Shown here one piece after another: positions 1-64,000 of a stretch of DNA of 64,000 nt (position 1 is the stretch's first letter; the number at the start of each line of letters is the position of its first letter). Location of the stretch: positions 62,001 through 126,000 of the forward strand of contig NZ_PCPT01000001.1 of NCBI RefSeq assembly GCF_002975435.1, in the 5' to 3' direction. Source of the stretch: Arthrobacter sp. MYb227 (GTDB taxonomy: Bacteria; Actinomycetota; Actinomycetes; Actinomycetales; Micrococcaceae). The translations under genes were made by a program, and so were the position numbers. The notes under the pieces were generated by a model that was not told the DNA's origin, did no database searches, and saw nothing but the letters and a program-made list of their open reading frames with translations.

Positions 1-793
1 TGCCCGGCTCAATGCGTACCTGTCCCGGCTCTAGGTCGGTAACCTCGGTTGCCGGCTTCAATGTCCCAAGTTTGAATCGTTGTCCATCAAGTTCGGTCCA
101 GGCTCCCGGATCCGGGGTAGTTCCGTTGATCCGGCGGCGGATCACCAGTGCCGGATGGCTCCAGTTGACCTTGCCATCTACAAGTGTGAGCTTGTGCGCG
201 TAGGTGCTCTCCCCCTGTTGTAGAACACCGGCAAGTTTGCCTGCCTCAAGTCCCGAAAGAGTCTGCGAAAGCAGCACCGATCCCGAGATTGCTAAGCGAC
301 CCAGCAGCTCTCCGGAAGTGTCGGCGGGATTAATGGTTTCGGTCAATGTTCCAAACACTGGTCCGGTGTCCAAGCCCTTCTCAAGCTGGAAGGTCACGGC
401 TCCTGTGATGTCGTCACCAGCCATGATCGAGTGCTGTACCGGGGCAGCTCCGCGCCATATTGGCAACAATGAGAAGTGTAGATTGATCCAGCCAAGTCGC
501 GGAATAGTCAATGCTTTTTCCGGGACTAGCCCGCCGTAGGCAACGATTGCCGCAATATCTAATTCAAGGCTTTCAAGCTTTGCCTCGGTTGCTTCATCAA
601 TGCGGTTTGCGTGGATAATTTCAATGCCAAGTTCGGCCGCTCGTGCCGCAACTGGTGAAGGGGTAAGTACCCGTTTGCGTCCTACGAGGGCATCTTCGCG
701 GGTTAGGACCGCAACTACATTGAATCCATCGGCGATCAGTTGATCAAGTGAGGCGACGGCGACTTGTGGGGTTCCGGCAAAGAGGACTCTCAT
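1..793 (-). CDS. fmt: Methionyl-tRNA formyltransferase, 3' part cut by window edge
   Basis: The enzyme formylates initiator Met-tRNA with 10-formyl-tetrahydrofolate so translation can start. Read on the minus strand from the ATG at 793, the protein begins MRVLFAGTPQVAV and contains the folate-enzyme segment LHFSLLPIWRGAAPVQ. The first ~264 residues are visible; the rest of the C-terminal tRNA-binding domain lies beyond base 1. The start overlaps the def stop by 4 nt (ATGA, 790-793), which indicates translational coupling in the usual def-fmt order. The family call is firm; only the 3' end is missing. Confidence 0.95.
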   Translation of the reverse strand, partial: MRVLFAGTPQVAVASLDQLIADGFNVVAVLTREDALVGRKRVLTPSPVAARAAELGIEIIHANRIDEATEAKLESLELDIAAIVAYGGLVPEKALTIPRLGWINLHFSLLPIWRGAAPVQHSIMAGDDITGAVTFQLEKGLDTGPVFGTLTETINPADTSGELLGRLAISGSVLLSQTLSGLEAGKLAGVLQQGESTYAHKLTLVDGKVNWSHPALVIRRRINGTTPDPGAWTELDGQRFKLGTLKPATEVTDLEPGQVRIEPG

Positions 794-1365
794 CGCTGAC
801 CTCCAAAGCTTGCACCGGCACCAAAGCTGGAGCCAAGGGCCGCAGCACGCTCATTGATTGTGCTTGCGGCAACCGAATTGTAGTTGGCGTTTCGCAGCTT
901 GCGGAAGGCTTCCTTTTTCAGTTCTCCGGTGAGTCGATCAATGAAAAGGATCCCGTCAAGGTGATCAGTCTCATGCTGAATGCAGCGGGCTAGGAAGTCT
1001 TCGCCTTCAACTACCACAGGATTATTATCTACATCCACGCCGGTGGCACGGGTCCATCGGCGGCGTTTGACTGGGTAGGCCATGCCCGGAATTGAGAGGC
1101 AACCTTCGGAGACATCCTCTTGATCGTCTTCGCTCATTTCGAGCACGGGGTTGATGATGTGTCCGCGCTGGCCGGCGATTTGGTAGGTGAAGACTCGTAG
1201 CGATACGCCTACTTGAGGGGCGGCGAGGCCTGCGCCCTCAACGTTTTCCATGGTTTCGTCCATGTCTGCAACAAGCTTGCGCAGTACCGGACCAAAATCG
1301 GTGACTTCGTCTGCGCGTGTGCGCAAAATCGGGTCTCCAACGATTCGAATACTTAAGACGGTCAT
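790..1365 (-). CDS. def: Peptide deformylase
   Basis: This metalloenzyme removes the N-formyl group from nascent proteins and works with fmt, which follows it. All three family motifs are present: GAGLAAPQVG, EGCLSIPG (metal-binding Cys) and QHETDHLDG (HExxH). A longer frame extends to 1440, but I chose the ATG at 1365 because the protein then begins MTVLSIRIVGDPILR, like other deformylases, and gives 191 aa, the usual size. A purine-rich AAGGGGGA lies upstream. The gene ends in the ATGA overlap with fmt. Confidence 0.95.
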   Translation of the reverse strand: MTVLSIRIVGDPILRTRADEVTDFGPVLRKLVADMDETMENVEGAGLAAPQVGVSLRVFTYQIAGQRGHIINPVLEMSEDDQEDVSEGCLSIPGMAYPVKRRRWTRATGVDVDNNPVVVEGEDFLARCIQHETDHLDGILFIDRLTGELKKEAFRKLRNANYNSVAASTINERAAALGSSFGAGASFGGQR

Positions 1366-1455
1366 GAGATTTCCGTCCCCCTTCCGCCGGCTGAGTCCCG
1401 GCAATGTGCTGTGGATGAAGACGCCGTCAAACTCACTCATGACGGTGCCTGCTTC

Positions 1456-2325
1456 CTAGTCTACCGAGCGACCTACGGTTTGATTTCCCGGCGGTGGTCC
1501 GACGCTTTGAAGAGCCGGGCCAGCATCCCGGACACGCTGAGCAGCGCCCCACAGTTGACGTAGTGACCAGAATTTCGACCAATACGCGGGTAAAACATCC
1601 GGATTGGCCATAACTGTTTGTACTTCCGTTTGCCCCAACGCCACACCTAAGAGCATTGGGTCATGTGAGTATTTCCACGGTTCCCAGGTTCCCGTTGCAG
1701 CGTCAACCACCATTTCTTCTGCTTTGGCACCGGCGGCAAGCTGCATGACGACCTTCGGGTCAAGTGTTTTCACTCTCCCGTCACGATCGGTTCCCCGGGT
1801 TTTGTAGTCGATTAAACATATTCGTCCTCCGATGGTTGCCACAAGATCAAGAGTTCCGGCGTAGCCCACAGATTCATTCCACACGGTAACTTCGGTAGCT
1901 AGTGGTTGAACCTTGTATTGCTCCCACCATTCATCAAAACGTCCAGCAAACGCTTCTTCGCCATGTTCTTTCAGCGCCTCGCGGGCTTGGGCCGCCTGAT
2001 GTGGCCGCCCCATGGCCCGCAGGGCAATTTCTTCGCAATACTGATGAACCCTGTCGCCACGAGCCGCTGCGGCATTCCGATATTCCACGGCAGCACTCGA
2101 TGCTTGTCTGGCCAAGGTCTTTAGCTTTGCGCTATCGCCTATGGCCGAGCCAAGCCGATCATCTTGAATTACCGCGGTGGCGGCCATATGGCCAATCCAT
2201 CCATCTAGATCTATTTTTTCTTGGCCGATAACGGTGGTGATTGAGGGAACTTCGGGAAGTCCACCAATTTTGCGTGAATACATCCGACCAAAATCTGTTT
2301 GCTGGGCCAGCTGTGGTGAAGTCAT
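1456..2325 (-). CDS. PD-(D/E)XK nuclease-like protein, hypothetical
   Basis: A 289-aa protein of unknown role. Its middle part has GTLDLVATIGG followed closely by CLIDYKT, the D...D-x-K arrangement of the PD-(D/E)XK (RecB/Cas4-like) nuclease fold, so a DNA-acting nuclease is the likeliest class. The N-terminus (MTSPQLAQQTDFGRMYS) is charged and not membrane-like. A longer frame to 2403 exists; the ATG at 2325 is preferred because the extra residues look unlike protein. It lies upstream of def on the same strand and may share its transcript. No cas genes are nearby, so a CRISPR role is not suggested. Family assignment is by motif only. Confidence 0.6.
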   Translation of the reverse strand: MTSPQLAQQTDFGRMYSRKIGGLPEVPSITTVIGQEKIDLDGWIGHMAATAVIQDDRLGSAIGDSAKLKTLARQASSAAVEYRNAAAARGDRVHQYCEEIALRAMGRPHQAAQAREALKEHGEEAFAGRFDEWWEQYKVQPLATEVTVWNESVGYAGTLDLVATIGGRICLIDYKTRGTDRDGRVKTLDPKVVMQLAAGAKAEEMVVDAATGTWEPWKYSHDPMLLGVALGQTEVQTVMANPDVLPAYWSKFWSLRQLWGAAQRVRDAGPALQSVGPPPGNQTVGRSVD

Positions 2326-2442
2326 AAAAAAGATTTTTCCATGCCTTTCCGACGATTGAGCCTTTTCGTTCACCCGACCGCTTTTTCTAAACCCCGTAAT
2401 CATGCGGATTATTCAAAGATTTCGAAGGTGAAGAGCGCCGAT

Positions 2443-2470
2443 TTGGAACTTTGGGTAAACGTCGTATAGA
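2443..2470 (+). promoter_or_regulatory. Candidate promoter of the tRNA cluster
   Basis: TTGGAA at 2443-2448 and TATAGA at 2465-2470 are separated by 16 bases. This is a good sigma-A-like promoter about 65 bases before the first tRNA. It also lies in the divergent gap facing the nuclease-like gene. Confidence 0.45.
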
Positions 2471-2533
2471 GTTTTTACTCGTTGGAACGCCGCCAAACGG
2501 AACGGAAACGAACCGTGCGGAAAGCACAACATT

Positions 2534-2606
2534 GTGGACATAGCTCAGCTGGTAGAGCGCGACCTTGCCAAGGTCGAGGTCGCGAGTTCGAACCTCGTTG
2601 TCCACT
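2534..2606 (+). tRNA. tRNA-Gly (GCC), copy 1
   Basis: The 73-nt cloverleaf has acceptor GTGGACA paired with TGTCCAC, a D arm, an anticodon loop TTGCCAA (anticodon GCC) and TTCGAAC in the T arm. The same sequence occurs again at 2863 and 3123. No CCA is encoded. Confidence 0.96.
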
Positions 2607-2659
2607 CGCAATAGATTCACCGGATCAGTTTACTGATCTAGCCAACATCTGTTGGTTAT

Positions 2660-2730
2660 GGTGGGGTGGCCGAGAGGCGAGGCACCGGCCTGCAAAGCCG
2701 TTTACGCGGGTTCGAATCCCGTCCCCACCT
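2660..2730 (+). tRNA. tRNA-Cys (GCA)
   Basis: The 71-nt tRNA has acceptor GGTGGGG pairing with CCCCACC, loop CTGCAAA (anticodon GCA) and TTCGAAT in the T arm. The outermost pair of the anticodon stem appears mismatched (C opposite T), a minor departure. It is single copy, between the first Gly and first Val tRNAs. Confidence 0.95.
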
Positions 2731-2757
2731 CGTAGTACTTTTGTAAAAATGAAATAT

Positions 2758-2829
2758 GGGCGATTGGCGCAGCGGTAGCGCGCTTCCCTGACACGGAAGA
2801 GGTCACTGGTTCGATCCCAGTATCGCCCA
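2758..2829 (+). tRNA. tRNA-Val (GAC), copy 1
   Basis: The 72-nt tRNA has acceptor GGGCGAT with ATCGCCC, anticodon loop CTGACAC (GAC) and TTCGATC in the T arm. It forms the first half of a Val-Gly unit that is repeated downstream. Confidence 0.96.
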
Positions 2830-2862
2830 CGAAAAATCAACAAGTAACTGTTGGTTATTCAC

Positions 2863-2935
2863 GTGGACATAGCTCAGCTGGTAGAGCGCGACCTTGCCAA
2901 GGTCGAGGTCGCGAGTTCGAACCTCGTTGTCCACT
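2863..2935 (+). tRNA. tRNA-Gly (GCC), copy 2
   Basis: Identical in sequence to the Gly tRNA at 2534-2606. It follows Val copy 1 after a 33-nt spacer that is nearly identical to the spacer in the second Val-Gly unit. Confidence 0.96.
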
Positions 2936-3018
2936 CGAAGAAATAATGGACCTCAATTCATTTCTTGAAAAGGGGTCCTTATTCTTTGGCTTTCCAAAGA
3001 AGCCAAGTAAGAAACTTT

Positions 3019-3090
3019 GGGCGATTGGCGCAGCGGTAGCGCGCTTCCCTGACACGGAAGAGGTCACTGGTTCGATCCCAGTATCGCCCA
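3019..3090 (+). tRNA. tRNA-Val (GAC), copy 2
   Basis: Identical to the Val tRNA at 2758-2829. It begins the second copy of the Val-Gly repeat unit. Confidence 0.96.
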
Positions 3091-3122
3091 CGAAAAATCA
3101 CAAGTAACTGTTGGTTATTCCC

Positions 3123-3195
3123 GTGGACATAGCTCAGCTGGTAGAGCGCGACCTTGCCAAGGTCGAGGTCGCGAGTTCGAACCTCGTTGTCCACT
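3123..3195 (+). tRNA. tRNA-Gly (GCC), copy 3
   Basis: Third identical tRNA-Gly(GCC) and last tRNA of the cluster. It is followed directly by a strong terminator. Confidence 0.96.
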
Positions 3196-3201
3196 CTGAA
3201 T

Positions 3202-3244
3202 AAAGACCGGCCGATTCATTTGAATCGGCCGGTCTTCTCTTTTG
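3202..3244 (+). terminator. Rho-independent terminator of the tRNA cluster
   Basis: Inverted repeat around AAGACCGGCCGATT and AATCGGCCGGTCTT (3203-3236) with a tiny loop, followed by a T-rich stretch. It lies 8 bases after the last tRNA. Confidence 0.85.
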
Positions 3245-3502
3245 CCCCGCAAGCGGCATGCGCCCGATTTCAAGGCTCCCCATACATCCCCATTGGGTTC
3301 TTTCAATGACGAAGTATTACACGTCAAACCATAGTTATGAATTTTCTGGCGCATCGATCTGGTGAGAAGTGACGGCTCACAGACAATTCCATGCAAACTT
3401 TGGAAAAAATACGTGTTCGCTTGTTGATTTGTGTCTCAATGCACATATGATGAACTTAGTCGGGAGCGTTCATAGCTCCCAGGTATTGAGAGGAGGTGCC
3501 TT
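3245..3502 (+). promoter_or_regulatory. Intergenic region with promoter and 5' UTR hairpin
   Basis: No gene is seen in the first ~180 bases. A good promoter follows: TTGATT at 3424-3429, 16 bases, TATGAT at 3446-3451. The leader then has a hairpin GGGAGC (3462-3467) / GCTCCC (3475-3480) just before the AGGAGG ribosome binding site of the small gene at 3503. Confidence 0.5.
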
Positions 3503-3730
3503 TTGTCTATTTTTGACGAGCTGAAGGGCAAGGCCGAAGAGTTGAAGGACAAGGCCGCCGATTTGATCCAGGAGAACTCCGAAAAGATCACCGGTGCAAT
3601 TGATCAGGCTGGAGACTTCATCGACGAGAAGACCGGCGGTAAGTTCGCCGATAAGGTCGATAAGGTCCAGGATGGTGCCAAAGGCCTCCTCGACAAGGTT
3701 GATGGTGACGATCAGGCGCCAACCGCCTAA
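3503..3730 (+). CDS. Small MT0933/Rv0909-type protein (annotated as antitoxin family)
   Basis: A 75-aa, highly charged, mostly helical protein beginning MSIFDELKGKAEELKDKA, rich in Lys, Asp and Glu. It matches the small actinobacterial family usually labelled antitoxin after Mycobacterium MT0933/Rv0909. The start is TTG at 3503 with a textbook AGGAGG 6 bases upstream. The supposed toxin partner (an Rv0910-like SRPBCC protein) is absent here: the neighbours are tRNAs and a transporter. An antitoxin role is therefore doubtful, and a free-standing stress-type small protein is equally possible. Confidence 0.75.
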   Translation: MSIFDELKGKAEELKDKAADLIQENSEKITGAIDQAGDFIDEKTGGKFADKVDKVQDGAKGLLDKVDGDDQAPTA

Positions 3731-3781
3731 TTTCCTCACCTAGCTTGTAGGACTTGTGCCCTGAAGGCACGACAAACGAGT

Positions 3782-3820
3782 GCCGGTACCGCCGTGAGGC
3801 GGAACCGGCGCTTGTTGTTT
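3782..3820 (+). terminator. Terminator after the small MT0933-type gene
   Basis: The hairpin GCCGGTACCGCC / GGCGGAACCGGC (3782-3808) has a GTGA loop and is followed by CTTGTTGTTT. It lies inside the upstream extension of the BenE frame and argues against that extension. Confidence 0.65.
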
Positions 3821-3837
3821 GTATAGAGAGAAATGTT

Positions 3838-5034
3838 TTGACACGCATCGTTCAACAGCACGCAGCCAAAAAGCCAAATTCGATGCAACCAGTCATGGCG
3901 GGTTTGGTCACGGCATTGGTCGGCTACACATCCTCATTTGCCGTGGTTCTCACCGGGCTCAAAGCCGTGGGAGCAAATGAAGCGCAAGCTGCTTCAGGGC
4001 TTTTCGCCCTCACCATCACCTTCGCCATCTGCGCGATCGGTCTGGCATGGTTCACCAAGCGTCCTATCACCACTGCCTGGTCTACCCCGGGGGCTGCACT
4101 ATTGCTTGGCGCCGGCGGCTTGAATCTTGGTTGGAATCAGGCTGTTGGCGCATTCATTATGACCGGTGTCCTGATCGCAGCCACCGGAGCCATACCTTGG
4201 TTAGGGCGCCTACTTGCTGCAATCCCGGTTCCACTGGCACAGGCGATGCTGGCTGGAGTTCTACTCCAGCTATGCTTAGCACCGTTTGTTGCCTTAGCGC
4301 AGATCCCATTGTATGTAGCTCCGGTCATTATAATCTGGCTAGTGTTCCTGCGGCTTAGCCCGCGCTGGGCGGTTCCCGCTGCTATGGCCACGGCTCTGAT
4401 CATTGCAGGTTTCACCATGGGACAAGCAACGGACAGTGGGGCCATGAGTCAGCTGCTACCAACGCTAGTGTTTACTATCCCCGAATTCAGCATCCAGGCA
4501 TTTACCGGAATCACGTTACCTCTCTTTGTTGTGACCATGGCATCACAAAATGTACCCGGCGTTGCGGTGCTGGCAAGTTTTGACTATAAAACTCCCTGGC
4601 GTGCTTCAATGATCAGCACAGGCATTGGCACCTCAGTTGCCGGAATCTTCGGTGGACATGCTATTAATCTTGCAGCCATCTCCGCCGCGCTGGCTGCCGG
4701 TGAAGAAGCAGGTGAAGACCGCTCTCGCAGATGGATCGCCGCCGTGTCATCGGGTGGGTTCTATATCCTCTTGGGTCTAGCTTCTGCCGCCATCACTGCT
4801 CTGGCTTCGGCGAGCCCTAGCGGATTACTCGAAGCCGCCGCCGGGCTAGCATTACTTGGAACTTTGGGGACTGCCGCATCCTCGGCTCTGGCGGATCCAA
4901 GCAGCAGGATGAGCTCTCTAGTTGCATTTTTGATTGCTGGTTCAGGTCTTAGTTTCGCCGGAATCGGCGGAGCATTCTGGGCATTACTTGCGGGGTTGGC
5001 GCTGCGTTTCCTCATCGAACAAAAGCGCTCCTAA
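3838..5034 (+). CDS. BenE-family benzoate/H+ symporter
   Basis: A hydrophobic ~398-aa protein with about 12 membrane segments and the BenE-family pattern near its N-terminus (MQPVMAGLVTALVGYTSSFA, then a Thr/Ser/Pro-rich TTAWSTPGAALL). The family imports benzoate or related aromatic acids by proton symport. The frame extends to 3754, but that would cross the upstream terminator. A TTG at 3838 preceded by AGAGAG is the best start; ATG at 3882 is possible. No benzoate-degradation genes are in the window, so the substrate is unproven. It is convergent with zapE across a very long terminator. Confidence 0.82.
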   Translation: MTRIVQQHAAKKPNSMQPVMAGLVTALVGYTSSFAVVLTGLKAVGANEAQAASGLFALTITFAICAIGLAWFTKRPITTAWSTPGAALLLGAGGLNLGWNQAVGAFIMTGVLIAATGAIPWLGRLLAAIPVPLAQAMLAGVLLQLCLAPFVALAQIPLYVAPVIIIWLVFLRLSPRWAVPAAMATALIIAGFTMGQATDSGAMSQLLPTLVFTIPEFSIQAFTGITLPLFVVTMASQNVPGVAVLASFDYKTPWRASMISTGIGTSVAGIFGGHAINLAAISAALAAGEEAGEDRSRRWIAAVSSGGFYILLGLASAAITALASASPSGLLEAAAGLALLGTLGTAASSALADPSSRMSSLVAFLIAGSGLSFAGIGGAFWALLAGLALRFLIEQKRS

Positions 5035-5050
5035 AAATTTTTCTTACCCA

Positions 5051-5104
5051 CAAGGCTAAGGCCGCTTGGATTTCCTACAGGAAATCCAAGCGGCCTTAGC
5101 CTTG
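5051..5104. terminator. Bidirectional terminator with a 25-bp perfect stem
   Basis: Bases 5051-5075 are exactly complementary to 5080-5104 around a TACA loop. It sits between the convergent benE-like and zapE genes, 17 and 26 bases from their stops. T-rich sequence (AAATTTTTC) lies on the zapE-transcript exit side. Confidence 0.88.
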
Positions 5105-5129
5105 TCAATCGAACTATCTGGGGCTCGCG

Positions 5130-6167
5130 TTAGAGCGCTGGCTCTCCGGTCTGACCTTCACGGGCAAGCGCCGTCAACCGTGATACGGCGCGGAAGTACT
5201 TCTTCTGGTAACCGCCAGCCATCATCTCCGGGGTAAACAGCTCGGAGAACGGCTTGCCTGAGGCAACGATTGGCACATCCTTGTCGTACAAACGGTCGGC
5301 CAAAACCACAAAGCGCAGGGCAACCGATTGTTCGGTGATGGTTTCAACGTTGTGTAGCACCATCACATCGGTTTCGCCCACCAACGCTCGGTAACGGCTC
5401 GGGTGAACCTTTGAAAGGTGCTCGGCAAGATCTGCGAACTCATCAACCGAGTACCGCTTATCGCCATAGCGTTCCTGAGCGAATTCCTCTATGACCGAAT
5501 CATCCAATGGTTCCGGGGCATCTGGAAGCCCACGGTGCCGGAAGTCAACACCATCAACACGGTGAACATCGAATTGCTCGGAGAGAACCTTAATTTCGCG
5601 TTGGAAATCAACAGCAGCAAATCTTCCCTCGCCCAACGCACCGGGAAGCGTGTTCGATGTTGCTGCGATCTTTACTCCGGCGTCCGCAAGTTCCCGCATA
5701 AGCCGAGACATCAATACGGTGTCCCCCGGGTCATCGAGTTCAAATTCATCGATGCAGACCAACGAGTAGGTGCTCAATACATCAACAGTTTGACGGAAGG
5801 AAAGTGCACCAACGAGGTTCGTATATTCGACGAACGTACCAAATGCTTTGCGACCCGGGGCGATATGCCACAGCGAAGCCAAAAGGTGAGTTTTACCCAC
5901 ACCGAATCCACCATCAAGGTAGATCCCGGATTTCTCGACTTTCTTCTTGCCAAAAAGCTTGCCCAGGAAACCGCCCTTGGAGCCACCAATATTTGCCCCA
6001 AAGTGCCTGAGCTTGGTGACCGCTTCGGCCTGGGACGGAGCCGATGCATCCGGTCGGTAGGTCTCAAAAGACACCTCGCCAAAACGGTAGGACGGGTGGA
6101 AGCCGGCAAGCAGCTCTTCAATCGAGACCGATGGGGTCCGTTGGGAAAGGTGCGCAATCGTGGCCAT
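5130..6167 (-). CDS. zapE: ZapE/AFG1-family cell-division ATPase
   Basis: A 345-aa AAA+-type ATPase. The Walker A motif is GGFGVGKTH (about residues 90-98) and the Walker B region is CIDEFELDD, both typical of the AFG1/ZapE family. In E. coli ZapE acts at the division septum and the eukaryotic relatives act in mitochondria; the role in actinobacteria is less clear. The start at ATG 6167 gives MATIAHLSQRTPSVS. It is divergent from the rhodanese gene, with a 264-bp gap holding both promoters. A 259-aa frame on the other strand is a shadow. Confidence 0.9.
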   Translation of the reverse strand: MATIAHLSQRTPSVSIEELLAGFHPSYRFGEVSFETYRPDASAPSQAEAVTKLRHFGANIGGSKGGFLGKLFGKKKVEKSGIYLDGGFGVGKTHLLASLWHIAPGRKAFGTFVEYTNLVGALSFRQTVDVLSTYSLVCIDEFELDDPGDTVLMSRLMRELADAGVKIAATSNTLPGALGEGRFAAVDFQREIKVLSEQFDVHRVDGVDFRHRGLPDAPEPLDDSVIEEFAQERYGDKRYSVDEFADLAEHLSKVHPSRYRALVGETDVMVLHNVETITEQSVALRFVVLADRLYDKDVPIVASGKPFSELFTPEMMAGGYQKKYFRAVSRLTALAREGQTGEPAL

Positions 6168-6431
6168 ACGGCGAAGCGGTCCTTAGCGTCGAGGTGAGAA
6201 AGTGATCGGCGCGCAAAGCACGCCCCCGCCATTTTACGCCGTGAGATTCCACAACCCCTAAATTCTGATCTTCATAGGTGATCAGGGGCACTAATCACCG
6301 GTTTTCCCGGACGCTTGAAGCGAAATATGGCGTGAGATGACTCAAGAGTCGCCGAACCTCTTGCATAGCTCGCTAGGCTAGTAGGTAAGTATCATCCCCA
6401 CTTTAACTTCTTGTTGCGAGGTCAATTCATC

Positions 6432-7340
6432 ATGAGCCTGCCCATCGACGCCAACCCCCGGTTTGCCGCCTACGCCCACCCCGAGCGTTTGGTCACCACC
6501 GAATGGCTGGCAGCAAATCTTTCCGCCCCTGGTCTGGTCATCCTCGAATCCAATGAGGACTTCTTGCTGTACGACACCGGCCACATTGCAAACGCAGTAA
6601 AGGTTGACTGGCATACGGATCTAAATGATGAAGATACCCGCGACTATGTTGATGGTGAGGCCTTTGCCCAGCTGATGGCTTCCAAGGGTATTAGCCGCGA
6701 TTCAACGGTTGTCATATACGGAGACAAGTCCAACTGGTGGGCAGCCTACGCGCTGTGGGTCTTTACACTCTTTGGTCACGAGGATGTTCGTTTGCTTGAT
6801 GGTGGCCGCGATAAGTGGATTGCCGAAGGCCGTGAACTCACCCGCGAAAAGCCGGTCATCACGCAGACCGGCTACCCGGTAATTACCCGTGATGACAATG
6901 CAATCCGTGCTTTCCTCCCCGAGGTGCTCGAGCACTTTGGCAAGCCAATGATCGATGTTCGCTCAACCGAGGAATACACCGGTGAGCGTACCCACATGCC
7001 TGCGTACCCTGAGGAAGGCACCCTTCGCGGTGGCCACATTCCTTCGGCAGCATCGGTGCCATGGGCACTTGCGGCTGCCGATGATGGAACCTTCCGCAGC
7101 CGTGAAGAACTTGAGGAAATCTACCTCAGCAATGCCGGGCTTACCGCAGGCGATGACATCATCGCTTACTGCCGTATTGGTGAGCGTTCAAGCCACACTT
7201 GGTTTGCCTTGCAATTCTTGCTCGGTTTTGAAAACGTACGCAACTACGATGGTTCATGGACCGAGTGGGGCAACGCAGTTCGCGTACCGATCGTCAAGGG
7301 TATCGAACCTGGTGCCGTTCCTGCAGGATATGGAGCCTAA
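6432..7340 (+). CDS. Thiosulfate/3-mercaptopyruvate sulfurtransferase (two rhodanese domains)
   Basis: A 302-aa enzyme that moves sulfane sulfur to a thiol acceptor. It has two rhodanese domains: an N-terminal one without a catalytic Cys and a C-terminal one with the active-site loop CRIGERS (Cys247). The segment VDWHTDLND in domain 1 is typical of the SseA/CysA type. ATG at 6432 is chosen, with a GAGG upstream; a longer frame adds only seven unlikely residues. SufE follows after 4 bases, so the two form an operon in which this enzyme may pass sulfur to or receive it from SufE. Confidence 0.93.
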
Positions 7341-7344
7341 GCGC

Positions 7345-7794
7345 ATGAGCGAATTGCCTAAGGAATTGGCGGAAATTGTTGATGATTTTCAAGCTGTCAC
7401 CGAACGTGAGCGCTTGGAATTGCTTCTGGAGTTCTCCGAAGAACTCCCGGCACTCCCCCAACGCTTTGCCGATCATCCAGATCTGTTGGAACAGGTTGTC
7501 GAATGCCAGTCGCCACTATTTTTAACTATTGAAGTTGAGCCCGAGGGCCAGCGAAATGTTTCGTTGTTTTTCTCCGCTCCACCGGAAGCACCCACGACTC
7601 GTGGCTTTGCCTCGATCCTGCATCAGGGTCTGAATGGTTTGCCGGCGGAAGCGCTGCTCGCGGTTCCCGATGATATGCCCAACACCTTGGGGCTGACTAG
7701 GGCACTGACCCCACTGCGTTTACGCGGCATGACCGCAATGCTCGGACGCATCAAGCGTCAGGTGACCGAACGCATTCAGGCTCCAGCAGTCTAA
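7345..7794 (+). CDS. SufE-like cysteine desulfuration protein
   Basis: A 149-aa SufE-family protein. SufE accepts persulfide from a cysteine desulfurase on a conserved Cys, here Cys54 in VVECQSP. The central segment PTTRGFASILHQGLNG is also family-typical. The start is the ATG at 7345, 4 bases after the sulfurtransferase stop; the much longer open frame reaching back to 6955 overlaps the upstream gene and is rejected. No SufS/SufBCD genes are here, so the partner is likely encoded elsewhere or is the neighbouring rhodanese. Confidence 0.92.
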   Translation: MSELPKELAEIVDDFQAVTERERLELLLEFSEELPALPQRFADHPDLLEQVVECQSPLFLTIEVEPEGQRNVSLFFSAPPEAPTTRGFASILHQGLNGLPAEALLAVPDDMPNTLGLTRALTPLRLRGMTAMLGRIKRQVTERIQAPAV

Positions 7795-7847
7795 AAGTTA
7801 CCAAAAATAGTCTTTCGGTTTGCACCGGGGTTCAAGACTGAGAAGAT

Positions 7848-7886
7848 GTTTGGGTATCGCTATTACTGGTACCCAAACTTTTCTTT
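7848..7886 (+). terminator. Hairpin between sufE-like and ybaK-like genes
   Basis: GTTTGGGTA (7848-7856) pairs with TACCCAAAC (7870-7878) around a 13-base loop, followed by TTTTCTTT. This is probably the terminator of the sulfurtransferase-sufE operon, but it lies just before the next gene's AAGGAG, so attenuation is also possible. Confidence 0.55.
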
Positions 7887-7905
7887 AAGGAGCATCCACA
7901 CCCTC

Positions 7906-8415
7906 ATGGCTAAGAAGAAGGTACATGCTACAGCCGGTACACCGGCCACCACGCTCCTAGAGAAGGAGAAGGTTGCATATACAGTGCATGTTTATGCGCA
8001 TGATCCAGCGGCAGCATCTTTCGGTTTAGAAGCCGCACAGGCACTTGGAGTTCCAGCCAAACGTGTTTTCAAGACATTGCTTGTAGCTACCGGGCAGCCC
8101 GGAGCTGCCGCCTTGGCTGTTGGAATTGTGCCAGTGGATAAGACCCTTGATTTGAAGGCCATAGCTACGGCCTTGGGCATCAAAAAAGTTGAGATGGCAG
8201 ATCCTGCGGTTGCCGAGCGGCGCACGGGATATGTGGTGGGTGGGATTTCCCCGCTGGGCCAACGCCAACCATCACGAACCATTCTTGATACAAGTGCATT
8301 GAGCCATGAAACGATCTTCATTTCAGGTGGACACCGAGGCCTTGATATTGAATTAGCGGCGAGCGATCTGCAACGACTCACCAATGCATTAATTGCGCAT
8401 ATCGCTGCGCATTAG
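7906..8415 (+). CDS. ybaK: YbaK/EbsC-family Cys-tRNA(Pro) deacylase
   Basis: A 169-aa protein of the YbaK/EbsC group, which hydrolyses Cys-tRNA(Pro) formed by mischarging. Family-typical segments are RVFKTLLV, VGIVPVDKTLDLKA, TGYVVGGISPLGQR and FISGGHRGLDIEL. The ATG at 7906 has AAGGAG upstream; the frame is open to 7846 but the extra residues fall in a hairpin. It converges with the hydrolase gene and the two stops overlap by 4 bases (8412-8415). Confidence 0.92.
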   Translation: MAKKKVHATAGTPATTLLEKEKVAYTVHVYAHDPAAASFGLEAAQALGVPAKRVFKTLLVATGQPGAAALAVGIVPVDKTLDLKAIATALGIKKVEMADPAVAERRTGYVVGGISPLGQRQPSRTILDTSALSHETIFISGGHRGLDIELAASDLQRLTNALIAHIAAH

Positions 8416-9659
8416 TTCTCAGCGTCGAATCCTGGCCTGTTTGAGTTCAGGATATTGCGCACAAATGCACTGACTTCGCGATCCCACCTCTGCGGATCCA
8501 CATTCCATTCCCGAGTGTGTCCAGCTCGCGTATAGCGCTTAAGCGTCACGGTTTGTGGATTGAGTTCGGCCAACTGTTCCGAAGGTCCAATCGGAACGAA
8601 ATCATCGTCTTCACTATGCAGGATCAACGTGGGGATGCGTAGCTGGTCGTGCTTCTCAACCCAGTTCAATTCTTTGAGATCTAGGGGAGCTGCTAAACCT
8701 GTCATCCAGCGTCCGGCCTTATTGCTGAGCAGCCATTGCGCGAATTGACCCACTGCCTCGGGGATCCTATTGAGCTTTGCTTGGTGGGAGAGTACATCAA
8801 TCCAGTTAATAACCGGGCCGTCTAGTACCAGTGCCGAGATCTTCCGTGCATGAGATGATTTGTCTGCTAATTGCAAGCTAACTGCGCCGCCCATTGACCA
8901 GCCAAAGAGCATAATTTCGTTTGCTCCTCGAGCCAAGGCAAAGTCGATTGCAGCTTCAATATCCGGCCATTCGGTGCCACCTAGGCCATAACGTCCATCG
9001 ATTGCCGCAGGTGCAATGCCGTCGTTTCGGTAGGAGACAAGTAATGAAGTTAGTCCGAGTCCACCTAGGGTGGACAGTGCACGGATACCTTCCTTGCGGT
9101 TTGCCCCACGGCCGTGAACACAAATGGCCCAGACGTGCTTATGCTCGACACCAGGTATTAACCAAGCCGGAGCATCCCCATTTTCCGTGGGAATTTGAAC
9201 TTCTTCAAATTCGATCCCAGCATCCGCCGGAGAATCAAAAATGACTCCGGAGAGTCGGCCTCGCGCAGCAGTGCCAATGTCTCCGGAATAGACTTCTTCA
9301 ACGATGCGGGTGACCGTCCCGTCCCCCACACGATAATCTTTAGGCTCCCCTAGACGGGCGTGGCCGGTATCGGCAGCAAAAAACAGTGAGTATCGACCCG
9401 GGGCCGTTGAGTCTTTGGTAGCCGGAAGAATCACTTCATAGCCATCTTCTGTGTGAAGTACCGCAAGAATCGCTAAGCTTTCCTCGGGCACTGCATCGGG
9501 TGTTACCACACGCCGTGCAAAGTATGCAGCCAACGCTGAAACACTTCCTGCAAAGAGCGATCCTGCAACGGCACCTATTCCTGCGCCTACGAGGGCAATA
9601 CTCAGGCCTTTGCCTGTTGTTTTAGGGCTTGGGCGGCGGGATGGTCGTTGAGCCTTCAT
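8412..9659 (-). CDS. Membrane-anchored alpha/beta hydrolase
   Basis: A 415-aa protein with a basic N-terminus and one membrane segment around residues 20-45, then an extracytoplasmic alpha/beta hydrolase domain. The catalytic triad is visible: Ser in GWSMGG, Asp in HSEDDDFVP and His in RAGHTREW. The substrate is unknown; similar proteins are annotated as peptidase S9/BAAT-like or esterase-type hydrolases. It is divergent from msrB. Confidence 0.83.
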   Translation of the reverse strand: MKAQRPSRRPSPKTTGKGLSIALVGAGIGAVAGSLFAGSVSALAAYFARRVVTPDAVPEESLAILAVLHTEDGYEVILPATKDSTAPGRYSLFFAADTGHARLGEPKDYRVGDGTVTRIVEEVYSGDIGTAARGRLSGVIFDSPADAGIEFEEVQIPTENGDAPAWLIPGVEHKHVWAICVHGRGANRKEGIRALSTLGGLGLTSLLVSYRNDGIAPAAIDGRYGLGGTEWPDIEAAIDFALARGANEIMLFGWSMGGAVSLQLADKSSHARKISALVLDGPVINWIDVLSHQAKLNRIPEAVGQFAQWLLSNKAGRWMTGLAAPLDLKELNWVEKHDQLRIPTLILHSEDDDFVPIGPSEQLAELNPQTVTLKRYTRAGHTREWNVDPQRWDREVSAFVRNILNSNRPGFDAEN

Positions 9660-9802
9660 AGTTCAATCATCGCAAATGATTGCTGATCCTTAGGCGGCAA
9701 CTCACCGTCTTCTTTGCTGGAGCATTCGTTCTCTTCGTTTGGGACAATAGGTGCGGGCGTATTCTCGGGAATGATGGAGCGCCTTGCGACGTTGTGGCTA
9801 GT

Positions 9803-10225
9803 GTGAGTGATATCCAGCCTTCAGAACCAGTTATCAGCAAATCCGATACTCAATGGCGCGCGGAGCTAAGTCCCGAGGAGTTCCGGGTTCTTCGTCAGGC
9901 AGGGACGGAACGTCCCTTTACCGGAGAGTACTGGGACACCACCACGCAGGGAGTTTATGCATGTCGCGCCTGCGGCCAGGAACTGTTTACCAGCAATGAA
10001 AAATTTGATGCTGGCTGCGGTTGGCCATCATTCTTCGCGCCCTTGGCCGAGGATCGGGTTCGCTATGTTCGTGATGTTTCGATGGGCATGGCACGCGTTG
10101 AGGTGCTCTGCTCTGCCTGTGAATCACATCTTGGCCATGTTTTTGAAGGCGAAGGATTCAATACCCCCACCGACCAGCGCTATTGTATGAACTCTGTGTC
10201 GTTGACGCTGAAGCACACTAGCTAA
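9803..10225 (+). CDS. msrB: Peptide-methionine (R)-S-oxide reductase
   Basis: MsrB repairs the R epimer of methionine sulfoxide. Two CxxC zinc pairs (CRAC and CSAC), GCGWPSFF and the catalytic-Cys segment RYCMNS are all present. The frame is open back to 9680, but upstream residues are unlike MsrB. The GTG at 9803 (protein beginning VSDIQPSEPV, 140 aa) fits the family best; GTG 9794 is an alternative. No strong ribosome binding site decides it. Confidence 0.93.
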   Translation: MSDIQPSEPVISKSDTQWRAELSPEEFRVLRQAGTERPFTGEYWDTTTQGVYACRACGQELFTSNEKFDAGCGWPSFFAPLAEDRVRYVRDVSMGMARVEVLCSACESHLGHVFEGEGFNTPTDQRYCMNSVSLTLKHTS

Positions 10226-10312
10226 GGGGCATTCTTGAGGCCGCTGTTTGGAAAAGTAAGTTTCTTCCTTGTGGCCAAGCACTGAACAATCGGTGGCATA
10301 ACGCCTGTATGA

Positions 10313-10349
10313 TACCCCTTAGCAATAGACCTGCTATTGCTAAGGGGTA
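10313..10349 (+). terminator. 16-bp perfect inverted repeat after msrB
   Basis: TACCCCTTAGCAATAG (10313-10328) pairs exactly with 10334-10349 around ACCTG. It lies ~90 bases after msrB and ~100 before the DUF6421 gene. The following T-run is weak (CTTTAG), so it may be a terminator or a leader structure of the next operon. The remaining bases of 10226-10449 show no gene. Confidence 0.5.
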
Positions 10350-10449
10350 CTTTAGACCAGTATTGCTTACATCTCATTAGGCTGTAAATGAATAGTGCCG
10401 CGGCAGCTGCCGCTAGCTCGAACATCTACACCGAAAGGGGTGCCTTCAC

Positions 10450-11823
10450 ATGACTCATGCAACACTTCCTAAGCCACTATCCAATGCTGAGCTTATTTCG
10501 TCCACACAGTGGATCGCCCTAAAAATGGCTGCTACCGAATTTCAGACCCTGCAGGTCCATGATGGTTCGATCCCCGAAGCTACAGATCACCCACGAGCAA
10601 CCAGCTTGGTCGCTACGATCATTGAATCCATCGAATCTTTAGCGCCGCAGTTTAGTCATGACGCCGCATACATCACCGCTGTCATCAAAGACCTCAGCAC
10701 CTGGGTTACCAACGGCTTCAAGATTCCAGATTTCCTTGATGCATTGCTCGAATTCCAGCCGCAAACCCAGCGCGACGATGGGTTGCGTCATCTGGTAATT
10801 TTTCCCATGTATACCCAGAATGGTTCAACCAACAGACTGCTTGAGGCGGTACTTGTTGAAGTGATTTGGCCGGAGTTTATTGCCGGGCTTGAAGCAGGCA
10901 ATTATTCCAATAAACTATTTGTTCCGCTTCGTTTCTTGGACTTCACGCCTGGATATGACACCAACTCTGCGGTCCTTTTCCCCGAGTCGGTTGCCATTAG
11001 GCAAACCCCGGCATTCAGCTGGGGGGCAATCTTCCAAGACCGTGAAGCTGCGCGTTTCCGTAAAGTACTCAAGGCTGCTGCACAAATCACCGACCTAGAG
11101 CTACCAAAAGATGCCGCGGTAATGCTCGAGGATCAATCCCTCAGCGAAAAAACGTTTGTCATGTGGGACATGATCCATGACCGTACCCACATGCGCGGAG
11201 ATCTTCCCTTTGATCCGTTCATGATCAAGCAACGCATGCCATATTTCCTCTACTCGCTCGAAGAGCTACGCTGCGATCTCACAGCATTTCGTGAATGCGT
11301 GAAAATTCAGGCTGATGAGACGCAAAGTAGTGAAACCCGCGAACACTCAAGGTTAGTGCAATATGCAGTGATCTTTGACAGGATTTTCCGCTTTGCCATC
11401 ACCGGTTCCCGCATTCGTAACTACGACGGGTTGGGCGGTCAACTGCTCTTTGCTTGGATGCACCAACACCATGTGCTGCACTGGACCGACACCAAACTCA
11501 CCATCGATTGGGAAGAGGTACCGGCCGTAGTTTCGGCCTTGGGAGACGCCATTGACGATTTGTATTGGCGTTCGATCGATCGACCCAAGATTGCGCATTG
11601 GCTTGCCGCGTACCAGCTGGTTTCCACAACTCTCACGCCTCATCCCGCTTCCACGTGGGCCAAGGGTCCCGATGCGTTACCGCTAACTGCACCGTTGCGT
11701 GAGATGACCGATCAGGTCCTCGATGACGAATTTCCTCTTTCAATGTTCTATGAGGCGTTGAGCAAGAAAATGACTCCGGTTATTGATTCAACGATTGGCA
11801 TCACCGGGTCCAGCTCGTTGTAG
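10450..11823 (+). CDS. DUF6421-family protein, possible gluzincin-like metal site
   Basis: A 457-aa soluble protein that I recognise as the actinobacterial DUF6421 family; its function is unknown. The most striking part is residues 238-277: IHDRTHMRGD (His243, Asp244, His247) followed 25 residues later by EELRCD (Glu271/272, Arg274, Asp276). HDxxH plus a downstream EExRxD resembles the HExxH...EECR-D zinc site of M49-type peptidases, with the HExxH Glu replaced by Asp. That is my inference. There is no signal peptide or membrane segment. GGGGTG precedes the ATG. The SDR and threonine-aldolase-like genes follow on the same strand. Confidence 0.75.
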   Translation: MTHATLPKPLSNAELISSTQWIALKMAATEFQTLQVHDGSIPEATDHPRATSLVATIIESIESLAPQFSHDAAYITAVIKDLSTWVTNGFKIPDFLDALLEFQPQTQRDDGLRHLVIFPMYTQNGSTNRLLEAVLVEVIWPEFIAGLEAGNYSNKLFVPLRFLDFTPGYDTNSAVLFPESVAIRQTPAFSWGAIFQDREAARFRKVLKAAAQITDLELPKDAAVMLEDQSLSEKTFVMWDMIHDRTHMRGDLPFDPFMIKQRMPYFLYSLEELRCDLTAFRECVKIQADETQSSETREHSRLVQYAVIFDRIFRFAITGSRIRNYDGLGGQLLFAWMHQHHVLHWTDTKLTIDWEEVPAVVSALGDAIDDLYWRSIDRPKIAHWLAAYQLVSTTLTPHPASTWAKGPDALPLTAPLREMTDQVLDDEFPLSMFYEALSKKMTPVIDSTIGITGSSSL

Positions 11824-11844
11824 CCAACATTTATCACCCAAGCT

Positions 11845-11891
11845 TGTGGGGTGTGCATGCAATTCTTGGGGGAATGCTTGCACACCCCACA
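11845..11891 (+). promoter_or_regulatory. Long inverted repeat between DUF6421 and SDR genes
   Basis: TGTGGGGTGTGCA (11845-11857) pairs with TGCACACCCCACA (11879-11891), and the inner part continues imperfectly. There is no T-run after it and it ends 34 bases before the SDR start. It could be a processing or attenuation structure, or an operator. Confidence 0.5.
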
Positions 11892-11925
11892 TGGAAACTC
11901 ACCCTCGAGGTCTAGACTCACGATT

Positions 11926-12654
11926 ATGGCTACACTAACGGATCTAACTGTACTCATCGCAGGTGCCACCTCAGCCGCCGGGGTCGCAGCAGCGCGGGCG
12001 CTAAGCAACGCCGGGGCCACGGTACTTGCCGCTGGATCCAACGCAGAACGTCTGGCCGAACGGCTCCCCTTTGTACACGGGCGCTACGAGGTTGACCTGG
12101 CAAATCACGGCGCGGTCAGCGAATTGCATCAGCTTATCGACACCGAACGCGGTCCCATTGATGGGCTATTTCATTTAGTCGGCGGCTGGCGCGGAGGCAA
12201 AGGGCTGGCCGGGCAAAACGATGAAGATGCAGATTTCTTGCATACCCAAATCGTCACCACGCTACGAAACACCACGAGAGTTTTCCACGAGGACTTACTT
12301 GCTTCGCGGTGCGGTCGGGTAGCAATTGTTAGTGCCACAGCCGTCGATACTCCGACCGGTTCAAACGCCAACTACAGCACGGCCAAGGCGGGAGCCGAGG
12401 CTTGGATACGCTCGGTTGCAGCGGCTCTGACTTCTGCCCAATCCGGGAACAAAGATCAGCCCACACCCCAGCGCGCGGCAGCAGTCCGCTGGGTCATTAA
12501 AGCCTTCAGTGATGAAGCCACGCGACAGGCACATCCCGAACGTAACACCGCCGGTTTCACCGACGTTACGGCACTTGGCGATGCCGCAATTTCCTTATTC
12601 ACTAGCGATGCAGCAAGCATCAACGGCGCGCGTCTACGTCTGCCAACACTCTGA
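11926..12654 (+). CDS. Short-chain dehydrogenase/reductase
   Basis: A 242-aa classical SDR. The Rossmann glycine motif GATSAAG is near residue 13, and the catalytic set is Ser in VSATAVD plus YSTAK (Tyr150, Lys154). Substrate and coenzyme are unknown. The frame is open to 11851, but this would start inside the upstream hairpin; the ATG at 11926 (MATLTDLTVLIAG) places the nucleotide-binding strand correctly. It lies between DUF6421 and the threonine-aldolase-like gene, and the tight gene order suggests one pathway. Confidence 0.88.
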   Translation: MATLTDLTVLIAGATSAAGVAAARALSNAGATVLAAGSNAERLAERLPFVHGRYEVDLANHGAVSELHQLIDTERGPIDGLFHLVGGWRGGKGLAGQNDEDADFLHTQIVTTLRNTTRVFHEDLLASRCGRVAIVSATAVDTPTGSNANYSTAKAGAEAWIRSVAAALTSAQSGNKDQPTPQRAAAVRWVIKAFSDEATRQAHPERNTAGFTDVTALGDAAISLFTSDAASINGARLRLPTL

Positions 12655-12744
12655 GATCGGCATTACACTTTTGAATGAGTGTGTTTTAGAAATCTTTTAC
12701 TCTTGCAGCTCTTTTCATTTTCCACAGGTTAGGACTCAACACCC

Positions 12745-13800
12745 GTGACTTCACCACTTCACGATTCTTCGGTACGCGGCTTTGCTTCAGATAATTACTC
12801 GGGGGTTCACCCGGAAGTACTCGAGGCCCTGACAAATGCCAATGGCGGGCATCAAGTCTCTTACGGCGAAGACCAATACACACAACAACTCGAAGCAGTC
12901 ATTAAGGGACATTTTGGTGCCGAGGCAACCATTTTCCCGGTCTTTAACGGCACGGGTGCAAACGTCACTGCCCTGCAGTCCCTACTACCACGCTGGGGGG
13001 CAGTGATCTGCGCCAGTACCGCACATATCAACGTGGATGAAAACGGTGCACCCGAACGTATTGGTGGGATGAAGCTTCTCTCCGTTGACACTCCGGACGG
13101 CAAACTCACCCCAGAGCTCATCGATCAGCAAGCCTGGGGTTGGGGCGATGAACACCGGGCCCAGCCACTTGCCGTTTCGTTGACCCAATCAACAGAACTT
13201 GGCACTCTCTACACCCTTGATGAACTGCGGGCCATTACCTCACACGCCCACGCCAAGGGCATGCGTGTGCACATGGATGGTGCCCGCATCGCCAACGCGG
13301 CCGCTGCCTTAGGCGTCAGCCTGGGCGAGATGAGCACAGAGGTGGGAATCGATATCTTATCCCTGGGTGGCACCAAGAACGGGATCATGTTTGGCGAGGG
13401 AATTGTTGTGCTCTCTCCAAACATTGCAGATTCCATGAAGTATCTGCGCAAAATGAATATGCAGCTGGCTTCGAAAATGCGTTTCATTTCCGCCCAGCTG
13501 CTGGCCCTCTATGGCACGGAGTTGTGGCTCAGCTCGGCAACTCACGCAAATACAATGGCCGCGAAACTCAGCTCCGCGGTGGCATTGGTTCCAGGTGTTG
13601 AGCTTGTCTACCCCACCGAAGCCAACGGAGTATTTGCCGCGTTGCCCAACGCTGCCGCCGATGCCCTGCGCGAACGATTCCGTTTCTACGATTGGGATCG
13701 AGCGGCCGGACAGGTGAGGTGGATGTGTTCCTTTGACACCACCGAGGCAGACGTTGAGGCCTTTGTTGTGGCACTAAAGGAAGAAATGGCCGCGCTTTAA
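12745..13800 (+). CDS. Threonine aldolase family PLP enzyme (beta-eliminating lyase)
   Basis: A 351-aa fold-type I PLP enzyme. Typical elements are FASDNYSGVHPEVL at the start, DGARIANAAAALG (PLP-contacting Asp), and SLGGTKNG with Lys211 as the Schiff-base lysine. Low-specificity L-threonine aldolases cleave L-threonine or allo-threonine to glycine and acetaldehyde; related enzymes split other beta-hydroxy amino acids. The start is GTG at 12745. Third gene of the DUF6421 cluster, so its physiological substrate may differ from threonine. Confidence 0.88.
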   Translation: MTSPLHDSSVRGFASDNYSGVHPEVLEALTNANGGHQVSYGEDQYTQQLEAVIKGHFGAEATIFPVFNGTGANVTALQSLLPRWGAVICASTAHINVDENGAPERIGGMKLLSVDTPDGKLTPELIDQQAWGWGDEHRAQPLAVSLTQSTELGTLYTLDELRAITSHAHAKGMRVHMDGARIANAAAALGVSLGEMSTEVGIDILSLGGTKNGIMFGEGIVVLSPNIADSMKYLRKMNMQLASKMRFISAQLLALYGTELWLSSATHANTMAAKLSSAVALVPGVELVYPTEANGVFAALPNAAADALRERFRFYDWDRAAGQVRWMCSFDTTEADVEAFVVALKEEMAAL

Positions 13801-13815
13801 GCTTCGCTGCTTACC

Positions 13816-13869
13816 GGCTCAAGGCATCCCGGGCTGGAGAAGAAACTCGTTCCCGGCGTGCCTTGAGCC
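13816..13869 (+). terminator. Inverted repeat after the aldolase gene
   Basis: GGCTCAAGGCA (13816-13826) pairs with TGCCTTGAGCC (13859-13869), with a second inner CCCGGG/CCCGG pairing. It closes the DUF6421-SDR-aldolase cluster. The T-run is poor, so terminator function is likely but not certain. Confidence 0.55.
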
Positions 13870-13901
13870 ACCAAACGCTCGTGGCACTTTAGACTCACCA
13901 T

Positions 13902-14537
13902 GTGAGTTCACATGGACCAATATCAGCAGTACCGCCCGCATTCCTCGATGCGCTGGCAGCGGTGCGCCGCACCAACTGCCGTAGTGAATTGCGCCTCGAG
14001 GAAATTCCAGCGCCGGCCCGACTAGCCCCCTATGCGCTGGCACTAGCCGCAGACGTACATGAACGTCTACCGCGCCGATTGAGCAGCACCAAGGCAGCGA
14101 GCGAGCCACAAAGCACGTCCCTCGGCGAGGAATTAGCGACCGGTCGCTTCGTGCTTTTGCATGATCCAGCGGGCTCTTCCCTCTGGGATGGCACCTTCCG
14201 TATCGTTACCTATATTCGAGCCCGTATGGAATCCGAAATGGGCAATGATGCAATGCTCGGTTCGGTGGCATGGACGTGGCTGGTTGATGCGTTGGATCAG
14301 TCGGGAGCCGAATATCGGCAAGCGGGCGGCACCGCAACGCGCGTGCTTTCGGAAAGCTATGGGACTCTTGCCGATCGCACAGACACCATTGATATTGAAT
14401 TACGTGCCTCGTGGACGCCAGGAGATGAAAATATTTCCAAACACCTTCAAGCGTGGGCGGACATGGTCTGCACCTTTGCCGGGCTACCTCCATTGCCCCA
14501 GGGAGTTACGGCACTGCCGTACCGTAGATTGTCCTAA
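13902..14537 (+). CDS. DUF3000 domain protein
   Basis: A 211-aa protein matching the actinobacterial DUF3000 family, whose function is unknown. Recognisable parts are PPAFLDALAAVR, LPRRLSS, GRFVLLHDPAGSSLWDGTFRIV and the C-terminal TFAGLPPLPQGVTALPYR. Start at GTG 13902, since no ATG is available in frame near the N-terminal homology. DUF3000 next to an HRDC/RNase D-like gene is a familiar actinobacterial pair and is seen here, with a 72-base gap. Confidence 0.85.
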   Translation: MSSHGPISAVPPAFLDALAAVRRTNCRSELRLEEIPAPARLAPYALALAADVHERLPRRLSSTKAASEPQSTSLGEELATGRFVLLHDPAGSSLWDGTFRIVTYIRARMESEMGNDAMLGSVAWTWLVDALDQSGAEYRQAGGTATRVLSESYGTLADRTDTIDIELRASWTPGDENISKHLQAWADMVCTFAGLPPLPQGVTALPYRRLS

Positions 14538-14609
14538 TTCGCATTCAACCACGCCCGCACGTGATACATATCCGCAGGACCTGACTTCGGTACTAGAATT
14601 GGAAACATC

Positions 14610-15920
14610 ATGACCCGTACCGAACACGCACAGCGCTCAGGCGCGCCAGACCCAGTCCTTTCCAATACTTCCGATGCAACTGTGGCAGATGGCACCGTTG
14701 CCCAGGAAGTTGCCGAACCCGTCTTGCTGGATATGCCGCGTGACGGGGTTCCAGAGGTCATCGCCACGCTACCCGCACTCAAGCGTGCCGCACGCGCAAT
14801 TGCCGCGGGCACCGGCCCGGTTTCGGTTGATGCCGAACGTGCTTCCGGGTTCCGCTATGGTCAACGTGCGTTCTTGGTACAAATACGCCGCGAAGGTTCT
14901 GGAACCTGGCTTATTGACCCAGTTCCCTTTGAAAATCTTGATGAAATCCAAGAGGCCATCGGCGATGAAATCTGGATCTTGCATGCAGCGTCCCAAGACC
15001 TGCCTTGTCTTGCCGAGCTTGGGATGGCACCCTCAGTACTCTTTGACACAGAACTCGCGGCACGAATTGCCGGACTACCACGTGTAGGTTTAGGACCGGC
15101 AGTTGAATCGCTGTTGGGTTTAAAGCTTGCTAAGGAGCACTCGGCTGCCGACTGGTCCACCCGTCCGCTTCCGGAACCATGGCTACGTTATGCCGCGCTG
15201 GATGTTGAAGTTCTCGATGTGCTGCGCCTTGAATTGATCAAGATCCTTGAGGCCGATCAGAAGATCGAGATTGCCGAGCAGGAGTTTGAGGCAGTACGTA
15301 CCGCTCCCCCGGCACCACCACGCGTTGACCCCTGGCGCCGAACATCGGGACTACATCAGATTCGAGAGCGCCGTACGCTTGCTGCGGTAAAGAATCTCTG
15401 GGAAGCCCGTGAAGCATTGGCCAAAAGCCGCGATGTTGCACCCGGGCGGCTGATTCCCGATTCCGCGCTCATTGCCGCAGCTAAGGCCATGCCAACAAGC
15501 GTTCCGGCACTACTCAAAACCAAGGGATTCCACGGCCGCTCGGCATCCAAGGATGCCCCACGCTGGCTCAAGGCGTTGCAAGACGCTCGTTTTGCCAAGG
15601 AACTACCGCCAAATCAGGTTCCCTCAAATGCTCCGCCGCCACCGCGCGTCTGGGCAGATAAGGATCCGCTGGCGGCCGCGCGACTACAGACCGCACGCGC
15701 TAGGATCTCCCGGATTTCCGAGTCGATGAATATTCCCCTAGAGAATCTGCTGACCCCGGATTATTTGCGTCGCATTTGCTGGCGTCCCCCGTCGGAGATT
15801 GATCCGGATTCGGTAGCTCAAGCACTCGCTGAGTTAGGTGCCCGACAATGGCAAATCGATGCTCTTGCCCCGGTCATAACCGTGGCCCTTCTTGACCCAG
15901 ATGAGCTTGAAGGCCGCTAG
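14610..15920 (+). CDS. RNase D-like 3'-5' exoribonuclease with HRDC domain
   Basis: A 436-aa protein with a DEDDy exonuclease domain: motif I in VSVDAERASG, motif II in HAASQDLPCL and motif III in YAALDVEVL (about residues 70-215). An HRDC domain follows near residues 235-320 (LWEAREALAKSRDVAPGRLI). The C-terminal ~100 residues extend past E. coli RNase D. It likely trims structured RNAs; tRNA maturation is the classic role. It sits directly after DUF3000. Confidence 0.88.
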   Translation: MTRTEHAQRSGAPDPVLSNTSDATVADGTVAQEVAEPVLLDMPRDGVPEVIATLPALKRAARAIAAGTGPVSVDAERASGFRYGQRAFLVQIRREGSGTWLIDPVPFENLDEIQEAIGDEIWILHAASQDLPCLAELGMAPSVLFDTELAARIAGLPRVGLGPAVESLLGLKLAKEHSAADWSTRPLPEPWLRYAALDVEVLDVLRLELIKILEADQKIEIAEQEFEAVRTAPPAPPRVDPWRRTSGLHQIRERRTLAAVKNLWEAREALAKSRDVAPGRLIPDSALIAAAKAMPTSVPALLKTKGFHGRSASKDAPRWLKALQDARFAKELPPNQVPSNAPPPPRVWADKDPLAAARLQTARARISRISESMNIPLENLLTPDYLRRICWRPPSEIDPDSVAQALAELGARQWQIDALAPVITVALLDPDELEGR

Positions 15921-16023
15921 ATACCGCTCACCGGCGGCGACATCCTACTTCCCCAAATTTTGTGGAGATAGCGTGTCGCTGCCGGTTTTTTCATCTCCCG
16001 ACACCGAGGAAAAGCCCCCACAC

Positions 16024-16052
16024 TTGCACTCTAAGTTACCGACCAGTAGCCT
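16024..16052 (+). promoter_or_regulatory. Candidate fadAB promoter
   Basis: TTGCAC (16024-16029) and TAGCCT (16047-16052) are spaced by 17 bases, 44 bases before the fadA start. The spacer holds TACCGACCAGTA, a weak TAC-N6-GTA dyad where a TetR-type fatty-acid regulator could bind; that is speculative. Confidence 0.4.
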
Positions 16053-16095
16053 ATGGAGTGGATCACATTCCACCCAGCAATCGCAAGGAGCACCG

Positions 16096-17337
16096 GTGAG
16101 CCCCCAGTCAGTAACCACGCGCAACGCGGCACGGCAGGTACGCGACGTAGTTTTCGTCGACGGAGTCCGCACACCTTTTGGCAAGGCCGGAGACAAGGGC
16201 ATCTACCATGGCACCCGGGCCGATGATCTAATCGTCAAATGCATCCGTGATCTCATGCGCCGTAATCCCTCACTTCCTGCTTCACGCATTGATGAGGTAG
16301 CAATCGCAGCAACCACCCAAACTGGCGATCAGGGTTTAACCATTGGACGCACTGCCGCCCTACTAGCAGGCCTACCCCAATCGGTCCCCGGATTCGCCAT
16401 TGACCGCATGTGCGCTGGAGCCATGACAGCGGTCACCGCAACGGCGGGCTCGATCGCCTTTGGCGCCTACGACGTGGTGATTGCCGGCGGCGTTGAACAC
16501 ATGGGAAACCACCCCATGGGAGCCGGCGCAGATCCAAACCCCCGATTCCTCTCCGAACGCATAGTAGATCCCGCGGCCCTAAACATGGGCAACACAGCGG
16601 AAAACCTACACGATCGCTTTCCCGAAATTACCAAAGAGCGTGCCGACCGCTACGCAGTAGCTTCCCAACAGAAGCTTGCTGCGGCCTATGACGAAGGAAA
16701 TATTCAGCCAGATTTGGTGCCCGTGGCCGCACGTCGACCCGCAGAAGGCTGGACGCTACACACCACCGATGAGCCGCCGAGGCCCGGCACCACCATGGAA
16801 TCACTTGCCGAGCTGCGCACGCCCTTCCGCGCTCACGGGCGAGTCACCGCAGGAAATGCTGCGGGACTCAATGATGGAGCCACCGCGGCACTCTTGGCCA
16901 GTTCAGAAGCAGCCCAGGAGCTGGGTCTGTCCGTCAAGATGCGCCTAGTCTCATACGCTTACGCGGGTGTCGAACCACAGGTCATGGGCATTGGGCCAGT
17001 GCCCTCAACCGAGAAGGCATTGGCTCAGGCCGGTCTGGGAATCGAAGATATTGGTCTCTTTGAAATCAATGAAGCTTTTGCCGTCCAAGTGCTTTCGTTC
17101 CTCGACCACTTCGGCATTGACCAGGAAGATCCCCGGGTGAACCGCTATGGAGGTGCCATCGCCGTTGGGCACCCACTTGCCTCTTCCGGGGTGCGTCTGA
17201 TGACGCAGTTAGCCAGACAATTCGAGGCAGATCCTTCGGTTCGTTACGGGCTGACCACCATGTGTATTGGTTTGGGCATGGGCGGCACCGTGATCTGGGA
17301 AAACCCGCACCACACAGACTTCGGAAAGGATGCTTAA
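16096..17337 (+). CDS. fadA: Acetyl-CoA C-acyltransferase (3-ketoacyl-CoA thiolase)
   Basis: A 413-aa thiolase for the last step of beta-oxidation: cleavage of 3-ketoacyl-CoA by CoA. Cys106 (DRMCAGAMTA) is the acyl-accepting residue; NEAFAVQ, GGAIAVGHPLASSG and CIGLGMGG supply the His and second Cys. GTG at 16096 has AAGGAG 6 bases upstream and yields the usual N-terminus; the frame is open 68 codons further up, but that overlaps the RNase D gene. fadB starts 4 bases after its stop. Confidence 0.94.
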   Translation: MSPQSVTTRNAARQVRDVVFVDGVRTPFGKAGDKGIYHGTRADDLIVKCIRDLMRRNPSLPASRIDEVAIAATTQTGDQGLTIGRTAALLAGLPQSVPGFAIDRMCAGAMTAVTATAGSIAFGAYDVVIAGGVEHMGNHPMGAGADPNPRFLSERIVDPAALNMGNTAENLHDRFPEITKERADRYAVASQQKLAAAYDEGNIQPDLVPVAARRPAEGWTLHTTDEPPRPGTTMESLAELRTPFRAHGRVTAGNAAGLNDGATAALLASSEAAQELGLSVKMRLVSYAYAGVEPQVMGIGPVPSTEKALAQAGLGIEDIGLFEINEAFAVQVLSFLDHFGIDQEDPRVNRYGGAIAVGHPLASSGVRLMTQLARQFEADPSVRYGLTTMCIGLGMGGTVIWENPHHTDFGKDA

Positions 17338-17341
17338 GGCC

Positions 17342-19471
17342 ATGAGCTCAAGCACCATTGAAAATTTCGCTTCTCTCGCTTCTCTCGTTCCCGATGAGGT
17401 TCTCACCCATTCGCTCATCGAAGACGTGTTGCTGCCCAGTGGCAAGAAGATCGCGATGCTGACGTTGGACAACGGGTTTGACCACTCCAAACCAACGACT
17501 TTGGGGCCCAATACCATGCTGGAATTACATGCGGTCCTTACAGCCCAACGGGCACGGGCCGCGGCTGGCGAAATTCATGCCCTTGCACTGACTGGTAAAC
17601 CATACTTCTTGGTTGCCGGTGCGGACCTTAACGGCGTCAAAAATCTTGCATCTGCGGAGCACGGAGCCGCCATGGCCACCATGGGTCATGCCTGCTATGA
17701 CCTGCTTGCGGATCTGGGGGTTCCAACCTTCGCCTTCATCAATGGCGTTGCGCTCGGTGGTGGATTGGAAATTGCCCTTGCGTGTTCCTACCGCACTATT
17801 TCCAGCGGAGCCAACGGTATTGGGCTTCCGGAGGCCTTCATTGGGTTAATTCCCGGGTGGGGCGGCGTCTACCGACTCCCACGGCTTACCGGCCCAGAGA
17901 CCGCCCTGACGGTAATGATTGAAAACCCACTCAACAACAACCGCTCCCTGAATGGGCCAAGTGCATTCAAAGCTGGAATCGCCGATGCACTGTTTGAGCC
18001 AGCAGACTTTGTAGAGCAGTCCCTACTGTGGGCCGACGCGGTACTCGGCGGTGTAGAGGTTGCCCGTCCACACGCCGTGGAACCCAACGGAAACCCAGAA
18101 GTTACAGCACGCTGGATGGCAGCCGCGGCCAAGGCAAGTGCCTTCATCGAAGCAAAGACGTCGTATGCGGCTCCGGCCCCGGCCAAGGTACTCGAAGTCT
18201 TTGAGGCTGGAGCCTCAATTTCGCAGCAGGAATCTGCTGCACTCGAAATTGCTGCGCTCACCGAACTCATGCAAACTCATGCGTTCCACAACACCGTGTA
18301 TGCCTTCCTGGATCTGGTTCAGAAGCGTTCCAAACGCCCGGCCGGAGCACCTGATAAGAAGCTTGCCAGGCCCGTAACCAAGGTCGGTGTTGTTGGGGCC
18401 GGCCTGATGGCCGGACAATTAGCACTGCTCTTTGCCAAGAATCTCAAAGTTCCGGTGATCATTACCGATATCGATCAAACGCGGGTCGATCATGGAATCA
18501 CCTACATCCACGGTGAAGTAGACAAGCAGCTTGCCAAGGGCCGCATCTCACAAGACGCGGCCAACCGTACCAAGGCTCTTGTCACTGGATCCGTCACCAA
18601 GGAAGCTTTCGCGGATGCTGACTTTGTCATTGAAGCGGTATTTGAAGAACTCGGGGTCAAGAAGCAGGTCTTTGCCGAGGTCGAGGCGGTGGTCTCGCCC
18701 GAATGCATCCTTGCCACCAACACTTCCTCACTTTCGGTTACCGAAATGGGCAAGGATCTAAGGCATCCCGAACGACTCGTTGGTTTCCACTTCTTTAATC
18801 CCGTGGCCCAAATGCCACTGCTTGAAATTGTGCGCACCGAGAAAACCACCGACGTGGCACTTGCTACGGCATTTGCGCTGGGCAAGACCTTGCGAAAGAC
18901 CAGTGTGCTGGTCAAGGATGCCGCTGCCTTTGTTGTCAACAGGGTCCTGCTTCGCCTCATGGGTGAAATCGCACATGCTTTTGATGAGGGAACCGATGCA
19001 AAAGTCGCAGATCTCTCATTACGCCCCATGGGGCTGCCCATGACCCCGTTTACGTTACTTGCCATGGTTGGAATCCCTGTGGCACAGCATGTTTCCGAGT
19101 CCCTGAATGCAGCATTCGGAGACCGGTTCCATGTCTCAAAAAATCAGCAGACACTCATTGACCACGGCATCAAGTCTTTGTGGGCAGCAACCTCCGACGG
19201 TGGGCAAGAAATTCCCACTACCACTTTAAACTTGCTGCAATTCGGCACAAGCCCCAGCACTTCTGAGGAACTGCTAGTCCGCACTCAAGACGCCTTGGCC
19301 CAAGAAATCGGGCTAATGCTAGATGAAGGGGTTGTTGCGGCTCCCGAGGATGTTGACCTGTGCATGATCATGGGAGCCGGCTGGCCGATGCATCTGGGCG
19401 GTATTACTCCCTACCTGGATCAGGTAGGGGCATCCGAACGCGTCAACGGAAAGAAGTTTCATGCGCATTAA
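17342..19471 (+). CDS. fadB: Multifunctional fatty-acid oxidation protein (enoyl-CoA hydratase / 3-hydroxyacyl-CoA dehydrogenase)
   Basis: A 709-aa fusion. The N-terminal crotonase domain has VAGADLNGV and NGVALGGGLEIALAC with the oxyanion hole and GLPEAFIGLIPGWGG (catalytic Glu). A Rossmann domain begins near residue 345 (VGVVGAGLMAGQ), followed by HFFNPVAQMPLLE and the C-terminal dehydrogenase domain (VVNRVLLRLMGE). It hydrates enoyl-CoA and oxidises the product with NAD+, feeding fadA. ATG 17342 is favoured over 17330, where the purine-rich sequence touches the start codon. Confidence 0.94.
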   Translation: MSSSTIENFASLASLVPDEVLTHSLIEDVLLPSGKKIAMLTLDNGFDHSKPTTLGPNTMLELHAVLTAQRARAAAGEIHALALTGKPYFLVAGADLNGVKNLASAEHGAAMATMGHACYDLLADLGVPTFAFINGVALGGGLEIALACSYRTISSGANGIGLPEAFIGLIPGWGGVYRLPRLTGPETALTVMIENPLNNNRSLNGPSAFKAGIADALFEPADFVEQSLLWADAVLGGVEVARPHAVEPNGNPEVTARWMAAAAKASAFIEAKTSYAAPAPAKVLEVFEAGASISQQESAALEIAALTELMQTHAFHNTVYAFLDLVQKRSKRPAGAPDKKLARPVTKVGVVGAGLMAGQLALLFAKNLKVPVIITDIDQTRVDHGITYIHGEVDKQLAKGRISQDAANRTKALVTGSVTKEAFADADFVIEAVFEELGVKKQVFAEVEAVVSPECILATNTSSLSVTEMGKDLRHPERLVGFHFFNPVAQMPLLEIVRTEKTTDVALATAFALGKTLRKTSVLVKDAAAFVVNRVLLRLMGEIAHAFDEGTDAKVADLSLRPMGLPMTPFTLLAMVGIPVAQHVSESLNAAFGDRFHVSKNQQTLIDHGIKSLWAATSDGGQEIPTTTLNLLQFGTSPSTSEELLVRTQDALAQEIGLMLDEGVVAAPEDVDLCMIMGAGWPMHLGGITPYLDQVGASERVNGKKFHAH

Positions 19472-19493
19472 GTTCGTTCTTATCTGACCTCTG

Positions 19494-19525
19494 GTGGGCG
19501 CGCATTCTACAGAAGGCGTGCCCAC
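19494..19525 (+). terminator. Hairpin after fadAB
   Basis: GTGGGCGCGC (19494-19503) pairs with GCGTGCCCAC (19516-19525), with one G-U, then TACTTATC. It is a moderate terminator for the fadAB operon. Confidence 0.5.
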
Positions 19526-19588
19526 TACTTATCGAGTTACGAGTCCCTAGGTCTATACCTTGGGCTATTAGTGCGCGACACTGTGCAT

Positions 19589-20023
19589 ATGAAACAGAAT
19601 CTAACGCTGCTACCTACCCGTAGAGGTGTTTTGGGGTCTTCCTTAGCCGCTGGAGCCGTAGTAACACTGGCGGCGTGTGGCGGGGGCGATAAGTCCGCAA
19701 GCGCCTTACCCTCAGGCACCGGTACTGCCTATGACGCGACGACGCTTAGTGCCCTCCCCGTGTCAGGCACCGCCTCGGTTGACATTAATGGACACAACTA
19801 TTTGCTCTACCGGCCGGATGAGGGCACAGTGCTTGCTTACACTTCGGTGTGCACTCATCAGGGGTGCAAAGTCGGTACCGGGGATAGCAAGAATTTCATT
19901 TGCCCCTGCCATGGATCCGAATACTCGAAGCTTGACGGATCAGTCACGCAGGGACCGGCACCCAAGGCTTTGACGCGTTATGCAACGAGCATTGAGGGCG
20001 ATAAGGTCAAAATCTATCTTTGA
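19589..20023 (+). CDS. Rieske 2Fe-2S lipoprotein, copy 1
   Basis: A 144-aa secreted Rieske protein. The N-terminus has a twin-arginine-like TRRGVLG and a lipobox TLAAC, so the mature protein is probably exported and lipid-anchored outside the membrane. The cluster ligands are CTHQGC and CPCHGSEY. The start could be ATG 19589 or GTG 19571; neither has a clear ribosome binding site. It is not beside cytochrome bc genes, so it is not the QcrA subunit; an electron-transfer partner is not visible. A paralogue follows 65 bases downstream. Confidence 0.9.
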   Translation: MKQNLTLLPTRRGVLGSSLAAGAVVTLAACGGGDKSASALPSGTGTAYDATTLSALPVSGTASVDINGHNYLLYRPDEGTVLAYTSVCTHQGCKVGTGDSKNFICPCHGSEYSKLDGSVTQGPAPKALTRYATSIEGDKVKIYL

Positions 20024-20088
20024 GAGCGTGATCACGTCCGCGGTTTCACGAATCGTCACCTGCGTGCGTACATGGGAAGATGGGAAAC

Positions 20089-20565
20089 ATGAGTTTGCCT
20101 TCTTCCCAGACCCGCCGAGCTTTTGTTGGAACCACAGTGGCTGCAGGTGCAGCCGTTGCCTTGGTAGCGTGTGGTGATGGTTCATCGGCCGCACCAAACA
20201 ATGAGCCTTCGGCACCACCTGAGCCGGTAGGCGAAGGAACCGTTGTGACGACACTTGCCGAGCTTGCTGTTGGTACTCGTCTAGCGGTGACAGCTCCCCG
20301 TACCAACGCCGACGGTAAGACCAAAGATGCTGGATTCCTGCTTTTCCGCCCCAATGAGAAGACCGTGTTGGCGTACACAAATATCTGTACCCATCAAGGA
20401 TGCGCAGTAACCACGAAAGCACCCCAGGGCGATGACTTCTATTGCGCTTGCCACGGCTCATACTTCCAGCCAGCGGATGGCAAAGCCGTCGCGGGTCCTG
20501 CGCGCGGTGCGCTCGAACGCATAGCCGCTGCTATCAAGGGCCAAGACGTACTTTTGTACGTTTAG
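20089..20565 (+). CDS. Rieske 2Fe-2S lipoprotein, copy 2
   Basis: A 158-aa paralogue of the preceding gene: TRRAFVG signal, lipobox LVAC, a Pro/Glu/Ser-rich linker, and Rieske ligands CTHQGC and CACHGSYF. The insertion RTNADGKTKDAG before the cluster domain distinguishes it from copy 1. ATG 20089 is chosen; ATG 20080 is 9 bases upstream. Both copies are likely surface electron carriers for the same or alternative partners. A terminator follows. Confidence 0.9.
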   Translation: MSLPSSQTRRAFVGTTVAAGAAVALVACGDGSSAAPNNEPSAPPEPVGEGTVVTTLAELAVGTRLAVTAPRTNADGKTKDAGFLLFRPNEKTVLAYTNICTHQGCAVTTKAPQGDDFYCACHGSYFQPADGKAVAGPARGALERIAAAIKGQDVLLYV

Positions 20566-20575
20566 TCTGCTTTTA

Positions 20576-20652
20576 CCCCCTCATCACTCGCCAAGACTTT
20601 ACCCGAGGCGTGTTTGTAGTGGCCCCCTTGATGAGGGGGTTCTTTTTCTTTA
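20576..20652 (+). terminator. Terminator of the Rieske pair, with alternative pairings
   Basis: CCCCCTCATCA (20576-20586) can pair with TGATGAGGGGG (20629-20639) across a 42-base loop; a short local hairpin CCCCC/GGGGG (20623-20639) competes for the same right arm. A strong T-run (TTCTTTTTCTTT) follows. The two mutually exclusive pairings could allow regulated termination. Confidence 0.65.
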
Positions 20653-20801
20653 CCGATGGCTCGCAGGGCATGATCATTTGTCACATACCGACTACTGACC
20701 GGGTCCAGCGCGCTTAACTCTTCCCTCGGCTCCACCTTCCGCGCTAGATTCACAGGTGATGCCACATTATGGCAGCCATTGATCATCAGGGAGTCGGTTT
20801 C

Positions 20802-21453
20802 ATGTCCAATGCATCAACAGCCGTAGTCTTTATCGAATTCCAGAACGACTTCACATCGCCGGGCGGTGTTCTACACGAAGCGGTCAGCGATTCTAATAAC
20901 GCCAACTCGACATTGGAAAATGCCGCAAAACTCTTGGCTGCTGCACGTGAGTCTGGCGCAACCATTATCCATTATCCATTCACCGATTAGCTTCGCACCT
21001 GGTTATCACGAAATTTCCTCACACCCTTATGGAATTCTGAAGGGCGTTGTGGATGCCACGGCTTTTGTTAAGGGCCAGTGGGGAGCCGAGATCGATGAGC
21101 GCTTCGCGCCCGTCGAATCCGACATAGTCGTCGAGGGCAAACGCGGACTCGATGCATTTGGCAGCACAAATCTTGATTTCATCTTGCGTTCTAAGGGCAT
21201 CACGAAGGTTGCCCTTGCCGGATTCCTGACTAATTGTTGTGTGGAGTCAACCATGCGCACAGCATACGAACGTGGTTATGAGGTTGTGACAATTACCGAT
21301 GCCGTGGCCGCCACAAGCATCGAAGAAGGCGAATCGGCGGTTCGCTTCAACTATCCAATGTTCTCGACTCCAGCAACTAGCCATGATTTCATTGCAACGC
21401 TTACCGCTCAAGGCACTCTCGCGGATACCACACGCGGCTACCATCAGCAGTAG
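20802..21453 (+). pseudogene. Isochorismatase-family cysteine hydrolase, frameshifted by a 7-bp duplication
   Basis: The first part (20802-20990) encodes STAVVFIEFQNDFTSPGG and ends at TAG. The second part, in another frame up to 21453, encodes VVEGKRGLDAF and LTNCCVEST. Together they supply the Asp, Lys and Cys catalytic triad of the family. The break is an exact duplication of ATTATCC (20964-20970 and 20971-20977); removing one copy restores one frame reading GATIIHSPISFAPGYHEIS. AGGGAG precedes the ATG at 20802. The rest is intact, so the loss is recent, or reversible, or a sequencing artefact. Confidence 0.88.
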
Positions 21454-21475
21454 TCCTGAACGATAGCCACGTATA

Positions 21476-21508
21476 TCGGTGCGATTCTCCGCTGGGCGGG
21501 CGCACCGA
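21476..21508 (+). terminator. Hairpin after the isochorismatase pseudogene
   Basis: TCGGTGCG (21476-21483) pairs with CGCACCGA (21501-21508), then CTTGCTTGTGTTTCTT. It lies between convergent genes. Confidence 0.55.
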
Positions 21509-21524
21509 CTTGCTTGTGTTTCTT

Positions 21525-22187
21525 CTAGAGCTGGCAGCCAAACCCAGAGGTCAGAAAATCATGGGCTCCTGCTTCGAGGCCAGCAAGCGAATACCATTCG
21601 GCACTACTGGAAATTGCCGAGTACTTGTAACTTCTCAGGTCGGCGCCCCATTGAGACGCAACGATATCTTGGTCGGCACCTACCCAGTGCGTGACAACTA
21701 ACATCCCATCGACCCGCACTTCAAATCTCTGGGCGAGAATGGGTAGACCCTGCGGAATCTGCAAGGTCTCCTTTCCAACTCGGATAATACGCGCGTTGGG
21801 TTTGGTCTTGGCAGCGTCGAATACATCCGGCGCATATACCGCAGCCTCGGTCAGCCTAAGATAGGTGACTTCCTTTTCCGGGTTTTTGATGGCCCGCAAC
21901 ATCATCAAGTAGTCGGCTGAGCTTGGCATTGAGTCAACGGGCAATTGTTGCAACTTTCGGCGCATTAATTGCGGGTAAGGCATTCCATTGTCCTGAAACC
22001 AGGATAGCTCCCAGCTTCCAGGTTCCGGTTCGAGGTGGACTCGGGACTCGGCCAGATACGGACGTTGCTCATCATCAACGATGAGTCGAGTTAAAAGTGT
22101 ATGAGAAGTGATGGTCCGATAACGTACCCCAGCACGTTTATTATTACGGACTAAAACTTCCCAGCGCTCAAAACTTGGCGCAGGCAT
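21525..22187 (-). CDS. Hypothetical protein, 220 aa
   Basis: I do not recognise a family. The protein is soluble, without signal or membrane segments, and rich in beta-prone stretches such as TYLRLTEAAVYAP and RFEVRVDGMLVVTHWVG. ATG 22187 is preceded by GGGGGAT, a good ribosome binding site. It lies downstream of the aldo/keto reductase on the same strand but 140 bases away, so co-transcription is uncertain. Codon use looks like that of its neighbours. Confidence 0.6.
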   Translation of the reverse strand: MPAPSFERWEVLVRNNKRAGVRYRTITSHTLLTRLIVDDEQRPYLAESRVHLEPEPGSWELSWFQDNGMPYPQLMRRKLQQLPVDSMPSSADYLMMLRAIKNPEKEVTYLRLTEAAVYAPDVFDAAKTKPNARIIRVGKETLQIPQGLPILAQRFEVRVDGMLVVTHWVGADQDIVASQWGADLRSYKYSAISSSAEWYSLAGLEAGAHDFLTSGFGCQL

Positions 22188-22327
22188 GCATCCCCCAAGA
22201 ACTACTTAGCATTGGCTTGATTTCTCAGCTTATCCAGAAGCCTTCCCGTCGAGCGGTGTTTAGGCACCGCGTCGGGGAACAAAACCAGCGAAAATAGGAC
22301 AACGCCCAGTTTTCGAGGTGTTATTCA

Positions 22328-23311
22328 TCAGAACAAGGCAACTTTAGGCGTCTTGGGAAAAATAACGTCGAGTTCGGAAAGTTCTTCCACACTTGGTTTC
22401 CAGGCGATGGCTTGGGCATTCTCGCGGACCTGTTCGGGCCGAGTTGCTCCAGCAATCACACTCGAGACACTCGGCTGAGCTGCCAACCAGGAGAAAGCCA
22501 CCTGAAGTTCTGTCAAATCTCTAGCCACGGCAAATTCGGAGAATTCGCGAAGCTGACCATAGTCAACCTGATGCATCAGATGTGTACGAGCGTGGGTCAG
22601 CCTGCTGCCTTCCGGAGCCACGCCGTCCGAATATTTACCGGTCAGCAATCCATTGGCTAGTGGGAAATAAGGAAGTAATCCGAGCCCATAGGCTTCGGCA
22701 GCTGGACATACCTCAAGTTCGGCTCGGCGGTCCAGAAGATTGTAATGATTTTGCGAGGAGATAAACCGTTCCCCACCCTGCATGCGCGCAGTGAACTCCG
22801 CATCGGCTATTTGCCACCCCGACCGATTGGAGTGACCGATATAGCGAACCTTTCCGGCTTGGACCAAATCATCGAGCGCAGCCAGGGTTTCGGCAATCGG
22901 AGTGCGCTGATCGGGTGTGTGGAATTGGTAAAGATCAATATAGTCCGTGCCGAGCCTCCGTAGCGAAGCCTCCACGGCACGAATAATGTAGCCACGTGAG
23001 CCGCGGGCGTCGAAGTCGTTTCCGTTCGCCCCTACCATGTCCATTCCGAACTTGGTGCCGATAACAACCTCATCACGTCGGGAGCCTAAGGCCTTGCCGA
23101 GCATGATTTCGGAGAGCCCAGGTTCTCTTCCATACACGTCCGCCACATCAAAAAATGTGATTCCCGACTCAAGTGATGCATGAATAACCGCGTCTGCTCC
23201 CTCTTGAGTTTCGGTGGCCGTACCGGCTCGCCCAAGGTTGTTGCATCCCAAACCCACCGCGGAAATTGTGAGCCCAGAATTGCCCAAACGTCGATATTCC
23301 ACTGAATTCAT
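22328..23311 (-). CDS. Aldo/keto reductase
   Basis: A 327-aa NADPH-dependent oxidoreductase of the AKR superfamily. The catalytic tetrad is visible: Asp and Tyr in DVADVYG, Lys in IGTKFGMDM and His in YQFHTPD. GLGCNNLGR near the N-terminus is typical of the YghZ/AKR11-13-like branch. GAGAGG precedes the ATG. The substrate is unknown. The gene stands alone, divergent from argG. Confidence 0.9.
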   Translation of the reverse strand: MNSVEYRRLGNSGLTISAVGLGCNNLGRAGTATETQEGADAVIHASLESGITFFDVADVYGREPGLSEIMLGKALGSRRDEVVIGTKFGMDMVGANGNDFDARGSRGYIIRAVEASLRRLGTDYIDLYQFHTPDQRTPIAETLAALDDLVQAGKVRYIGHSNRSGWQIADAEFTARMQGGERFISSQNHYNLLDRRAELEVCPAAEAYGLGLLPYFPLANGLLTGKYSDGVAPEGSRLTHARTHLMHQVDYGQLREFSEFAVARDLTELQVAFSWLAAQPSVSSVIAGATRPEQVRENAQAIAWKPSVEELSELDVIFPKTPKVALF

Positions 23312-23474
23312 AAGGATTCAGCCTCTCTAATAATTATGCATTGAGCGCTTCTCACGGCGGGTGCTCGGTAGGAACCGGGCAACGCAGTGCCAAGAAAATT
23401 CAATCACGTGCTGGCAACGTTGGCGCAGTATGTCTCTTTGCGGCCTTCATCTGGGCGTTGGATTGCATCTTTGA

Positions 23475-24920
<1,446 letters not shown>

Positions 24921-24958
24921 GAATCACCGATTAGCGTCATTAACTTGATGCTTCTCCT

Positions 24959-25005
24959 ACCGCGGGGCACTCCACCACATGGTGGGGTGCCCCGCGGTTC
25001 TTATT
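24959..25005 (+). terminator. argG terminator, 18-bp stem
   Basis: 24959-24976 pairs with 24981-24998 (one G-U) around a 4-base loop, followed by TCTTATTT. Very strong intrinsic terminator. Confidence 0.88.
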
Positions 25006-25101
25006 TACTGCTTGCCAGTGAAACCTTCAAGGTCAGCTTGCTAGGCTTTAGCACCAAGAAGCTTTATCCGTAACCCGGTGCCCTACAGGAGCCAACCATT
25101 C

Positions 25102-25752
25102 ATGAGCCGCACCCGAGACCAGCTATGGTCCATGATCCAAGCCGAACGCACGGGCCTAGCCGAAGACCTCGCAGGCATTAGCAATGCGCAATGGAACCTG
25201 CAATCACTGTGCACCAATTGGACGATCCAACAGACCCTTGCCCATCTCAGTGCCGCGGCAAGCATCGGACCGTTTCGCTGGTTCACCAGCGTTGCCGGTG
25301 CACGCTTTGATTTTGACCTTCACAACCGCAGACGGCTTGACGAACACCTTGGCAGCTCCCCCCACGAAACCCTGCAGCGATTCACGCAGATCATTCCCAG
25401 CCAGGTGGCACCATTCGGAGCAACCGAGGCATGGCTCGGCGAAGTGATTGTCCATGCCCAAGACATCCGGGTGCCACTGGGGCTGGAACGTCAACCCAGC
25501 ATTGATGCGCGCACGGCCGTTGCGCGGTTCTACGCGGCCAAGGACTTTGCCGTGCCCAGCAAAAAGAACAGCACCGGGCTGCGCTTGGAATCCACCGACG
25601 GAACCTTCACCACGGGAACCGGTCCAGTGGTATCCGGCAGCACCATGGACCTCGTCATGGCCATGGCAGGCCGCGAAATATTCGTCGACCGTCTGATTGG
25701 TCCGGGAGTAGAGACCCTGCGATCTCGTATTACATCACTCCCGTGGGCGTGA
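25102..25752 (+). CDS. Maleylpyruvate isomerase-family (DinB-like, mycothiol-dependent) protein
   Basis: A 216-aa protein of the MDMPI/DinB_2 group, in which a divalent metal and mycothiol serve in catalysis. Metal-ligand positions fit His in TLAHLSA and Glu/His in WLGEVIVHAQD. ATG 25102 follows CAGGAGCC. The substrate is unknown; the name does not mean it isomerises maleylpyruvate. It supports a mycothiol-using host, like the arsC at 30563. Confidence 0.82.
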   Translation: MSRTRDQLWSMIQAERTGLAEDLAGISNAQWNLQSLCTNWTIQQTLAHLSAAASIGPFRWFTSVAGARFDFDLHNRRRLDEHLGSSPHETLQRFTQIIPSQVAPFGATEAWLGEVIVHAQDIRVPLGLERQPSIDARTAVARFYAAKDFAVPSKKNSTGLRLESTDGTFTTGTGPVVSGSTMDLVMAMAGREIFVDRLIGPGVETLRSRITSLPWA

Positions 25753-25807
25753 GACTTGTGCGGACTTCTTTGCTGCATGCTGCAGAAGAACGGCTATAGC
25801 CAAGATG

Positions 25808-25847
25808 CTTCTGCCCGGTGAGGCATGATTGCGTCACCGGGCAGAAG
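25808..25847. terminator. Bidirectional terminator
   Basis: CTTCTGCCCGGTGA (25808-25821) pairs exactly with TCACCGGGCAGAAG (25834-25847), between convergent genes ending at 25752 and 25871. Confidence 0.75.
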
Positions 25848-25870
25848 TTAGGTTCTGCAGGTAGGCGGCA

Positions 25871-26179
25871 CTAGCCCTTGTTAAGTTCAATGAGCGAAAT
25901 CAAGGCAAGTACAAACCCAACGAACGAGATGATACGCATTGCTCCATGCACGATTCCCCCAAGCTTCGTTTCACGAGGTGGTAGTGTCAGGGCTTCTTCG
26001 CTAAGCCAAGTGACCAGCGTGATCAAGGTACCGATCAACGCGATTTGTTCCGGTGGCAGGGCAATCAGCTTGTAGCTACCAAGCCCAATGATCCCGCCAC
26101 CAAGAATCTGACCCGCATAGGACAGCAGGCGAAACATCTTGGAGCGTGCAACGGGTACGTCATCAACTTTTGCGGTCAT
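25871..26179 (-). CDS. Small membrane protein, 102 aa
   Basis: Unrecognised. Three hydrophobic stretches are visible (around residues 20-38, 43-60 and 80-98), so it is a small integral membrane protein. It is the last gene of a four-gene minus-strand run (dxs, DUF402, 190-aa protein, this gene), 14 bases after the previous stop. Confidence 0.65.
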   Translation of the reverse strand: MTAKVDDVPVARSKMFRLLSYAGQILGGGIIGLGSYKLIALPPEQIALIGTLITLVTWLSEEALTLPPRETKLGGIVHGAMRIISFVGFVLALISLIELNKG

Positions 26180-26193
26180 GCGGGAGTATCGCC

Positions 26194-26766
26194 TTAGTTG
26201 AGGGTGAAGGGTGCCTTGGCCGGCAACGGGTATGCCTGCTTCAGCGTCTCAACATCATCAAAAGCTGCGGTGGCAATGGAGAGCTTAGTGAAATCAAGCT
26301 TTGCCTCGCGCAGGCAAGTTTTTACGGCAGCCACTGCTTTCTTTGGCTCCGGTGACAGAATACGAATATTGAGCTTGCGCGGTGCATAATCCGAGGACTC
26401 GACGGTTCCCAGTCCACGCCACGCTAGGTGACCAGTCAGTGCTTCCTTGGCCGTTGCCTCGAGGTACTTGTCGCGGTCGGTACCTTCGGTGGTCTTCAAT
26501 GCGTACTGAACAATGACCCAACTCTGCTCGTCTGTGTTTAGCGTCTTGTAGCCATCTTCGGCACACTGCTCCATAAAGGCATCGAGCAGCCCATCTGCGG
26601 TAGCTACGCTGACGTCTTTAGCGGTCTCGGTCTTGGATTGGTGGCCGACGGTTCCGTGGTTAACAACGAACTGGCCTACTTCTTCGCCCTCGTACTGGGC
26701 GTACCAGGCTTCGCGGAAGTACAGGGTACCTTCTTCGTCACGGCGGTAAGTTCGGACTATCGACAT
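26194..26766 (-). CDS. Hypothetical protein, 190 aa
   Basis: Unrecognised soluble protein. The N-terminal part (YFREAWYAQYEG then GQFVVNHGTVGHQ) faintly resembles a WGR-type fold, but the match is too weak to name. ATG 26766 is chosen because AAGGAG lies 9 bases upstream; the longer frame to 26829 overlaps DUF402. It sits between DUF402 and a small membrane protein in an operon-like run. Confidence 0.65.
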   Translation of the reverse strand: MSIVRTYRRDEEGTLYFREAWYAQYEGEEVGQFVVNHGTVGHQSKTETAKDVSVATADGLLDAFMEQCAEDGYKTLNTDEQSWVIVQYALKTTEGTDRDKYLEATAKEALTGHLAWRGLGTVESSDYAPRKLNIRILSPEPKKAVAAVKTCLREAKLDFTKLSIATAAFDDVETLKQAYPLPAKAPFTLN

Positions 26767-26780
26767 GTGGTGTTGCTCCT

Positions 26781-27380
26781 TTAGCGGGATCTTGCGTCGG
26801 TGGATGCGGCGCGGCCGCGGGTAAACCAACTGTTCATGGTCTGGTCGAAAGGGGCTTGCCCTTGACCTACCAAGTTCAGTAGAAAAGTTGCTTGGTTGCG
26901 CAATGCGCTGACCAGTGTCTTGGGGTAATGCATTGATTCGGTGTGCTGGGCGAATTCATCCTCGTCGTCTAGGAAGACTCCGCGGGATCGGGATTCAATG
27001 ACATCAAGATCCATGTCTATTGAATTAACTTCCCAGCCGCCGCGAGCTAATTCTCGCCAACCAATTTGTGCGGCTAGATCCAGATAAATTCTGTAGTCTT
27101 CGGATGGGTCATCATAAAACGTTCCTACCCAATATCCGCTTCGGGGTATCAGACATAAGGCATCTGTTTGCGCCAAATGCCCGTGCCCGGGTCGCGATAC
27201 AAGAGACCCCGCCGGTTGATAGATCCAGTGCCCGTGCTCATCAGCGCCTAGGTAACGTCCGGGGACCACCCAATGCGCCTGGCCATCGTATTTCCAGGCA
27301 CGGGCCACCACCATGTCGCCGCGCTGAGCTCCGAAGGGTTCGCGCGGCAGATTCGAGGGGATCACCGGGGCGGCCTTCAC
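26781..27380 (-). CDS. DUF402 (FomD-like) protein
   Basis: A 199-aa protein with the DUF402 core: [12 protein letters not shown], then [11 protein letters not shown] and DMDLDVI. Some DUF402 members hydrolyse nucleotide di/triphosphates or nucleotidyl phosphonates; which applies here is unknown. Its ATG overlaps the dxs stop by 4 bases (ATGA), so translation is coupled to dxs. Confidence 0.8.
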
Positions 27381-29344
27381 AGTTGCGGAATCTGTCCGGT
27401 CGGCAGGTCTTGGCCCGGTAATGGCCGGGCGAAGGGAACCTTGGTTCCCAAGACCTGCGCAAGGGTGTCATTGGCGATCTGGGCGGCGCTCAGGCCCACA
27501 CGATCCATGACTTCGGTACGGCTACCGTGCGCCAAAAATTCGGTGGGCAGCCCTACTTCGTTCAATGCCGTATCAACGCCGGCTGCTCGCATTTCTTGGC
27601 GGATCCGTGAACCGACACCGCCGGCGCGTACTCCGTCTTCGACACATACAACGATGCGGTGGCGTGCGGCTAAACCAATGATTGAGCGCGGGACCGGCAA
27701 GACCCAGCGCGGATCTACAACAGTGACCGTAATGCCTTGGGCATTCAGGCGACTTGCAACATCGAGGCACAACTCGCTCATTGCACCGACCGAAACGATC
27801 AGTACGTCGCGTTCTTCACCGGCGCCAAGCTTGGCCAGAACATCGACGCCATCGTGCAAACGCTGCAGCGCAACGATCTCCGGTCCAACTTCTCCCTTGG
27901 AGAAGCGTACAACGCTTGGCGCATCGCTGATGGCCACGGCCTCACGCAGCTCTTCGCGCAAGCGCACGGCATCGCGCGGAGCTGCCAAATGCACGTTAGG
28001 AATGATCTGCATTAAGGCCATGTCCCACATGCCGTGGTGGCTAGGCCCGTCCGGGCCGGTGACTCCGGCTCGGTCAAGGACGACTGTGACTCCTGCCTTA
28101 TGCAGGGCAACGTCCATCAGAAGCTGATCAAAGGCGCGGTTCAGGAAGGTTGCATAAATGCAGACCACCGGGTGCAGTCCACCAAAGGCAAGACCTGCCG
28201 CGGAAGTCATTGCATGCTGCTCGGCAATGCCAACGTCCAATACTCGCTCGGGGTGGCGTTCGGACATTGTCTTGAGACCCACGGGCTGCAGCATGGCACC
28301 GGTGATTGCGACAATGTCCTTGCGTTCATCGGCGATATCGGCGATTTCTTCGCCAAAGACACTGGTCCAGGATCGTGCCGAAGCTTTCTGAACAGGTTCT
28401 CCAGTTTGCGGATCAATGACACCAACGGCATGGAACTGATCGGCTTCATTGGCCCGAGCCGGTGCATAACCACGGCCCTTCTCGGTGAGCACGTGCACCA
28501 GCACCGGACCACCAAATTTTTTGGCCTGCTGTAACGCTTCTTCAACGGCTTCTTGGCTGTGGCCGTCAATGGGGCCGATGTACTTCATCCCCAAGTCTTC
28601 AAAGAGTCCCTGGGGTGCCCACCAATCCTTTACGCCCTTCTTCGTGGCATGCAGTGATTTGTAGGCAAATTGTCCAACGGCACCCGACTCTTGCAGCTTG
28701 GATTTGAGCTTGTCCATGGTGGTTTCATACACGGGCAGCGTACGGAACTTATCAAGCTGTTGGCGCAGGCCAGCAAGCTGGTCGGCTAGTCCGCCAATAG
28801 TTGGTGCATAGGAACGGCCATTGTCATTGACCACAATGACAACCTTGCGATCTTTGTCGGCCGCAATGTTGTTGACTGCTTCCCAAGCCATGCCACCGGT
28901 GAGTGCACCGTCACCAACGAGAGCCACCACGTGGCGATCGTTTTCACCGGTCAGCTTACGGGCGCGTGAGATTCCGTCGGCCCAAGACAACGAGGACGAT
29001 GCATGTGAGGATTCGACGATATCGTGAACGGATTCTGCACGTTCCGGATATCCGGATAGTCCGCCCTGCTTGCGCAGTGTTTCAAAGTTTTGGCGCCCGG
29101 TGACCAGCTTGTGAACATACGACTGGTGTCCGGTGTCAAAGATGATCGAGTCTCGTGGTGAATCAAAAATTCGGTGAATGCCTAAGGTCAGTTCCACCAC
29201 GCCAAGGTTGGGGCCCAGATGCCCACCGGTGCGAGCGACGTTATCAATCAGGAACGTCCGGATTTCTTCGGCCAATTGGCGCATTTCGACCATGGTCAAA
29301 CCCTGCAGGTCGCGTGGTTCGGTAATGGTCTGAAGCAATGACAC
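27377..29344 (-). CDS. dxs: 1-deoxy-D-xylulose-5-phosphate synthase
   Basis: A 655-aa thiamine-diphosphate enzyme that joins pyruvate and glyceraldehyde-3-phosphate, the first step of the MEP isoprenoid pathway. Key parts are [29 protein letters not shown] (thiamine-diphosphate motif) and [15 protein letters not shown]. Full length. It is the first gene of a minus-strand run with DUF402, overlapping it by 4 bases. The 257 bases upstream hold its promoter and that of the divergent DUF2975-like gene. Confidence 0.96.
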
Positions 29345-29565
29345 GGAGGCGGTCCTTTCGAGATGGCAAATACCCGTTCAATCTTACCGCTCTGAACTAG
29401 GTTCCCGGCCGCTTAGCGGCACAGACCACCGTGGCGCTGGGCACCCCTATGAGGAAATCGGTACCTAAGGATGAAAATAGTGAGCGTCGTCTTCGCACCC
29501 GCACAAAAGTAGAGTACTCAAATTTGACCCTAAGGGTTGTTTAAACCAACAGAGAGAATTATTGT

Positions 29566-29581
29566 TTATCGATAATATCGA
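29566..29581. promoter_or_regulatory. Candidate operator upstream of the DUF2975-like/HTH pair
   Basis: TTATCGATAA (29566-29575) is a perfect palindrome, and TATCGA is repeated directly at 29567-29572 and 29576-29581. It ends 20 bases before the start codon and could bind the small HTH protein encoded two genes on. Inference only. Confidence 0.4.
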
Positions 29582-29601
29582 ACTTCAATAAGGAGTCTCT
29601 G

Positions 29602-30243
29602 ATGAGCATCCGTGTTGCAGATTTTAGAACAAGCACCAAATCCACAAATATTGCGCTGGTCGCCGTGTGGATCGTTGCCGGTGGCGCCATCCTCGCCAAC
29701 CTTATCCAGTTGAGCATTACCCTTACCGGACGCTTCATTTTCTTCTTTTGGGAGCCCGATACAAGGATGCCGATTACCGCGCTTCCCCAGGTACTGCGGG
29801 CTGACGTTCGGTTTGATGCCGATGGTTATCTTACGGACGTTCCTAGCTTGATTCGCGCCCTTTGCGCTACTCCCACAGTGACAAATACCTTGACGGTTCT
29901 TCTGTCGGCTATTTTCGTTGCAGGCATTATCCGTAAAATTGCCCACGGACAGCCCTTCGATAAGAAAGTCGTTCGAAATTGGAAGATTCTGGGCTTTGTA
30001 CTCGTGATTGGCGGAACGATCGAAGGCATTCTTGATACGGTTGCTGGACAAAGCCTCATGGGCGCCGAGGGGTTCCCAGACGAGAATGGCAACTTCGAGT
30101 TAGGTGCCGAGTACATGATTCTGGTCGTCAATTCTCCGCAGTGGCCCATCCTCCTCATGTTGCTCGGAGTTATCTCGGCGGCATTGGCCATCGCGTTCCG
30201 TTCGGGAGCACGGCTAGAAATCGAGGTTGAAGGAGTTGTCTAG
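29602..30243 (+). CDS. DUF2975-like membrane protein
   Basis: A 213-aa protein with four hydrophobic segments (about residues 18-40, 92-112, 128-146 and 178-200) and the loop IRKIAHGQPFDKKVVRNWKILG, the hallmark of DUF2975-type proteins. AAGGAG precedes the ATG. It overlaps the downstream YozG-like regulator gene. The pair, a membrane protein plus a very small HTH regulator, recurs in Gram-positives; its function is unknown. Confidence 0.75.
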   Translation: MSIRVADFRTSTKSTNIALVAVWIVAGGAILANLIQLSITLTGRFIFFFWEPDTRMPITALPQVLRADVRFDADGYLTDVPSLIRALCATPTVTNTLTVLLSAIFVAGIIRKIAHGQPFDKKVVRNWKILGFVLVIGGTIEGILDTVAGQSLMGAEGFPDENGNFELGAEYMILVVNSPQWPILLMLLGVISAALAIAFRSGARLEIEVEGVV

Positions 30244-30490
30244 CTCCCCTAAGGTTCAGCCGGACACCACGCCAACTGAAGAACACCTGATCGAATGTCA
30301 CTTGGGAGAAGTCCTAGCTGATCGAGGAATGACATTAACGGAGCTGTCAAGACGCACCGGAATTACCATGGCGAATCTTTCAATCCTCAAAACAAACAAG
30401 GCAAAGGCCGTGCGCTTCACGACGCTGACGGCCATCTGTATAGAGCTGAACGCTACGCCCGCAGAGCTTTTCACCATCAGATTCCCCTAA
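30236..30490 (+). CDS. YozG-like HTH (Cro/CI) regulator
   Basis: An ~84-aa DNA-binding protein. The helix-turn-helix is in GMTLTELSRRTGITMANLS, followed by KAKAVRFTTLTAICIELNATPAEL, which closely resembles YozG-type regulators. The start is a TTG at 30236 (GAGG 9 bases upstream) or 30227; both overlap the end of the membrane-protein gene, so translation is coupled. It may bind the repeat at 29566. Confidence 0.82.
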   Translation: MSSSPKVQPDTTPTEEHLIECHLGEVLADRGMTLTELSRRTGITMANLSILKTNKAKAVRFTTLTAICIELNATPAELFTIRFP

Positions 30491-30562
30491 GATCAATATG
30501 AGTGCAGGTATAACTCTGCCCAGTATTTTCCCCCTTCTACGTCTCAAAGTGATGGCACAATC

Positions 30563-30985
30563 ATGAGCTCTTCAAACGATCACAAGCCAACTGTTCTATT
30601 TGTCTGCAACACCAATGGCGGTAAGTCCCAAATTGCTGCTGCGCTTTTCCGTCAAGCTGTTGGTCAGAATGCACAGGTTCAATCGGCGGGCCTCATTCCC
30701 GCATTCCAAATTAATGAACTTGCTGCCGATGTTGTGGCCGCGGGCGGAGCCGACATGCGATCCGAGGTTCCCACCGCACTCACCGAGGAAGCGCTACGCG
30801 CGGCCGATCGCGTGATAATTGTCGGTGAGGCACAGGTTCCTGAGCTTGATGGCGTAAACATGGAACGTTGGATTCCGGCGGATGCACCGGCAGAGCTAAG
30901 TACCGATCGCGAACGCATGGAATTTTTGCGTGACGATATTGCCGCACGCGTGCAAACCCTTGAAAGCGAACTAGGCGGCAAGTAA
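30563..30985 (+). CDS. arsC: Arsenate-mycothiol transferase (ArsC, LMW-phosphatase fold)
   Basis: A 140-aa protein of the low-molecular-weight tyrosine-phosphatase fold. The P-loop is CNTNGGKS (Cys15), where the usual Arg of CX5R is Lys. This CxNGGKSQ form is that of the Corynebacterium glutamicum ArsC1/ArsC2 arsenate-mycothiol transferases. The expected reaction is formation of an arseno-mycothiol adduct that mycoredoxin then reduces. No arsR or arsB lies beside it, so it is a lone detoxification gene or has another phosphate-like substrate. Confidence 0.82.
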   Translation: MSSSNDHKPTVLFVCNTNGGKSQIAAALFRQAVGQNAQVQSAGLIPAFQINELAADVVAAGGADMRSEVPTALTEEALRAADRVIIVGEAQVPELDGVNMERWIPADAPAELSTDRERMEFLRDDIAARVQTLESELGGK

Positions 30986-30991
30986 GCGTAT

Positions 30992-31912
30992 TTACTCCCC
31001 CACGTCTGACGGCTCCTGATCTGGATAGATCCGGAGCCGTTCTTCAATATCACTACCAACTTCAAAGACTTCAAGGCCGTCAGTCACCAACAGAGCGTCG
31101 ATAAGCTGCATGCTGCCGGCAATGATCGTTGAATCGTAGTCGACTTCGGTAACTAGCACCCACGTGTGATCCTGGGGCCACAAAATACTTGGCGATTGCG
31201 CATATTCTTCACTTTCTCCCCAGGGCGCATGGGCCATCCAATCAAGGTCTGCAAACTCAAGCACACCCGCTGCAAAAAGCCTATGGCTGCGCCCGGGTAG
31301 CTCTAGTCTTGCTTGTGAACCGTTGAGTATTTGTTTGAGGTTCCGCGCAGCTTCCGCACCGCGAGCCACGACGCTTCCCCAGAGAGCGGGTCTGGCCGAA
31401 GAATAGCGGACTGGGGTGCCCGCGCCCCAGCCTTCCCAAATGGCGGCCACGCCTTGATATGGAGTGCTCGTATGGTTCGCCAAGACGGCAGCAACACGGG
31501 CAAGGGTGCCACCTTCGAGGTCGCCCTCAATGGTTTGACTGTAGCGCCAACCGACACTGTCGAACCATTCTTGGGTTGATGTTTGCGGGTCGGCGAGGCT
31601 CAGCGAAGAGCTCTGTGTGAATTTTTGGATCCGTTTGCCTTCGGCTGCCGCAACGGTTTTCCAAGAAACTAGCTCTCGTTCAAACTCCATGGGTTCGGCC
31701 AGAAAAATTGTTTCCCATGTTTCCGGTGGTTGAGGTCTATCGCGCTCGATAGGGTGCAAGATGCGAGCGTAGGCTTCAAAGCCACGCGGCACAAACGTAT
31801 TCGGTTCCCCAAAATTCGTCGCAAGCCGGTCCTGCAACCAATAAGCAGAATCCGCACTATCCAACTGAACAATTGATGGTCTAGGGTCCTGAGACTTATT
31901 CGAGAGAATCAC
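30992..31912 (-). CDS. Hypothetical protein, ~306 aa
   Basis: Unrecognised soluble protein with many Trp and acidic residues and no membrane segment. Its C-terminal part (WVLVTEVDYDSTIIAGS) looks like a folded alpha/beta domain. The frame is open to 31969, but GTG 31912 limits the overlap with the small membrane-protein gene to 17 bases; the start is uncertain. It is convergent with arsC, with 6 bases between the two stops. Confidence 0.6.
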   Translation of the reverse strand: MILSNKSQDPRPSIVQLDSADSAYWLQDRLATNFGEPNTFVPRGFEAYARILHPIERDRPQPPETWETIFLAEPMEFERELVSWKTVAAAEGKRIQKFTQSSSLSLADPQTSTQEWFDSVGWRYSQTIEGDLEGGTLARVAAVLANHTSTPYQGVAAIWEGWGAGTPVRYSSARPALWGSVVARGAEAARNLKQILNGSQARLELPGRSHRLFAAGVLEFADLDWMAHAPWGESEEYAQSPSILWPQDHTWVLVTEVDYDSTIIAGSMQLIDALLVTDGLEVFEVGSDIEERLRIYPDQEPSDVGE

Positions 31913-32054
31913 CGTTTCGTGAGGCTTGTTCCTGTTGCTTGCGTCGGGCACGCTTGCGGGAACCGACAAAATACCAATACGTAAGGAAAATCAGTCCTGC
32001 AACAATCACGATATTTGCGAGAATGATCCAATGCCAGTTATCTAATCCACCCAT
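31896..32054 (-). CDS. 52-residue single-pass membrane protein
   Basis: Starts MGGLDNWHWIILANIVI with one hydrophobic segment (about residues 8-28) and a strongly basic tail containing GSRKRARRKQQEQ. AAAGGA lies 8 bases before the ATG, so translation is well supported. It overlaps the 5' end of the hypothetical gene downstream. N-out/C-in topology is predicted from the basic tail. Function unknown; too small for most gene finders. Confidence 0.7.
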   Translation of the reverse strand: MGGLDNWHWIILANIVIVAGLIFLTYWYFVGSRKRARRKQQEQASRNGDSLE

Positions 32055-32120
32055 GTGCAGAATCCTTTCGCGTGGAGCCAGCGTGAAGCACTATCTCTAC
32101 TTACGATAACTCCAGCGGGG

Positions 32121-32176
32121 GTTAAAATGCCGCAAGGGCGGTTAGCTGGGAAAATTCCCAACTAACCGCCCTTGCG
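32121..32176 (-). terminator. Aconitase terminator
   Basis: CGCAAGGGCGGTTAG (32131-32145) pairs exactly with CTAACCGCCCTTGCG (32162-32176), with further pairing inside; on the minus strand it is followed by GCATTTTAAC. It lies 24 bases after the acn stop. Confidence 0.8.
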
Positions 32177-32199
32177 TGCGTAAATCTAGCGCTAACTAA

Positions 32200-34905
32200 T
32201 TAGTTTGCGGAGATCTGACGCAGAACGTACTGCAGAATGCCACCGTTACGGTAGTAATCTGCTTCACCCGGGGTATCGATGCGCAGAACCGCATCGAAGG
32301 AGACGGTCTTGCCGTCTTGCCCCACGGCCGTGACCTTCAGGGTCTTGGGGGTGGTGCCGTTGTTGAGTTCGGTCACGCCCTCGACTGCGAAGGTTTCGGT
32401 GCCGGTCAGGCCCAGGGTCTCGGCGTTTTCGCCTACAGGGAACTGCAGCGGAAGAACGCCCATGCCGATCAGGTTCGAGCGGTGGATACGCTCGAAGGAC
32501 TCGGTGATGACTGCCTTGACGCCCAGCAATGCGGTGCCCTTGGCTGCCCAGTCACGCGATGAACCCGAACCGTATTCCTTACCACCCAGGACAACCAGCG
32601 GGGTGCCGGCTTCCTTGTAGTTCTGTGCCGCATCGTAGACGTAGGCCTGCGGTGCACCTTCCTGGGTGAAGTCGCGGGTGAAGCCACCCTCGACGCCGTC
32701 CAGGAGTTCGTTCTTGATGCGGATATTCGCGAAGGTACCGCGAATCATGACCTCGTGGTTACCACGACGTGAGCCGTAGGAGTTGAAGTCCTTGCGAGCC
32801 ACACCGTTGGCGATCAGGTACTGACCGGCCGGGGTGTCCGATTTGAAGGAGCCAGCCGGGGAGATGTGGTCAGTGGTGACCGAATCGCCGAGCTTGAGCA
32901 ACACGCGTGCGCCGGAGATATCCTCAACCGGAGCCGGGGTAGCGGTCATACCTTCAAAGTATGGGGGCTTACGAACGTAGGTCGAATCCTCGGCCCATTC
33001 GAACGTGTTGCCTGCCGGAGTGTCGAGCGCCTTCCAGCGATCGTCGCCGTCGAAGACGCCTTCGTAACCCTTGGCAAACATGCCCTCGTCGATCGACGAG
33101 TCGATGGTTGCCTGAACCTCGGTCGGGGTCGGCCAGATGTCCTTGAGGAACACCTCGTTGCCGTCCGTGTCGGTGCCCAGCGAATCGGTTTCGAAGTCGA
33201 AGTCCATGGTGCCAGCCAGTGCGTAAGCGATGACCAATGGCGGGGAAGCCAGGTAGTTCATCTTTACGTCCGGGTTGATGCGGCCTTCGAAGTTACGGTT
33301 ACCCGAAAGAACTGCGGTGGCTGCGAGGTCGTTGGCCTGGATGGCCTCGGAGATCTCGGCATCCAGCGGACCGGAGTTACCAATGCAGGTTGCGCAGCCG
33401 TAGCCTACGACGAAGAAGCCAAGCTTCTCCAGGTACGGCAGCAGGCCGGACTTTTCGTAGTACTCGGTAACGACCTTGGAACCCGGGGCTACCGAGGTCT
33501 TGACCCAAGGCTTGGAGACCAAGCCCTTTTCCACTGCCTTGCGTGCCAGCAGTGCTGCGGCAAGCATGACCGAAGGGTTGGAGGTGTTGGTGCACGAGGT
33601 GATCGAGGCGATGGAAACCAGGCCGTGATCGATCGAGAACTCGGTACCATCAGCCTTGGTCACTGCAACGGAGGTCGACGGGCGACCAATGTTCAGCTCG
33701 TCGGCTTCACCTGCTGCGTAGTTGTGGATGTCCTTGCGGAACTGTTCCTTGGCGCTCGAGAGCTCGATGCGGTCCTGCGGACGCTTCGGGCCAGCGATCG
33801 ACGGAACAACCGTGGACAGATCCAGCTCGAGGAATTCGGAGAAACGGATTTCGCGGTTCGGATCGTGCCACATGCCCTGTTCCTTGGCGTAGGCCTCAAC
33901 GAGGTCTACGTTTTCCTTGGAACGGCCGGTCAGGCGCAGGTATTCAAGGGTGACGTCATCGATCGGGAACATGGCAGCCGTGGAACCGAATTCCGGGCTC
34001 ATGTTACCAATAGTGGCGCGGTTTGCCAGCGGAACCTGGGCAACACCCTGGCCGTAGAACTCAACGAACTTGCCAACAACACCGTGCTTGCGCAGCATTT
34101 CGGTGATGGTCAGCACGACGTCGGTTGCGGTAGCGCCGGCTGGGATCGAGCCGTTGAGCTTGAAGCCAACAACGCGCGGGATCAGCATGGAGACCGGCTG
34201 GCCGAGCATTGCTGCTTCGGCTTCGATGCCGCCAACGCCCCAACCCAACACGCCCATGCCGTTAACCATGGTGGTGTGGGAGTCGGTGCCGACGCAGGTG
34301 TCCGGGTAGGCACGCAGCACGCCGTCAACTTCGCGGGTCATCACGGTGCGAGCCAGGAACTCAATGTTTACCTGGTGCACGATGCCGGTGCCCGGTGGGA
34401 CTACCTTGAAGTCATCAAATGCGGTCTGGCCCCAACGCAGGAACTGGTAACGCTCACCATTGCGCTGGTATTCGATCTCCATGTTGCGCTCGAGGGCACC
34501 GGCGTTGCCGGCAACATCGATCTGAACCGAGTGGTCGATGACCATTTCGGCAGGTGCAAGTGGGTTCACGCGGGTGGGGTCGCCACCGAGTTCCTTGACG
34601 GCTTCGCGCATCGTGGCGAGGTCAACGATGCACGGAACACCGGTGAAGTCCTGCATGATGACGCGTGCCGGGGTGAACTGAATTTCGGTGTTTGGTTCTG
34701 CGTTCGCATCCCACTGGCCAATGGCCCTGACATGCTCTGCAGTAATGTTCGCACCATCTTCGGTGCGAAGCAGGTTCTCCAAAAGAACCTTAAGGCTGTA
34801 CGGAAGGCTTTGCGCACCTTCTACTGCGTTCAGCCGGAAAATTTCATACTCGTTGCCTTCGACGTCCAGTACGCCTTTGGCCCCGAAGCTGTCCACTTTG
34901 CTCAT
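32200..34905 (-). CDS. acnA: Aconitate hydratase (AcnA/IRP type)
   Basis: A 901-aa [4Fe-4S] enzyme that isomerises citrate to isocitrate in the TCA cycle. The cluster cysteines are in SCTNTSNPS and [10 protein letters not shown]; the swivelling C-terminal domain carries [11 protein letters not shown] and [13 protein letters not shown] 34905 has GAGAGGAG five bases upstream; the longer frame to 34950 is rejected. AcnA-type proteins also bind RNA when iron is low in several bacteria. It is a single-gene transcript with an inverted repeat upstream and a strong terminator. Confidence 0.97.
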
Positions 34906-34956
34906 TGGGACTCCTCTCGCCGGATTTTCATCTTCGTTGCACGCGGGCACAAAATC

Positions 34957-34976
34957 CAGTTAGGACTCCCTAACTG
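34957..34976. promoter_or_regulatory. Inverted repeat upstream of acnA, possible iron-type operator
   Basis: CAGTTAGG (34957-34964), ACTC, CCTAACTG (34969-34976), 52-71 bases before the acnA start. The TTAGG-N4-CCTAA core is reminiscent of DtxR/IdeR boxes, and aconitase is an iron enzyme, so iron control is plausible. It does not match the C. glutamicum AcnR pattern as I recall it. Confidence 0.45.
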
Positions 34977-35085
34977 AGATTCTTATGCGTTGGTTCGCGG
35001 CAGAGCTATAGACAGTCTATCCCCCGCACGCGATTAGACTCCGATCAACCCGACACTTTCGAGATGACCGGAGTCATATCCACGA

Positions 35086-36438
35086 CTAGTGGCGCTCGAA
35101 AAGACCAATAGTTTCCATGTGATGGGTGTGTGGATAGAGATCCAAAACCTCAATCTGGTTCAACCGGAAACCTGCTGCAGTAAGATCTGCGCTGTCGCGG
35201 GCAAATGAGGCCGGATCGCACGAAACATAAGAGATCTTCTTGGCCCCGGATCGCACCATCGCCGATATAGCAAACTTACCGGCACCGGTGCGCGGCGGAT
35301 CAAGCACAATCGAATCAAGTTTGGCCTTACGAGCAGTCAATTCTCGGGTCAAAGTCTTTTCGACACGCCCCTGCGACACGACTGCCTGCGGGAATTCACG
35401 CAGGTTTTTTAGCGCATCCTTACTGGTGCCCGGGGCGCCCTCAATCGAAAGCACCATTCCGTCATCCCCGACGGCTTTGGCCAGCGGTGCACTAAAGAGC
35501 CCCGCTCCCGCATAGAGATCAGCAACCCGTGCTCCGTAGCCGGGGTTCAGCTGCGCCATGACACGCTCGACAAGCACGCCCGGAGCCAAACGGTGGATCT
35601 GCCAGAAGCCTTCACCGGTAATGCGGTAATCGTGCCCGGCAACGGATTCCGAAAGCCAAGTCCGCCCGCGCAAGCGTGTCAGCTCGCCGCGTCCATCGGC
35701 GGCCGATCCCCCGGCCTGAGTCAACGAGGCGGCAGAGGCCCACTCCGGCAAACGCTTTGCCGCGCGCCCAGCTGCGCCCTTGATGCTTCCATCCTCGATG
35801 AAGAGCACCAACACCCCTGGCTCGACGCTCGATCCAACGGCAACCTCAACTCGGCTAATACCCATCAACGGCAGATCCCAGAGCTGAAGCTCATTGATCT
35901 TAGGGTGTGCCAGCGGCATGTCCTTGACCGGAATCAGCTCGTTAGATCGGAAGGGACTCATCGCCAAGCGGCCCTTAGCATCAACGGCGAAGGCCGTGCG
36001 AGTACGCCAGCCAAGTCCATCATCAGACTCACCAGCGGGTGCTATAACACCGGTAAAACCATGCTCGGCAGCATCAATTTTGCCCAAGCGTTGCATCTGT
36101 TCGCTAAAGATCTGGCTCTTGAGTTCGCGCTGGTGTGCAAGGCTCATGTGACCAAATTCTGCACCGCCCACGGGCAACACATTGCGTGCCGCGCATCGCA
36201 GCGAATCCGCAGCTGCCCAGAAATGCGGCACTCGATGCTCGGAAGCCTCGTGCACCTCAACAACGTCGCCACGCCAGAAGCGTGATTTTTCACCGGCGTC
36301 GCGCAGCACGATGCTGACTTCTTCCCCGGGGATTCCGTGACGTACAAAAATCACCCGGCCGTCGTGGCGGGCGACGCTGTGTCCGCCGTGGGCTGGTGCG
36401 TCAAGACGCACGCGCAGGATACTGTTTTCGGTACTCAT
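35086..36438 (-). CDS. TrmA/RumA-family RNA (uracil-C5) methyltransferase
   Basis: A 450-aa class I SAM-dependent methyltransferase. An N-terminal TRAM domain (about residues 1-60, LRVRLDAPAHGGHSVAR) precedes the catalytic domain with VADLYAGAGLFS (SAM site), DPPRTG and SCDPASFARD (nucleophilic Cys). It methylates a uridine in tRNA or 23S rRNA; which one is not visible. ATG 36438 lies 8 bases after the permease stop, so the two are co-transcribed. By memory it is the Rv2689c-like gene of the conserved block. Confidence 0.88.
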   Translation of the reverse strand: MSTENSILRVRLDAPAHGGHSVARHDGRVIFVRHGIPGEEVSIVLRDAGEKSRFWRGDVVEVHEASEHRVPHFWAAADSLRCAARNVLPVGGAEFGHMSLAHQRELKSQIFSEQMQRLGKIDAAEHGFTGVIAPAGESDDGLGWRTRTAFAVDAKGRLAMSPFRSNELIPVKDMPLAHPKINELQLWDLPLMGISRVEVAVGSSVEPGVLVLFIEDGSIKGAAGRAAKRLPEWASAASLTQAGGSAADGRGELTRLRGRTWLSESVAGHDYRITGEGFWQIHRLAPGVLVERVMAQLNPGYGARVADLYAGAGLFSAPLAKAVGDDGMVLSIEGAPGTSKDALKNLREFPQAVVSQGRVEKTLTRELTARKAKLDSIVLDPPRTGAGKFAISAMVRSGAKKISYVSCDPASFARDSADLTAAGFRLNQIEVLDLYPHTHHMETIGLFERH

Positions 36439-36445
36439 GAGGGGA

Positions 36446-38482
36446 TCAATCTTTCGCTTTGGAAGCTGGAGGTAGTGAAGTATTGGGGTTTCGTCCGTGG
36501 GAGGCAGACTCGGTGGCTCCGCCAAACGCCGCAGCGTCGGATGAAGCCAGACGCCATGGCACCGAGGCCACCACAACACCCGGTTCGTAATGCAATCGGT
36601 TTTTAATGCGCATGGCGGTTTGGTTGTGTACCAGCTGTTCCCACCAGCGGCCAACCACATACTCGGGGATATAAACGACTATCAGGTCACGAGGTGAATC
36701 ACGTTTGATGGAACGGATGTACTCGATCAGCGGTGGTGCTATTTCCCGATAGGGAGAAGCTAGCACCGTGATAGGCACCGGAATGCCCAATCGCTCCCAC
36801 TCGGCAATGGTTTGCTCGGTTTTTTCCGAGTCCGCATCAACAACTATCGCATCAAGCTTAGAGGGTCGCGAGGCTCGTGCGAACGCAACGGCTCTAAGCA
36901 CCGGCTTCCGTAGCGTTGAAACAAGCACGAGGGCATGAACCCGTGCCGGCAGCGCGGTGGGTGATTGAGCGGTATCGATGGAGAGCTCATCATCAACGGC
37001 AACGTAGTGGCGGTGTAAAGAATCCATGAGGAAAAAAAGCACCGCAATACCTAGCACGGCCAACCATGCTCCATGGATCAGCCGGGTACCTAAGACAATC
37101 ACCAAGACTGCCGCGGTGAGGATGAATCCCACAAGATTGAGCAGCCTGGAGCGCTGAATTTTGGCACGAACTCGCTTATCCGGTGTCATTGCCAGCTCGC
37201 GTCCCCAGTGTTTGATCATGCCTAATTGGCTCAGCGTGAAGGAAACAAACACCCCGACAACGTAGAGCTGAATCAGCGTTGGAACGTGAGCATTGAAAAT
37301 CCAGATCAAGGCAATAGCGGCAAAGGCTAATGACAAAATACCGTTGGAAAAACCCAACCGATCCCCGCGAGTACGCAATTGCCGCGGTAGATAACCATCA
37401 GTTGCCAGGTGTGAGGCAAGGTTGGGGAATGAATTGAACGCGGTATGGGAGGCGACCAAGAGCACACCGACGGTGAGCAACATAATGGCAAAGAAACCAA
37501 TCGATCCCCCACCAAATATTGCATGAGCGAGCTGGCCCAACACCGGGTCCTGAATATAGTCCCCGGGAATGGGCCCGCCATTGAACAGCATCCCGGTTTG
37601 TGGATCCTCAACAACGTGAACATTGACTGCCCGGGCCAGATACATAGTTCCAAGCGTCAATGCGGCAGCAATCAATCCAAGCCACAACAACAGTGATGCT
37701 GCGTTGCGAGCCTTGGGCGCGGCAAGCGTGTGAACATTGGAGATGGGAACCTCAACACCTGTCAATGCGGCGGAGCCAGTGGAGAAGGCACGCAGGACAA
37801 GCAAAATTCCAGCAATTCCCGTCAGCCCATCCGGGTAGTCGGGGTTAGGCATGACTTCAAATCCTGCGCTTGGCGATTCACCCAAGGTACCTAACATGGC
37901 AAAGATGCCACCGAGGGCAAGCATGAGTAATAGTGCACCAATAAATAAGTACACGGGAGCCGCATTGAAGCGTTGCGATCTGCCTCTGCCGCGCAAATTC
38001 AAGACGGTCAGAATTACCACCCCGGCGGTGGCAATCAAGGCTTGTTTTCCGGCCAAGGCAGGGAAAGCTGCAATCACGTAGTGGGAGGCGGAGGAAATCG
38101 ACACCGCAACGGTGAGGACAAAGTCAACAAGAAGTGCCGCTGCAACAGTGGTTCCGGCCCTAGGACCAAGATTTACCGAGGCAATTTCGTAGTCCCCACG
38201 TCCCGATGGGTAGGCTTTCACCGATTGCCGATAAGAAGCAATGATGACAAACATGACTACCATGATTGCCAGCCCCACCTGCGGTGAAATGCTGATTGCA
38301 GTGACTCCGGCCAAGGCAAGGGTCAGAATCACTTCATCGGGCGCGTAGGCGATAGATGACAGCGCCGAGGCAGAGAAAATGGGCAGGGCCATGCGTTTAC
38401 GCAGTGGAGCCTGTTTTAGACGTTCGGTCCTAAACGGGCGCCCCACCAGAATCCGCTTAAGCGCGTCAAGGAATGAAAGCAC
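36446..38482 (-). CDS. APC-superfamily permease, KimA-like potassium transporter candidate
   Basis: A 678-aa protein with about 12 membrane segments in residues 30-480 and a ~190-aa cytoplasmic C-terminal domain. SYRQSVKAYPSGRGDYEIAS matches the KimA (YdaO) signature region, and the C-terminal domain (VHALVLVSTLRKPVLRAVAF) resembles the universal-stress-like domain of KimA. KimA is a proton-coupled, high-affinity K+ importer in Bacillus. Two TrkA-type RCK proteins are encoded divergently next door, which supports a potassium role. It is usually annotated only as an APC family or amino-acid permease. Confidence 0.78.
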   Translation of the reverse strand: MLSFLDALKRILVGRPFRTERLKQAPLRKRMALPIFSASALSSIAYAPDEVILTLALAGVTAISISPQVGLAIMVVMFVIIASYRQSVKAYPSGRGDYEIASVNLGPRAGTTVAAALLVDFVLTVAVSISSASHYVIAAFPALAGKQALIATAGVVILTVLNLRGRGRSQRFNAAPVYLFIGALLLMLALGGIFAMLGTLGESPSAGFEVMPNPDYPDGLTGIAGILLVLRAFSTGSAALTGVEVPISNVHTLAAPKARNAASLLLWLGLIAAALTLGTMYLARAVNVHVVEDPQTGMLFNGGPIPGDYIQDPVLGQLAHAIFGGGSIGFFAIMLLTVGVLLVASHTAFNSFPNLASHLATDGYLPRQLRTRGDRLGFSNGILSLAFAAIALIWIFNAHVPTLIQLYVVGVFVSFTLSQLGMIKHWGRELAMTPDKRVRAKIQRSRLLNLVGFILTAAVLVIVLGTRLIHGAWLAVLGIAVLFFLMDSLHRHYVAVDDELSIDTAQSPTALPARVHALVLVSTLRKPVLRAVAFARASRPSKLDAIVVDADSEKTEQTIAEWERLGIPVPITVLASPYREIAPPLIEYIRSIKRDSPRDLIVVYIPEYVVGRWWEQLVHNQTAMRIKNRLHYEPGVVVASVPWRLASSDAAAFGGATESASHGRNPNTSLPPASKAKD

Positions 38483-38616
38483 GATCCAAAGTTAGCCCGC
38501 TTTACCCTCCCCTGTCATACACCACACCGTTAAGATCCTTAGTTGAGCAATCACACCCCGGTGTTTAATTCCATGAAAGACTTAGCCGTGAGTTCACTGG
38601 CAGCTAGGCCAGCACC

Positions 38617-38651
38617 ATGAAATCGAGCATGGACGTACGATGCTGTTTCAT
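38617..38651 (+). promoter_or_regulatory. Leader hairpin before ceoB
   Basis: ATGAAA...AGCAT (38617-38630) pairs with ATGCT...TTTCAT (38640-38651), with small bulges, ending about 10 bases before the GAAGGG ribosome binding site of ceoB. Another small hairpin, CTGGC/GCCAG, precedes it at 38598-38613. It could modulate translation of the RCK pair. Confidence 0.35.
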
Positions 38652-38673
38652 CTTTGTGGAAGGGAACGGGCGC

Positions 38674-39348
38674 ATGGCGCATTTTGTCATCATGGGTTGC
38701 GGCAGGGTTGGGGTTACACTCGCCCATACTCTGGACGATGCCGGGCATACCGTGGCAATCATCGATCAGGACGAACGTGCCTTCCGCAGGCTGCGCAGGA
38801 ACTTTTCTGGAAGCAAGATTCACGGCGTTGGTTTCGACCGCGAGACCCTTGAACGCGCAGAAATCTCTAACGCTTATGCCTTCGCGGCGGTATCAAGTGG
38901 CGATAACTCAAATATTCTTGCGACTCGCGTAGCCCGCGAAACCTATCATGTCCCGCACGTGGTGGCCCGAATTTATGATCCAGGACGCGCTGAAATTTAC
39001 CAACGCCTAGGCATCCCCACGGTGGCAGCGGTGCGCTGGAGCAGCGACCAGGTACTGCGTCGTATTCTTCCCGAACATACACTCAACGGGGATTTTCGCG
39101 AGGCTTCTGGCCGACTGATTCTTGGTGAAGTCAACGTACACGAGGGCTGGTATGGGCACATGCTCGAGGATCTAGAAGCGGTCGCTCCGATCCGAGTAGC
39201 CTATCTTTCGCGTTTTGGTGAAGGAATGCTTCCGGCACCCGGAACCCGCCTTCAGCAAGGCGACATTGTTCATGCAATGATGCCAATCTACGCGACGGGC
39301 GAGATTGAACGCGCCCTATCTAGCGCTCCACAACCAGTTGCCGAGTAG
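38674..39348 (+). CDS. ceoB: TrkA-family potassium regulatory subunit (CeoB-like)
   Basis: A 224-aa RCK protein. The Rossmann motif GCGRVG opens the RCK-N domain (about residues 1-120), followed by an RCK-C domain (FREASGRLILGEVNVHEGW). It binds NAD(H) or ATP and gates a potassium transporter. ATG 38674 is chosen with GAAGGG upstream; the frame is open to 38617 but that part is a hairpin. The second RCK gene begins 8 bases after its stop. Divergent from the KimA-like gene. Confidence 0.9.
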   Translation: MAHFVIMGCGRVGVTLAHTLDDAGHTVAIIDQDERAFRRLRRNFSGSKIHGVGFDRETLERAEISNAYAFAAVSSGDNSNILATRVARETYHVPHVVARIYDPGRAEIYQRLGIPTVAAVRWSSDQVLRRILPEHTLNGDFREASGRLILGEVNVHEGWYGHMLEDLEAVAPIRVAYLSRFGEGMLPAPGTRLQQGDIVHAMMPIYATGEIERALSSAPQPVAE

Positions 39349-39356
39349 GAACCTTT

Positions 39357-40025
39357 ATGAAAGTCATGATTGCCGGAGCAGGTTCGGTGGGAAGCTCTAT
39401 CGCCAAAGAACTGATCTCCAACGGGCATGAGGTATTGCTCATTGATGAAAAACCAGAAGTCGTTGCTCGAGCCGGAGTACAGGGCGCCCGTTGGCTCTTT
39501 GGAGATGCTTGCGAACTTAGTGTGCTCAAGGAAGCAAAACTTGATCAATTCGATGTCGTAGTTTCGGCTACCGGAGATGACAAAGTCAACCTCGTAGTTT
39601 CGTTGTTGGCCAAGAGCGAGTTCGGCGTCGGTCGTACCGTTGGGCGAGTCAATAATCCAAAGAACGACTGGATGTTTGATGACGCATGGGGTGTTGACGT
39701 TGCCGTCAACACCCCGCGTTTGATGACCGCACTTGTCGAAGAGGCAGTTGAAATCGGTGACTTGGTTCGGCTCATGACGTTGCAATCGGGAGTTGTCTCA
39801 ATGGTCGAATTCACCGTGCCACACGATTCGGTGCTCATTGGCCGCACCATTGGTTCGGTTCCCTGGCCAGCAGATGCAACAGTTGTTGCAATTTTGCGTG
39901 ATGATATTCCATTGACGCCAAGCCAAGACGACGTGATTGAAAGTGGCGACGAGCTCTTCTTTGTCACCACGATCGTTGCCGAAGATGAACTTCGCGCGGT
40001 GCTACGCACCACCGAAACCGCATGA
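39357..40025 (+). CDS. ceoC: TrkA-family potassium regulatory subunit (CeoC-like)
   Basis: A 222-aa RCK protein with GAGSVGSSIAKEL (Rossmann), LIDEKPEVVARAG and GDACELSVLKEA, then an RCK-C domain. It pairs with ceoB in one operon; tandem RCK proteins commonly form hetero-octameric gating rings. No TrkH/TrkG or KtrB channel gene is in the window, so the partner is probably the KimA-like permease or a distant Trk. Confidence 0.9.
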   Translation: MKVMIAGAGSVGSSIAKELISNGHEVLLIDEKPEVVARAGVQGARWLFGDACELSVLKEAKLDQFDVVVSATGDDKVNLVVSLLAKSEFGVGRTVGRVNNPKNDWMFDDAWGVDVAVNTPRLMTALVEEAVEIGDLVRLMTLQSGVVSMVEFTVPHDSVLIGRTIGSVPWPADATVVAILRDDIPLTPSQDDVIESGDELFFVTTIVAEDELRAVLRTTETA

Positions 40026-40042
40026 TCTGCATGCCTTAAAAA

Positions 40043-40090
40043 GTTTGAAGCCCGACCGATCCGCAAGGGAAGATTGGCCGGGCTTCAAAC
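40043..40090. terminator. Bidirectional terminator after ceoC
   Basis: GTTTGAAGCCCG (40043-40054) pairs with CGGGCTTCAAAC (40079-40090), between convergent ceoC and DUF3159. TTAAAAA on the left serves as T-run for the minus strand. Confidence 0.8.
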
Positions 40091-40111
40091 CTTCATGACG
40101 GTGAAATATTC

Positions 40112-40837
40112 TTAGGAACTAGACCCGATTTGACTTGAAGTTTCAACGCTTTTCATGGGGCGTGAAATCATCCAAGCAATCCACAAGCCGGCCGCATAAA
40201 GTGGAACGCCCATGGCAAGTCGGGCGGCACCTAGGGCCGGGATGTTATCCGCGAAATACAATGGCACCTGAACAAGTAACCGGGCAAAAAACACTCCAAC
40301 AACAATCCAGGTGGCCCACGTGTACTGCCGAGCACGAACCTTATCCGTTCTCCAGCTGGTGTTCTCCGAACGGATAAAGCCAAAGATGACGCCCATCAGT
40401 GGCCAACGGACCACGATAGAAATAATAAGTGCTGCCCCATAGGCGATATTGGTGTAGAAACCCGGGACGTAGTAATCCTTGGCTTCACCGGTAACGCGCG
40501 AGAAAATAGCGCAAATCACCACACCCACCAGACCAGTAAGTGCTTGGGCGAGCGTGCCCTTACGCACTAGTCGAGCCACGGTAAAACCGACGGCAACGGC
40601 TACCGAGGCAATCAGCGCCGGGTTCAGCTGCTGTATGAGGGTGAAGATAACAAGGAAGACCAAACCAGGAAGCAAGGATTCAACAAGTCCACGTACCCCA
40701 CCGATGGTCTTGAGCACATCGATCTGTCCGTCTTCGCGACGTTCAATTCCCGCATTGGCACCAATGCGTGCAGCTATTTCCTCGGCCGTGGGGTCATGCT
40801 CTTCCGGCTCGGACGGGGTCGATGTGGAATCACTCAT
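40112..40837 (-). CDS. DUF3159 membrane protein
   Basis: A 241-aa protein with an acidic cytoplasmic head (to about residue 50, PTAEEIAARIG) and about five membrane segments. It matches the actinobacterial DUF3159 family of unknown function. ATG 40837 is supported by AAGGAC upstream; the 40909 frame overlaps the OB-fold gene. It follows that gene in the minus-strand run DUF3710, OB-fold, DUF3159, as in mycobacteria (by memory). Confidence 0.85.
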   Translation of the reverse strand: MSDSTSTPSEPEEHDPTAEEIAARIGANAGIERREDGQIDVLKTIGGVRGLVESLLPGLVFLVIFTLIQQLNPALIASVAVAVGFTVARLVRKGTLAQALTGLVGVVICAIFSRVTGEAKDYYVPGFYTNIAYGAALIISIVVRWPLMGVIFGFIRSENTSWRTDKVRARQYTWATWIVVGVFFARLLVQVPLYFADNIPALGAARLAMGVPLYAAGLWIAWMISRPMKSVETSSQIGSSS

Positions 40838-40905
40838 GGAAGTAAAAGTCCTTGGGGAGGGTGCGGCACATGCCGCAGAATCGATGTCATTGCGCTTAGC
40901 TAAGC

Positions 40906-41343
40906 TCAAGAACTTGTTTTAGGTTTCGGCAATTGCCCGGAACTTCGCTCCGGAAGAATTTCATAACGGGGGTTGTATATGGTTGCCACCCCATCAATTG
41001 GAGCGACCATACCCTCATAGTTCAATCGGGTGCCAGCAAGGATTCCAGGCACCCGGCGCTGTCCCACAAAGATCAAATGCAGATGCGGCACTGCAACCCG
41101 GCGTCCCCCGGGCGGAGCCGGATGATCAACCACAGACACCGTAAAGGCCGGCGCTTGCTCTGCCGGAAGAATGGTTATTGATTCAACATAGCCGCGGTGG
41201 ATGATACGTCCACGCTCGGGCAATTCTGCAAGGGAATTCAACATCTTGCCGCTGGCGGCTAAGGCCCCGCTCCCCCGTGACCCGGTATCCGGGACGGGGT
41301 GCGAAGCCTTAGCCGTGTTTTTGCCAACTAGTTCTTTAGGCAC
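40906..41343 (-). CDS. OB-fold nucleic-acid-binding protein
   Basis: A 145-aa protein with an OB-fold core: GRIIHRGYVESITILP, TVSVVDH, HLHLIFVGQRRVPGI. It matches the small actinobacterial OB-fold protein found between DUF3710 and DUF3159. The N-terminal 30 residues are low-complexity and the start could lie further in, at Met34. It begins 6 bases after the DUF3710 stop. The target (RNA or DNA) is unknown. Confidence 0.8.
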   Translation of the reverse strand: MPKELVGKNTAKASHPVPDTGSRGSGALAASGKMLNSLAELPERGRIIHRGYVESITILPAEQAPAFTVSVVDHPAPPGGRRVAVPHLHLIFVGQRRVPGILAGTRLNYEGMVAPIDGVATIYNPRYEILPERSSGQLPKPKTSS

Positions 41344-41349
41344 TAAATG

Positions 41350-42150
41350 TTAGCCAATCTGGGTAACTTCTGGGCCGCGTTCGGGGCGTTCGGTGCTGGA
41401 CTCCGCTGCCGATGCTGCCTGCGCAGCAGCATCCGTATGGGTCAGGGCACCCTGTGGCACCGTCAGCGGCAGAAGCTCGGTAGGCGGCATCGGCGTATCG
41501 CCTCGAACCACAACGACCTGAGCCAGCGCGTCCTCCATGGCCTTTGATTCCGCAGGATCGGTTAGTGCCGCACCGCCAATCACCGCACGCAGGAACCAAC
41601 GTGGGCCATCGACGCCCAAGAAACGCAACACAACATAACCCTGACGGCCATCGGGTGCCGTTTGCGGCACACGTGCCAGCAATTCGTTACCAAAGCGACC
41701 CGGAACCATCTCGGTTTCACCACCCTGATCGGCAATGCCCGTTGCAATCTGGGTGGAGATGCCAGGCCAGAGATCTTCGGACTTCGATGCGGCAAATACC
41801 TGCAGCTGCATCCGTGAACCACCAAGTTCTAGGGCAACGGCAATGACACGTTGCGTTGATTCCTCAACCTCTAGACGAAGCTGTAACCCGGGAACCGGCT
41901 TGATCAGAAGCGAACCCATGTCGAGGTACTCGTCATGGTCCTCAAAATCATCACCGTCAAAGGGGCCCTCATCCGGGTTCTGCTTCACGCCCTTGATTGC
42001 TGTAGCCAAGGCCTCGTCAGCTTCCGCGTCCGTGTCCGTTGGCACTTCTTCAGGCGCCTCGTCCTGCTTGGCCGCTGTTGCGTTTAACTCTGCAATCGTC
42101 TGTTCGGCCGCCGCTTCGATGGCGGCCTTCTTCTTGCGCTTGAAAATCAT
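41350..42150 (-). CDS. DUF3710 protein
   Basis: A 266-aa protein matching DUF3710: an acidic, Glu/Ala-rich head (residues 1-75), then DMGSLLIKPVPGLQLRLEVEE, GGSRMQLQVFAASK and RFLGVDGPRWFLRAVIGG. Function unknown. It lies 45 bases downstream of dut on the same strand, so it is likely co-transcribed with dUTPase, as in other actinobacteria. Confidence 0.88.
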   Translation of the reverse strand: MIFKRKKKAAIEAAAEQTIAELNATAAKQDEAPEEVPTDTDAEADEALATAIKGVKQNPDEGPFDGDDFEDHDEYLDMGSLLIKPVPGLQLRLEVEESTQRVIAVALELGGSRMQLQVFAASKSEDLWPGISTQIATGIADQGGETEMVPGRFGNELLARVPQTAPDGRQGYVVLRFLGVDGPRWFLRAVIGGAALTDPAESKAMEDALAQVVVVRGDTPMPPTELLPLTVPQGALTHTDAAAQAASAAESSTERPERGPEVTQIG

Positions 42151-42195
42151 TGGAGTAGCTCTCTGCTTTAGTCTGGCGTGAGACTGCTGCGGTTC

Positions 42196-42666
42196 TTAGA
42201 TTTGAGTTGACGCGGTCTCAAAACCGCCGGTTGAGCCGAACCCGCCGGTGCCGCGCACCGTTTCGTCGAGCTCTTCAACCTGAATGAACGTGGCTCGCTC
42301 AACCTTCTGGATGACAAGTTGTGCGATGCGGTCGCCGCGCTTGAGCACAATGGGGGTCCGCGCATCGGTGTTCAACAACGTGACCTTCAACTCACCACGA
42401 TATCCTGCATCAACGGTTCCCGGTGCATTAACAACTGTGAGACCATGCTTTGTTGCAAGCCCCGAGCGGGGGTGGATCAGTCCCACATAGCCAAGAGGCA
42501 GAGCGATGGCGACGCCGGTGGGTACCAAGGCGCGCTCTCCCGGCTCCAAGGTGATATCTTCACGGGCGCAAAGATCCGCGCCAGCATCACCCTGGTGAGC
42601 GTAACTTGGAAGCGGAAGTTCCGGGTCCAACATCAGCAGGGCAATATCGACTCTCGACTCGGACAT
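42196..42666 (-). CDS. dut: Deoxyuridine 5'-triphosphate nucleotidohydrolase
   Basis: A 156-aa trimeric dUTPase that converts dUTP to dUMP and keeps uracil out of DNA. All motifs are visible: AGADLCA (1), PRSGLA (2), [11 protein letters not shown] (3, catalytic Asp), RGDRIAQLV (4) and GTGGFGSTG (5). ATG 42666 has TGGAG upstream; the frame is open far further (to 43044) but that stretch is antisense to DUF3093 and is a shadow. Confidence 0.97.
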
Positions 42667-42793
42667 GTGTATTAACTCCAGGGGGTTTGGTTCGGGGCAG
42701 CGCAGAGGCTGATACAGGGGCCCTTCAACTCTAGTCGCTTGAGGAACAGATACGTGGCAATGTGCGGTGAAGCAACGGCCTATGCTTGTAGGT

Positions 42794-43327
42794 ATGCCCG
42801 AGAATCCTTCAGTTGCCCCGCATGCCCCTGTCATCTTCCAAGAAAAGCTCAGACCAAACTGGGCAATCTGGCTTGTTGCGTTGGGTCTTGGCGCTACAGC
42901 AGGAGTTGCTTTCTTCCCCATCGGAGCCCAGTGGGGAATCACTGCCGGGCTCATTGCCTTTGCCTTGATTGCTTTTGCTTTCATTGCAAACACTCCAACC
43001 ATTGAAGTCACCGCCGATACCGTGCGTGTTGGCCGGGCAAGCATTGAGCGTCAATACGTTGGCGAGGTCACCGGCTACCGAGGTTCCGCTGCTTACCATC
43101 AGCGTGGACCGGGCCTCAACGGCATTGCGTTCATGAATATTCGTGGCTGGATTGACCCGGTTGTGCGCATCGAAATCACCGATGAGCGTGATGCCACACC
43201 ATACTGGCTCACCTCCACCCGTCGCCCTGAAGAACTTACCGCTGCCTTGGGCGGGGTCATGAGCCAATTCCGTGAGGTTGAAGAAACCCAAGATCAGGCA
43301 TCCGAGTCACCTGCCGATTCCGAATAG
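42794..43327 (+). CDS. DUF3093 membrane protein
   Basis: A 177-aa protein with two membrane segments (about residues 24-66) followed by a soluble domain ([27 protein letters not shown]). It matches actinobacterial DUF3093, function unknown. The ribosome binding site is weak (only GTAGG directly before ATG 42794) and a TATGCT lies 8 bases upstream, so a leaderless or near-leaderless mRNA is possible. Divergent from dut. Confidence 0.85.
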
Positions 43328-43360
43328 GTTTTTGTCGGCAAAGTTGCCCTCATAGGCGAA

Positions 43361-43397
43361 TGAGCGTGGTTCCCAGTTGTTATGGGAACCACGCTCA
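43361..43397. terminator. Terminator, 15-bp perfect stem
   Basis: TGAGCGTGGTTCCCA (43361-43375) pairs with 43383-43397 around a 7-base loop, between convergent DUF3093 and DUF4193. Confidence 0.8.
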
Positions 43398-43444
43398 TCG
43401 TCGTTAAACGCAAATCTTTCTTTAGCGCTGTTGCTGCTAGGGGC

Positions 43445-43750
43445 CTAACCCTCGCAGTCGGTGCAGTAAAGTAAACCGTCTTTTTCCAAGGCAATCTGCG
43501 AACGGTGACGAACCAGGAAGCAGGAGGCACAAGTGAACTCGTCCGATTGCGCAGGTAGCACCATGACCTGAAGCTCTTCGCCCGAAAGATCGGCACCGGG
43601 TAGCTCATAACTATCGGCTAGGGCCGCTTCGTCCTCATCGATCAGGTTTGATTCGTTGCTGGTGTTGCGCTGCGCCTTGAGTTCGGGCAGTGCCTCGAGC
43701 TTCTCATCGTCTTCGGCGTGCTTCCGAGGTGCATCGTAATCGGTTGCCAT
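43445..43750 (-). CDS. DUF4193 zinc-ribbon-like protein
   Basis: A 101-aa protein of the actinobacterial DUF4193 family. It begins MATDYDAPRKHAEDDEKLEAL; a C-terminal pair of CxxC motifs (CASC and CTDC) suggests a zinc ribbon. Its function is unknown. The start at 43750 is chosen by family length; the longer frame runs into the divergent promoter region. Confidence 0.88.
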   Translation of the reverse strand: MATDYDAPRKHAEDDEKLEALPELKAQRNTSNESNLIDEDEAALADSYELPGADLSGEELQVMVLPAQSDEFTCASCFLVRHRSQIALEKDGLLYCTDCEG

Positions 43751-44083
43751 AATTGCTGCTTCACACTCCGCTTTAGTTAAAGCTGTATTTCGGTTTGGGT
43801 GCCACGACCCCGGTATACCGGTGCCCTGCCATCCACGCATTTGTTTGCGCCTATGATTCAACAACGGCGCTGCTGATTTTGTGCCCGTTGCAACCAACCG
43901 GCGGTTTATCTTCCCACTTTCCAACACGTAAGTGGGACTTCAATGAGGCAAAACACCTGATCTGCCCCGTTTCATGGGAGAAATCATAAACCTGTTCCAC
44001 GCCACACCAAGGCGCTTCTTAGGTAATTACGCCCACAGGTGGCAGAGTTTTAGTCAATACACGACGGTTTGTGGAGGATAGTC
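43751..44083. promoter_or_regulatory. Divergent DUF4193/sepH intergenic region
   Basis: 333 bases without a convincing gene. It contains a perfect 12-bp palindrome CCGGTATACCGG (43810-43821) about 60 bases before the DUF4193 start and a hairpin CCCACTT/AAGTGGG at about 43913-43936. Both promoters must lie here; no clear -35/-10 pair stood out. Confidence 0.4.
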
Positions 44084-45187
44084 ATGCGTCAACTCCGACT
44101 GGTGGGCATCCACGAGAACGGTGAAAGCCTGCACCTGAGCAGTGAAGATGGGAATAGCTTTACGCTGCCCATCGATGAAGCGCTGCGCAGTGCGCTGACG
44201 CGCGCTGCCCGTGCCGAACGAACCGAGCCCCCAGCGTCGCCGCTTTCGCCACGCGAAATCCAGACAAGGATTCGTTCCGGTGCCACCGCCGAGGAGGTGG
44301 CAGAATCTTCTGGCATGTCGCTTGAACACATCATGCGTTATGAAGGCCCGGTACTTGCGGAACGTGAATATATTGCCTCGCAGGCACGCAACGTTGAAGT
44401 CTCGGCACCACAAACACATGATGGCTACCGCGCAATTTTTGGTGAAGAGCCAGCAAACCTTGGGGAGATGGTTGCATACCGCGCTCATCTAATGGGCATT
44501 GATGGCGACTCCTTAGAATGGGATGCCTGGCGTGCTGCCGATAATTCCTGGGAAGTCGTCGTGCGTTTTGGCCAGCCGCAGAATACTGCCACCCTCAGCG
44601 TTGGCTCTGGCACCGATGAATCTTTAGCTCGTTGGGTTTTCCATCCCGGACGCAAATCCTTGCAGAATGCCAACCGTTGGGCCCAGGCGCTCAGTGAACT
44701 TGAAAGTTTCGACGCGCCATTGGGTACTCGCCGTCTCTCGGCGGTCGCTGATCATCCTTTTGATGTTGAGCTCAATGAGGATGGTACCGAAGCTGTCGAC
44801 TTTGAGGCCGCAGTTGCCGATTCAGAGGAACTCCTCGATGTTCTCAGCGCACGCCGCGGTCAGCGCCTGGGCGTTGATGAACAAAGCGATGACAATCTAG
44901 CTTCGATGCTCACCCGCAGTCCTGGCACCCCGCATCCTGATAACGATCCGCGTCTGGCCGGACCAGCGAACCCCGAAACTGGGGGTCTTCCGAAGCTCTA
45001 TGACGGTATCACCCGTACTACCCAGATTTCTGTGGTGCCGCCGCTGCGTCCCGCTGCCGAGCCCGAAGATGAGAAGGACGACACTGAAGAGGCCATCGAT
45101 GAGGATGCGGCGGCCAAGAAAAAGGCAAAGCGTTCTTCGGTTCCCAGCTGGGATGAAATAGTTTTTGGTCGCCGTAACAACGACTAA
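44084..45187 (+). CDS. sepH: Septation protein SepH (DUF3071)
   Basis: A 367-aa actinobacterial cell-division protein that binds and stimulates FtsZ assembly (known from Streptomyces). The N-terminal domain starts MRQLRLVGIHENGESLHL and holds a helix-turn-helix-like segment, LSPREIQTRIRSGATAEEVA, as in characterised SepH. The C-terminal half is acidic and low-complexity, ending in the conserved-looking SVPSWDEIVFGRR. ATG 44084 has GGAGG upstream. Confidence 0.93.
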   Translation: MRQLRLVGIHENGESLHLSSEDGNSFTLPIDEALRSALTRAARAERTEPPASPLSPREIQTRIRSGATAEEVAESSGMSLEHIMRYEGPVLAEREYIASQARNVEVSAPQTHDGYRAIFGEEPANLGEMVAYRAHLMGIDGDSLEWDAWRAADNSWEVVVRFGQPQNTATLSVGSGTDESLARWVFHPGRKSLQNANRWAQALSELESFDAPLGTRRLSAVADHPFDVELNEDGTEAVDFEAAVADSEELLDVLSARRGQRLGVDEQSDDNLASMLTRSPGTPHPDNDPRLAGPANPETGGLPKLYDGITRTTQISVVPPLRPAAEPEDEKDDTEEAIDEDAAAKKKAKRSSVPSWDEIVFGRRNND

Positions 45188-45200
45188 CCCTTACTAATTC

Positions 45201-45256
45201 AAAAGGTCCCGGTCTCTAAATACCCCTAGGGTGATTGGAGACCGGGACCTTTTGCT
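45201..45256. terminator. sepH terminator, 16-bp perfect stem
   Basis: AAAAGGTCCCGGTCTC (45201-45216) pairs with GAGACCGGGACCTTTT (45238-45253), 14 bases after sepH. Its A/T ends make it work in both directions. Confidence 0.88.
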
Positions 45257-45344
45257 AGCTGGCCCATCGCGTGCGAACAGCACCACCTTCAAGAAACTAT
45301 GAGCACCACGGAGGGGACTGGATTCCTCGCTGTGTGAGGAACTA

Positions 45345-46532
45345 CTACTTCTTTTTACTCTGAGGAGCCTTAAGAGTCAGCAGGGGAATTTCCCGCTCGG
45401 CGCGCGTGAGCGAACCATGCTGCCCGATCATGGTAAATGCTGCCGGATTTACCCGGCGCCCATCAAGGAAGGCAATGTCCTCCGCAGCAAGAATCAGCAG
45501 CTCCCCAATGCGTTCGCTGACACGTTCGGAAACTTCGCCAAAGAGTCCATGCTCAATCGCTTCGGCACGGGTTAGTACCCAAGCCTTGGCACCAAAGCGC
45601 TCACGCCATGCCTCAGCAACCGCTACACGCTGTTCATCATCGGTATTGCTGTAGAAGTGTAATTGAACTGCGCGCGGCTCCCCCGCAGTCAATTCAACGC
45701 CTTGGATAAGTTCTGGGAACTCGGAATAATCAATACGCCATTTTTCTGGTACGTCGATCATGCCATGATCACCGGTTAGCAACAGCAAAGTTCCGCTAGG
45801 CACCCTGGCCGCCAATGTTCGGACCAACGAATCGATTTCTTCTAGGGTATGTCCCCACTCCAAGGAGTCTTTTCCATAACGGTGTCCGGCCTTATCAAGC
45901 TCGTTGAAATAGCAATAGACCAATGATCTCGAGTTCGCTTCAAGAACTTCGGTTGTTGCCCGTACACGCGCGTGCGTCGAATTCGCTTCGATGAAATTAG
46001 TACCGCGCAACGCGGCCTTGGTCAGTGAGGATTCTTTGAATTGGCTCATGCTCACGGTGGCCGTGTACACACCGGATTCCGCTGCACGTTCAAAAACTGT
46101 CTGGTGTGGCTGCCACGTAAGCGGATCTAAATCCTTGGGCCAACCACCCAATTGGTTCACTGTACGGCGCTTGACCGGGTCAACAGCGTCATACCCGACG
46201 ATTCCGTGGCTTCCGGGTGCTAGCCCGGTGCCAAGGCTCGCCAAGGACGCTGCAGTGGTCGAAGGGAAGGGCGAGCACAGGGTCAGGGAATTCTCCAGGG
46301 CCTTGCGCAGGAATGGTGCGTGTCCCCCACGCGATTTAAGCAAGGCCTTTCCAAGCCCGTCGATCATTACCACGCAGATTCGTGAGGCAACCGGTAGCCC
46401 CAAGGTATTTTCATAGCCCGGGACGTTAAGTACCGCGGCGGCACTTGGAAGCAGTTCTGCAATAGTTGATACGCCGTAGGGTGGCGCGGCGGGCAGTTCT
46501 TGGGCAGGGGTAATCCGCTGACTCGTGCTCAC
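45345..46532 (-). CDS. Alkaline-phosphatase-superfamily phosphodiesterase/pyrophosphatase
   Basis: A ~395-aa nucleotide pyrophosphatase/phosphodiesterase-like protein. Metal-site segments are VVMIDGLG, CSPFPSTTAASLASLGTG (nucleophilic Thr/Ser), LDKAGHRYG and LTGDHGMID. No signal peptide is seen, so it may be cytoplasmic. GTG 46532 is preferred; a TTG at 46577 would overlap DUF5998. The substrate is unknown. Confidence 0.85.
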   Translation of the reverse strand: MSTSQRITPAQELPAAPPYGVSTIAELLPSAAAVLNVPGYENTLGLPVASRICVVMIDGLGKALLKSRGGHAPFLRKALENSLTLCSPFPSTTAASLASLGTGLAPGSHGIVGYDAVDPVKRRTVNQLGGWPKDLDPLTWQPHQTVFERAAESGVYTATVSMSQFKESSLTKAALRGTNFIEANSTHARVRATTEVLEANSRSLVYCYFNELDKAGHRYGKDSLEWGHTLEEIDSLVRTLAARVPSGTLLLLTGDHGMIDVPEKWRIDYSEFPELIQGVELTAGEPRAVQLHFYSNTDDEQRVAVAEAWRERFGAKAWVLTRAEAIEHGLFGEVSERVSERIGELLILAAEDIAFLDGRRVNPAAFTMIGQHGSLTRAEREIPLLTLKAPQSKKK

Positions 46533-46551
46533 GTGAGGGGTACTCGTTCCT

Positions 46552-47232
46552 TTAGCCCTGGTTTGGGTTGCGGCCAAAACGTGAAGAAACTCGTCCCAGC
46601 AGATCTGCCGCGGGGGTTACCGGAGCCGAGGTTTCAATGGTTCCGGTGGCACGTGGTGCCGAGGCACGGCGTATGGCCTTGGCAAAATTTCGCGCCGCCG
46701 TCACGGCCCCTGCACCATCGGCTTCGGCACTGACGCGTAAGACCAAATCTTCTTGCTGGCTGGTGCCGGTGTAGCCATGATCCCCTTCACAATTTGGATC
46801 CGCACAACCGGCTGGTGCCAGATCGATGCGCTGGGCACCTGCCCACGCAATGCCGAGGGTCAGTTCCTTGACGGGATCGCCAGTGCGGTAATTCTGTGGC
46901 TGGTGATAGACGTAGCTGCTGGCAACCGTGGTGACCTTGGCCAGCTGGACCAGTTCGGTGGAAATCTGCGCCATGATCTGGCGGCCGCTTTCATCAAGCT
47001 GCTGGTCATCCACATGAGCCACCAACAACACATCCTGGGCTAGTACAAGGACCGTGATGTGACGGTGAACCTCATTTTGATCAAAGTGGGTTTCTAAGTG
47101 AACCAAATGGTCTCCGGGATCCCGACCATCGAGCGCCTCATCAATAACGTCCAAAACCATTTTTGGGTAGAACCCTGCGCGATTGATGTCAGCTTGCAGG
47201 TCACGGCCCATGGGCGAAGAAAGGGGGGTCAT
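46552..47232 (-). CDS. DUF5998 family protein
   Basis: A 226-aa soluble protein I recognise as DUF5998, actinobacterial and of unknown function. Visible parts are FYPKMVLDVIDEALDG, VHRHITVLVLAQDVLLVAHVD and a CxxxxC segment (CADPNCEGDHGY). Start taken at ATG 47232; TTG 47265 is possible and the ribosome binding site does not settle it. It lies between the phosphodiesterase and the GNAT/CoA-ligase fusion, in the same direction. Confidence 0.78.
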   Translation of the reverse strand: MTPLSSPMGRDLQADINRAGFYPKMVLDVIDEALDGRDPGDHLVHLETHFDQNEVHRHITVLVLAQDVLLVAHVDDQQLDESGRQIMAQISTELVQLAKVTTVASSYVYHQPQNYRTGDPVKELTLGIAWAGAQRIDLAPAGCADPNCEGDHGYTGTSQQEDLVLRVSAEADGAGAVTAARNFAKAIRRASAPRATGTIETSAPVTPAADLLGRVSSRFGRNPNQG

Positions 47233-47296
47233 ACCCTCAAGTCTACCCAAACGCTCGTCTAGCAAGATTTGTGCTCTTCTCTCGGCTACATGATGG

Positions 47297-49999
47297 TTAC
47301 TGGCTCATCGCCCTGCGAGCCGAATCGGTGCGTTGTTCCGGGTTACCCACCCACAGCTCAACGGCGAGAGAAACAGTGCCATCGCTCGTCACCATGACGG
47401 GATTAATCTCCAACAATGCGACCTCCGGGTGGTTATCTTTCAGCGTTGCAACCCGGTTCAACAAATCCTCAAGCGCCGGTACATCAACGGCCGGAAGCCC
47501 CTGGTATCCACGCAATCGTGCCGCGGCCCGCGGGCTTTTCACCAGATCTGCAAGGTCGACATTGGTCAACGGTGGAATACCGTGAGCCCAGTCACCCAGA
47601 AGATTCACGGCGTCTCCGGCCAGCCCAAAGGACACCACCGGGCCCAAGAGCGGGTCTTCAACTGCCCGAATCACACAGCCCTGCCCGGCGGGGGCCATGG
47701 CTTGCACCTCAAGATCTTGGGCGGCAAAGGGGGCAAGCATTTCTTTCATGTGCGCAATATTTCCACGCAGCGAGGCCTCATCGGTGATGTTTAGACGCAC
47801 ACCGCCTAGATCAAGGCGATGGCGCAAGTGTTCGTCGCGGGCCTTGAGCGCTACCGGCCAACCCAATCGTTGAGCAGCAGCAACCGCTTGGTCCTCGGTG
47901 GAGAACTTCACCGATTCCAATACCGAAATCCCATACTGATCCAAAAGCTTGGTGGCAGTGCTGCGCGGCAGATGCAGCAGCTCTAGTCCGCTAACAGTGG
48001 CCAACGATTCTTCGATGAGATCCGCGGCCGCCGAAACATCTATATCGCTGGGCACTAGGTATTGCCCATGATCTCGGGCGACCCACGCGGCATAACGCAC
48101 TATTGCGCCAAGCGCCTTAATCGCCGATCCCGGGCTCGAGTAACACGGCAGACCATAGCTGCTGCCATCGCTTCGAGTTCCTGTATCTAATAATCCTTCG
48201 GCCGGAATTGAGGCATCAATGATTCCGGTAAACACCGCAACCACCGGTTTACCCGAGTCTGTAGCTGCCGCGCGAATACACTTGGCAAGCGCGGAAGTCA
48301 TGATGCCCACCGAAGGAAGCAACGTGATGATCAGGCTGTGAACGTTTTCGTTGGCAAGGGCTTCACCTATCAGTCGTGCAAGTCTGGGCAGGGCACGTGA
48401 TTGCCCATCATCTAGGGATATTTGTGCATTCTGCGAGATCACGTCCAGATCGTTTTGTCCCGCAGCGTCGGCAACGACCGAGGCTAGCGCCACCGAGTTA
48501 GACATGATAGCGAGGCCGTTTCCCGCGGGCATGGGTTGCACGGCAACAATCTGAGCGATCTCCATGAGCTCTTCATTGGTGCTCACTCGAATCACCCCGG
48601 ATTGACGCAGCATTGCATCGACGGCAGCGGTTGGAGCCTGGGTCGTGCGTACCGCGTGTCCGGGTGGCAGACGTAACCCCATGACATCGGATTTGGCAAC
48701 GATCACCGGTTTTGAGTTCGCGAGCCGGCGGGCAATACGGGAGAACTTACGCGGGTTGCCAAAGGATTCAAGATATAGGCCAACCGCATTGGTGGCTGGA
48801 TCATCCTCCCAATATTGCATTGCGTCATTACCCGAGACATCGGCTCGGTTCCCGGCGGAGACAAATGATGATATGCCCATGGAACGCCGTGAGGCAGCGG
48901 CATAGAGCAGCACCCCGATGGCTGCGGATTGGCTAAAAAGTCCCAAGGAACCACGTTTGGGCATGCCCGGGGCAACTGAGGCATTCAAGGCGATCTCCGG
49001 GTCAGTATTGACCATGCCTAGCGATGCTGGGCCAATCACGCGCATGCCGTTGGCTCGGGCCAGCCGCACCAGTTCACGCTGGTGCATCATGCCTTCCTCA
49101 CCGTCGTTTTCAAAGCCGCCGGTGACAATCAATAGTCCTTTGACTCCGGCGAGCGCACAGGCCTCAATGACCGATTGGACTTCTTCCTTGGGTACCGCAA
49201 TGACTGCTAGGTCGATGGGGCCGGGGATTTCTGCGACGGTTCCGTAGCTGATCATCCCGCCAAGTTCGAAGGCCTCGGGGTTGACCCCGTAGACGGGGCC
49301 CTCGAAACCTCCTTCGATGAGGTTGTTCAGTAGTGAGTAGCCAATGGATCCCCACTCTCGGCTGGCGCCGATGACTGCAACGGATTGTGGTGCTAGAAGT
49401 CCACTCAGAGATTTGGCCTCCGCGCGGTGTTCGCGTGATTCCATCACCGCACGTGATTTGTCCGTGGGATCTACACTAAATTCGAGCATGACCACGCCCT
49501 CGTCGAAGTGGCGCTTGACCGCATAGCCGGCTTCGGCAAAGACCGTGAGCATTTTGCGGTTTTCGGGTAGCACCTCTGCACTGAAACGTTCGATATCATT
49601 TTCGCGGGCCGCCGCGGCGAGGTGTTCGAGCAAAATCGAGCCAACACCCATGCCTTGGTAGACATCAGAAATATTGAAGGCAACCTCTGCCTCGGCCGGG
49701 TCATCGAGGCGGTCATAACGTCCCACACCGATGATGTCTCCGCCTCGGGTGACGACGAAAGCTACCCGGTCTATGTGGTTGACTTCGGTGAAGCGTTTAA
49801 GCTCTTTAGCTGTTAACGCTGATTTGTAAGTAAAATAGCGCATGTAGACGGAGGATTCCGACTGGCTTTGATGCATTTTTTGCAAAGCGTCGGCATCATT
49901 GGGTTGAATCGGGCGTAGATGCGCTGTCGATCCATTGCGCAAAACGACATCAGCTTCCCAATGGGAAGGGTATTCTCCGGGTTTACGACCATCCACCAT
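47297..49999 (-). CDS. GNAT acetyltransferase fused to NDP-forming acyl-CoA synthetase (Pat-like)
   Basis: A 900-aa fusion. The N-terminal GNAT domain (about residues 20-175) has the acetyl-CoA loop YQGMGVG. A CoA-binding domain starts near residue 198 (LLAPQSVAVIGASREWGSIG), followed by ligase-CoA and ATP-grasp domains to the C-terminus (LLEINPVMVTSDG). Such proteins acetylate lysines, including in acetyl-CoA synthetase. Here the GNAT domain is N-terminal, the reverse of the enterobacterial Pat/Pka order. Divergent from parC. Confidence 0.92.
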   Translation of the reverse strand: MVDGRKPGEYPSHWEADVVLRNGSTAHLRPIQPNDADALQKMHQSQSESSVYMRYFTYKSALTAKELKRFTEVNHIDRVAFVVTRGGDIIGVGRYDRLDDPAEAEVAFNISDVYQGMGVGSILLEHLAAAARENDIERFSAEVLPENRKMLTVFAEAGYAVKRHFDEGVVMLEFSVDPTDKSRAVMESREHRAEAKSLSGLLAPQSVAVIGASREWGSIGYSLLNNLIEGGFEGPVYGVNPEAFELGGMISYGTVAEIPGPIDLAVIAVPKEEVQSVIEACALAGVKGLLIVTGGFENDGEEGMMHQRELVRLARANGMRVIGPASLGMVNTDPEIALNASVAPGMPKRGSLGLFSQSAAIGVLLYAAASRRSMGISSFVSAGNRADVSGNDAMQYWEDDPATNAVGLYLESFGNPRKFSRIARRLANSKPVIVAKSDVMGLRLPPGHAVRTTQAPTAAVDAMLRQSGVIRVSTNEELMEIAQIVAVQPMPAGNGLAIMSNSVALASVVADAAGQNDLDVISQNAQISLDDGQSRALPRLARLIGEALANENVHSLIITLLPSVGIMTSALAKCIRAAATDSGKPVVAVFTGIIDASIPAEGLLDTGTRSDGSSYGLPCYSSPGSAIKALGAIVRYAAWVARDHGQYLVPSDIDVSAAADLIEESLATVSGLELLHLPRSTATKLLDQYGISVLESVKFSTEDQAVAAAQRLGWPVALKARDEHLRHRLDLGGVRLNITDEASLRGNIAHMKEMLAPFAAQDLEVQAMAPAGQGCVIRAVEDPLLGPVVSFGLAGDAVNLLGDWAHGIPPLTNVDLADLVKSPRAAARLRGYQGLPAVDVPALEDLLNRVATLKDNHPEVALLEINPVMVTSDGTVSLAVELWVGNPEQRTDSARRAMSQ

Positions 50000-50122
50000 A
50001 GGCTTAGCCTATCGGTCGCGCCGAGCGTTGTTGCACGTTCGACGCGCCGAAACCATAGCAACGAACCTTTCGACCCCTGACAAGGGTCGACATCAGTACC
50101 TAACCAAGGATTCACACTTAAT

Positions 50123-52765
50123 ATGGCGCGCAAAAAGCCTGAACCACTACCAGCGGACTTCGTGGAGCACATTGTTGATATCGATGTGACTAGCGAAATG
50201 GAGGGCTCCTTCCTCGAGTATGCCTACTCGGTGATCTACTCCCGTGCTCTGCCCGATGCTCGTGACGGGCTCAAACCGGTGCAGCGCCGCATTCTCTACA
50301 TGATGAGTGAGATGGGATTGCGCCCGGATAAGGGGCATGTGAAGAGTGCGCGTGTTGTTGGTGAGGTGATGGGTAAGCTTCACCCACACGGTGATACGGC
50401 AATTTACGATGCCATGGTGCGCATGAGCCAAAGCTTTGCGTTGCGCCTACCGTTGATCGACGGCCACGGAAACTTCGGTTCCCTCGACGATGGTCCCGCT
50501 GCCTCGCGTTATACCGAAGCGCGGCTGGATGCCTCCGCGGTGGCGATGACCGCCAACCTAGACGAAGACGTCGTGAACTTCGTCCCGAACTATGACAACC
50601 AGATCATGCAGCCGGAGGTACTCCCGGCAGCATTCCCTAACCTCTTGGTCAATGGCACCACGGGCATTGCCGTGGGTATGGCCACCAATATGGCCCCGCA
50701 CAACCTCGGTGAAGTGATTGCGGCCGCCCAGCATTTGATTGCGAATCCGGAAGCGGATTTGGCGGCAATCATGAAGTTTATTCCGGGTCCGGATCTGCCC
50801 ACGGGTGGCACCATTGTTGGCCTTGAGGGAATTCGTGATGCCTACCGTACGGGACGTGGCACCTTTAAGACGCGCGCCAAGGTTGCTCTTGAGCAGATTA
50901 CCGCACGCCGTGCCGGCCTGGTCATTACCGAGCTTCCCTACATGGTGGGCCCGGAAAAGGTCATTGAAAAAATCAAGGACGCGGTAACGGCCAAGAAGCT
51001 CACCGGTATTGCCGATGTCATGGATTTGACCGACCGTAGTCACGGCCTGCGACTTGTCATTGAACTCAAAAATGGGTTCAACCCCAACGCCGTGCTGGCG
51101 CAGCTACACAAGTTCACCCCGATGGAAGATTCCTTCGGTATCAACAACGTTGCACTGGTAGATGGTCAGCCACGCACCCTAGGTCTGCTGGAATTGCTTA
51201 CCGTGTACGTTGAGCACCGCATCAATGTTGTGCGCCGCCGCACCAACTACCGGTTGAATAAGAAACTCGACCGGTTGCACCTGGTTGAAGGCCTTTTGAT
51301 TGCGATCGTCGATATTGACGAGGTCATTTCGATCATTCGTTCTTCGGATGAGACGGCGCAGGCTCGCGAGCGTTTGATGAAGATTTATGATCTTTCCGAG
51401 CTGCAAGCAAACCACATTCTTGAACTGCGCCTGCGTCAACTCACCCGGTTCTCCCGCATTGAGTTGGAGAAGGAAGCCGACGAACTACGTGCGGCAATCG
51501 AAGAGCTTCGTGCCATCCTAGAATCCGAAGCCTTATTGCGTGAGTTGGTCTCCGGTGAACTCGCAGAGATGGCAGAAAAGTTCGCCACCCCGCGACGGAC
51601 TATCTTGTTGGAGTCCGAGAGCAGCACGCCGCTGAAGGGCAGCACCATGCCGGCGGTGGTTGGTACCGGTAAGCAGGCACCGCTGAGCCTTGAGATTGCT
51701 GATGATCCGTGCTGGGTCTTGCTTTCGGCAACCGGTCAGGTGGCCCGCACCGCGGAACGTAACCCGATTGATGATTCCGGTGCACGCATCAAGCATGATG
51801 TGCTCGGTTCCATGGTTTCTACCACCGCACGCGGTGAAATTGGTGGAATTACCTCCACCGGCCGGATGTTACGTCTGCAGGTTGTTGATTTGCCATTGCT
51901 GCCCCCGGCCAATGGCTTCCCACAGCTGACCGGTGGTGTCAAGGTTGCCGAATTCGCGCAGCTGACCAAGGGCGAGAAAATGGTTGCTTTGGTCCCACTG
52001 AATCAGGTGGTGGCACTGGGTACAGCAAATGGCGTGGTGAAGCGACTTACCCCCGAATACCCACTGAACCGTGATGAGTGGGAAGCGATCACCCTGAAGG
52101 ATAAGGACACGGTCATTGGTGCCGCGGTGGGTGCCGACGAAGCAGATCTGGTCTTCGTCACTCGTGGCGCCCAGCTACTGCGCTTTGCGGCGAGTAATGT
52201 GCGTCCGCAGGGACGTACCGCCGGTGGCATGGCTGGCATCAAGCTTGCTGCAGGTGATACCGCGATCTTCTTCGGTGTGGTTCCCGAACACGCGGCAGAA
52301 GCAGTATTCGTTTCCATTGCTACCGGTTCTGATGCGTTACCGGGTACCGCCTCACACACCGTGAAGGTCACCGACTTCAACGAATACCCATCCAAGGGTC
52401 GAGCAACGGCGGGCGTACGTGCGCACAGGTTCCTGAAGGGTGAAGACAGGCTGGACCTTGCCTACGCCGGCGAAGGCCCTGCACGTGCATCCTCAACAGC
52501 CGGTGTGGTCCGTGCACTGCCGACCGAATATGCCAAGCGCGATGCCTCAGGTGTCCCACTGGCACAGGGCATTGATGTGCTCGGCGGCTCGATTGGAACC
52601 CAGCCTGCAGAACCGGTGGCACTGCCACCTGCGCTTCAGGAACCAACCAAGCGAGCACCTCGGGTAACCCCGGAGGAAGATTCGAAGCCATTCGCTGATT
52701 CGGGTGTGGTCGAGGTTGAAAAGGCCAAACGAGTAGTGATCCAGGACTCTTTGCTCGATGAGTAG
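50123..52765 (+). CDS. parC: DNA topoisomerase IV/gyrase-type subunit A
   Basis: An 880-aa type IIA topoisomerase A subunit that cuts and rejoins DNA. The active-site Tyr130 is in [10 protein letters not shown]; the quinolone region reads [18 protein letters not shown], with Thr92 at the position of E. coli GyrA Ser83. A coiled-coil tower ([19 protein letters not shown]) and a C-terminal beta-pinwheel follow. parC is preferred over gyrA because no gyrB or dnaA is nearby; parE is not in the window. Confidence 0.88.
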
Positions 52766-52788
52766 GAATTTGTTCGTCTAACTCTATG

Positions 52789-52842
52789 ATCAGGCGTTGT
52801 CCCCCAAGCAATCATGCTCAGGGGACGACGCCTGATTGTTTT
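52789..52842 (+). terminator. parC terminator, 16-bp stem
   Basis: ATCAGGCGTTGTCCCC (52789-52804) pairs with GGGGACGACGCCTGAT (52821-52836), with one G-U, followed by TGTTTTAG. Confidence 0.85.
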
Positions 52843-52932
52843 AGCCCAGGATCAAGACAGTTTTTGGCCGCGAGCTGTCCGGCCGTTGTTTCTACCGATT
52901 GGTTTGCTTCCGGGCGTGTAAGGATGGGACAC

Positions 52933-53421
52933 ATGTTCTTGACTTCGTTAAGCGCCGACGGTGAGACTTTTGGCTTGTACAAAGCCACCGAGACCGATGT
53001 GCTGCCCATTATTGAACTCATGTCTAACGACCCGCTGCGGCAGGCCGACTACCCTGAACCTCACGAAAATTCACCTGGGTATCTTCAAGCGTTCCAGGCC
53101 ATCGATGCAGACCCGGCCCAGCTATTAGTCGCTGTCAAAGATTCGCGCCATGAACTGGTCGCGACCATGCAGCTAACGATTATTCCGGGCCTTTCCCGCG
53201 GTGGCACCACGCGCATGCTCATCGAAGCCGTCCAGGTGGATGAATCCCTGCGCGGCAAGGGAATAGGTTCGTCGATGATCTTATGGGCCATCGCCGAGGC
53301 ACAACGTCGTGGGGCATCATTGGTCCAGCTAACCAGCGACAATACTCGTACACGAGCGCACCAGTTCTACGAACAACTTGGATTTACCGCTTCCCATACG
53401 GGCTTCAAGTTCAAGATATAA
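52933..53421 (+). CDS. GNAT-family N-acetyltransferase
   Basis: A 162-aa acyltransferase. The CoA-binding motif is RGKGIGSSM, preceded by IEAVQVDESL and followed by HQFYEQLGF, as in typical small GNATs. ATG 52933 lies 6-9 bases after AAGGATGGG; ATG 52924 directly abuts the purines and is less likely. The substrate is unknown. Confidence 0.88.
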   Translation: MFLTSLSADGETFGLYKATETDVLPIIELMSNDPLRQADYPEPHENSPGYLQAFQAIDADPAQLLVAVKDSRHELVATMQLTIIPGLSRGGTTRMLIEAVQVDESLRGKGIGSSMILWAIAEAQRRGASLVQLTSDNTRTRAHQFYEQLGFTASHTGFKFKI

Positions 53422-53556
53422 CTCCTGAATTTATGTTGGCTCGTTTGGCAATCTGCGGCCATCTCGCACAGAGTGAGGTTGAGTCACTTGCCGCATAGGG
53501 ATTAGCTAGTTACTGACGCAGGCCACGCGAACCGCAAAAGACTAGATCCACAAGGC

Positions 53557-54501
53557 TTACAAACGTTCCTTTAACCACTTGATCACCGCATCACCCTGTT
53601 GCTTTTGGAAGGCCCTGACGGTGGGTAGTCCGACTGGCGCAACAGTGCGTGCCACGTCGATAAAGTAACCGGCCAACCCAGCAAGTACCGCATCAACCTG
53701 CTGCGCGGTGGCTTCTGCGAAGACCGGATGGGTAGCAAGCACCGCTTCGGCGTTGAAGTTTGGATCAAATGCACGCACATTGACCAGAACACTCAGTGCA
53801 TCAAACCAGCCAACGCCGATGCAGGCTCAGGGCCAATCCACAAGAATCGCTTGGTCCTGAGCAGTGATCAAGATGTTGTCGGCTCTAACATCGTTATGTA
53901 CCAGGCACCGGCCATCGAGTTCTTCGATTCCCGTCGCGGCAAGGGATTCTAGCTCATCAAGTCTTTCAACAATCCAGGGATCACACGCTTCCGGAAGTAG
54001 CTCACGAACCCTTTTCCAGCCAGCAAAGGCTTCGGCTAATTCTTCCTTAAGCGTTGGCAACTCAAGCAAGGGGTGAGGGATTTGCACGTGTGCAAGCTTT
54101 TCCAAGGCATCGATAACCAAGGTAATTTCGTCGAGTTTCCAGGGTAGCTGCGGTGGTTGGCCTTCAATATCGGTGAGTACCAGGACCACCCAGTGCCCGT
54201 CATCATAATGGCCCATCAGTGGAGCTATGGGCAGGGTGGCAGGAAGATTCCCGGCGATGTGGGCTTCTTGCCGATGGATTTTCGGGGTGTCTTCATTTAA
54301 CTCACGACTAACGGCTTTGACGAATGCCCGCTTCCCGGAACTCGTGAGCACCCGATCGGCAGTGCCCGGAGAAAAGCCACCTCGCTGACCCACAAATTGG
54401 ACTACCTCAGAACCCAGGATGTCTTCCACTGCTGTACGCACGTGTATTGGCAAATCGAGCCATCCAATTCGAGTACTCCATGCTGGTTCCATGCCCATCA
54501 T
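53557..54501 (-). pseudogene. Aminoglycoside-phosphotransferase-family gene with an in-frame TGA
   Basis: An APH/choline-kinase-fold protein. The first part has CLVHNDVRADNIL (catalytic loop, Asp/Asn) and AILVDWP (DFG-like metal Asp), then stops at TGA (53827-53829). The same frame continues without interruption for 89 codons (ACIGVGWFDALSVLVNV... to KWLKERL at 53557), which is the usual C-terminal helical lobe. A single TGG-to-TGA change would explain it. ATG is taken at 54501 with AGGAAGA adjacent; 54498 is equally likely. Family members phosphorylate small molecules; drug resistance is not implied. Confidence 0.85.
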
Positions 54502-54640
54502 TCTTCCTGATCCATTTGGCGTAGCGGTTTTCAACACTCAGTTTTCGAGACACTCGTGTGAATACTTGGTAGCCGGGTTGTATCGGGTACCCCACGTTAA
54601 TAAATCTGTCTCACAAGGCCATACATGCAATGCTAAAACC

Positions 54641-55138
54641 ATGCCCCCTGCACAAAATGTTGTCCTCGTTCCAAGCCGATACGAAGAGTGGGCCGAGCTG
54701 GCACGCTCGATGATTACAACGTTGGAGGAACAAATACCCGATGCAGTGTTCGAACATATTGGTTCAACTTCGGTGCCGCAGTTACCTGCCAAGCCAGTGG
54801 TTGATCTCATGATCGGTGTGGAACCAGGAAGAATTTTGGAGGTTGCAAACCTGTTGGCCACCGTCGGGTTTGACCTCGAAGGTAAGTATGCACATCACAG
54901 CTGGCTGAGCTCCCCTTCACGTACGAACCGAGTATTTATCGTGCACGTGTTGGAAAAGTCGGGAACGGCATGGAATCGGCGAATCGTGTTTCGCGACTTA
55001 TTACGCACCGATGATCAGGCACGGAATAAATATCTTGCCACTAAAGTTTCAGCTGCCGAAGCGACCGATAATTGGGATGACTATACCCAATCTAAGACTT
55101 CGGTGGTTATGGGGCTCTTAGAAGAAATTGGTCAATAA
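54641..55138 (+). CDS. GrpB/UPF0157 nucleotidyltransferase-like protein
   Basis: A 165-aa GrpB-family protein (nucleotidyltransferase fold). FEHIGSTSVPQLPAKPVVDLMIGV is the family signature, with the GSTS...D-x-M pattern. YNP-like start: VVLVPSRYEEWAELA. Function unknown; in other proteins this domain is fused to CoaE. The frame is open to 54419 but the ATG at 54641 fits the domain start. Confidence 0.87.
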   Translation: MPPAQNVVLVPSRYEEWAELARSMITTLEEQIPDAVFEHIGSTSVPQLPAKPVVDLMIGVEPGRILEVANLLATVGFDLEGKYAHHSWLSSPSRTNRVFIVHVLEKSGTAWNRRIVFRDLLRTDDQARNKYLATKVSAAEATDNWDDYTQSKTSVVMGLLEEIGQ

Positions 55139-55406
55139 GCATTTGGTTGGAGATTTTGCCCGTTGAAGTTCCCCAGATGTCTCATGGGCGTGTGGTGCGT
55201 ATGAGCAATGCTCGTACTAGGCAGAATTCGTACCTCATCTAGGAAGCTCGAACATGTCGTGGGGATCTTGTTACCGCCTTTGCTTGGGCCCGGCTCAAAC
55301 CGACACGATTACCAAATCACTACTATTTTGATGGCTATGATCTGAACAGACCAACGCCGCATACTATGGCTACTGGCTCTAGCCAATGAGCTGAGGAGAA
55401 AGACCA
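55139..55406. other. Intergenic region, no gene seen
   Basis: 268 bases between GrpB and DUF1990, both on the plus strand. I see no open frame with a ribosome binding site and no strong hairpin. The last bases hold GAGGAGAAAG, the DUF1990 ribosome binding site. Confidence 0.5.
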
Positions 55407-55880
55407 ATGACAAGCCCCGAGCTTCCCCTCTGGCCACTGCGTAGTGGTCCGCACCGGCAGTCAGAAGTTTCTGCGGTTATTGGATCCGGCGATGCGCTGT
55501 GGGAGCGAGCTGCTAGCGATGTGCTTTGTTGGAAAGTGAAAACATCTAGCGGTTTTAGAGTTAGTTCTTCGGCCACGGTCCAAGTCGGCGATAGGATCGA
55601 GGTTTATGCCGGGGCGCTTGGTATTCGAGTTGTAGAGCCCGTTGAAGTCCTCCAAGTTATCAAGACGCCAGATCGCGTGGGATTCTCCTATGGAACATTG
55701 CCCGGACATCCGGTTACCGGTGAAGAAGCATTTATTGTGGAGCGGTTCGGTAACGAAGTCAGACTGACGATCCGATCACTGACCAGTCCAAGCCCACAAC
55801 AGCCTTGGCGCGCAATATTTCCCCTGCTCTTGGTGATTCAAAAGATTGTGCGCCGCAGATACTTACGGTCCTTGTCCTAA
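55407..55880 (+). CDS. DUF1990 family protein
   Basis: A 157-aa protein matching DUF1990: ALWERAASDVLCWKVKTSSGF, VGDRIEVYAG, GFSYGTLPGHPVTGEEAF. The fold is thought to be SRPBCC-like; function unknown. GAGGAG precedes the ATG. It converges with cydDC across a strong terminator. Confidence 0.87.
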   Translation: MTSPELPLWPLRSGPHRQSEVSAVIGSGDALWERAASDVLCWKVKTSSGFRVSSSATVQVGDRIEVYAGALGIRVVEPVEVLQVIKTPDRVGFSYGTLPGHPVTGEEAFIVERFGNEVRLTIRSLTSPSPQQPWRAIFPLLLVIQKIVRRRYLRSLS

Positions 55881-55883
55881 ATA

Positions 55884-55922
55884 GGTTTGGCTGGCCCTAT
55901 TTTCTTTCAGGCCAGCCAAACC
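55884..55922. terminator. Bidirectional terminator of DUF1990 and cydDC
   Basis: GGTTTGGCTGGCC (55884-55896) pairs exactly with GGCCAGCCAAACC (55910-55922) around a T-rich 13-base loop. Confidence 0.75.
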
Positions 55923-55949
55923 GCAGGTAATACGCAACCGTACTGAGCG

Positions 55950-58900
55950 CTATGCTCCGATCAAGACCTTCTTCATATCCGCAAGATCAACGGTGCTATC
56001 GGCGAGCGCCGCAACTGCAGCATCATGGGTCACGATCACTACCGCACAATCCTTGAGTGCGACACGTAGGTCTGCAATCAGCTCGATTGCTTCATCGGCC
56101 CCGAGATGAGCTGTTGGCTCGTCAAGGAGCAGTACCTTGGAGCGGGCAACCAATGCTCGGGCAACTGCGAGTCGTTGGCGTTGTCCACCCGATAAGTGGT
56201 GTCCGCCCGAACCGATGCGCTCGTCGAGGCCCAAAGGCAGTGCTGCGTACCAGTCCCCCAATCCAACTTGGTTGATGACTGCGCATAGTTCGGTGTCGCT
56301 TGGTTGATCATCGAGGTTTCGGCCAAGTCCAAGGTTTGACCGAATGCTTGAGTCAAAGAGGTGTGCCTCTTGTGGGCACCACGAAATAGTTGCTAGGTCA
56401 TCGTCCTGAGCCGCTGCCCATTCCCCTGTACCGAGTTTGATCTGCAGCGTGCCTGATTGTGGAGGCAAGGCACCGAGGAAGGTGGCGAGCATTGTCGATT
56501 TGCCCGACCCAGATTCTCCGGTGATTCCTACCCATGTACCGGATTCGACCGCGACGTGTGCGTTTCCAAAAACCGAGGTGTCCTGTGTCCAGCCCGCTGT
56601 AACGTTCTCCAACCTGATTGACACCGGTGTTTCGGTTTTCTCGACTGGTGTGGTTGCGGTGGTAGTTCCCTGTTCGGTGTTTTCGGCTTCTTCGAGATTG
56701 ACCCAAACACGCTTGAGCACGTCATCGAGCTGTGGAAGCTGCTGCACCGAGGTGGCAGTGTTCGCGATGGGCTCCCCCAGAGCTAATAGCAACAGCCCGG
56801 CAACCGCAGCTGGTTCCCCCGCCCCGGTGGTTACTACTACTGCCATAACTGCGGCAAGGGCTGAGAGTAGTGCTGCTCCACCTTGGGCTAGCCCTGCTCC
56901 ACGTGCCGAGGCACGCAATACGGCTGTGGCTTTGGCATCTTCTCGAGCGAAGACGCTAAGTGCTGTATCTAGGGCGTTGTTGGCGCGCAGGTCATTTGCG
57001 GCTCGTAGCAAGGTGGGGACTCTAAAGCCTAACCAGATCCGGTGCTCGCTCACCGCAATGGTTGCCCGCTTTTCAACAGCCAAGACCGCCAGGGGAAGCA
57101 CCACGAGCGAAAGTACACCAAGTACTAAGGCAATCCAGAGTGCTTGCGGTGCCCAGAAGCCAATACCTATGGTGATAACAATCCAGGTAGCCACTCCCGC
57201 TACGGGCGGAACCAGCACGCGCGGTACCGCGTCGCGTACTTCATCAACCTCTGCGACGAGGTGACCCAATGCCGCACCCGAGCGGGTGATCTTTCCCCAC
57301 ATCTTCGGTTGGGCAACCAACGATTCCCAGAGTCGTTGGCGTAGGTTTCCGGAGAATCGGAGCACCGCGTCATGCACGCGAAGTTGTTCGGCATAGCGAA
57401 GTACCGAGCGGCCAACGCCGAAGGCGCGTACCCCCACGACTGCGACCATCAAGTGAAGCATGGGCGGTTGGTGGCTAGCTGTAACGATCAGCCACCCGGA
57501 GATTCCTGTGAGTCCCACTCCGAAGAGCGCCGAGAGCGTGGCAAGGAGTAGTCCTAGGCCCATACCACCGCGGAACCACGGCAGCGAACGCAAAATGGAC
57601 CAGTGCGCAAGGGAACGTTTTCCAACTGGCCGCTGAGTTTCCTGTCCAGGGCTGGCTTCAATGCTAGAAATGTCGTTGGTCAGTGCCTGCGCCGAGGCGG
57701 TAGCTGCGGTGTTGGTGTGTTCTGTTCTTAGTGTTTTTGCCAAGGTACGATCATGTGTGGCAACGAGCAGTGCGTAGCGAGTGCTCAGGTCTTTCAATGC
57801 CGTGCGGATCTTGGTTGCCGATACTTCATCGAGGTGAGCCGTTGGCTCATCGGCAAGGACGAGTTTCAGCTGTGGGTCCACGGCCGCTCGGGCCAGAACT
57901 CTGGCGACCGCGACCCTACGCAGTTCGCCGGGGCTGCAATCTACAAGATTCCGTTCAAGTAAATGAACTATGTTCGCGTCGCTAGCGATCTGGAAGAGCT
58001 TCTGCGCGTTCAATGCCCCACCGGCGTGCAAGGCAATTTCTTCGCTAACGCTCTGTTCTGTGAATTGTGGGTGCTGGGAGATCCAGCCAACGCATTGATC
58101 CTTGACCAAAATCTGGCCCTGAATATTTTCTTTGTTGAGCTGGCCTAGTACGGCATGTAATAGTGTGCTTTTGCCGGTACCGCTTGCTCCATCAAGAATG
58201 TAGGTTTCACCGTGTGCCAGTGTCAGGTTCAGTTCGCTAATAACAGGTTCTGCACGGTCTTGATGACGAACCCTGAGATTACGAATCTCCAGCACGTTGG
58301 AACTATTGAGCGTGAAATCGGCGTGCTGTGGCTGAGTCTGCTGATGTGAGCCAATGATGGTTTCGCTACGTTCAAGTGCTTCGACGCCATCTTCTGATGC
58401 GTGGTAAGCGGCGCCAAGTTCTCGAAGTGGTAGGTAGGCTTCGGGAGCTAGGATCAACGCCAGCAAGCCCGCCTCGAGTCCCATGTGTCCGTAGACCAGT
58501 CGTACACCAATGAATACGGCAACAACTGCCACGGAAATCGTTGCAATAAGTTCCAAGGCCAAGCCGGATAGAAACGCGGTGCGCAAAGTTTTCATGGTGC
58601 CCTGGCGGTAATCTTCCGAGACCTTGACCAGGGCTTGCCCCTTGCCCTTGGCTCTACGCAAACCAATGAGTGCTGGTAGTCCCTGGGCTAGTTCCAGCAA
58701 TTGGTTCGAAAGCTTATCGAGCCCCGCGGCAGCTGCCTTGACGCGCTCTACCGTATGTAAGCCAATCAGGATCATGAAGATGGGCACCAGTGGCAAGGTC
58801 AGCACAATGATCAGTGCCGAGACCCAGTCAGCTACCAAAACTCGAATGACGATCATCACCGGGATGATCGTTGCCGAAACTACTGCCGGAAGATACTTGG

Positions 58901-59282
58901 TGTAGTAGTTATCAAGCCCGTCTAGTCCACGACTTGCAAGTGCTGCCAAGGCACCGTGTTCCGGGCGGCCTTGTTCTGCAGTACCCGAGCCCTGCATGCC
59001 GGCTTCCATCAGACGCCCACGTAGGGTTTCCTTGGCACCGAGCCCTGCTCGCTGAGCAGCAAATTGGGTTCCCCAGACGGCCCCCGCACGTAAAAGCACG
59101 CCGCTGAGTCCAAGGACCAGTACACGCCGAACCTCGAGGTTCCCGGTTGCCGCAAGTTGTGAAATGCCGGTCGCCAGGGCATCGGCTATTAGCATCAGCC
59201 CAATGGCTTTGATTGCTGCTAGGCCGGCAAGCAGGGCAAGAACTGTCCGGGATCCGGTCCCTGCGGGAAGTACGGGTTTCAT
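55950..59282 (-). CDS. cydDC: CydD-CydC fused thiol ABC exporter
   Basis: A 1110-aa fusion of two ABC half-transporters that normally form the CydDC heterodimer exporting glutathione/cysteine-type thiols and needed for cytochrome bd assembly. Half 1: membrane domain, Walker A GASGTGKST (near residue 365), a variant signature CSPGELRR, DEPTAHLD. Half 2 starts near residue 560: Walker A GESGSGKST, LSGGQRQR, DEPTAHLG. ATG 59282 is chosen. It follows cydA and cydB in one operon. The exported thiol in a mycothiol producer is unknown. Confidence 0.94.
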   Translation of the reverse strand: MKPVLPAGTGSRTVLALLAGLAAIKAIGLMLIADALATGISQLAATGNLEVRRVLVLGLSGVLLRAGAVWGTQFAAQRAGLGAKETLRGRLMEAGMQGSGTAEQGRPEHGALAALASRGLDGLDNYYTKYLPAVVSATIIPVMIVIRVLVADWVSALIIVLTLPLVPIFMILIGLHTVERVKAAAAGLDKLSNQLLELAQGLPALIGLRRAKGKGQALVKVSEDYRQGTMKTLRTAFLSGLALELIATISVAVVAVFIGVRLVYGHMGLEAGLLALILAPEAYLPLRELGAAYHASEDGVEALERSETIIGSHQQTQPQHADFTLNSSNVLEIRNLRVRHQDRAEPVISELNLTLAHGETYILDGASGTGKSTLLHAVLGQLNKENIQGQILVKDQCVGWISQHPQFTEQSVSEEIALHAGGALNAQKLFQIASDANIVHLLERNLVDCSPGELRRVAVARVLARAAVDPQLKLVLADEPTAHLDEVSATKIRTALKDLSTRYALLVATHDRTLAKTLRTEHTNTAATASAQALTNDISSIEASPGQETQRPVGKRSLAHWSILRSLPWFRGGMGLGLLLATLSALFGVGLTGISGWLIVTASHQPPMLHLMVAVVGVRAFGVGRSVLRYAEQLRVHDAVLRFSGNLRQRLWESLVAQPKMWGKITRSGAALGHLVAEVDEVRDAVPRVLVPPVAGVATWIVITIGIGFWAPQALWIALVLGVLSLVVLPLAVLAVEKRATIAVSEHRIWLGFRVPTLLRAANDLRANNALDTALSVFAREDAKATAVLRASARGAGLAQGGAALLSALAAVMAVVVTTGAGEPAAVAGLLLLALGEPIANTATSVQQLPQLDDVLKRVWVNLEEAENTEQGTTTATTPVEKTETPVSIRLENVTAGWTQDTSVFGNAHVAVESGTWVGITGESGSGKSTMLATFLGALPPQSGTLQIKLGTGEWAAAQDDDLATISWCPQEAHLFDSSIRSNLGLGRNLDDQPSDTELCAVINQVGLGDWYAALPLGLDERIGSGGHHLSGGQRQRLAVARALVARSKVLLLDEPTAHLGADEAIELIADLRVALKDCAVVIVTHDAAVAALADSTVDLADMKKVLIGA

Positions 59283-59324
59283 GAAGAATTTTGTTCTTTC
59301 ATTTTGGCCCGCGTATCCGGGCAA

Positions 59325-59361
59325 ACTTCCCGATACCCCGGTGGGGGGGGTATCGGGAAGT
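59325..59361 (-). promoter_or_regulatory. 15-bp perfect hairpin between cydB and cydDC
   Basis: ACTTCCCGATACCCC (59325-59339) pairs with GGGGTATCGGGAAGT (59347-59361), with a run of eight G in the right arm. The T-run in the transcribed direction is only TTT. It probably lowers read-through into cydDC or marks an RNA processing site, setting subunit ratios. Confidence 0.6.
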
Positions 59362-59369
59362 CATTGCAA

Positions 59370-60392
59370 TTAGACGATTGACTGAACTACGTGCGCTTCT
59401 GGAATATGCGATTCCTTGATGCGCTTACGGAACACCCAATAGGACCATGACTGGTAGGCAAGAACCATGGGTACACCGAATGCGGCAACAATACTCATGA
59501 GTTTGAGCGTGTATGGCGTGGAGGATGCGTTGAACACCGTGAGGTTGTATGCCGCATCAATCGTGGAGGGCAGGACGTTCGGGTAGGCGGCAATGAAGAT
59601 TGTCGCAACACCGGCAATCAGGAACACTCCGAGGGCTATAAAGGTGCGCACTTCTCGATTCTTCGTTGCTGCCTTCCATGCGAAGAGCAAGACGATCACT
59701 GCCAAGGCCAATGGAATCAGGGCGATTCCCGAGGCGTTGAGAATGACCACGGCGATGGCCCAGCCTGCCAACGGGAGCAGTGCTACAGGTAGCCAGCGTG
59801 CCAGCAATTTACCAGCCCGAACTCGGATATCACCATCTGTTTTCAGGGTGAGGAAGGCAAGCGCATGGATCAGGCAGAAGGCTACTACGCCAAGGCCACC
59901 GAGTACCGCGTACATATTAAACCAGGAGAATGCTCCACCAACACGGTCTCCATTGGCATTCAGCGGAAGGCCGGTGGTGCTCAAAGCGAGCATTGCACCA
60001 ACACCGAATGCTGCAACGAATGAGCCAAGTGCGATGGCCCAGTCCCAGAAGTTCCGGGCGGCTTCGGTGCGGGACTTACCGCGGTATTCGAAAGAAACTG
60101 CGCGGAAGATCAGCGCGATCAACACCAGTACCAACGGAACGTAGAGTGCCGAGAACAGCGATGCGTACCAGTAAGGGAAAGCGGCAAAGGTTGCACCGCC
60201 CGCCGTCAGAAGCCAGACTTCGTTGCCGTCCCAGACCGGGCCAACGGTGTTGAGTAGGACTCGACGTTGTTTGTCGTTTTTTGCAAAGGTCTTCATAAGC
60301 ATTCCGACGCCAAGGTCGAAACCCTCAAGGAAGAGGTAGCCGATCCAGAGTACGGCAATCAGGATGAACCACAGAGTGGGTAAGAAATCCAC
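59370..60392 (-). CDS. cydB: Cytochrome bd ubiquinol/menaquinol oxidase subunit II
   Basis: A 340-aa membrane protein with about eight segments, starting MDFLPTLWFILIAVLWIGYLF-like and carrying GFDLGVGML and GPVWDGNEVWLLTAGGATFAAFP, both classic CydB signatures. It forms the oxidase with CydA. It starts 27 bases after the cydA stop. Confidence 0.96.
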   Translation of the reverse strand: MDFLPTLWFILIAVLWIGYLFLEGFDLGVGMLMKTFAKNDKQRRVLLNTVGPVWDGNEVWLLTAGGATFAAFPYWYASLFSALYVPLVLVLIALIFRAVSFEYRGKSRTEAARNFWDWAIALGSFVAAFGVGAMLALSTTGLPLNANGDRVGGAFSWFNMYAVLGGLGVVAFCLIHALAFLTLKTDGDIRVRAGKLLARWLPVALLPLAGWAIAVVILNASGIALIPLALAVIVLLFAWKAATKNREVRTFIALGVFLIAGVATIFIAAYPNVLPSTIDAAYNLTVFNASSTPYTLKLMSIVAAFGVPMVLAYQSWSYWVFRKRIKESHIPEAHVVQSIV

Positions 60393-60419
60393 GTTTATTC
60401 CTCTCTTGAATCAGTGTCG

Positions 60420-61997
60420 TTAGTAAGCGAAGGAGAGCACGTCATCGTCTTTTTTGTGCTTATCGTCGGGATGTTCGGTGAGTTCTGGCATAGCTGATCC
60501 AACACCGCCACGGATGTAGCGGGTCAATAGGACGACCTCGACCACCAGCAGTACCGCGTAAACAAGCGTCAGTGCGATCAATGAGAAGAGCATCTCCCCC
60601 GCGCTGACTCCTGGGGAGACTGCGGCTGCTGTGTACATGAAGACTTGATCAATACCTTCAAAGCTGGGATTTGGTGCCACCACGAAGGGTTGACGTCCCA
60701 TCTCGGTGAAGATCCAGCCTGCGGAGTTTGCCCCAAAGGGCGCGAGCATTCCAAAAAGGGCAAGGCGTGAGAGCCATTTGCTCTGCGGCACCGTTCCCTT
60801 GCGTGTCAGCCATAGGGCAACTCCCGCGGCTACCGCGGAGAGACCACCTAGGGTGATCATCAGACGGAACCCCCAGTAGGTGACGGCCATAACCGGTACA
60901 TAGTCGATTTCTGTTCCGGCCCGGTCGCCATACATGGGGTCATTCGGAATATGGGTTCCGTATTTTTCCTGGTACTCAGGAACCAGGGTATTGACACCCT
61001 TGATTTCTGTAGTGAAATCATTGTGTGCCAAGAATGAAAGCAGGCCTGGAAGCTCCCAGACGGCAACCATGTCATCGCAGGTGGTTTTCCCCGGTGAGCT
61101 CAGATCACCAATGGAAAGGACAGAGAAGCCGGTGCCGTCATGGCAGGCGGCTTCGGCTGCGGCCATTTTCATTGGCTGCTGTTCAAACATGAGTTGTGCT
61201 TGGGCATGACCGGAGAAGGCGACGCCCAGGAAAGATACGAGTGCTACTGCCGAACCAATGCGCAGGGATTTGATCCAGACGTTGTAATCGGTCTTATCGC
61301 GATTTTTACCCAACGTAGCGCTCTCACCAATGATGACTCGACCGTTTGCATCAACGCTGTCGATCCCTGCACTGCGACGCTTGTAAAGGTGATACCAGGA
61401 GATGCCAAGCAGGAATCCGCCGGCCACCGCGAAGGCGCCAAAGATGGTGTGTGGGAAGGTAACCATTGCTGTGTTATTTGTAAACACGGCCCAGGCGTCG
61501 GTCATGACGGCGCGGCCGTCAACGATTTCGGTTCCGACCGGGTGCTGCATCCAGGAGTTGGCTACCAAAATGAAGTATGCCGACAGCGTGGCTGCAAGTG
61601 TTGCGCACCAAATGGTTGCCAGGTGGACGCGCTTGGGTAGCCGGTCCCAACCGAAGATCCATAATCCCAGGAAGGTAGATTCGACGAAGAACGCCAGCAA
61701 GGCTTCCATGGCAAGTGGTGCACCAAAGACGTCACCAACAAAGCGACTGTATTCACTCCAGGCCATACCGAATTGGAATTCTTGGACGATGCCCGTGGCG
61801 ACACCCATGATGAAGTTAATGAGGAAAAGCTTTCCCCAGAACTTGGTCATGCGGAGGTATTCATCCTTGCCAGTCCGGTGCCAGGCTGTTTGCATCACCG
61901 CCACCACTATTCCCAGACCGATGGTCAGGGGAACCATGAGGAAGTGATAAACGGTGGTGATGCCAAATTGCCATCTGGCTATTTCGAGCGGGTCCAC
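60420..61997 (-). CDS. cydA: Cytochrome bd quinol oxidase subunit I
   Basis: A 525-aa haem-bearing subunit that oxidises quinol and reduces O2 with high affinity. Features: RWQFGITTVYHFL (haem b595 His), EFQFGMAWSEYSRFVGDVFG and WIFTEMGRQPFV. I chose GTG 61997 (MDPLEIARWQFG) because AAAGG lies 6-7 bases upstream and the protein then begins like known CydA; the ATG pair at 62015/62018 lacks a ribosome binding site. First gene of cydA-cydB-cydDC; its promoter carries two operator-like repeats. Confidence 0.96.
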   Translation of the reverse strand: MDPLEIARWQFGITTVYHFLMVPLTIGLGIVVAVMQTAWHRTGKDEYLRMTKFWGKLFLINFIMGVATGIVQEFQFGMAWSEYSRFVGDVFGAPLAMEALLAFFVESTFLGLWIFGWDRLPKRVHLATIWCATLAATLSAYFILVANSWMQHPVGTEIVDGRAVMTDAWAVFTNNTAMVTFPHTIFGAFAVAGGFLLGISWYHLYKRRSAGIDSVDANGRVIIGESATLGKNRDKTDYNVWIKSLRIGSAVALVSFLGVAFSGHAQAQLMFEQQPMKMAAAEAACHDGTGFSVLSIGDLSSPGKTTCDDMVAVWELPGLLSFLAHNDFTTEIKGVNTLVPEYQEKYGTHIPNDPMYGDRAGTEIDYVPVMAVTYWGFRLMITLGGLSAVAAGVALWLTRKGTVPQSKWLSRLALFGMLAPFGANSAGWIFTEMGRQPFVVAPNPSFEGIDQVFMYTAAAVSPGVSAGEMLFSLIALTLVYAVLLVVEVVLLTRYIRGGVGSAMPELTEHPDDKHKKDDDVLSFAY

Positions 61998-62046
61998 GAC
62001 CGACCTTTCAACCATCATCAGTCCGGAACGTCCGGACCTGAGATCC

Positions 62047-62101
62047 AACTTCTACGTCTCGTAGAAGTTCATTTCTACCCACTGTAGAACATTTTCCTCA
62101 A
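62047..62101 (-). promoter_or_regulatory. cydA promoter with two TTCTAC-N5-GTAGAA operators
   Basis: Operator 1 at 62047-62069 has perfect 10-bp arms around a 3-base centre; operator 2 at 62073-62089 has TTCTAC-N5-GTAGAA. Centres are 23 bp apart. On the minus strand, TTGAGG (62101-62096) and TAGAAA (62077-62072) with an 18-base spacer make a promoter whose -10 lies in operator 2 and whose start point falls in operator 1. This is the layout of repression. The CTAC...GTAG symmetry resembles BlaI/MecI-type sites. Confidence 0.68.
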
Positions 62102-62128
62102 ACACTGTAAACTTGGGTTAGCGAAAGG

Positions 62129-62181
62129 TTCGAAACACCTGACGCCGAACACTGCGCATCATGCCGTGTTCATGTTTCGAA
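62129..62181 (+). promoter_or_regulatory. Nested inverted repeats in the blaI-like leader
   Basis: TTCGAAACA (62129-62137) pairs with TGTTTCGAA (62173-62181), and inside it GAACAC (62147-62152) pairs with GTGTTC (62166-62171). It ends just before AGGA and the TTG start at 62199. It may be a leader hairpin or a second operator. Confidence 0.4.
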
Positions 62182-62198
62182 TGTGTTAGGAAATTAGA

Positions 62199-62573
62199 TT
62201 GGCCACTCTTGGCGACCTTGAACGATCAGTAATGGATCTTCTTTGGGACTCGGTACCCCCCCTCACGGCCAACGAACTACGCGATAAGCTCGCCGAACCC
62301 GGTGACGTCGCAGGTAAAGAACTTGCAGTGACCACGGTTCTCACCGTCCTTGCACGTTTAGAAAAAAAGGGCCTCGTTGCCCGCGAACGCGATATTCGTC
62401 CACACCGCTACACCTCGGTTACTAGCCGTGAAGAACACACAGTTGCTCTCATGAATGAAGCACTTGGCACCGTCTTGGATCGCGAAGCAGTGCTGGCACG
62501 ATTCATTGGCGGCATATCCGCCGAAGAAGCGCAGTCATTGCGTCAACTTCTAGACTCGCCGCACAACGCCTAA
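62199..62573 (+). CDS. BlaI/MecI/CopY-family transcriptional repressor
   Basis: A 124-aa winged-helix repressor. The N-terminal DNA-binding domain holds LERSVMDLLWDSVPPLTANEL and VTTVLTVLARLEKKGLVARE, both typical of BlaI. The start is TTG 62199 with AGGA 8 bases upstream. Family members dimerise on CTAC/GTAG-type palindromes and are inactivated by cleavage by a BlaR1 protease. An M56 peptidase gene follows 24 bases later, and candidate sites lie in the divergent cydA promoter. Confidence 0.92.
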   Translation: MATLGDLERSVMDLLWDSVPPLTANELRDKLAEPGDVAGKELAVTTVLTVLARLEKKGLVARERDIRPHRYTSVTSREEHTVALMNEALGTVLDREAVLARFIGGISAEEAQSLRQLLDSPHNA

Positions 62574-62597
62574 GCGCTCCCCTAACGGCCGAGCGCG

Positions 62598-63557
62598 GTG
62601 CTGCTGACCTCATACATCTTGGCGGGCTTGGCCATCTTATTGGCATGGCCTATACCCGTCATGCTTTCGCGTGCCCGCTGGAGCACGCGTTCGCCATTTG
62701 CGGCAATGATTCTCTGGCAGTCGATCGCACTGGCAGGTGGCCTGTCGATGATCGGCGCACTGCTTTTTTGGGGGTTGAACCCCATGGGCAATACGCTCAT
62801 CTCCTCGTTGATCTCGGGCGTAAAGCTCGTACTAGGTGACCCGAACGTCAATTCCCCAGGAACCGTACACATCTTTGCCTTGAGTACAGCGGCATTGCTG
62901 GGATTTCACCTGGTGCTGACATTGATTCGGGCGGCATGGCGAATTACCAGACAACGAGCCAAACACCGGCACATCCTCTCCCTCCTTTCGGAGAAATCCC
63001 CCACCGACCCAACAACGTTAGTTTTGGATCATGAAACGCCGGTAGCATACTGTTTGCCAAGTTTCAGTGGCTCTGTCACCGTTCTATCCCGTGGCCTCGT
63101 TAAACAACTGACCGAAGACGAGTTACGTGCGGTCATGGCCCACGAACGCGCCCACCTCGATCAGCGGCACGATCTATTGTTGCTGGCCTTTACCTCCTGG
63201 AATGATGCACTGCCTTGGCTCCCAACCTCAAAATTGTCCTTGGCTGCGGTTCAGGAGCTAGTCGAAATGCTTGCCGACGATGCCGCCTTACGCGAAGTTG
63301 AACCAAAGACGCTTTTGCGGGCCTTATTGACCGTGGCAACCGGGGCGCTTGGCGCACCCGCCACACCCAATGCCGCACTGCCCCCGGAGGGAGCCCCGGG
63401 AGGCCCCACCGAGGAGTTGTCATCACGCAGGCTCAAGCGCTTACTCACCGTTCAACCACAACTCGGTGGTGGCCTGCGCGCCACGATTATCGCAGGCGCC
63501 TTGTTCTTAATAGCTCTTCCTACCACGCTGGTTATTGTCCCCGGATTCTTTGAGTAG
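62598..63557 (+). CDS. BlaR-like M56 membrane metallopeptidase without sensor domain
   Basis: A 319-aa membrane protease. Membrane segments lie near residues 3-22, 34-62, 90-112 and 295-315. HERAH at 182-186 is the zinc motif, with EMLADDAAL downstream giving the third ligand. BlaR1 proteins also carry a ~250-aa penicillin-binding sensor at the C-terminus; it is absent here, so the signal is not a beta-lactam by that route. Start at GTG 62598. It is expected to cleave or control the BlaI-like protein encoded upstream. Confidence 0.9.
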   Translation: MLLTSYILAGLAILLAWPIPVMLSRARWSTRSPFAAMILWQSIALAGGLSMIGALLFWGLNPMGNTLISSLISGVKLVLGDPNVNSPGTVHIFALSTAALLGFHLVLTLIRAAWRITRQRAKHRHILSLLSEKSPTDPTTLVLDHETPVAYCLPSFSGSVTVLSRGLVKQLTEDELRAVMAHERAHLDQRHDLLLLAFTSWNDALPWLPTSKLSLAAVQELVEMLADDAALREVEPKTLLRALLTVATGALGAPATPNAALPPEGAPGGPTEELSSRRLKRLLTVQPQLGGGLRATIIAGALFLIALPTTLVIVPGFFE

Positions 63558-63622
63558 CCGCTAACTTCACTGCCGCGACACAGAATAGTTGCGAACCAAC
63601 CGCGAACGACTCAAACGCAGTC

Positions 63623-63745
63623 TCAGTATTCGGCTCCGGAATCGAAGAATACCGATAATCCGCCGGAGAGCAAGAAGCCGCCCAAAAGAACTATGGCTAC
63701 GGTAATGCATGAAATGGTCACAACCATTTTCTTATGCTCGGTCAT
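63623..63745 (-). CDS. 40-residue single-pass membrane protein
   Basis: Starts MTEHKKMVVTISC, has one hydrophobic segment (about residues 8-33) and ends DSGAEY. AGAAGGA lies 4 bases before the ATG, a good ribosome binding site. It is convergent with the M56 peptidase gene, which ends 65 bases away. Function unknown; it is below the size cut-off of most gene callers. It is not obviously CydX-like and is on the far side of the regulator pair from cydAB. Confidence 0.6.
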   Translation of the reverse strand: MTEHKKMVVTISCITVAIVLLGGFLLSGGLSVFFDSGAEY

Positions 63746-64000
63746 TTGTTCCTTCTTATTTATTCTGCTGGATCATTTTTTGTACTCAAACGCGTACGAC
63801 TAGCGGTTCCGCATGGTGCTTTCTCGGTACGTTCGAAGGGCATACCCAAGAAGCGTACTCAATACCCACGAGCACCGCTTATTTCATTCGTTCCTCTACG
63901 TTTCGCTGAGGCTTCCTCCACGAGTTAAAGCCTCGCCAGGATTTGTTTGAAACACTAAAGGTGTGGCAGATTTTCATCAGAAAACCTGCCACACCTTTAG
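63746..64000. other. Right-edge intergenic region with terminator-like repeat
   Basis: 255 bases without a convincing gene; a 64-codon frame on the plus strand lacks a ribosome binding site and family features. At the very end CTAAAGGTGTGGCAG (63955-63969) pairs exactly with 63986-64000 around a 16-base loop, probably the terminator of a minus- or plus-strand gene outside the window. Confidence 0.5.

What the first reader, a model, noticed from the sequence alone, without database searches (positions are those of the whole stretch)
62047..63557. BlaI/M56 pair without beta-lactam sensor next to a cyd promoter with twin operators
Two TTCTAC-N5-GTAGAA palindromes overlap the predicted -10 and start point of cydA. 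The neighbouring divergent genes encode a BlaI-type repressor and a BlaR-like protease that lacks the penicillin-binding sensor. Known BlaI biology predicts derepression by proteolysis. The inference is that a respiratory or redox signal, rather than a drug, triggers the protease and controls cytochrome bd.
Basis: partly seen in the sequence, partly recalled or inferred. Interest (0 to 1): 0.8.

Follow-up and report, generated by a model that had tools for sequence, protein, structure and literature searches.

The report
Respiration switch built from resistance parts
A repressor and a membrane protease related to those that bacteria use to answer penicillin appear, in these soil bacteria, to control the genes for breathing, haem and ATP production, so the pair probably senses trouble in respiration and not a drug.

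Summary
In detail: two exact TTCTAC-N5-GTAGAA palindromes lie between cydA and a divergent blaI-protease pair. The protease has BlaR1's membrane and zinc-protease fold but stops where the penicillin sensor would begin. The finding reaches beyond cyd. All 67 named loci with this layout keep 1-3 exact operators in the gap. The host genome has 7 exact and 11 one-mismatch sites; a permuted palindrome gives 0 and 1. Sixteen of 18 lie at gene starts, mostly respiratory or TCA: cydA, hemA, hmp, copper chaperones, ATP synthase, ctaE-qcr, ctaB, ctaA|suf, SURF1, sucCD, lpd-sucB, lipBA. Across relatives the motif tracks the repressor: ATP synthase 28/35 genomes with BlaI versus 0/15 without; ctaE 23/35 versus 0/13; hemQ 13/35 versus 0/15. 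No class A beta-lactamase was found in the host. Best reading: a sensorless BlaR/BlaI-type pair is a global repressor-protease switch for respiration. M. tuberculosis BlaI is a partial precedent (ATP synthase, cytochrome bd). Binding, repression, cleavage and the signal are inferred.

The parts
62050..62066 (.). operator 1, TTCTAC-N5-GTAGAA, nearer to cydA
   Evidence: exact; at least one exact site in the gap of 67 of 67 named cydA|blaI loci
62073..62089 (.). operator 2, TTCTAC-N5-GTAGAA, 23 bp from operator 1
   Evidence: exact; first-second spacing 21-26 bp in 59 of 63 loci with two or more sites
62199..62573 (+). blaI-type repressor, 124 aa, TTG start
   Evidence: PF03965 79.6 bits; nearest solved structure 2g9w, E 1.4e-19; only match in the genome
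62598..63557 (+). sensorless BlaR1-like membrane zinc protease, 319 aa
63141..63155 (+). HExxH zinc site (H182, E183, H186)
   Evidence: invariant in 52 proteins
63264..63266 (+). E223, likely third zinc ligand
   Evidence: invariant in 52 proteins; ligand role inferred from gluzincin proteases
60420..61997 (-). cydA, cytochrome bd subunit I (start chosen at GTG 61995-61997)
   Evidence: PF01654 516 bits; start from homology
59370..60392 (-). cydB, cytochrome bd subunit II
   Evidence: PF02322 341.1 bits; TIGR00203
55950..59324 (-). fused cydDC ABC exporter
   Evidence: TIGR02857 634 bits and TIGR02868 494.1 bits in one ORF

Best explanation
The BlaI-type protein is a global repressor of respiratory and energy-metabolism genes. 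Dimers bind TTCTAC-N5-GTAGAA operators, cooperatively at the twin or triple sites between cydA and blaI, and block transcription of cydABDC, of their own operon in many genera, and of operons for haem synthesis, haem-copper oxidase and its assembly, copper delivery, Fe-S assembly, lipoate/2-oxoglutarate dehydrogenase, succinyl-CoA ligase, ATP synthase and NO detoxification. The neighbouring membrane protease has BlaR1's transmembrane and zinc-protease parts but no penicillin sensor. When the membrane or respiratory chain signals trouble it cuts the repressor before the invariant Phe102 and releases the regulon. Because both oxidases, their cofactor supply and ATP synthase are under one operator, the switch more likely reports insufficient or damaged respiration (NO, copper or haem shortage, loss of proton-motive force, quinone redox state) than oxygen alone. 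Shown here: operators, their distribution, the gene neighbours, dependence on the presence of BlaI across genomes, predicted protease fold and missing sensor. Inferred: binding, cooperativity, repression, cleavage and the signal.
For: Operators in the cydA|blaI gap of 67 of 67 named loci (43 with three, 20 with two, 4 with one), with variable central bases. Genome-wide 7 exact and 11 one-mismatch sites against 0 and 1 for a permuted palindrome; targets identified by Pfam. Presence of the motif follows BlaI: 34 of 35 genomes with an orthologue have an exact site, 1 of 24 without (Fisher 3.9e-14, ignoring shared descent). Upstream of orthologues, at most one mismatch: atpB operon 28/35 against 0/15, ctaE 23/35 against 0/13, hemQ 13/35 against 0/15; each of 59 permuted palindromes reaches at most 1 of the 35. 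Census of 64 loci with exact sites outside the cydA|blaI gap in other genera of the family: 43 are at respiration, haem, copper, Fe-S, NO, ATP or TCA genes. Fold match to BlaR1. The Phe after the cut of S. aureus BlaI aligns with invariant F102. No PF13354 beta-lactamase in the genome. BlaR of M. tuberculosis, also sensorless, was required to use haem or haemoglobin as iron source (PMC7058343, passages).
Against: No binding, expression or cleavage data for this organism. Activation instead of repression is not excluded. Genomes are related by descent: 15 of the 35 BlaI-bearing genomes are one genus. G041 has the orthologue (57% identity) but no exact site; G025 has an exact cydA site without a close orthologue. 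In the window's own genus hemQ has no site within one mismatch (0 of 15). Of the 64 census loci 21 are not at clear respiratory genes. The BlaR1 fold match is modest: Foldseek E 2.2e-3, and by Z it is tied within 1 with other M48-type proteases. BlaR1's autocleavage phenylalanine has no conserved counterpart in the loop before the last helix (alignment). In mycobacteria, knock-down of BlaI did not raise ATP detectably (PMC12565901, passage).
Confidence: 0.77

Rival explanations
1. The pair is still a cell-wall or beta-lactam response system that has recruited respiratory genes, as proposed for M. tuberculosis; the trigger is envelope damage passed on by another protein.
For: M. tuberculosis treated with amoxicillin-clavulanate induces blaI-blaR, and BlaI-BlaR control blaC there (PMC5473688, passages). 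The family is named for this role.
Against: The protease has no sensor domain, the genome has no PF13354 beta-lactamase, and no beta-lactamase was recognised beside the 18 host sites or the 64 census loci, 4 of which stayed unclear (read by eye and tblastn).
Confidence: 0.15
2. The palindromes belong to another regulator (for example a redox or cyclic-AMP regulator) and BlaI is a bystander.
For: No binding experiment exists here. A Crp-family gene is itself preceded by a site in two genera (L069, L405). G025 keeps a cydA site without a close BlaI.
Against: Sites lie in the blaI gap in 67 of 67 loci and precede blaI in 9 of 13 loci that have no cydA in reach. Of the 4 family genomes without a BlaI orthologue, 3 have no exact site. 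The repressor is single-copy in the host.
Confidence: 0.07
3. A local cyd switch only: the cyd operators are real and most other sites are chance.
For: The cyd sites are the most numerous and most regular.
Against: The permuted control gives 1 site against 18; orthologue upstream regions differ sharply between genomes with and without BlaI; targets recur across genera.
Confidence: 0.03
4. The protein is an activator, or the protease does not act on the repressor.
For: Operator positions were not tied to mapped promoters.
Against: S. aureus BlaI is a repressor cleaved directly by BlaR1 (PMC9834060, abstract and passages); invariant Phe at the cleavage position; protease gene downstream of blaI in 80 of 80 loci.
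Confidence: 0.1

Closest known systems
Mycobacterium tuberculosis BlaI (Rv1846c) and BlaR (Rv1845c)
   Same: Nearest solved structure is 2g9w (that 2g9w is Rv1846c is recalled). Sensorless BlaR; BlaI reported to bind cytochrome bd and ATP synthase promoters (PMC5473688, passages); EMSA and repression at the Rv1303-atp operon (PMC12565901, passages). Recalled from the Sala 2009 abstract, not seen here: rv1456c is a target; the locus here that I take to correspond carries ctaA.
   Different: No blaC-like (PF13354) gene in the host; blaI sits beside cydA; much wider respiratory, haem and TCA target list; operator arms TTCTAC/GTAGAA, against TACTAC/GTAGTA at cydA in a mycobacteria-like genus.
Staphylococcus aureus BlaR1-BlaI and MecR1-MecI
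   Same: Repressor family (1sd4, 1okr matched by the profile), transmembrane and zinc-protease fold, phenylalanine after the cut in the repressor.
   Different: No extracellular penicillin-binding sensor; no beta-lactam resistance gene recognised among the targets.
HrrSA of Corynebacterium glutamicum
   Same: Control of terminal oxidase expression and response to haem in an actinobacterium (PMC7337898, title and start of abstract in the search listing only).
   Different: Two-component system; unrelated proteins (recalled).

Membership tests
BlaI/MecI penicillinase-repressor family (PF03965) | profile match above the curated cut-off | tested here: met
   79.6 bits, cut-off 22.6
BlaI/MecI penicillinase-repressor family (PF03965) | dyad operator near target start | tested here: met
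   exact dyads in 67 of 67 gaps; binding itself not tested
BlaI/MecI penicillinase-repressor family (PF03965) | control of a beta-lactamase or PBP2a gene | tested here: not met
   no PF13354 in the genome; no such neighbour recognised at the sites. Other beta-lactamase classes and PBP2a were not searched
BlaR1-like signal-transducing protease | membrane gluzincin with BlaR1 topology | tested here: met
BlaR1-like signal-transducing protease | Pfam Peptidase_M56 gathering score | tested here: not met
   24.7 bits, cut-off 31; Peptidase_M48 46.7 bits is above its cut-off of 20.3
BlaR1-like signal-transducing protease | C-terminal penicillin-binding sensor | tested here: not met
   protein ends six residues after the last helix, 291-313 of 319
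BlaR1-like signal-transducing protease | cleaves its BlaI at the bond before Phe102 | not testable with these tools
   aligned position is R101|F102, F102 invariant in 17
M. tuberculosis-type sensorless BlaIR | BlaI and sensorless protease adjacent, with ATP synthase and cyd operators | tested here: met
   window plus the L020 site; mycobacteria-like family: protease beside BlaI in 5 of 5 loci (L103-L107), two exact cydA sites (L221, L226)

The most novel reading that the evidence does not exclude
BlaR/BlaI-type pairs of actinobacteria are at root a respiration-sensing system: a membrane protease without a drug sensor reads the state of the respiratory membrane and, by destroying one repressor, releases the whole biogenesis programme (both terminal oxidases, haem, haem A, copper, Fe-S and lipoate supply, ATP synthase, NO detoxification), a bacterial counterpart of mitochondrial stress signalling. 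The beta-lactam role would be a later specialisation, and beta-lactam effects in mycobacteria partly a by-product of respiratory stress.
Probability: 0.45. Interest if true: 0.88.

Novelty: new variant of a known kind. Interest (0 to 1): 0.74.

Why it matters
It turns a gene pair whose relatives are known from penicillin resistance into a candidate master switch for respiration in a large group of soil bacteria, with named operators and targets. That makes an open question testable outside a pathogen: what does a BlaR without a penicillin sensor sense? It would also explain why BlaI in the tuberculosis bacterium touches ATP synthase and cytochrome bd, both tied to drugs that block respiration. 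Labelling such pairs as resistance determinants would then mislead.

Tried and rejected
Chance palindromes: rejected with reversed and permuted controls. Local cyd-only switch: rejected by the genome and family census. The -10 overlap claim: no sigma-70-like promoter found, left open. Wider reach: with the looser TNCTAC-N5-GTAGNA, 51 of 198 genomes drawn over the phylum have a match, and by my reading of that table the count exceeds the reversed control in only 5 of them (the host, 8 against 7, and four with 1 against 0), so outside the family this motif form shows no enrichment. Mycobacteria-like genus: TACTAC-N5-GTAGTA gave 25 exact sites in 26 genomes against 29 for the reversed control (my sums), so number alone shows nothing. 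Of the 17 loci opened, 2 are at cydA, 1 at a qcrB-like gene, 1 at ccdA, 5 at a VOC-family-like protein, 2 at a small membrane protein and 6 unclear (read by eye). Transmembrane His104 as a haem or quinone ligand: invariant in 52 family proteins but absent in the mycobacteria-like proteins, so at most lineage-specific; Cys152 (AYCLP) is shared more widely, role unknown. Literature: nine searches answered listed no paper that I recognised as describing this pair or a respiratory regulon of BlaI in Arthrobacter-type bacteria; only the listed papers were looked at. The library lacks most subscription papers; Sala et al. 2009 was seen only as cited by others.

Full report
1. The observation. The two palindromes are exact, at 62050-62066 and 62073-62089, and are the only exact matches in the window. 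On one side lies cydA, followed by cydB and a fused cydDC. On the other, divergent, lie a BlaI-family repressor (62199-62573; PF03965, 79.6 bits) and a membrane zinc protease (62598-63557). The likely cydA start is GTG 61995-61997: in 52 of 67 relatives the homology begins at residues 15-18 of the longer ORF. The nearer operator is then 52 bp upstream.

3. The locus across genera. All 30 loci taken around the best BlaI matches in whole genomes (one is the host; 28 have cydA in the flank) carry at least one exact operator upstream of blaI. Among 80 named loci, 67 have divergent cydA, and in all 67 the gap holds at least one exact operator: three in 43, two in 20 and one in 4. First and second operators are 21-26 bp apart in 59 of 63 loci (24 or 25 bp in 48). 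A third operator often lies nearer blaI, as expected for autoregulation. Among 13 named loci without cydA in reach, 9 still have an operator upstream of blaI. The protease lies downstream of blaI in 80 of 80. The central five bases are variable (purine-rich at the first), so conservation is of the two arms. Nearest named relatives are Paeniglutamicibacter.

4. The regulon in the host genome. The motif occurs 7 times exactly and 11 times with one mismatch. A palindrome with the same letters in another order occurs 0 and 1 times, and the reversed pattern once exactly. With up to 2 mismatches the motif is not enriched (112 against 230 for the reversed pattern), so weaker sites were not used. Exact sites: cydA (two), hemA, a copC/PCuAC operon, flavohaemoglobin hmp, a pyridoxamine-oxidase-like gene divergent from APP1, and a universal stress protein. 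One-mismatch sites: ATP synthase operon, ctaE-qcrC, ctaB (divergent from transketolase), an ABC-ctaA operon divergent from suf, DUF3099-SURF1, sucCD, lpd-sucB, lipB-lipA (lipA by eye), and a small membrane protein. Two one-mismatch sites (L017, L023) have no recognisable link. So 16 of 18 lie at gene starts, and 13 of these 16 at respiratory, haem, copper, NO, ATP or TCA genes.

5. Test against the presence of the repressor. Among 59 relatives, 35 have an orthologue (my cut: 109 bits or more, 47-99% identity). Of these 34 have at least one exact site; of the other 24 one does (G025, at cydA, L402). Fisher p is 3.9e-14, which ignores shared descent. Within the window's family it is 33 of 33 against 1 of 4. 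Upstream of orthologous genes, sites within one mismatch occur for the atpB operon in 28 of 35 genomes with BlaI and 0 of 15 without; for ctaE 23 of 35 and 0 of 13; for hemQ 13 of 35 and 0 of 15. Fifty-nine permuted palindromes average 0.00-0.02 genomes of 35, at most 1. By genus, my count from that output is 14, 9 and 13 of 21. In the window's own genus hemQ is not a target by this test, while hemA has an exact site in the host.

6. Census in other genera of the family. I opened 64 loci that hold the exact sites outside the cydA|blaI gap (65 sites, L061 has two; 18 genera; classes, partly by eye). They are hemQ-hemH 11, copC/CopD-type 8, hmp 6, an uncharacterised membrane protein (memX) 5, ABC|suf 4, pyridoxamine-oxidase-like 4, cytochrome c maturation (resA, ccdA, resB) 3, hemA 2, ctaC 2, cydA 2, crp 2, yceI 2, a second unknown membrane protein (memZ) 2, and one each of atp, sucCD, ctaB, SURF1, sdhC, ppk2 and a third membrane protein (memW), with 4 unclear. 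Thus 43 of 64 belong to respiration, haem, copper, Fe-S, NO, ATP or TCA. One genome of a further family (G056) has the same blaI|cydA arrangement with an exact operator (L409).

7. Mechanism. The parts predict a repressor cut by a membrane protease. That the operator serves both oxidases together with their cofactors and ATP synthase argues against a simple low-oxygen switch from one oxidase to the other. It argues for a homeostat of respiratory capacity. The recurring hmp, cyd, suf and, in the host, lipoate/2-oxoglutarate dehydrogenase genes are what NO damages or what counters NO (established knowledge, recalled), so NO or another respiratory poison is my first candidate signal; copper or haem shortage is the second. 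This step is inference. The host has no PF13354 beta-lactamase (the same search rang in 8 of 14 control genomes).

8. What is known. An eLife 2017 paper (PMC5473688, passages) states that M. tuberculosis BlaI also binds the promoters of cytochrome bd and ATP synthase genes, citing Sala 2009, and that mycobacterial BlaR lacks the sensor. A 2025 paper reports EMSA and lowered transcription at the ATP synthase operon on BlaI overexpression, while knock-down did not raise ATP (PMC12565901, passages). TnSeq found blaR essential for haem or haemoglobin use as iron source (PMC7058343, passages). In one genus of it TACTAC-N5-GTAGTA is found at cydA in two genomes, though not above control in number. 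So the kind is known; the broad respiratory regulon and the cyd-linked form are the new part as far as nine literature searches show.

9. Verdict. Observation confirmed; interpretation right in direction, too narrow in scope, and untested at the biochemical level.

Noticed in passing
window 55950-59324 (-): CydD and CydC are one fused 1124-residue protein.
   Followed up: no
window 63623-63745 (-): A 40-codon ORF for a single-helix-like peptide, convergent with the protease gene; no convincing relative in the 80 named loci (best E 0.29).
   Followed up: partly
L055, L062, L089, L097, L404: An uncharacterised membrane protein (memX; no Pfam match for the L055 copy) has an exact operator upstream in five genera; in L062 a cytochrome b561-like gene follows.
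   Followed up: partly
L013, L056, L067, L079, L081, L085, L088: hmp has an exact operator in seven genera, with an Rrf2-family (NsrR-like) gene within about 1.5 kb, hinting at double control by NO and by this system.
   Followed up: partly
G025, L402: Exact operator at cydA in a genome whose only BlaI relative is distant (41% identity) and elsewhere; relic or another regulator.
   Followed up: no
G026 (L096-L099, L392-L401): This genome has 15 exact sites, the most of the 59 genomes; they include sdhC, SURF1, ctaB, ctaC and resA.
   Followed up: partly
L192 (Pseudarthrobacter sp. Fe7): The protease ORF is only 171 residues, possibly truncated or frameshifted, while blaI and three operators are present.
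   Followed up: no
L210, L211, L214, L215, L217: In the mycobacteria-like genus a VOC-family-like protein repeatedly follows an exact TACTAC-N5-GTAGTA site (by eye).
   Followed up: no
L069, L405: A Crp-family regulator gene has an exact operator upstream in two genera, hinting at a regulatory cascade.
   Followed up: no
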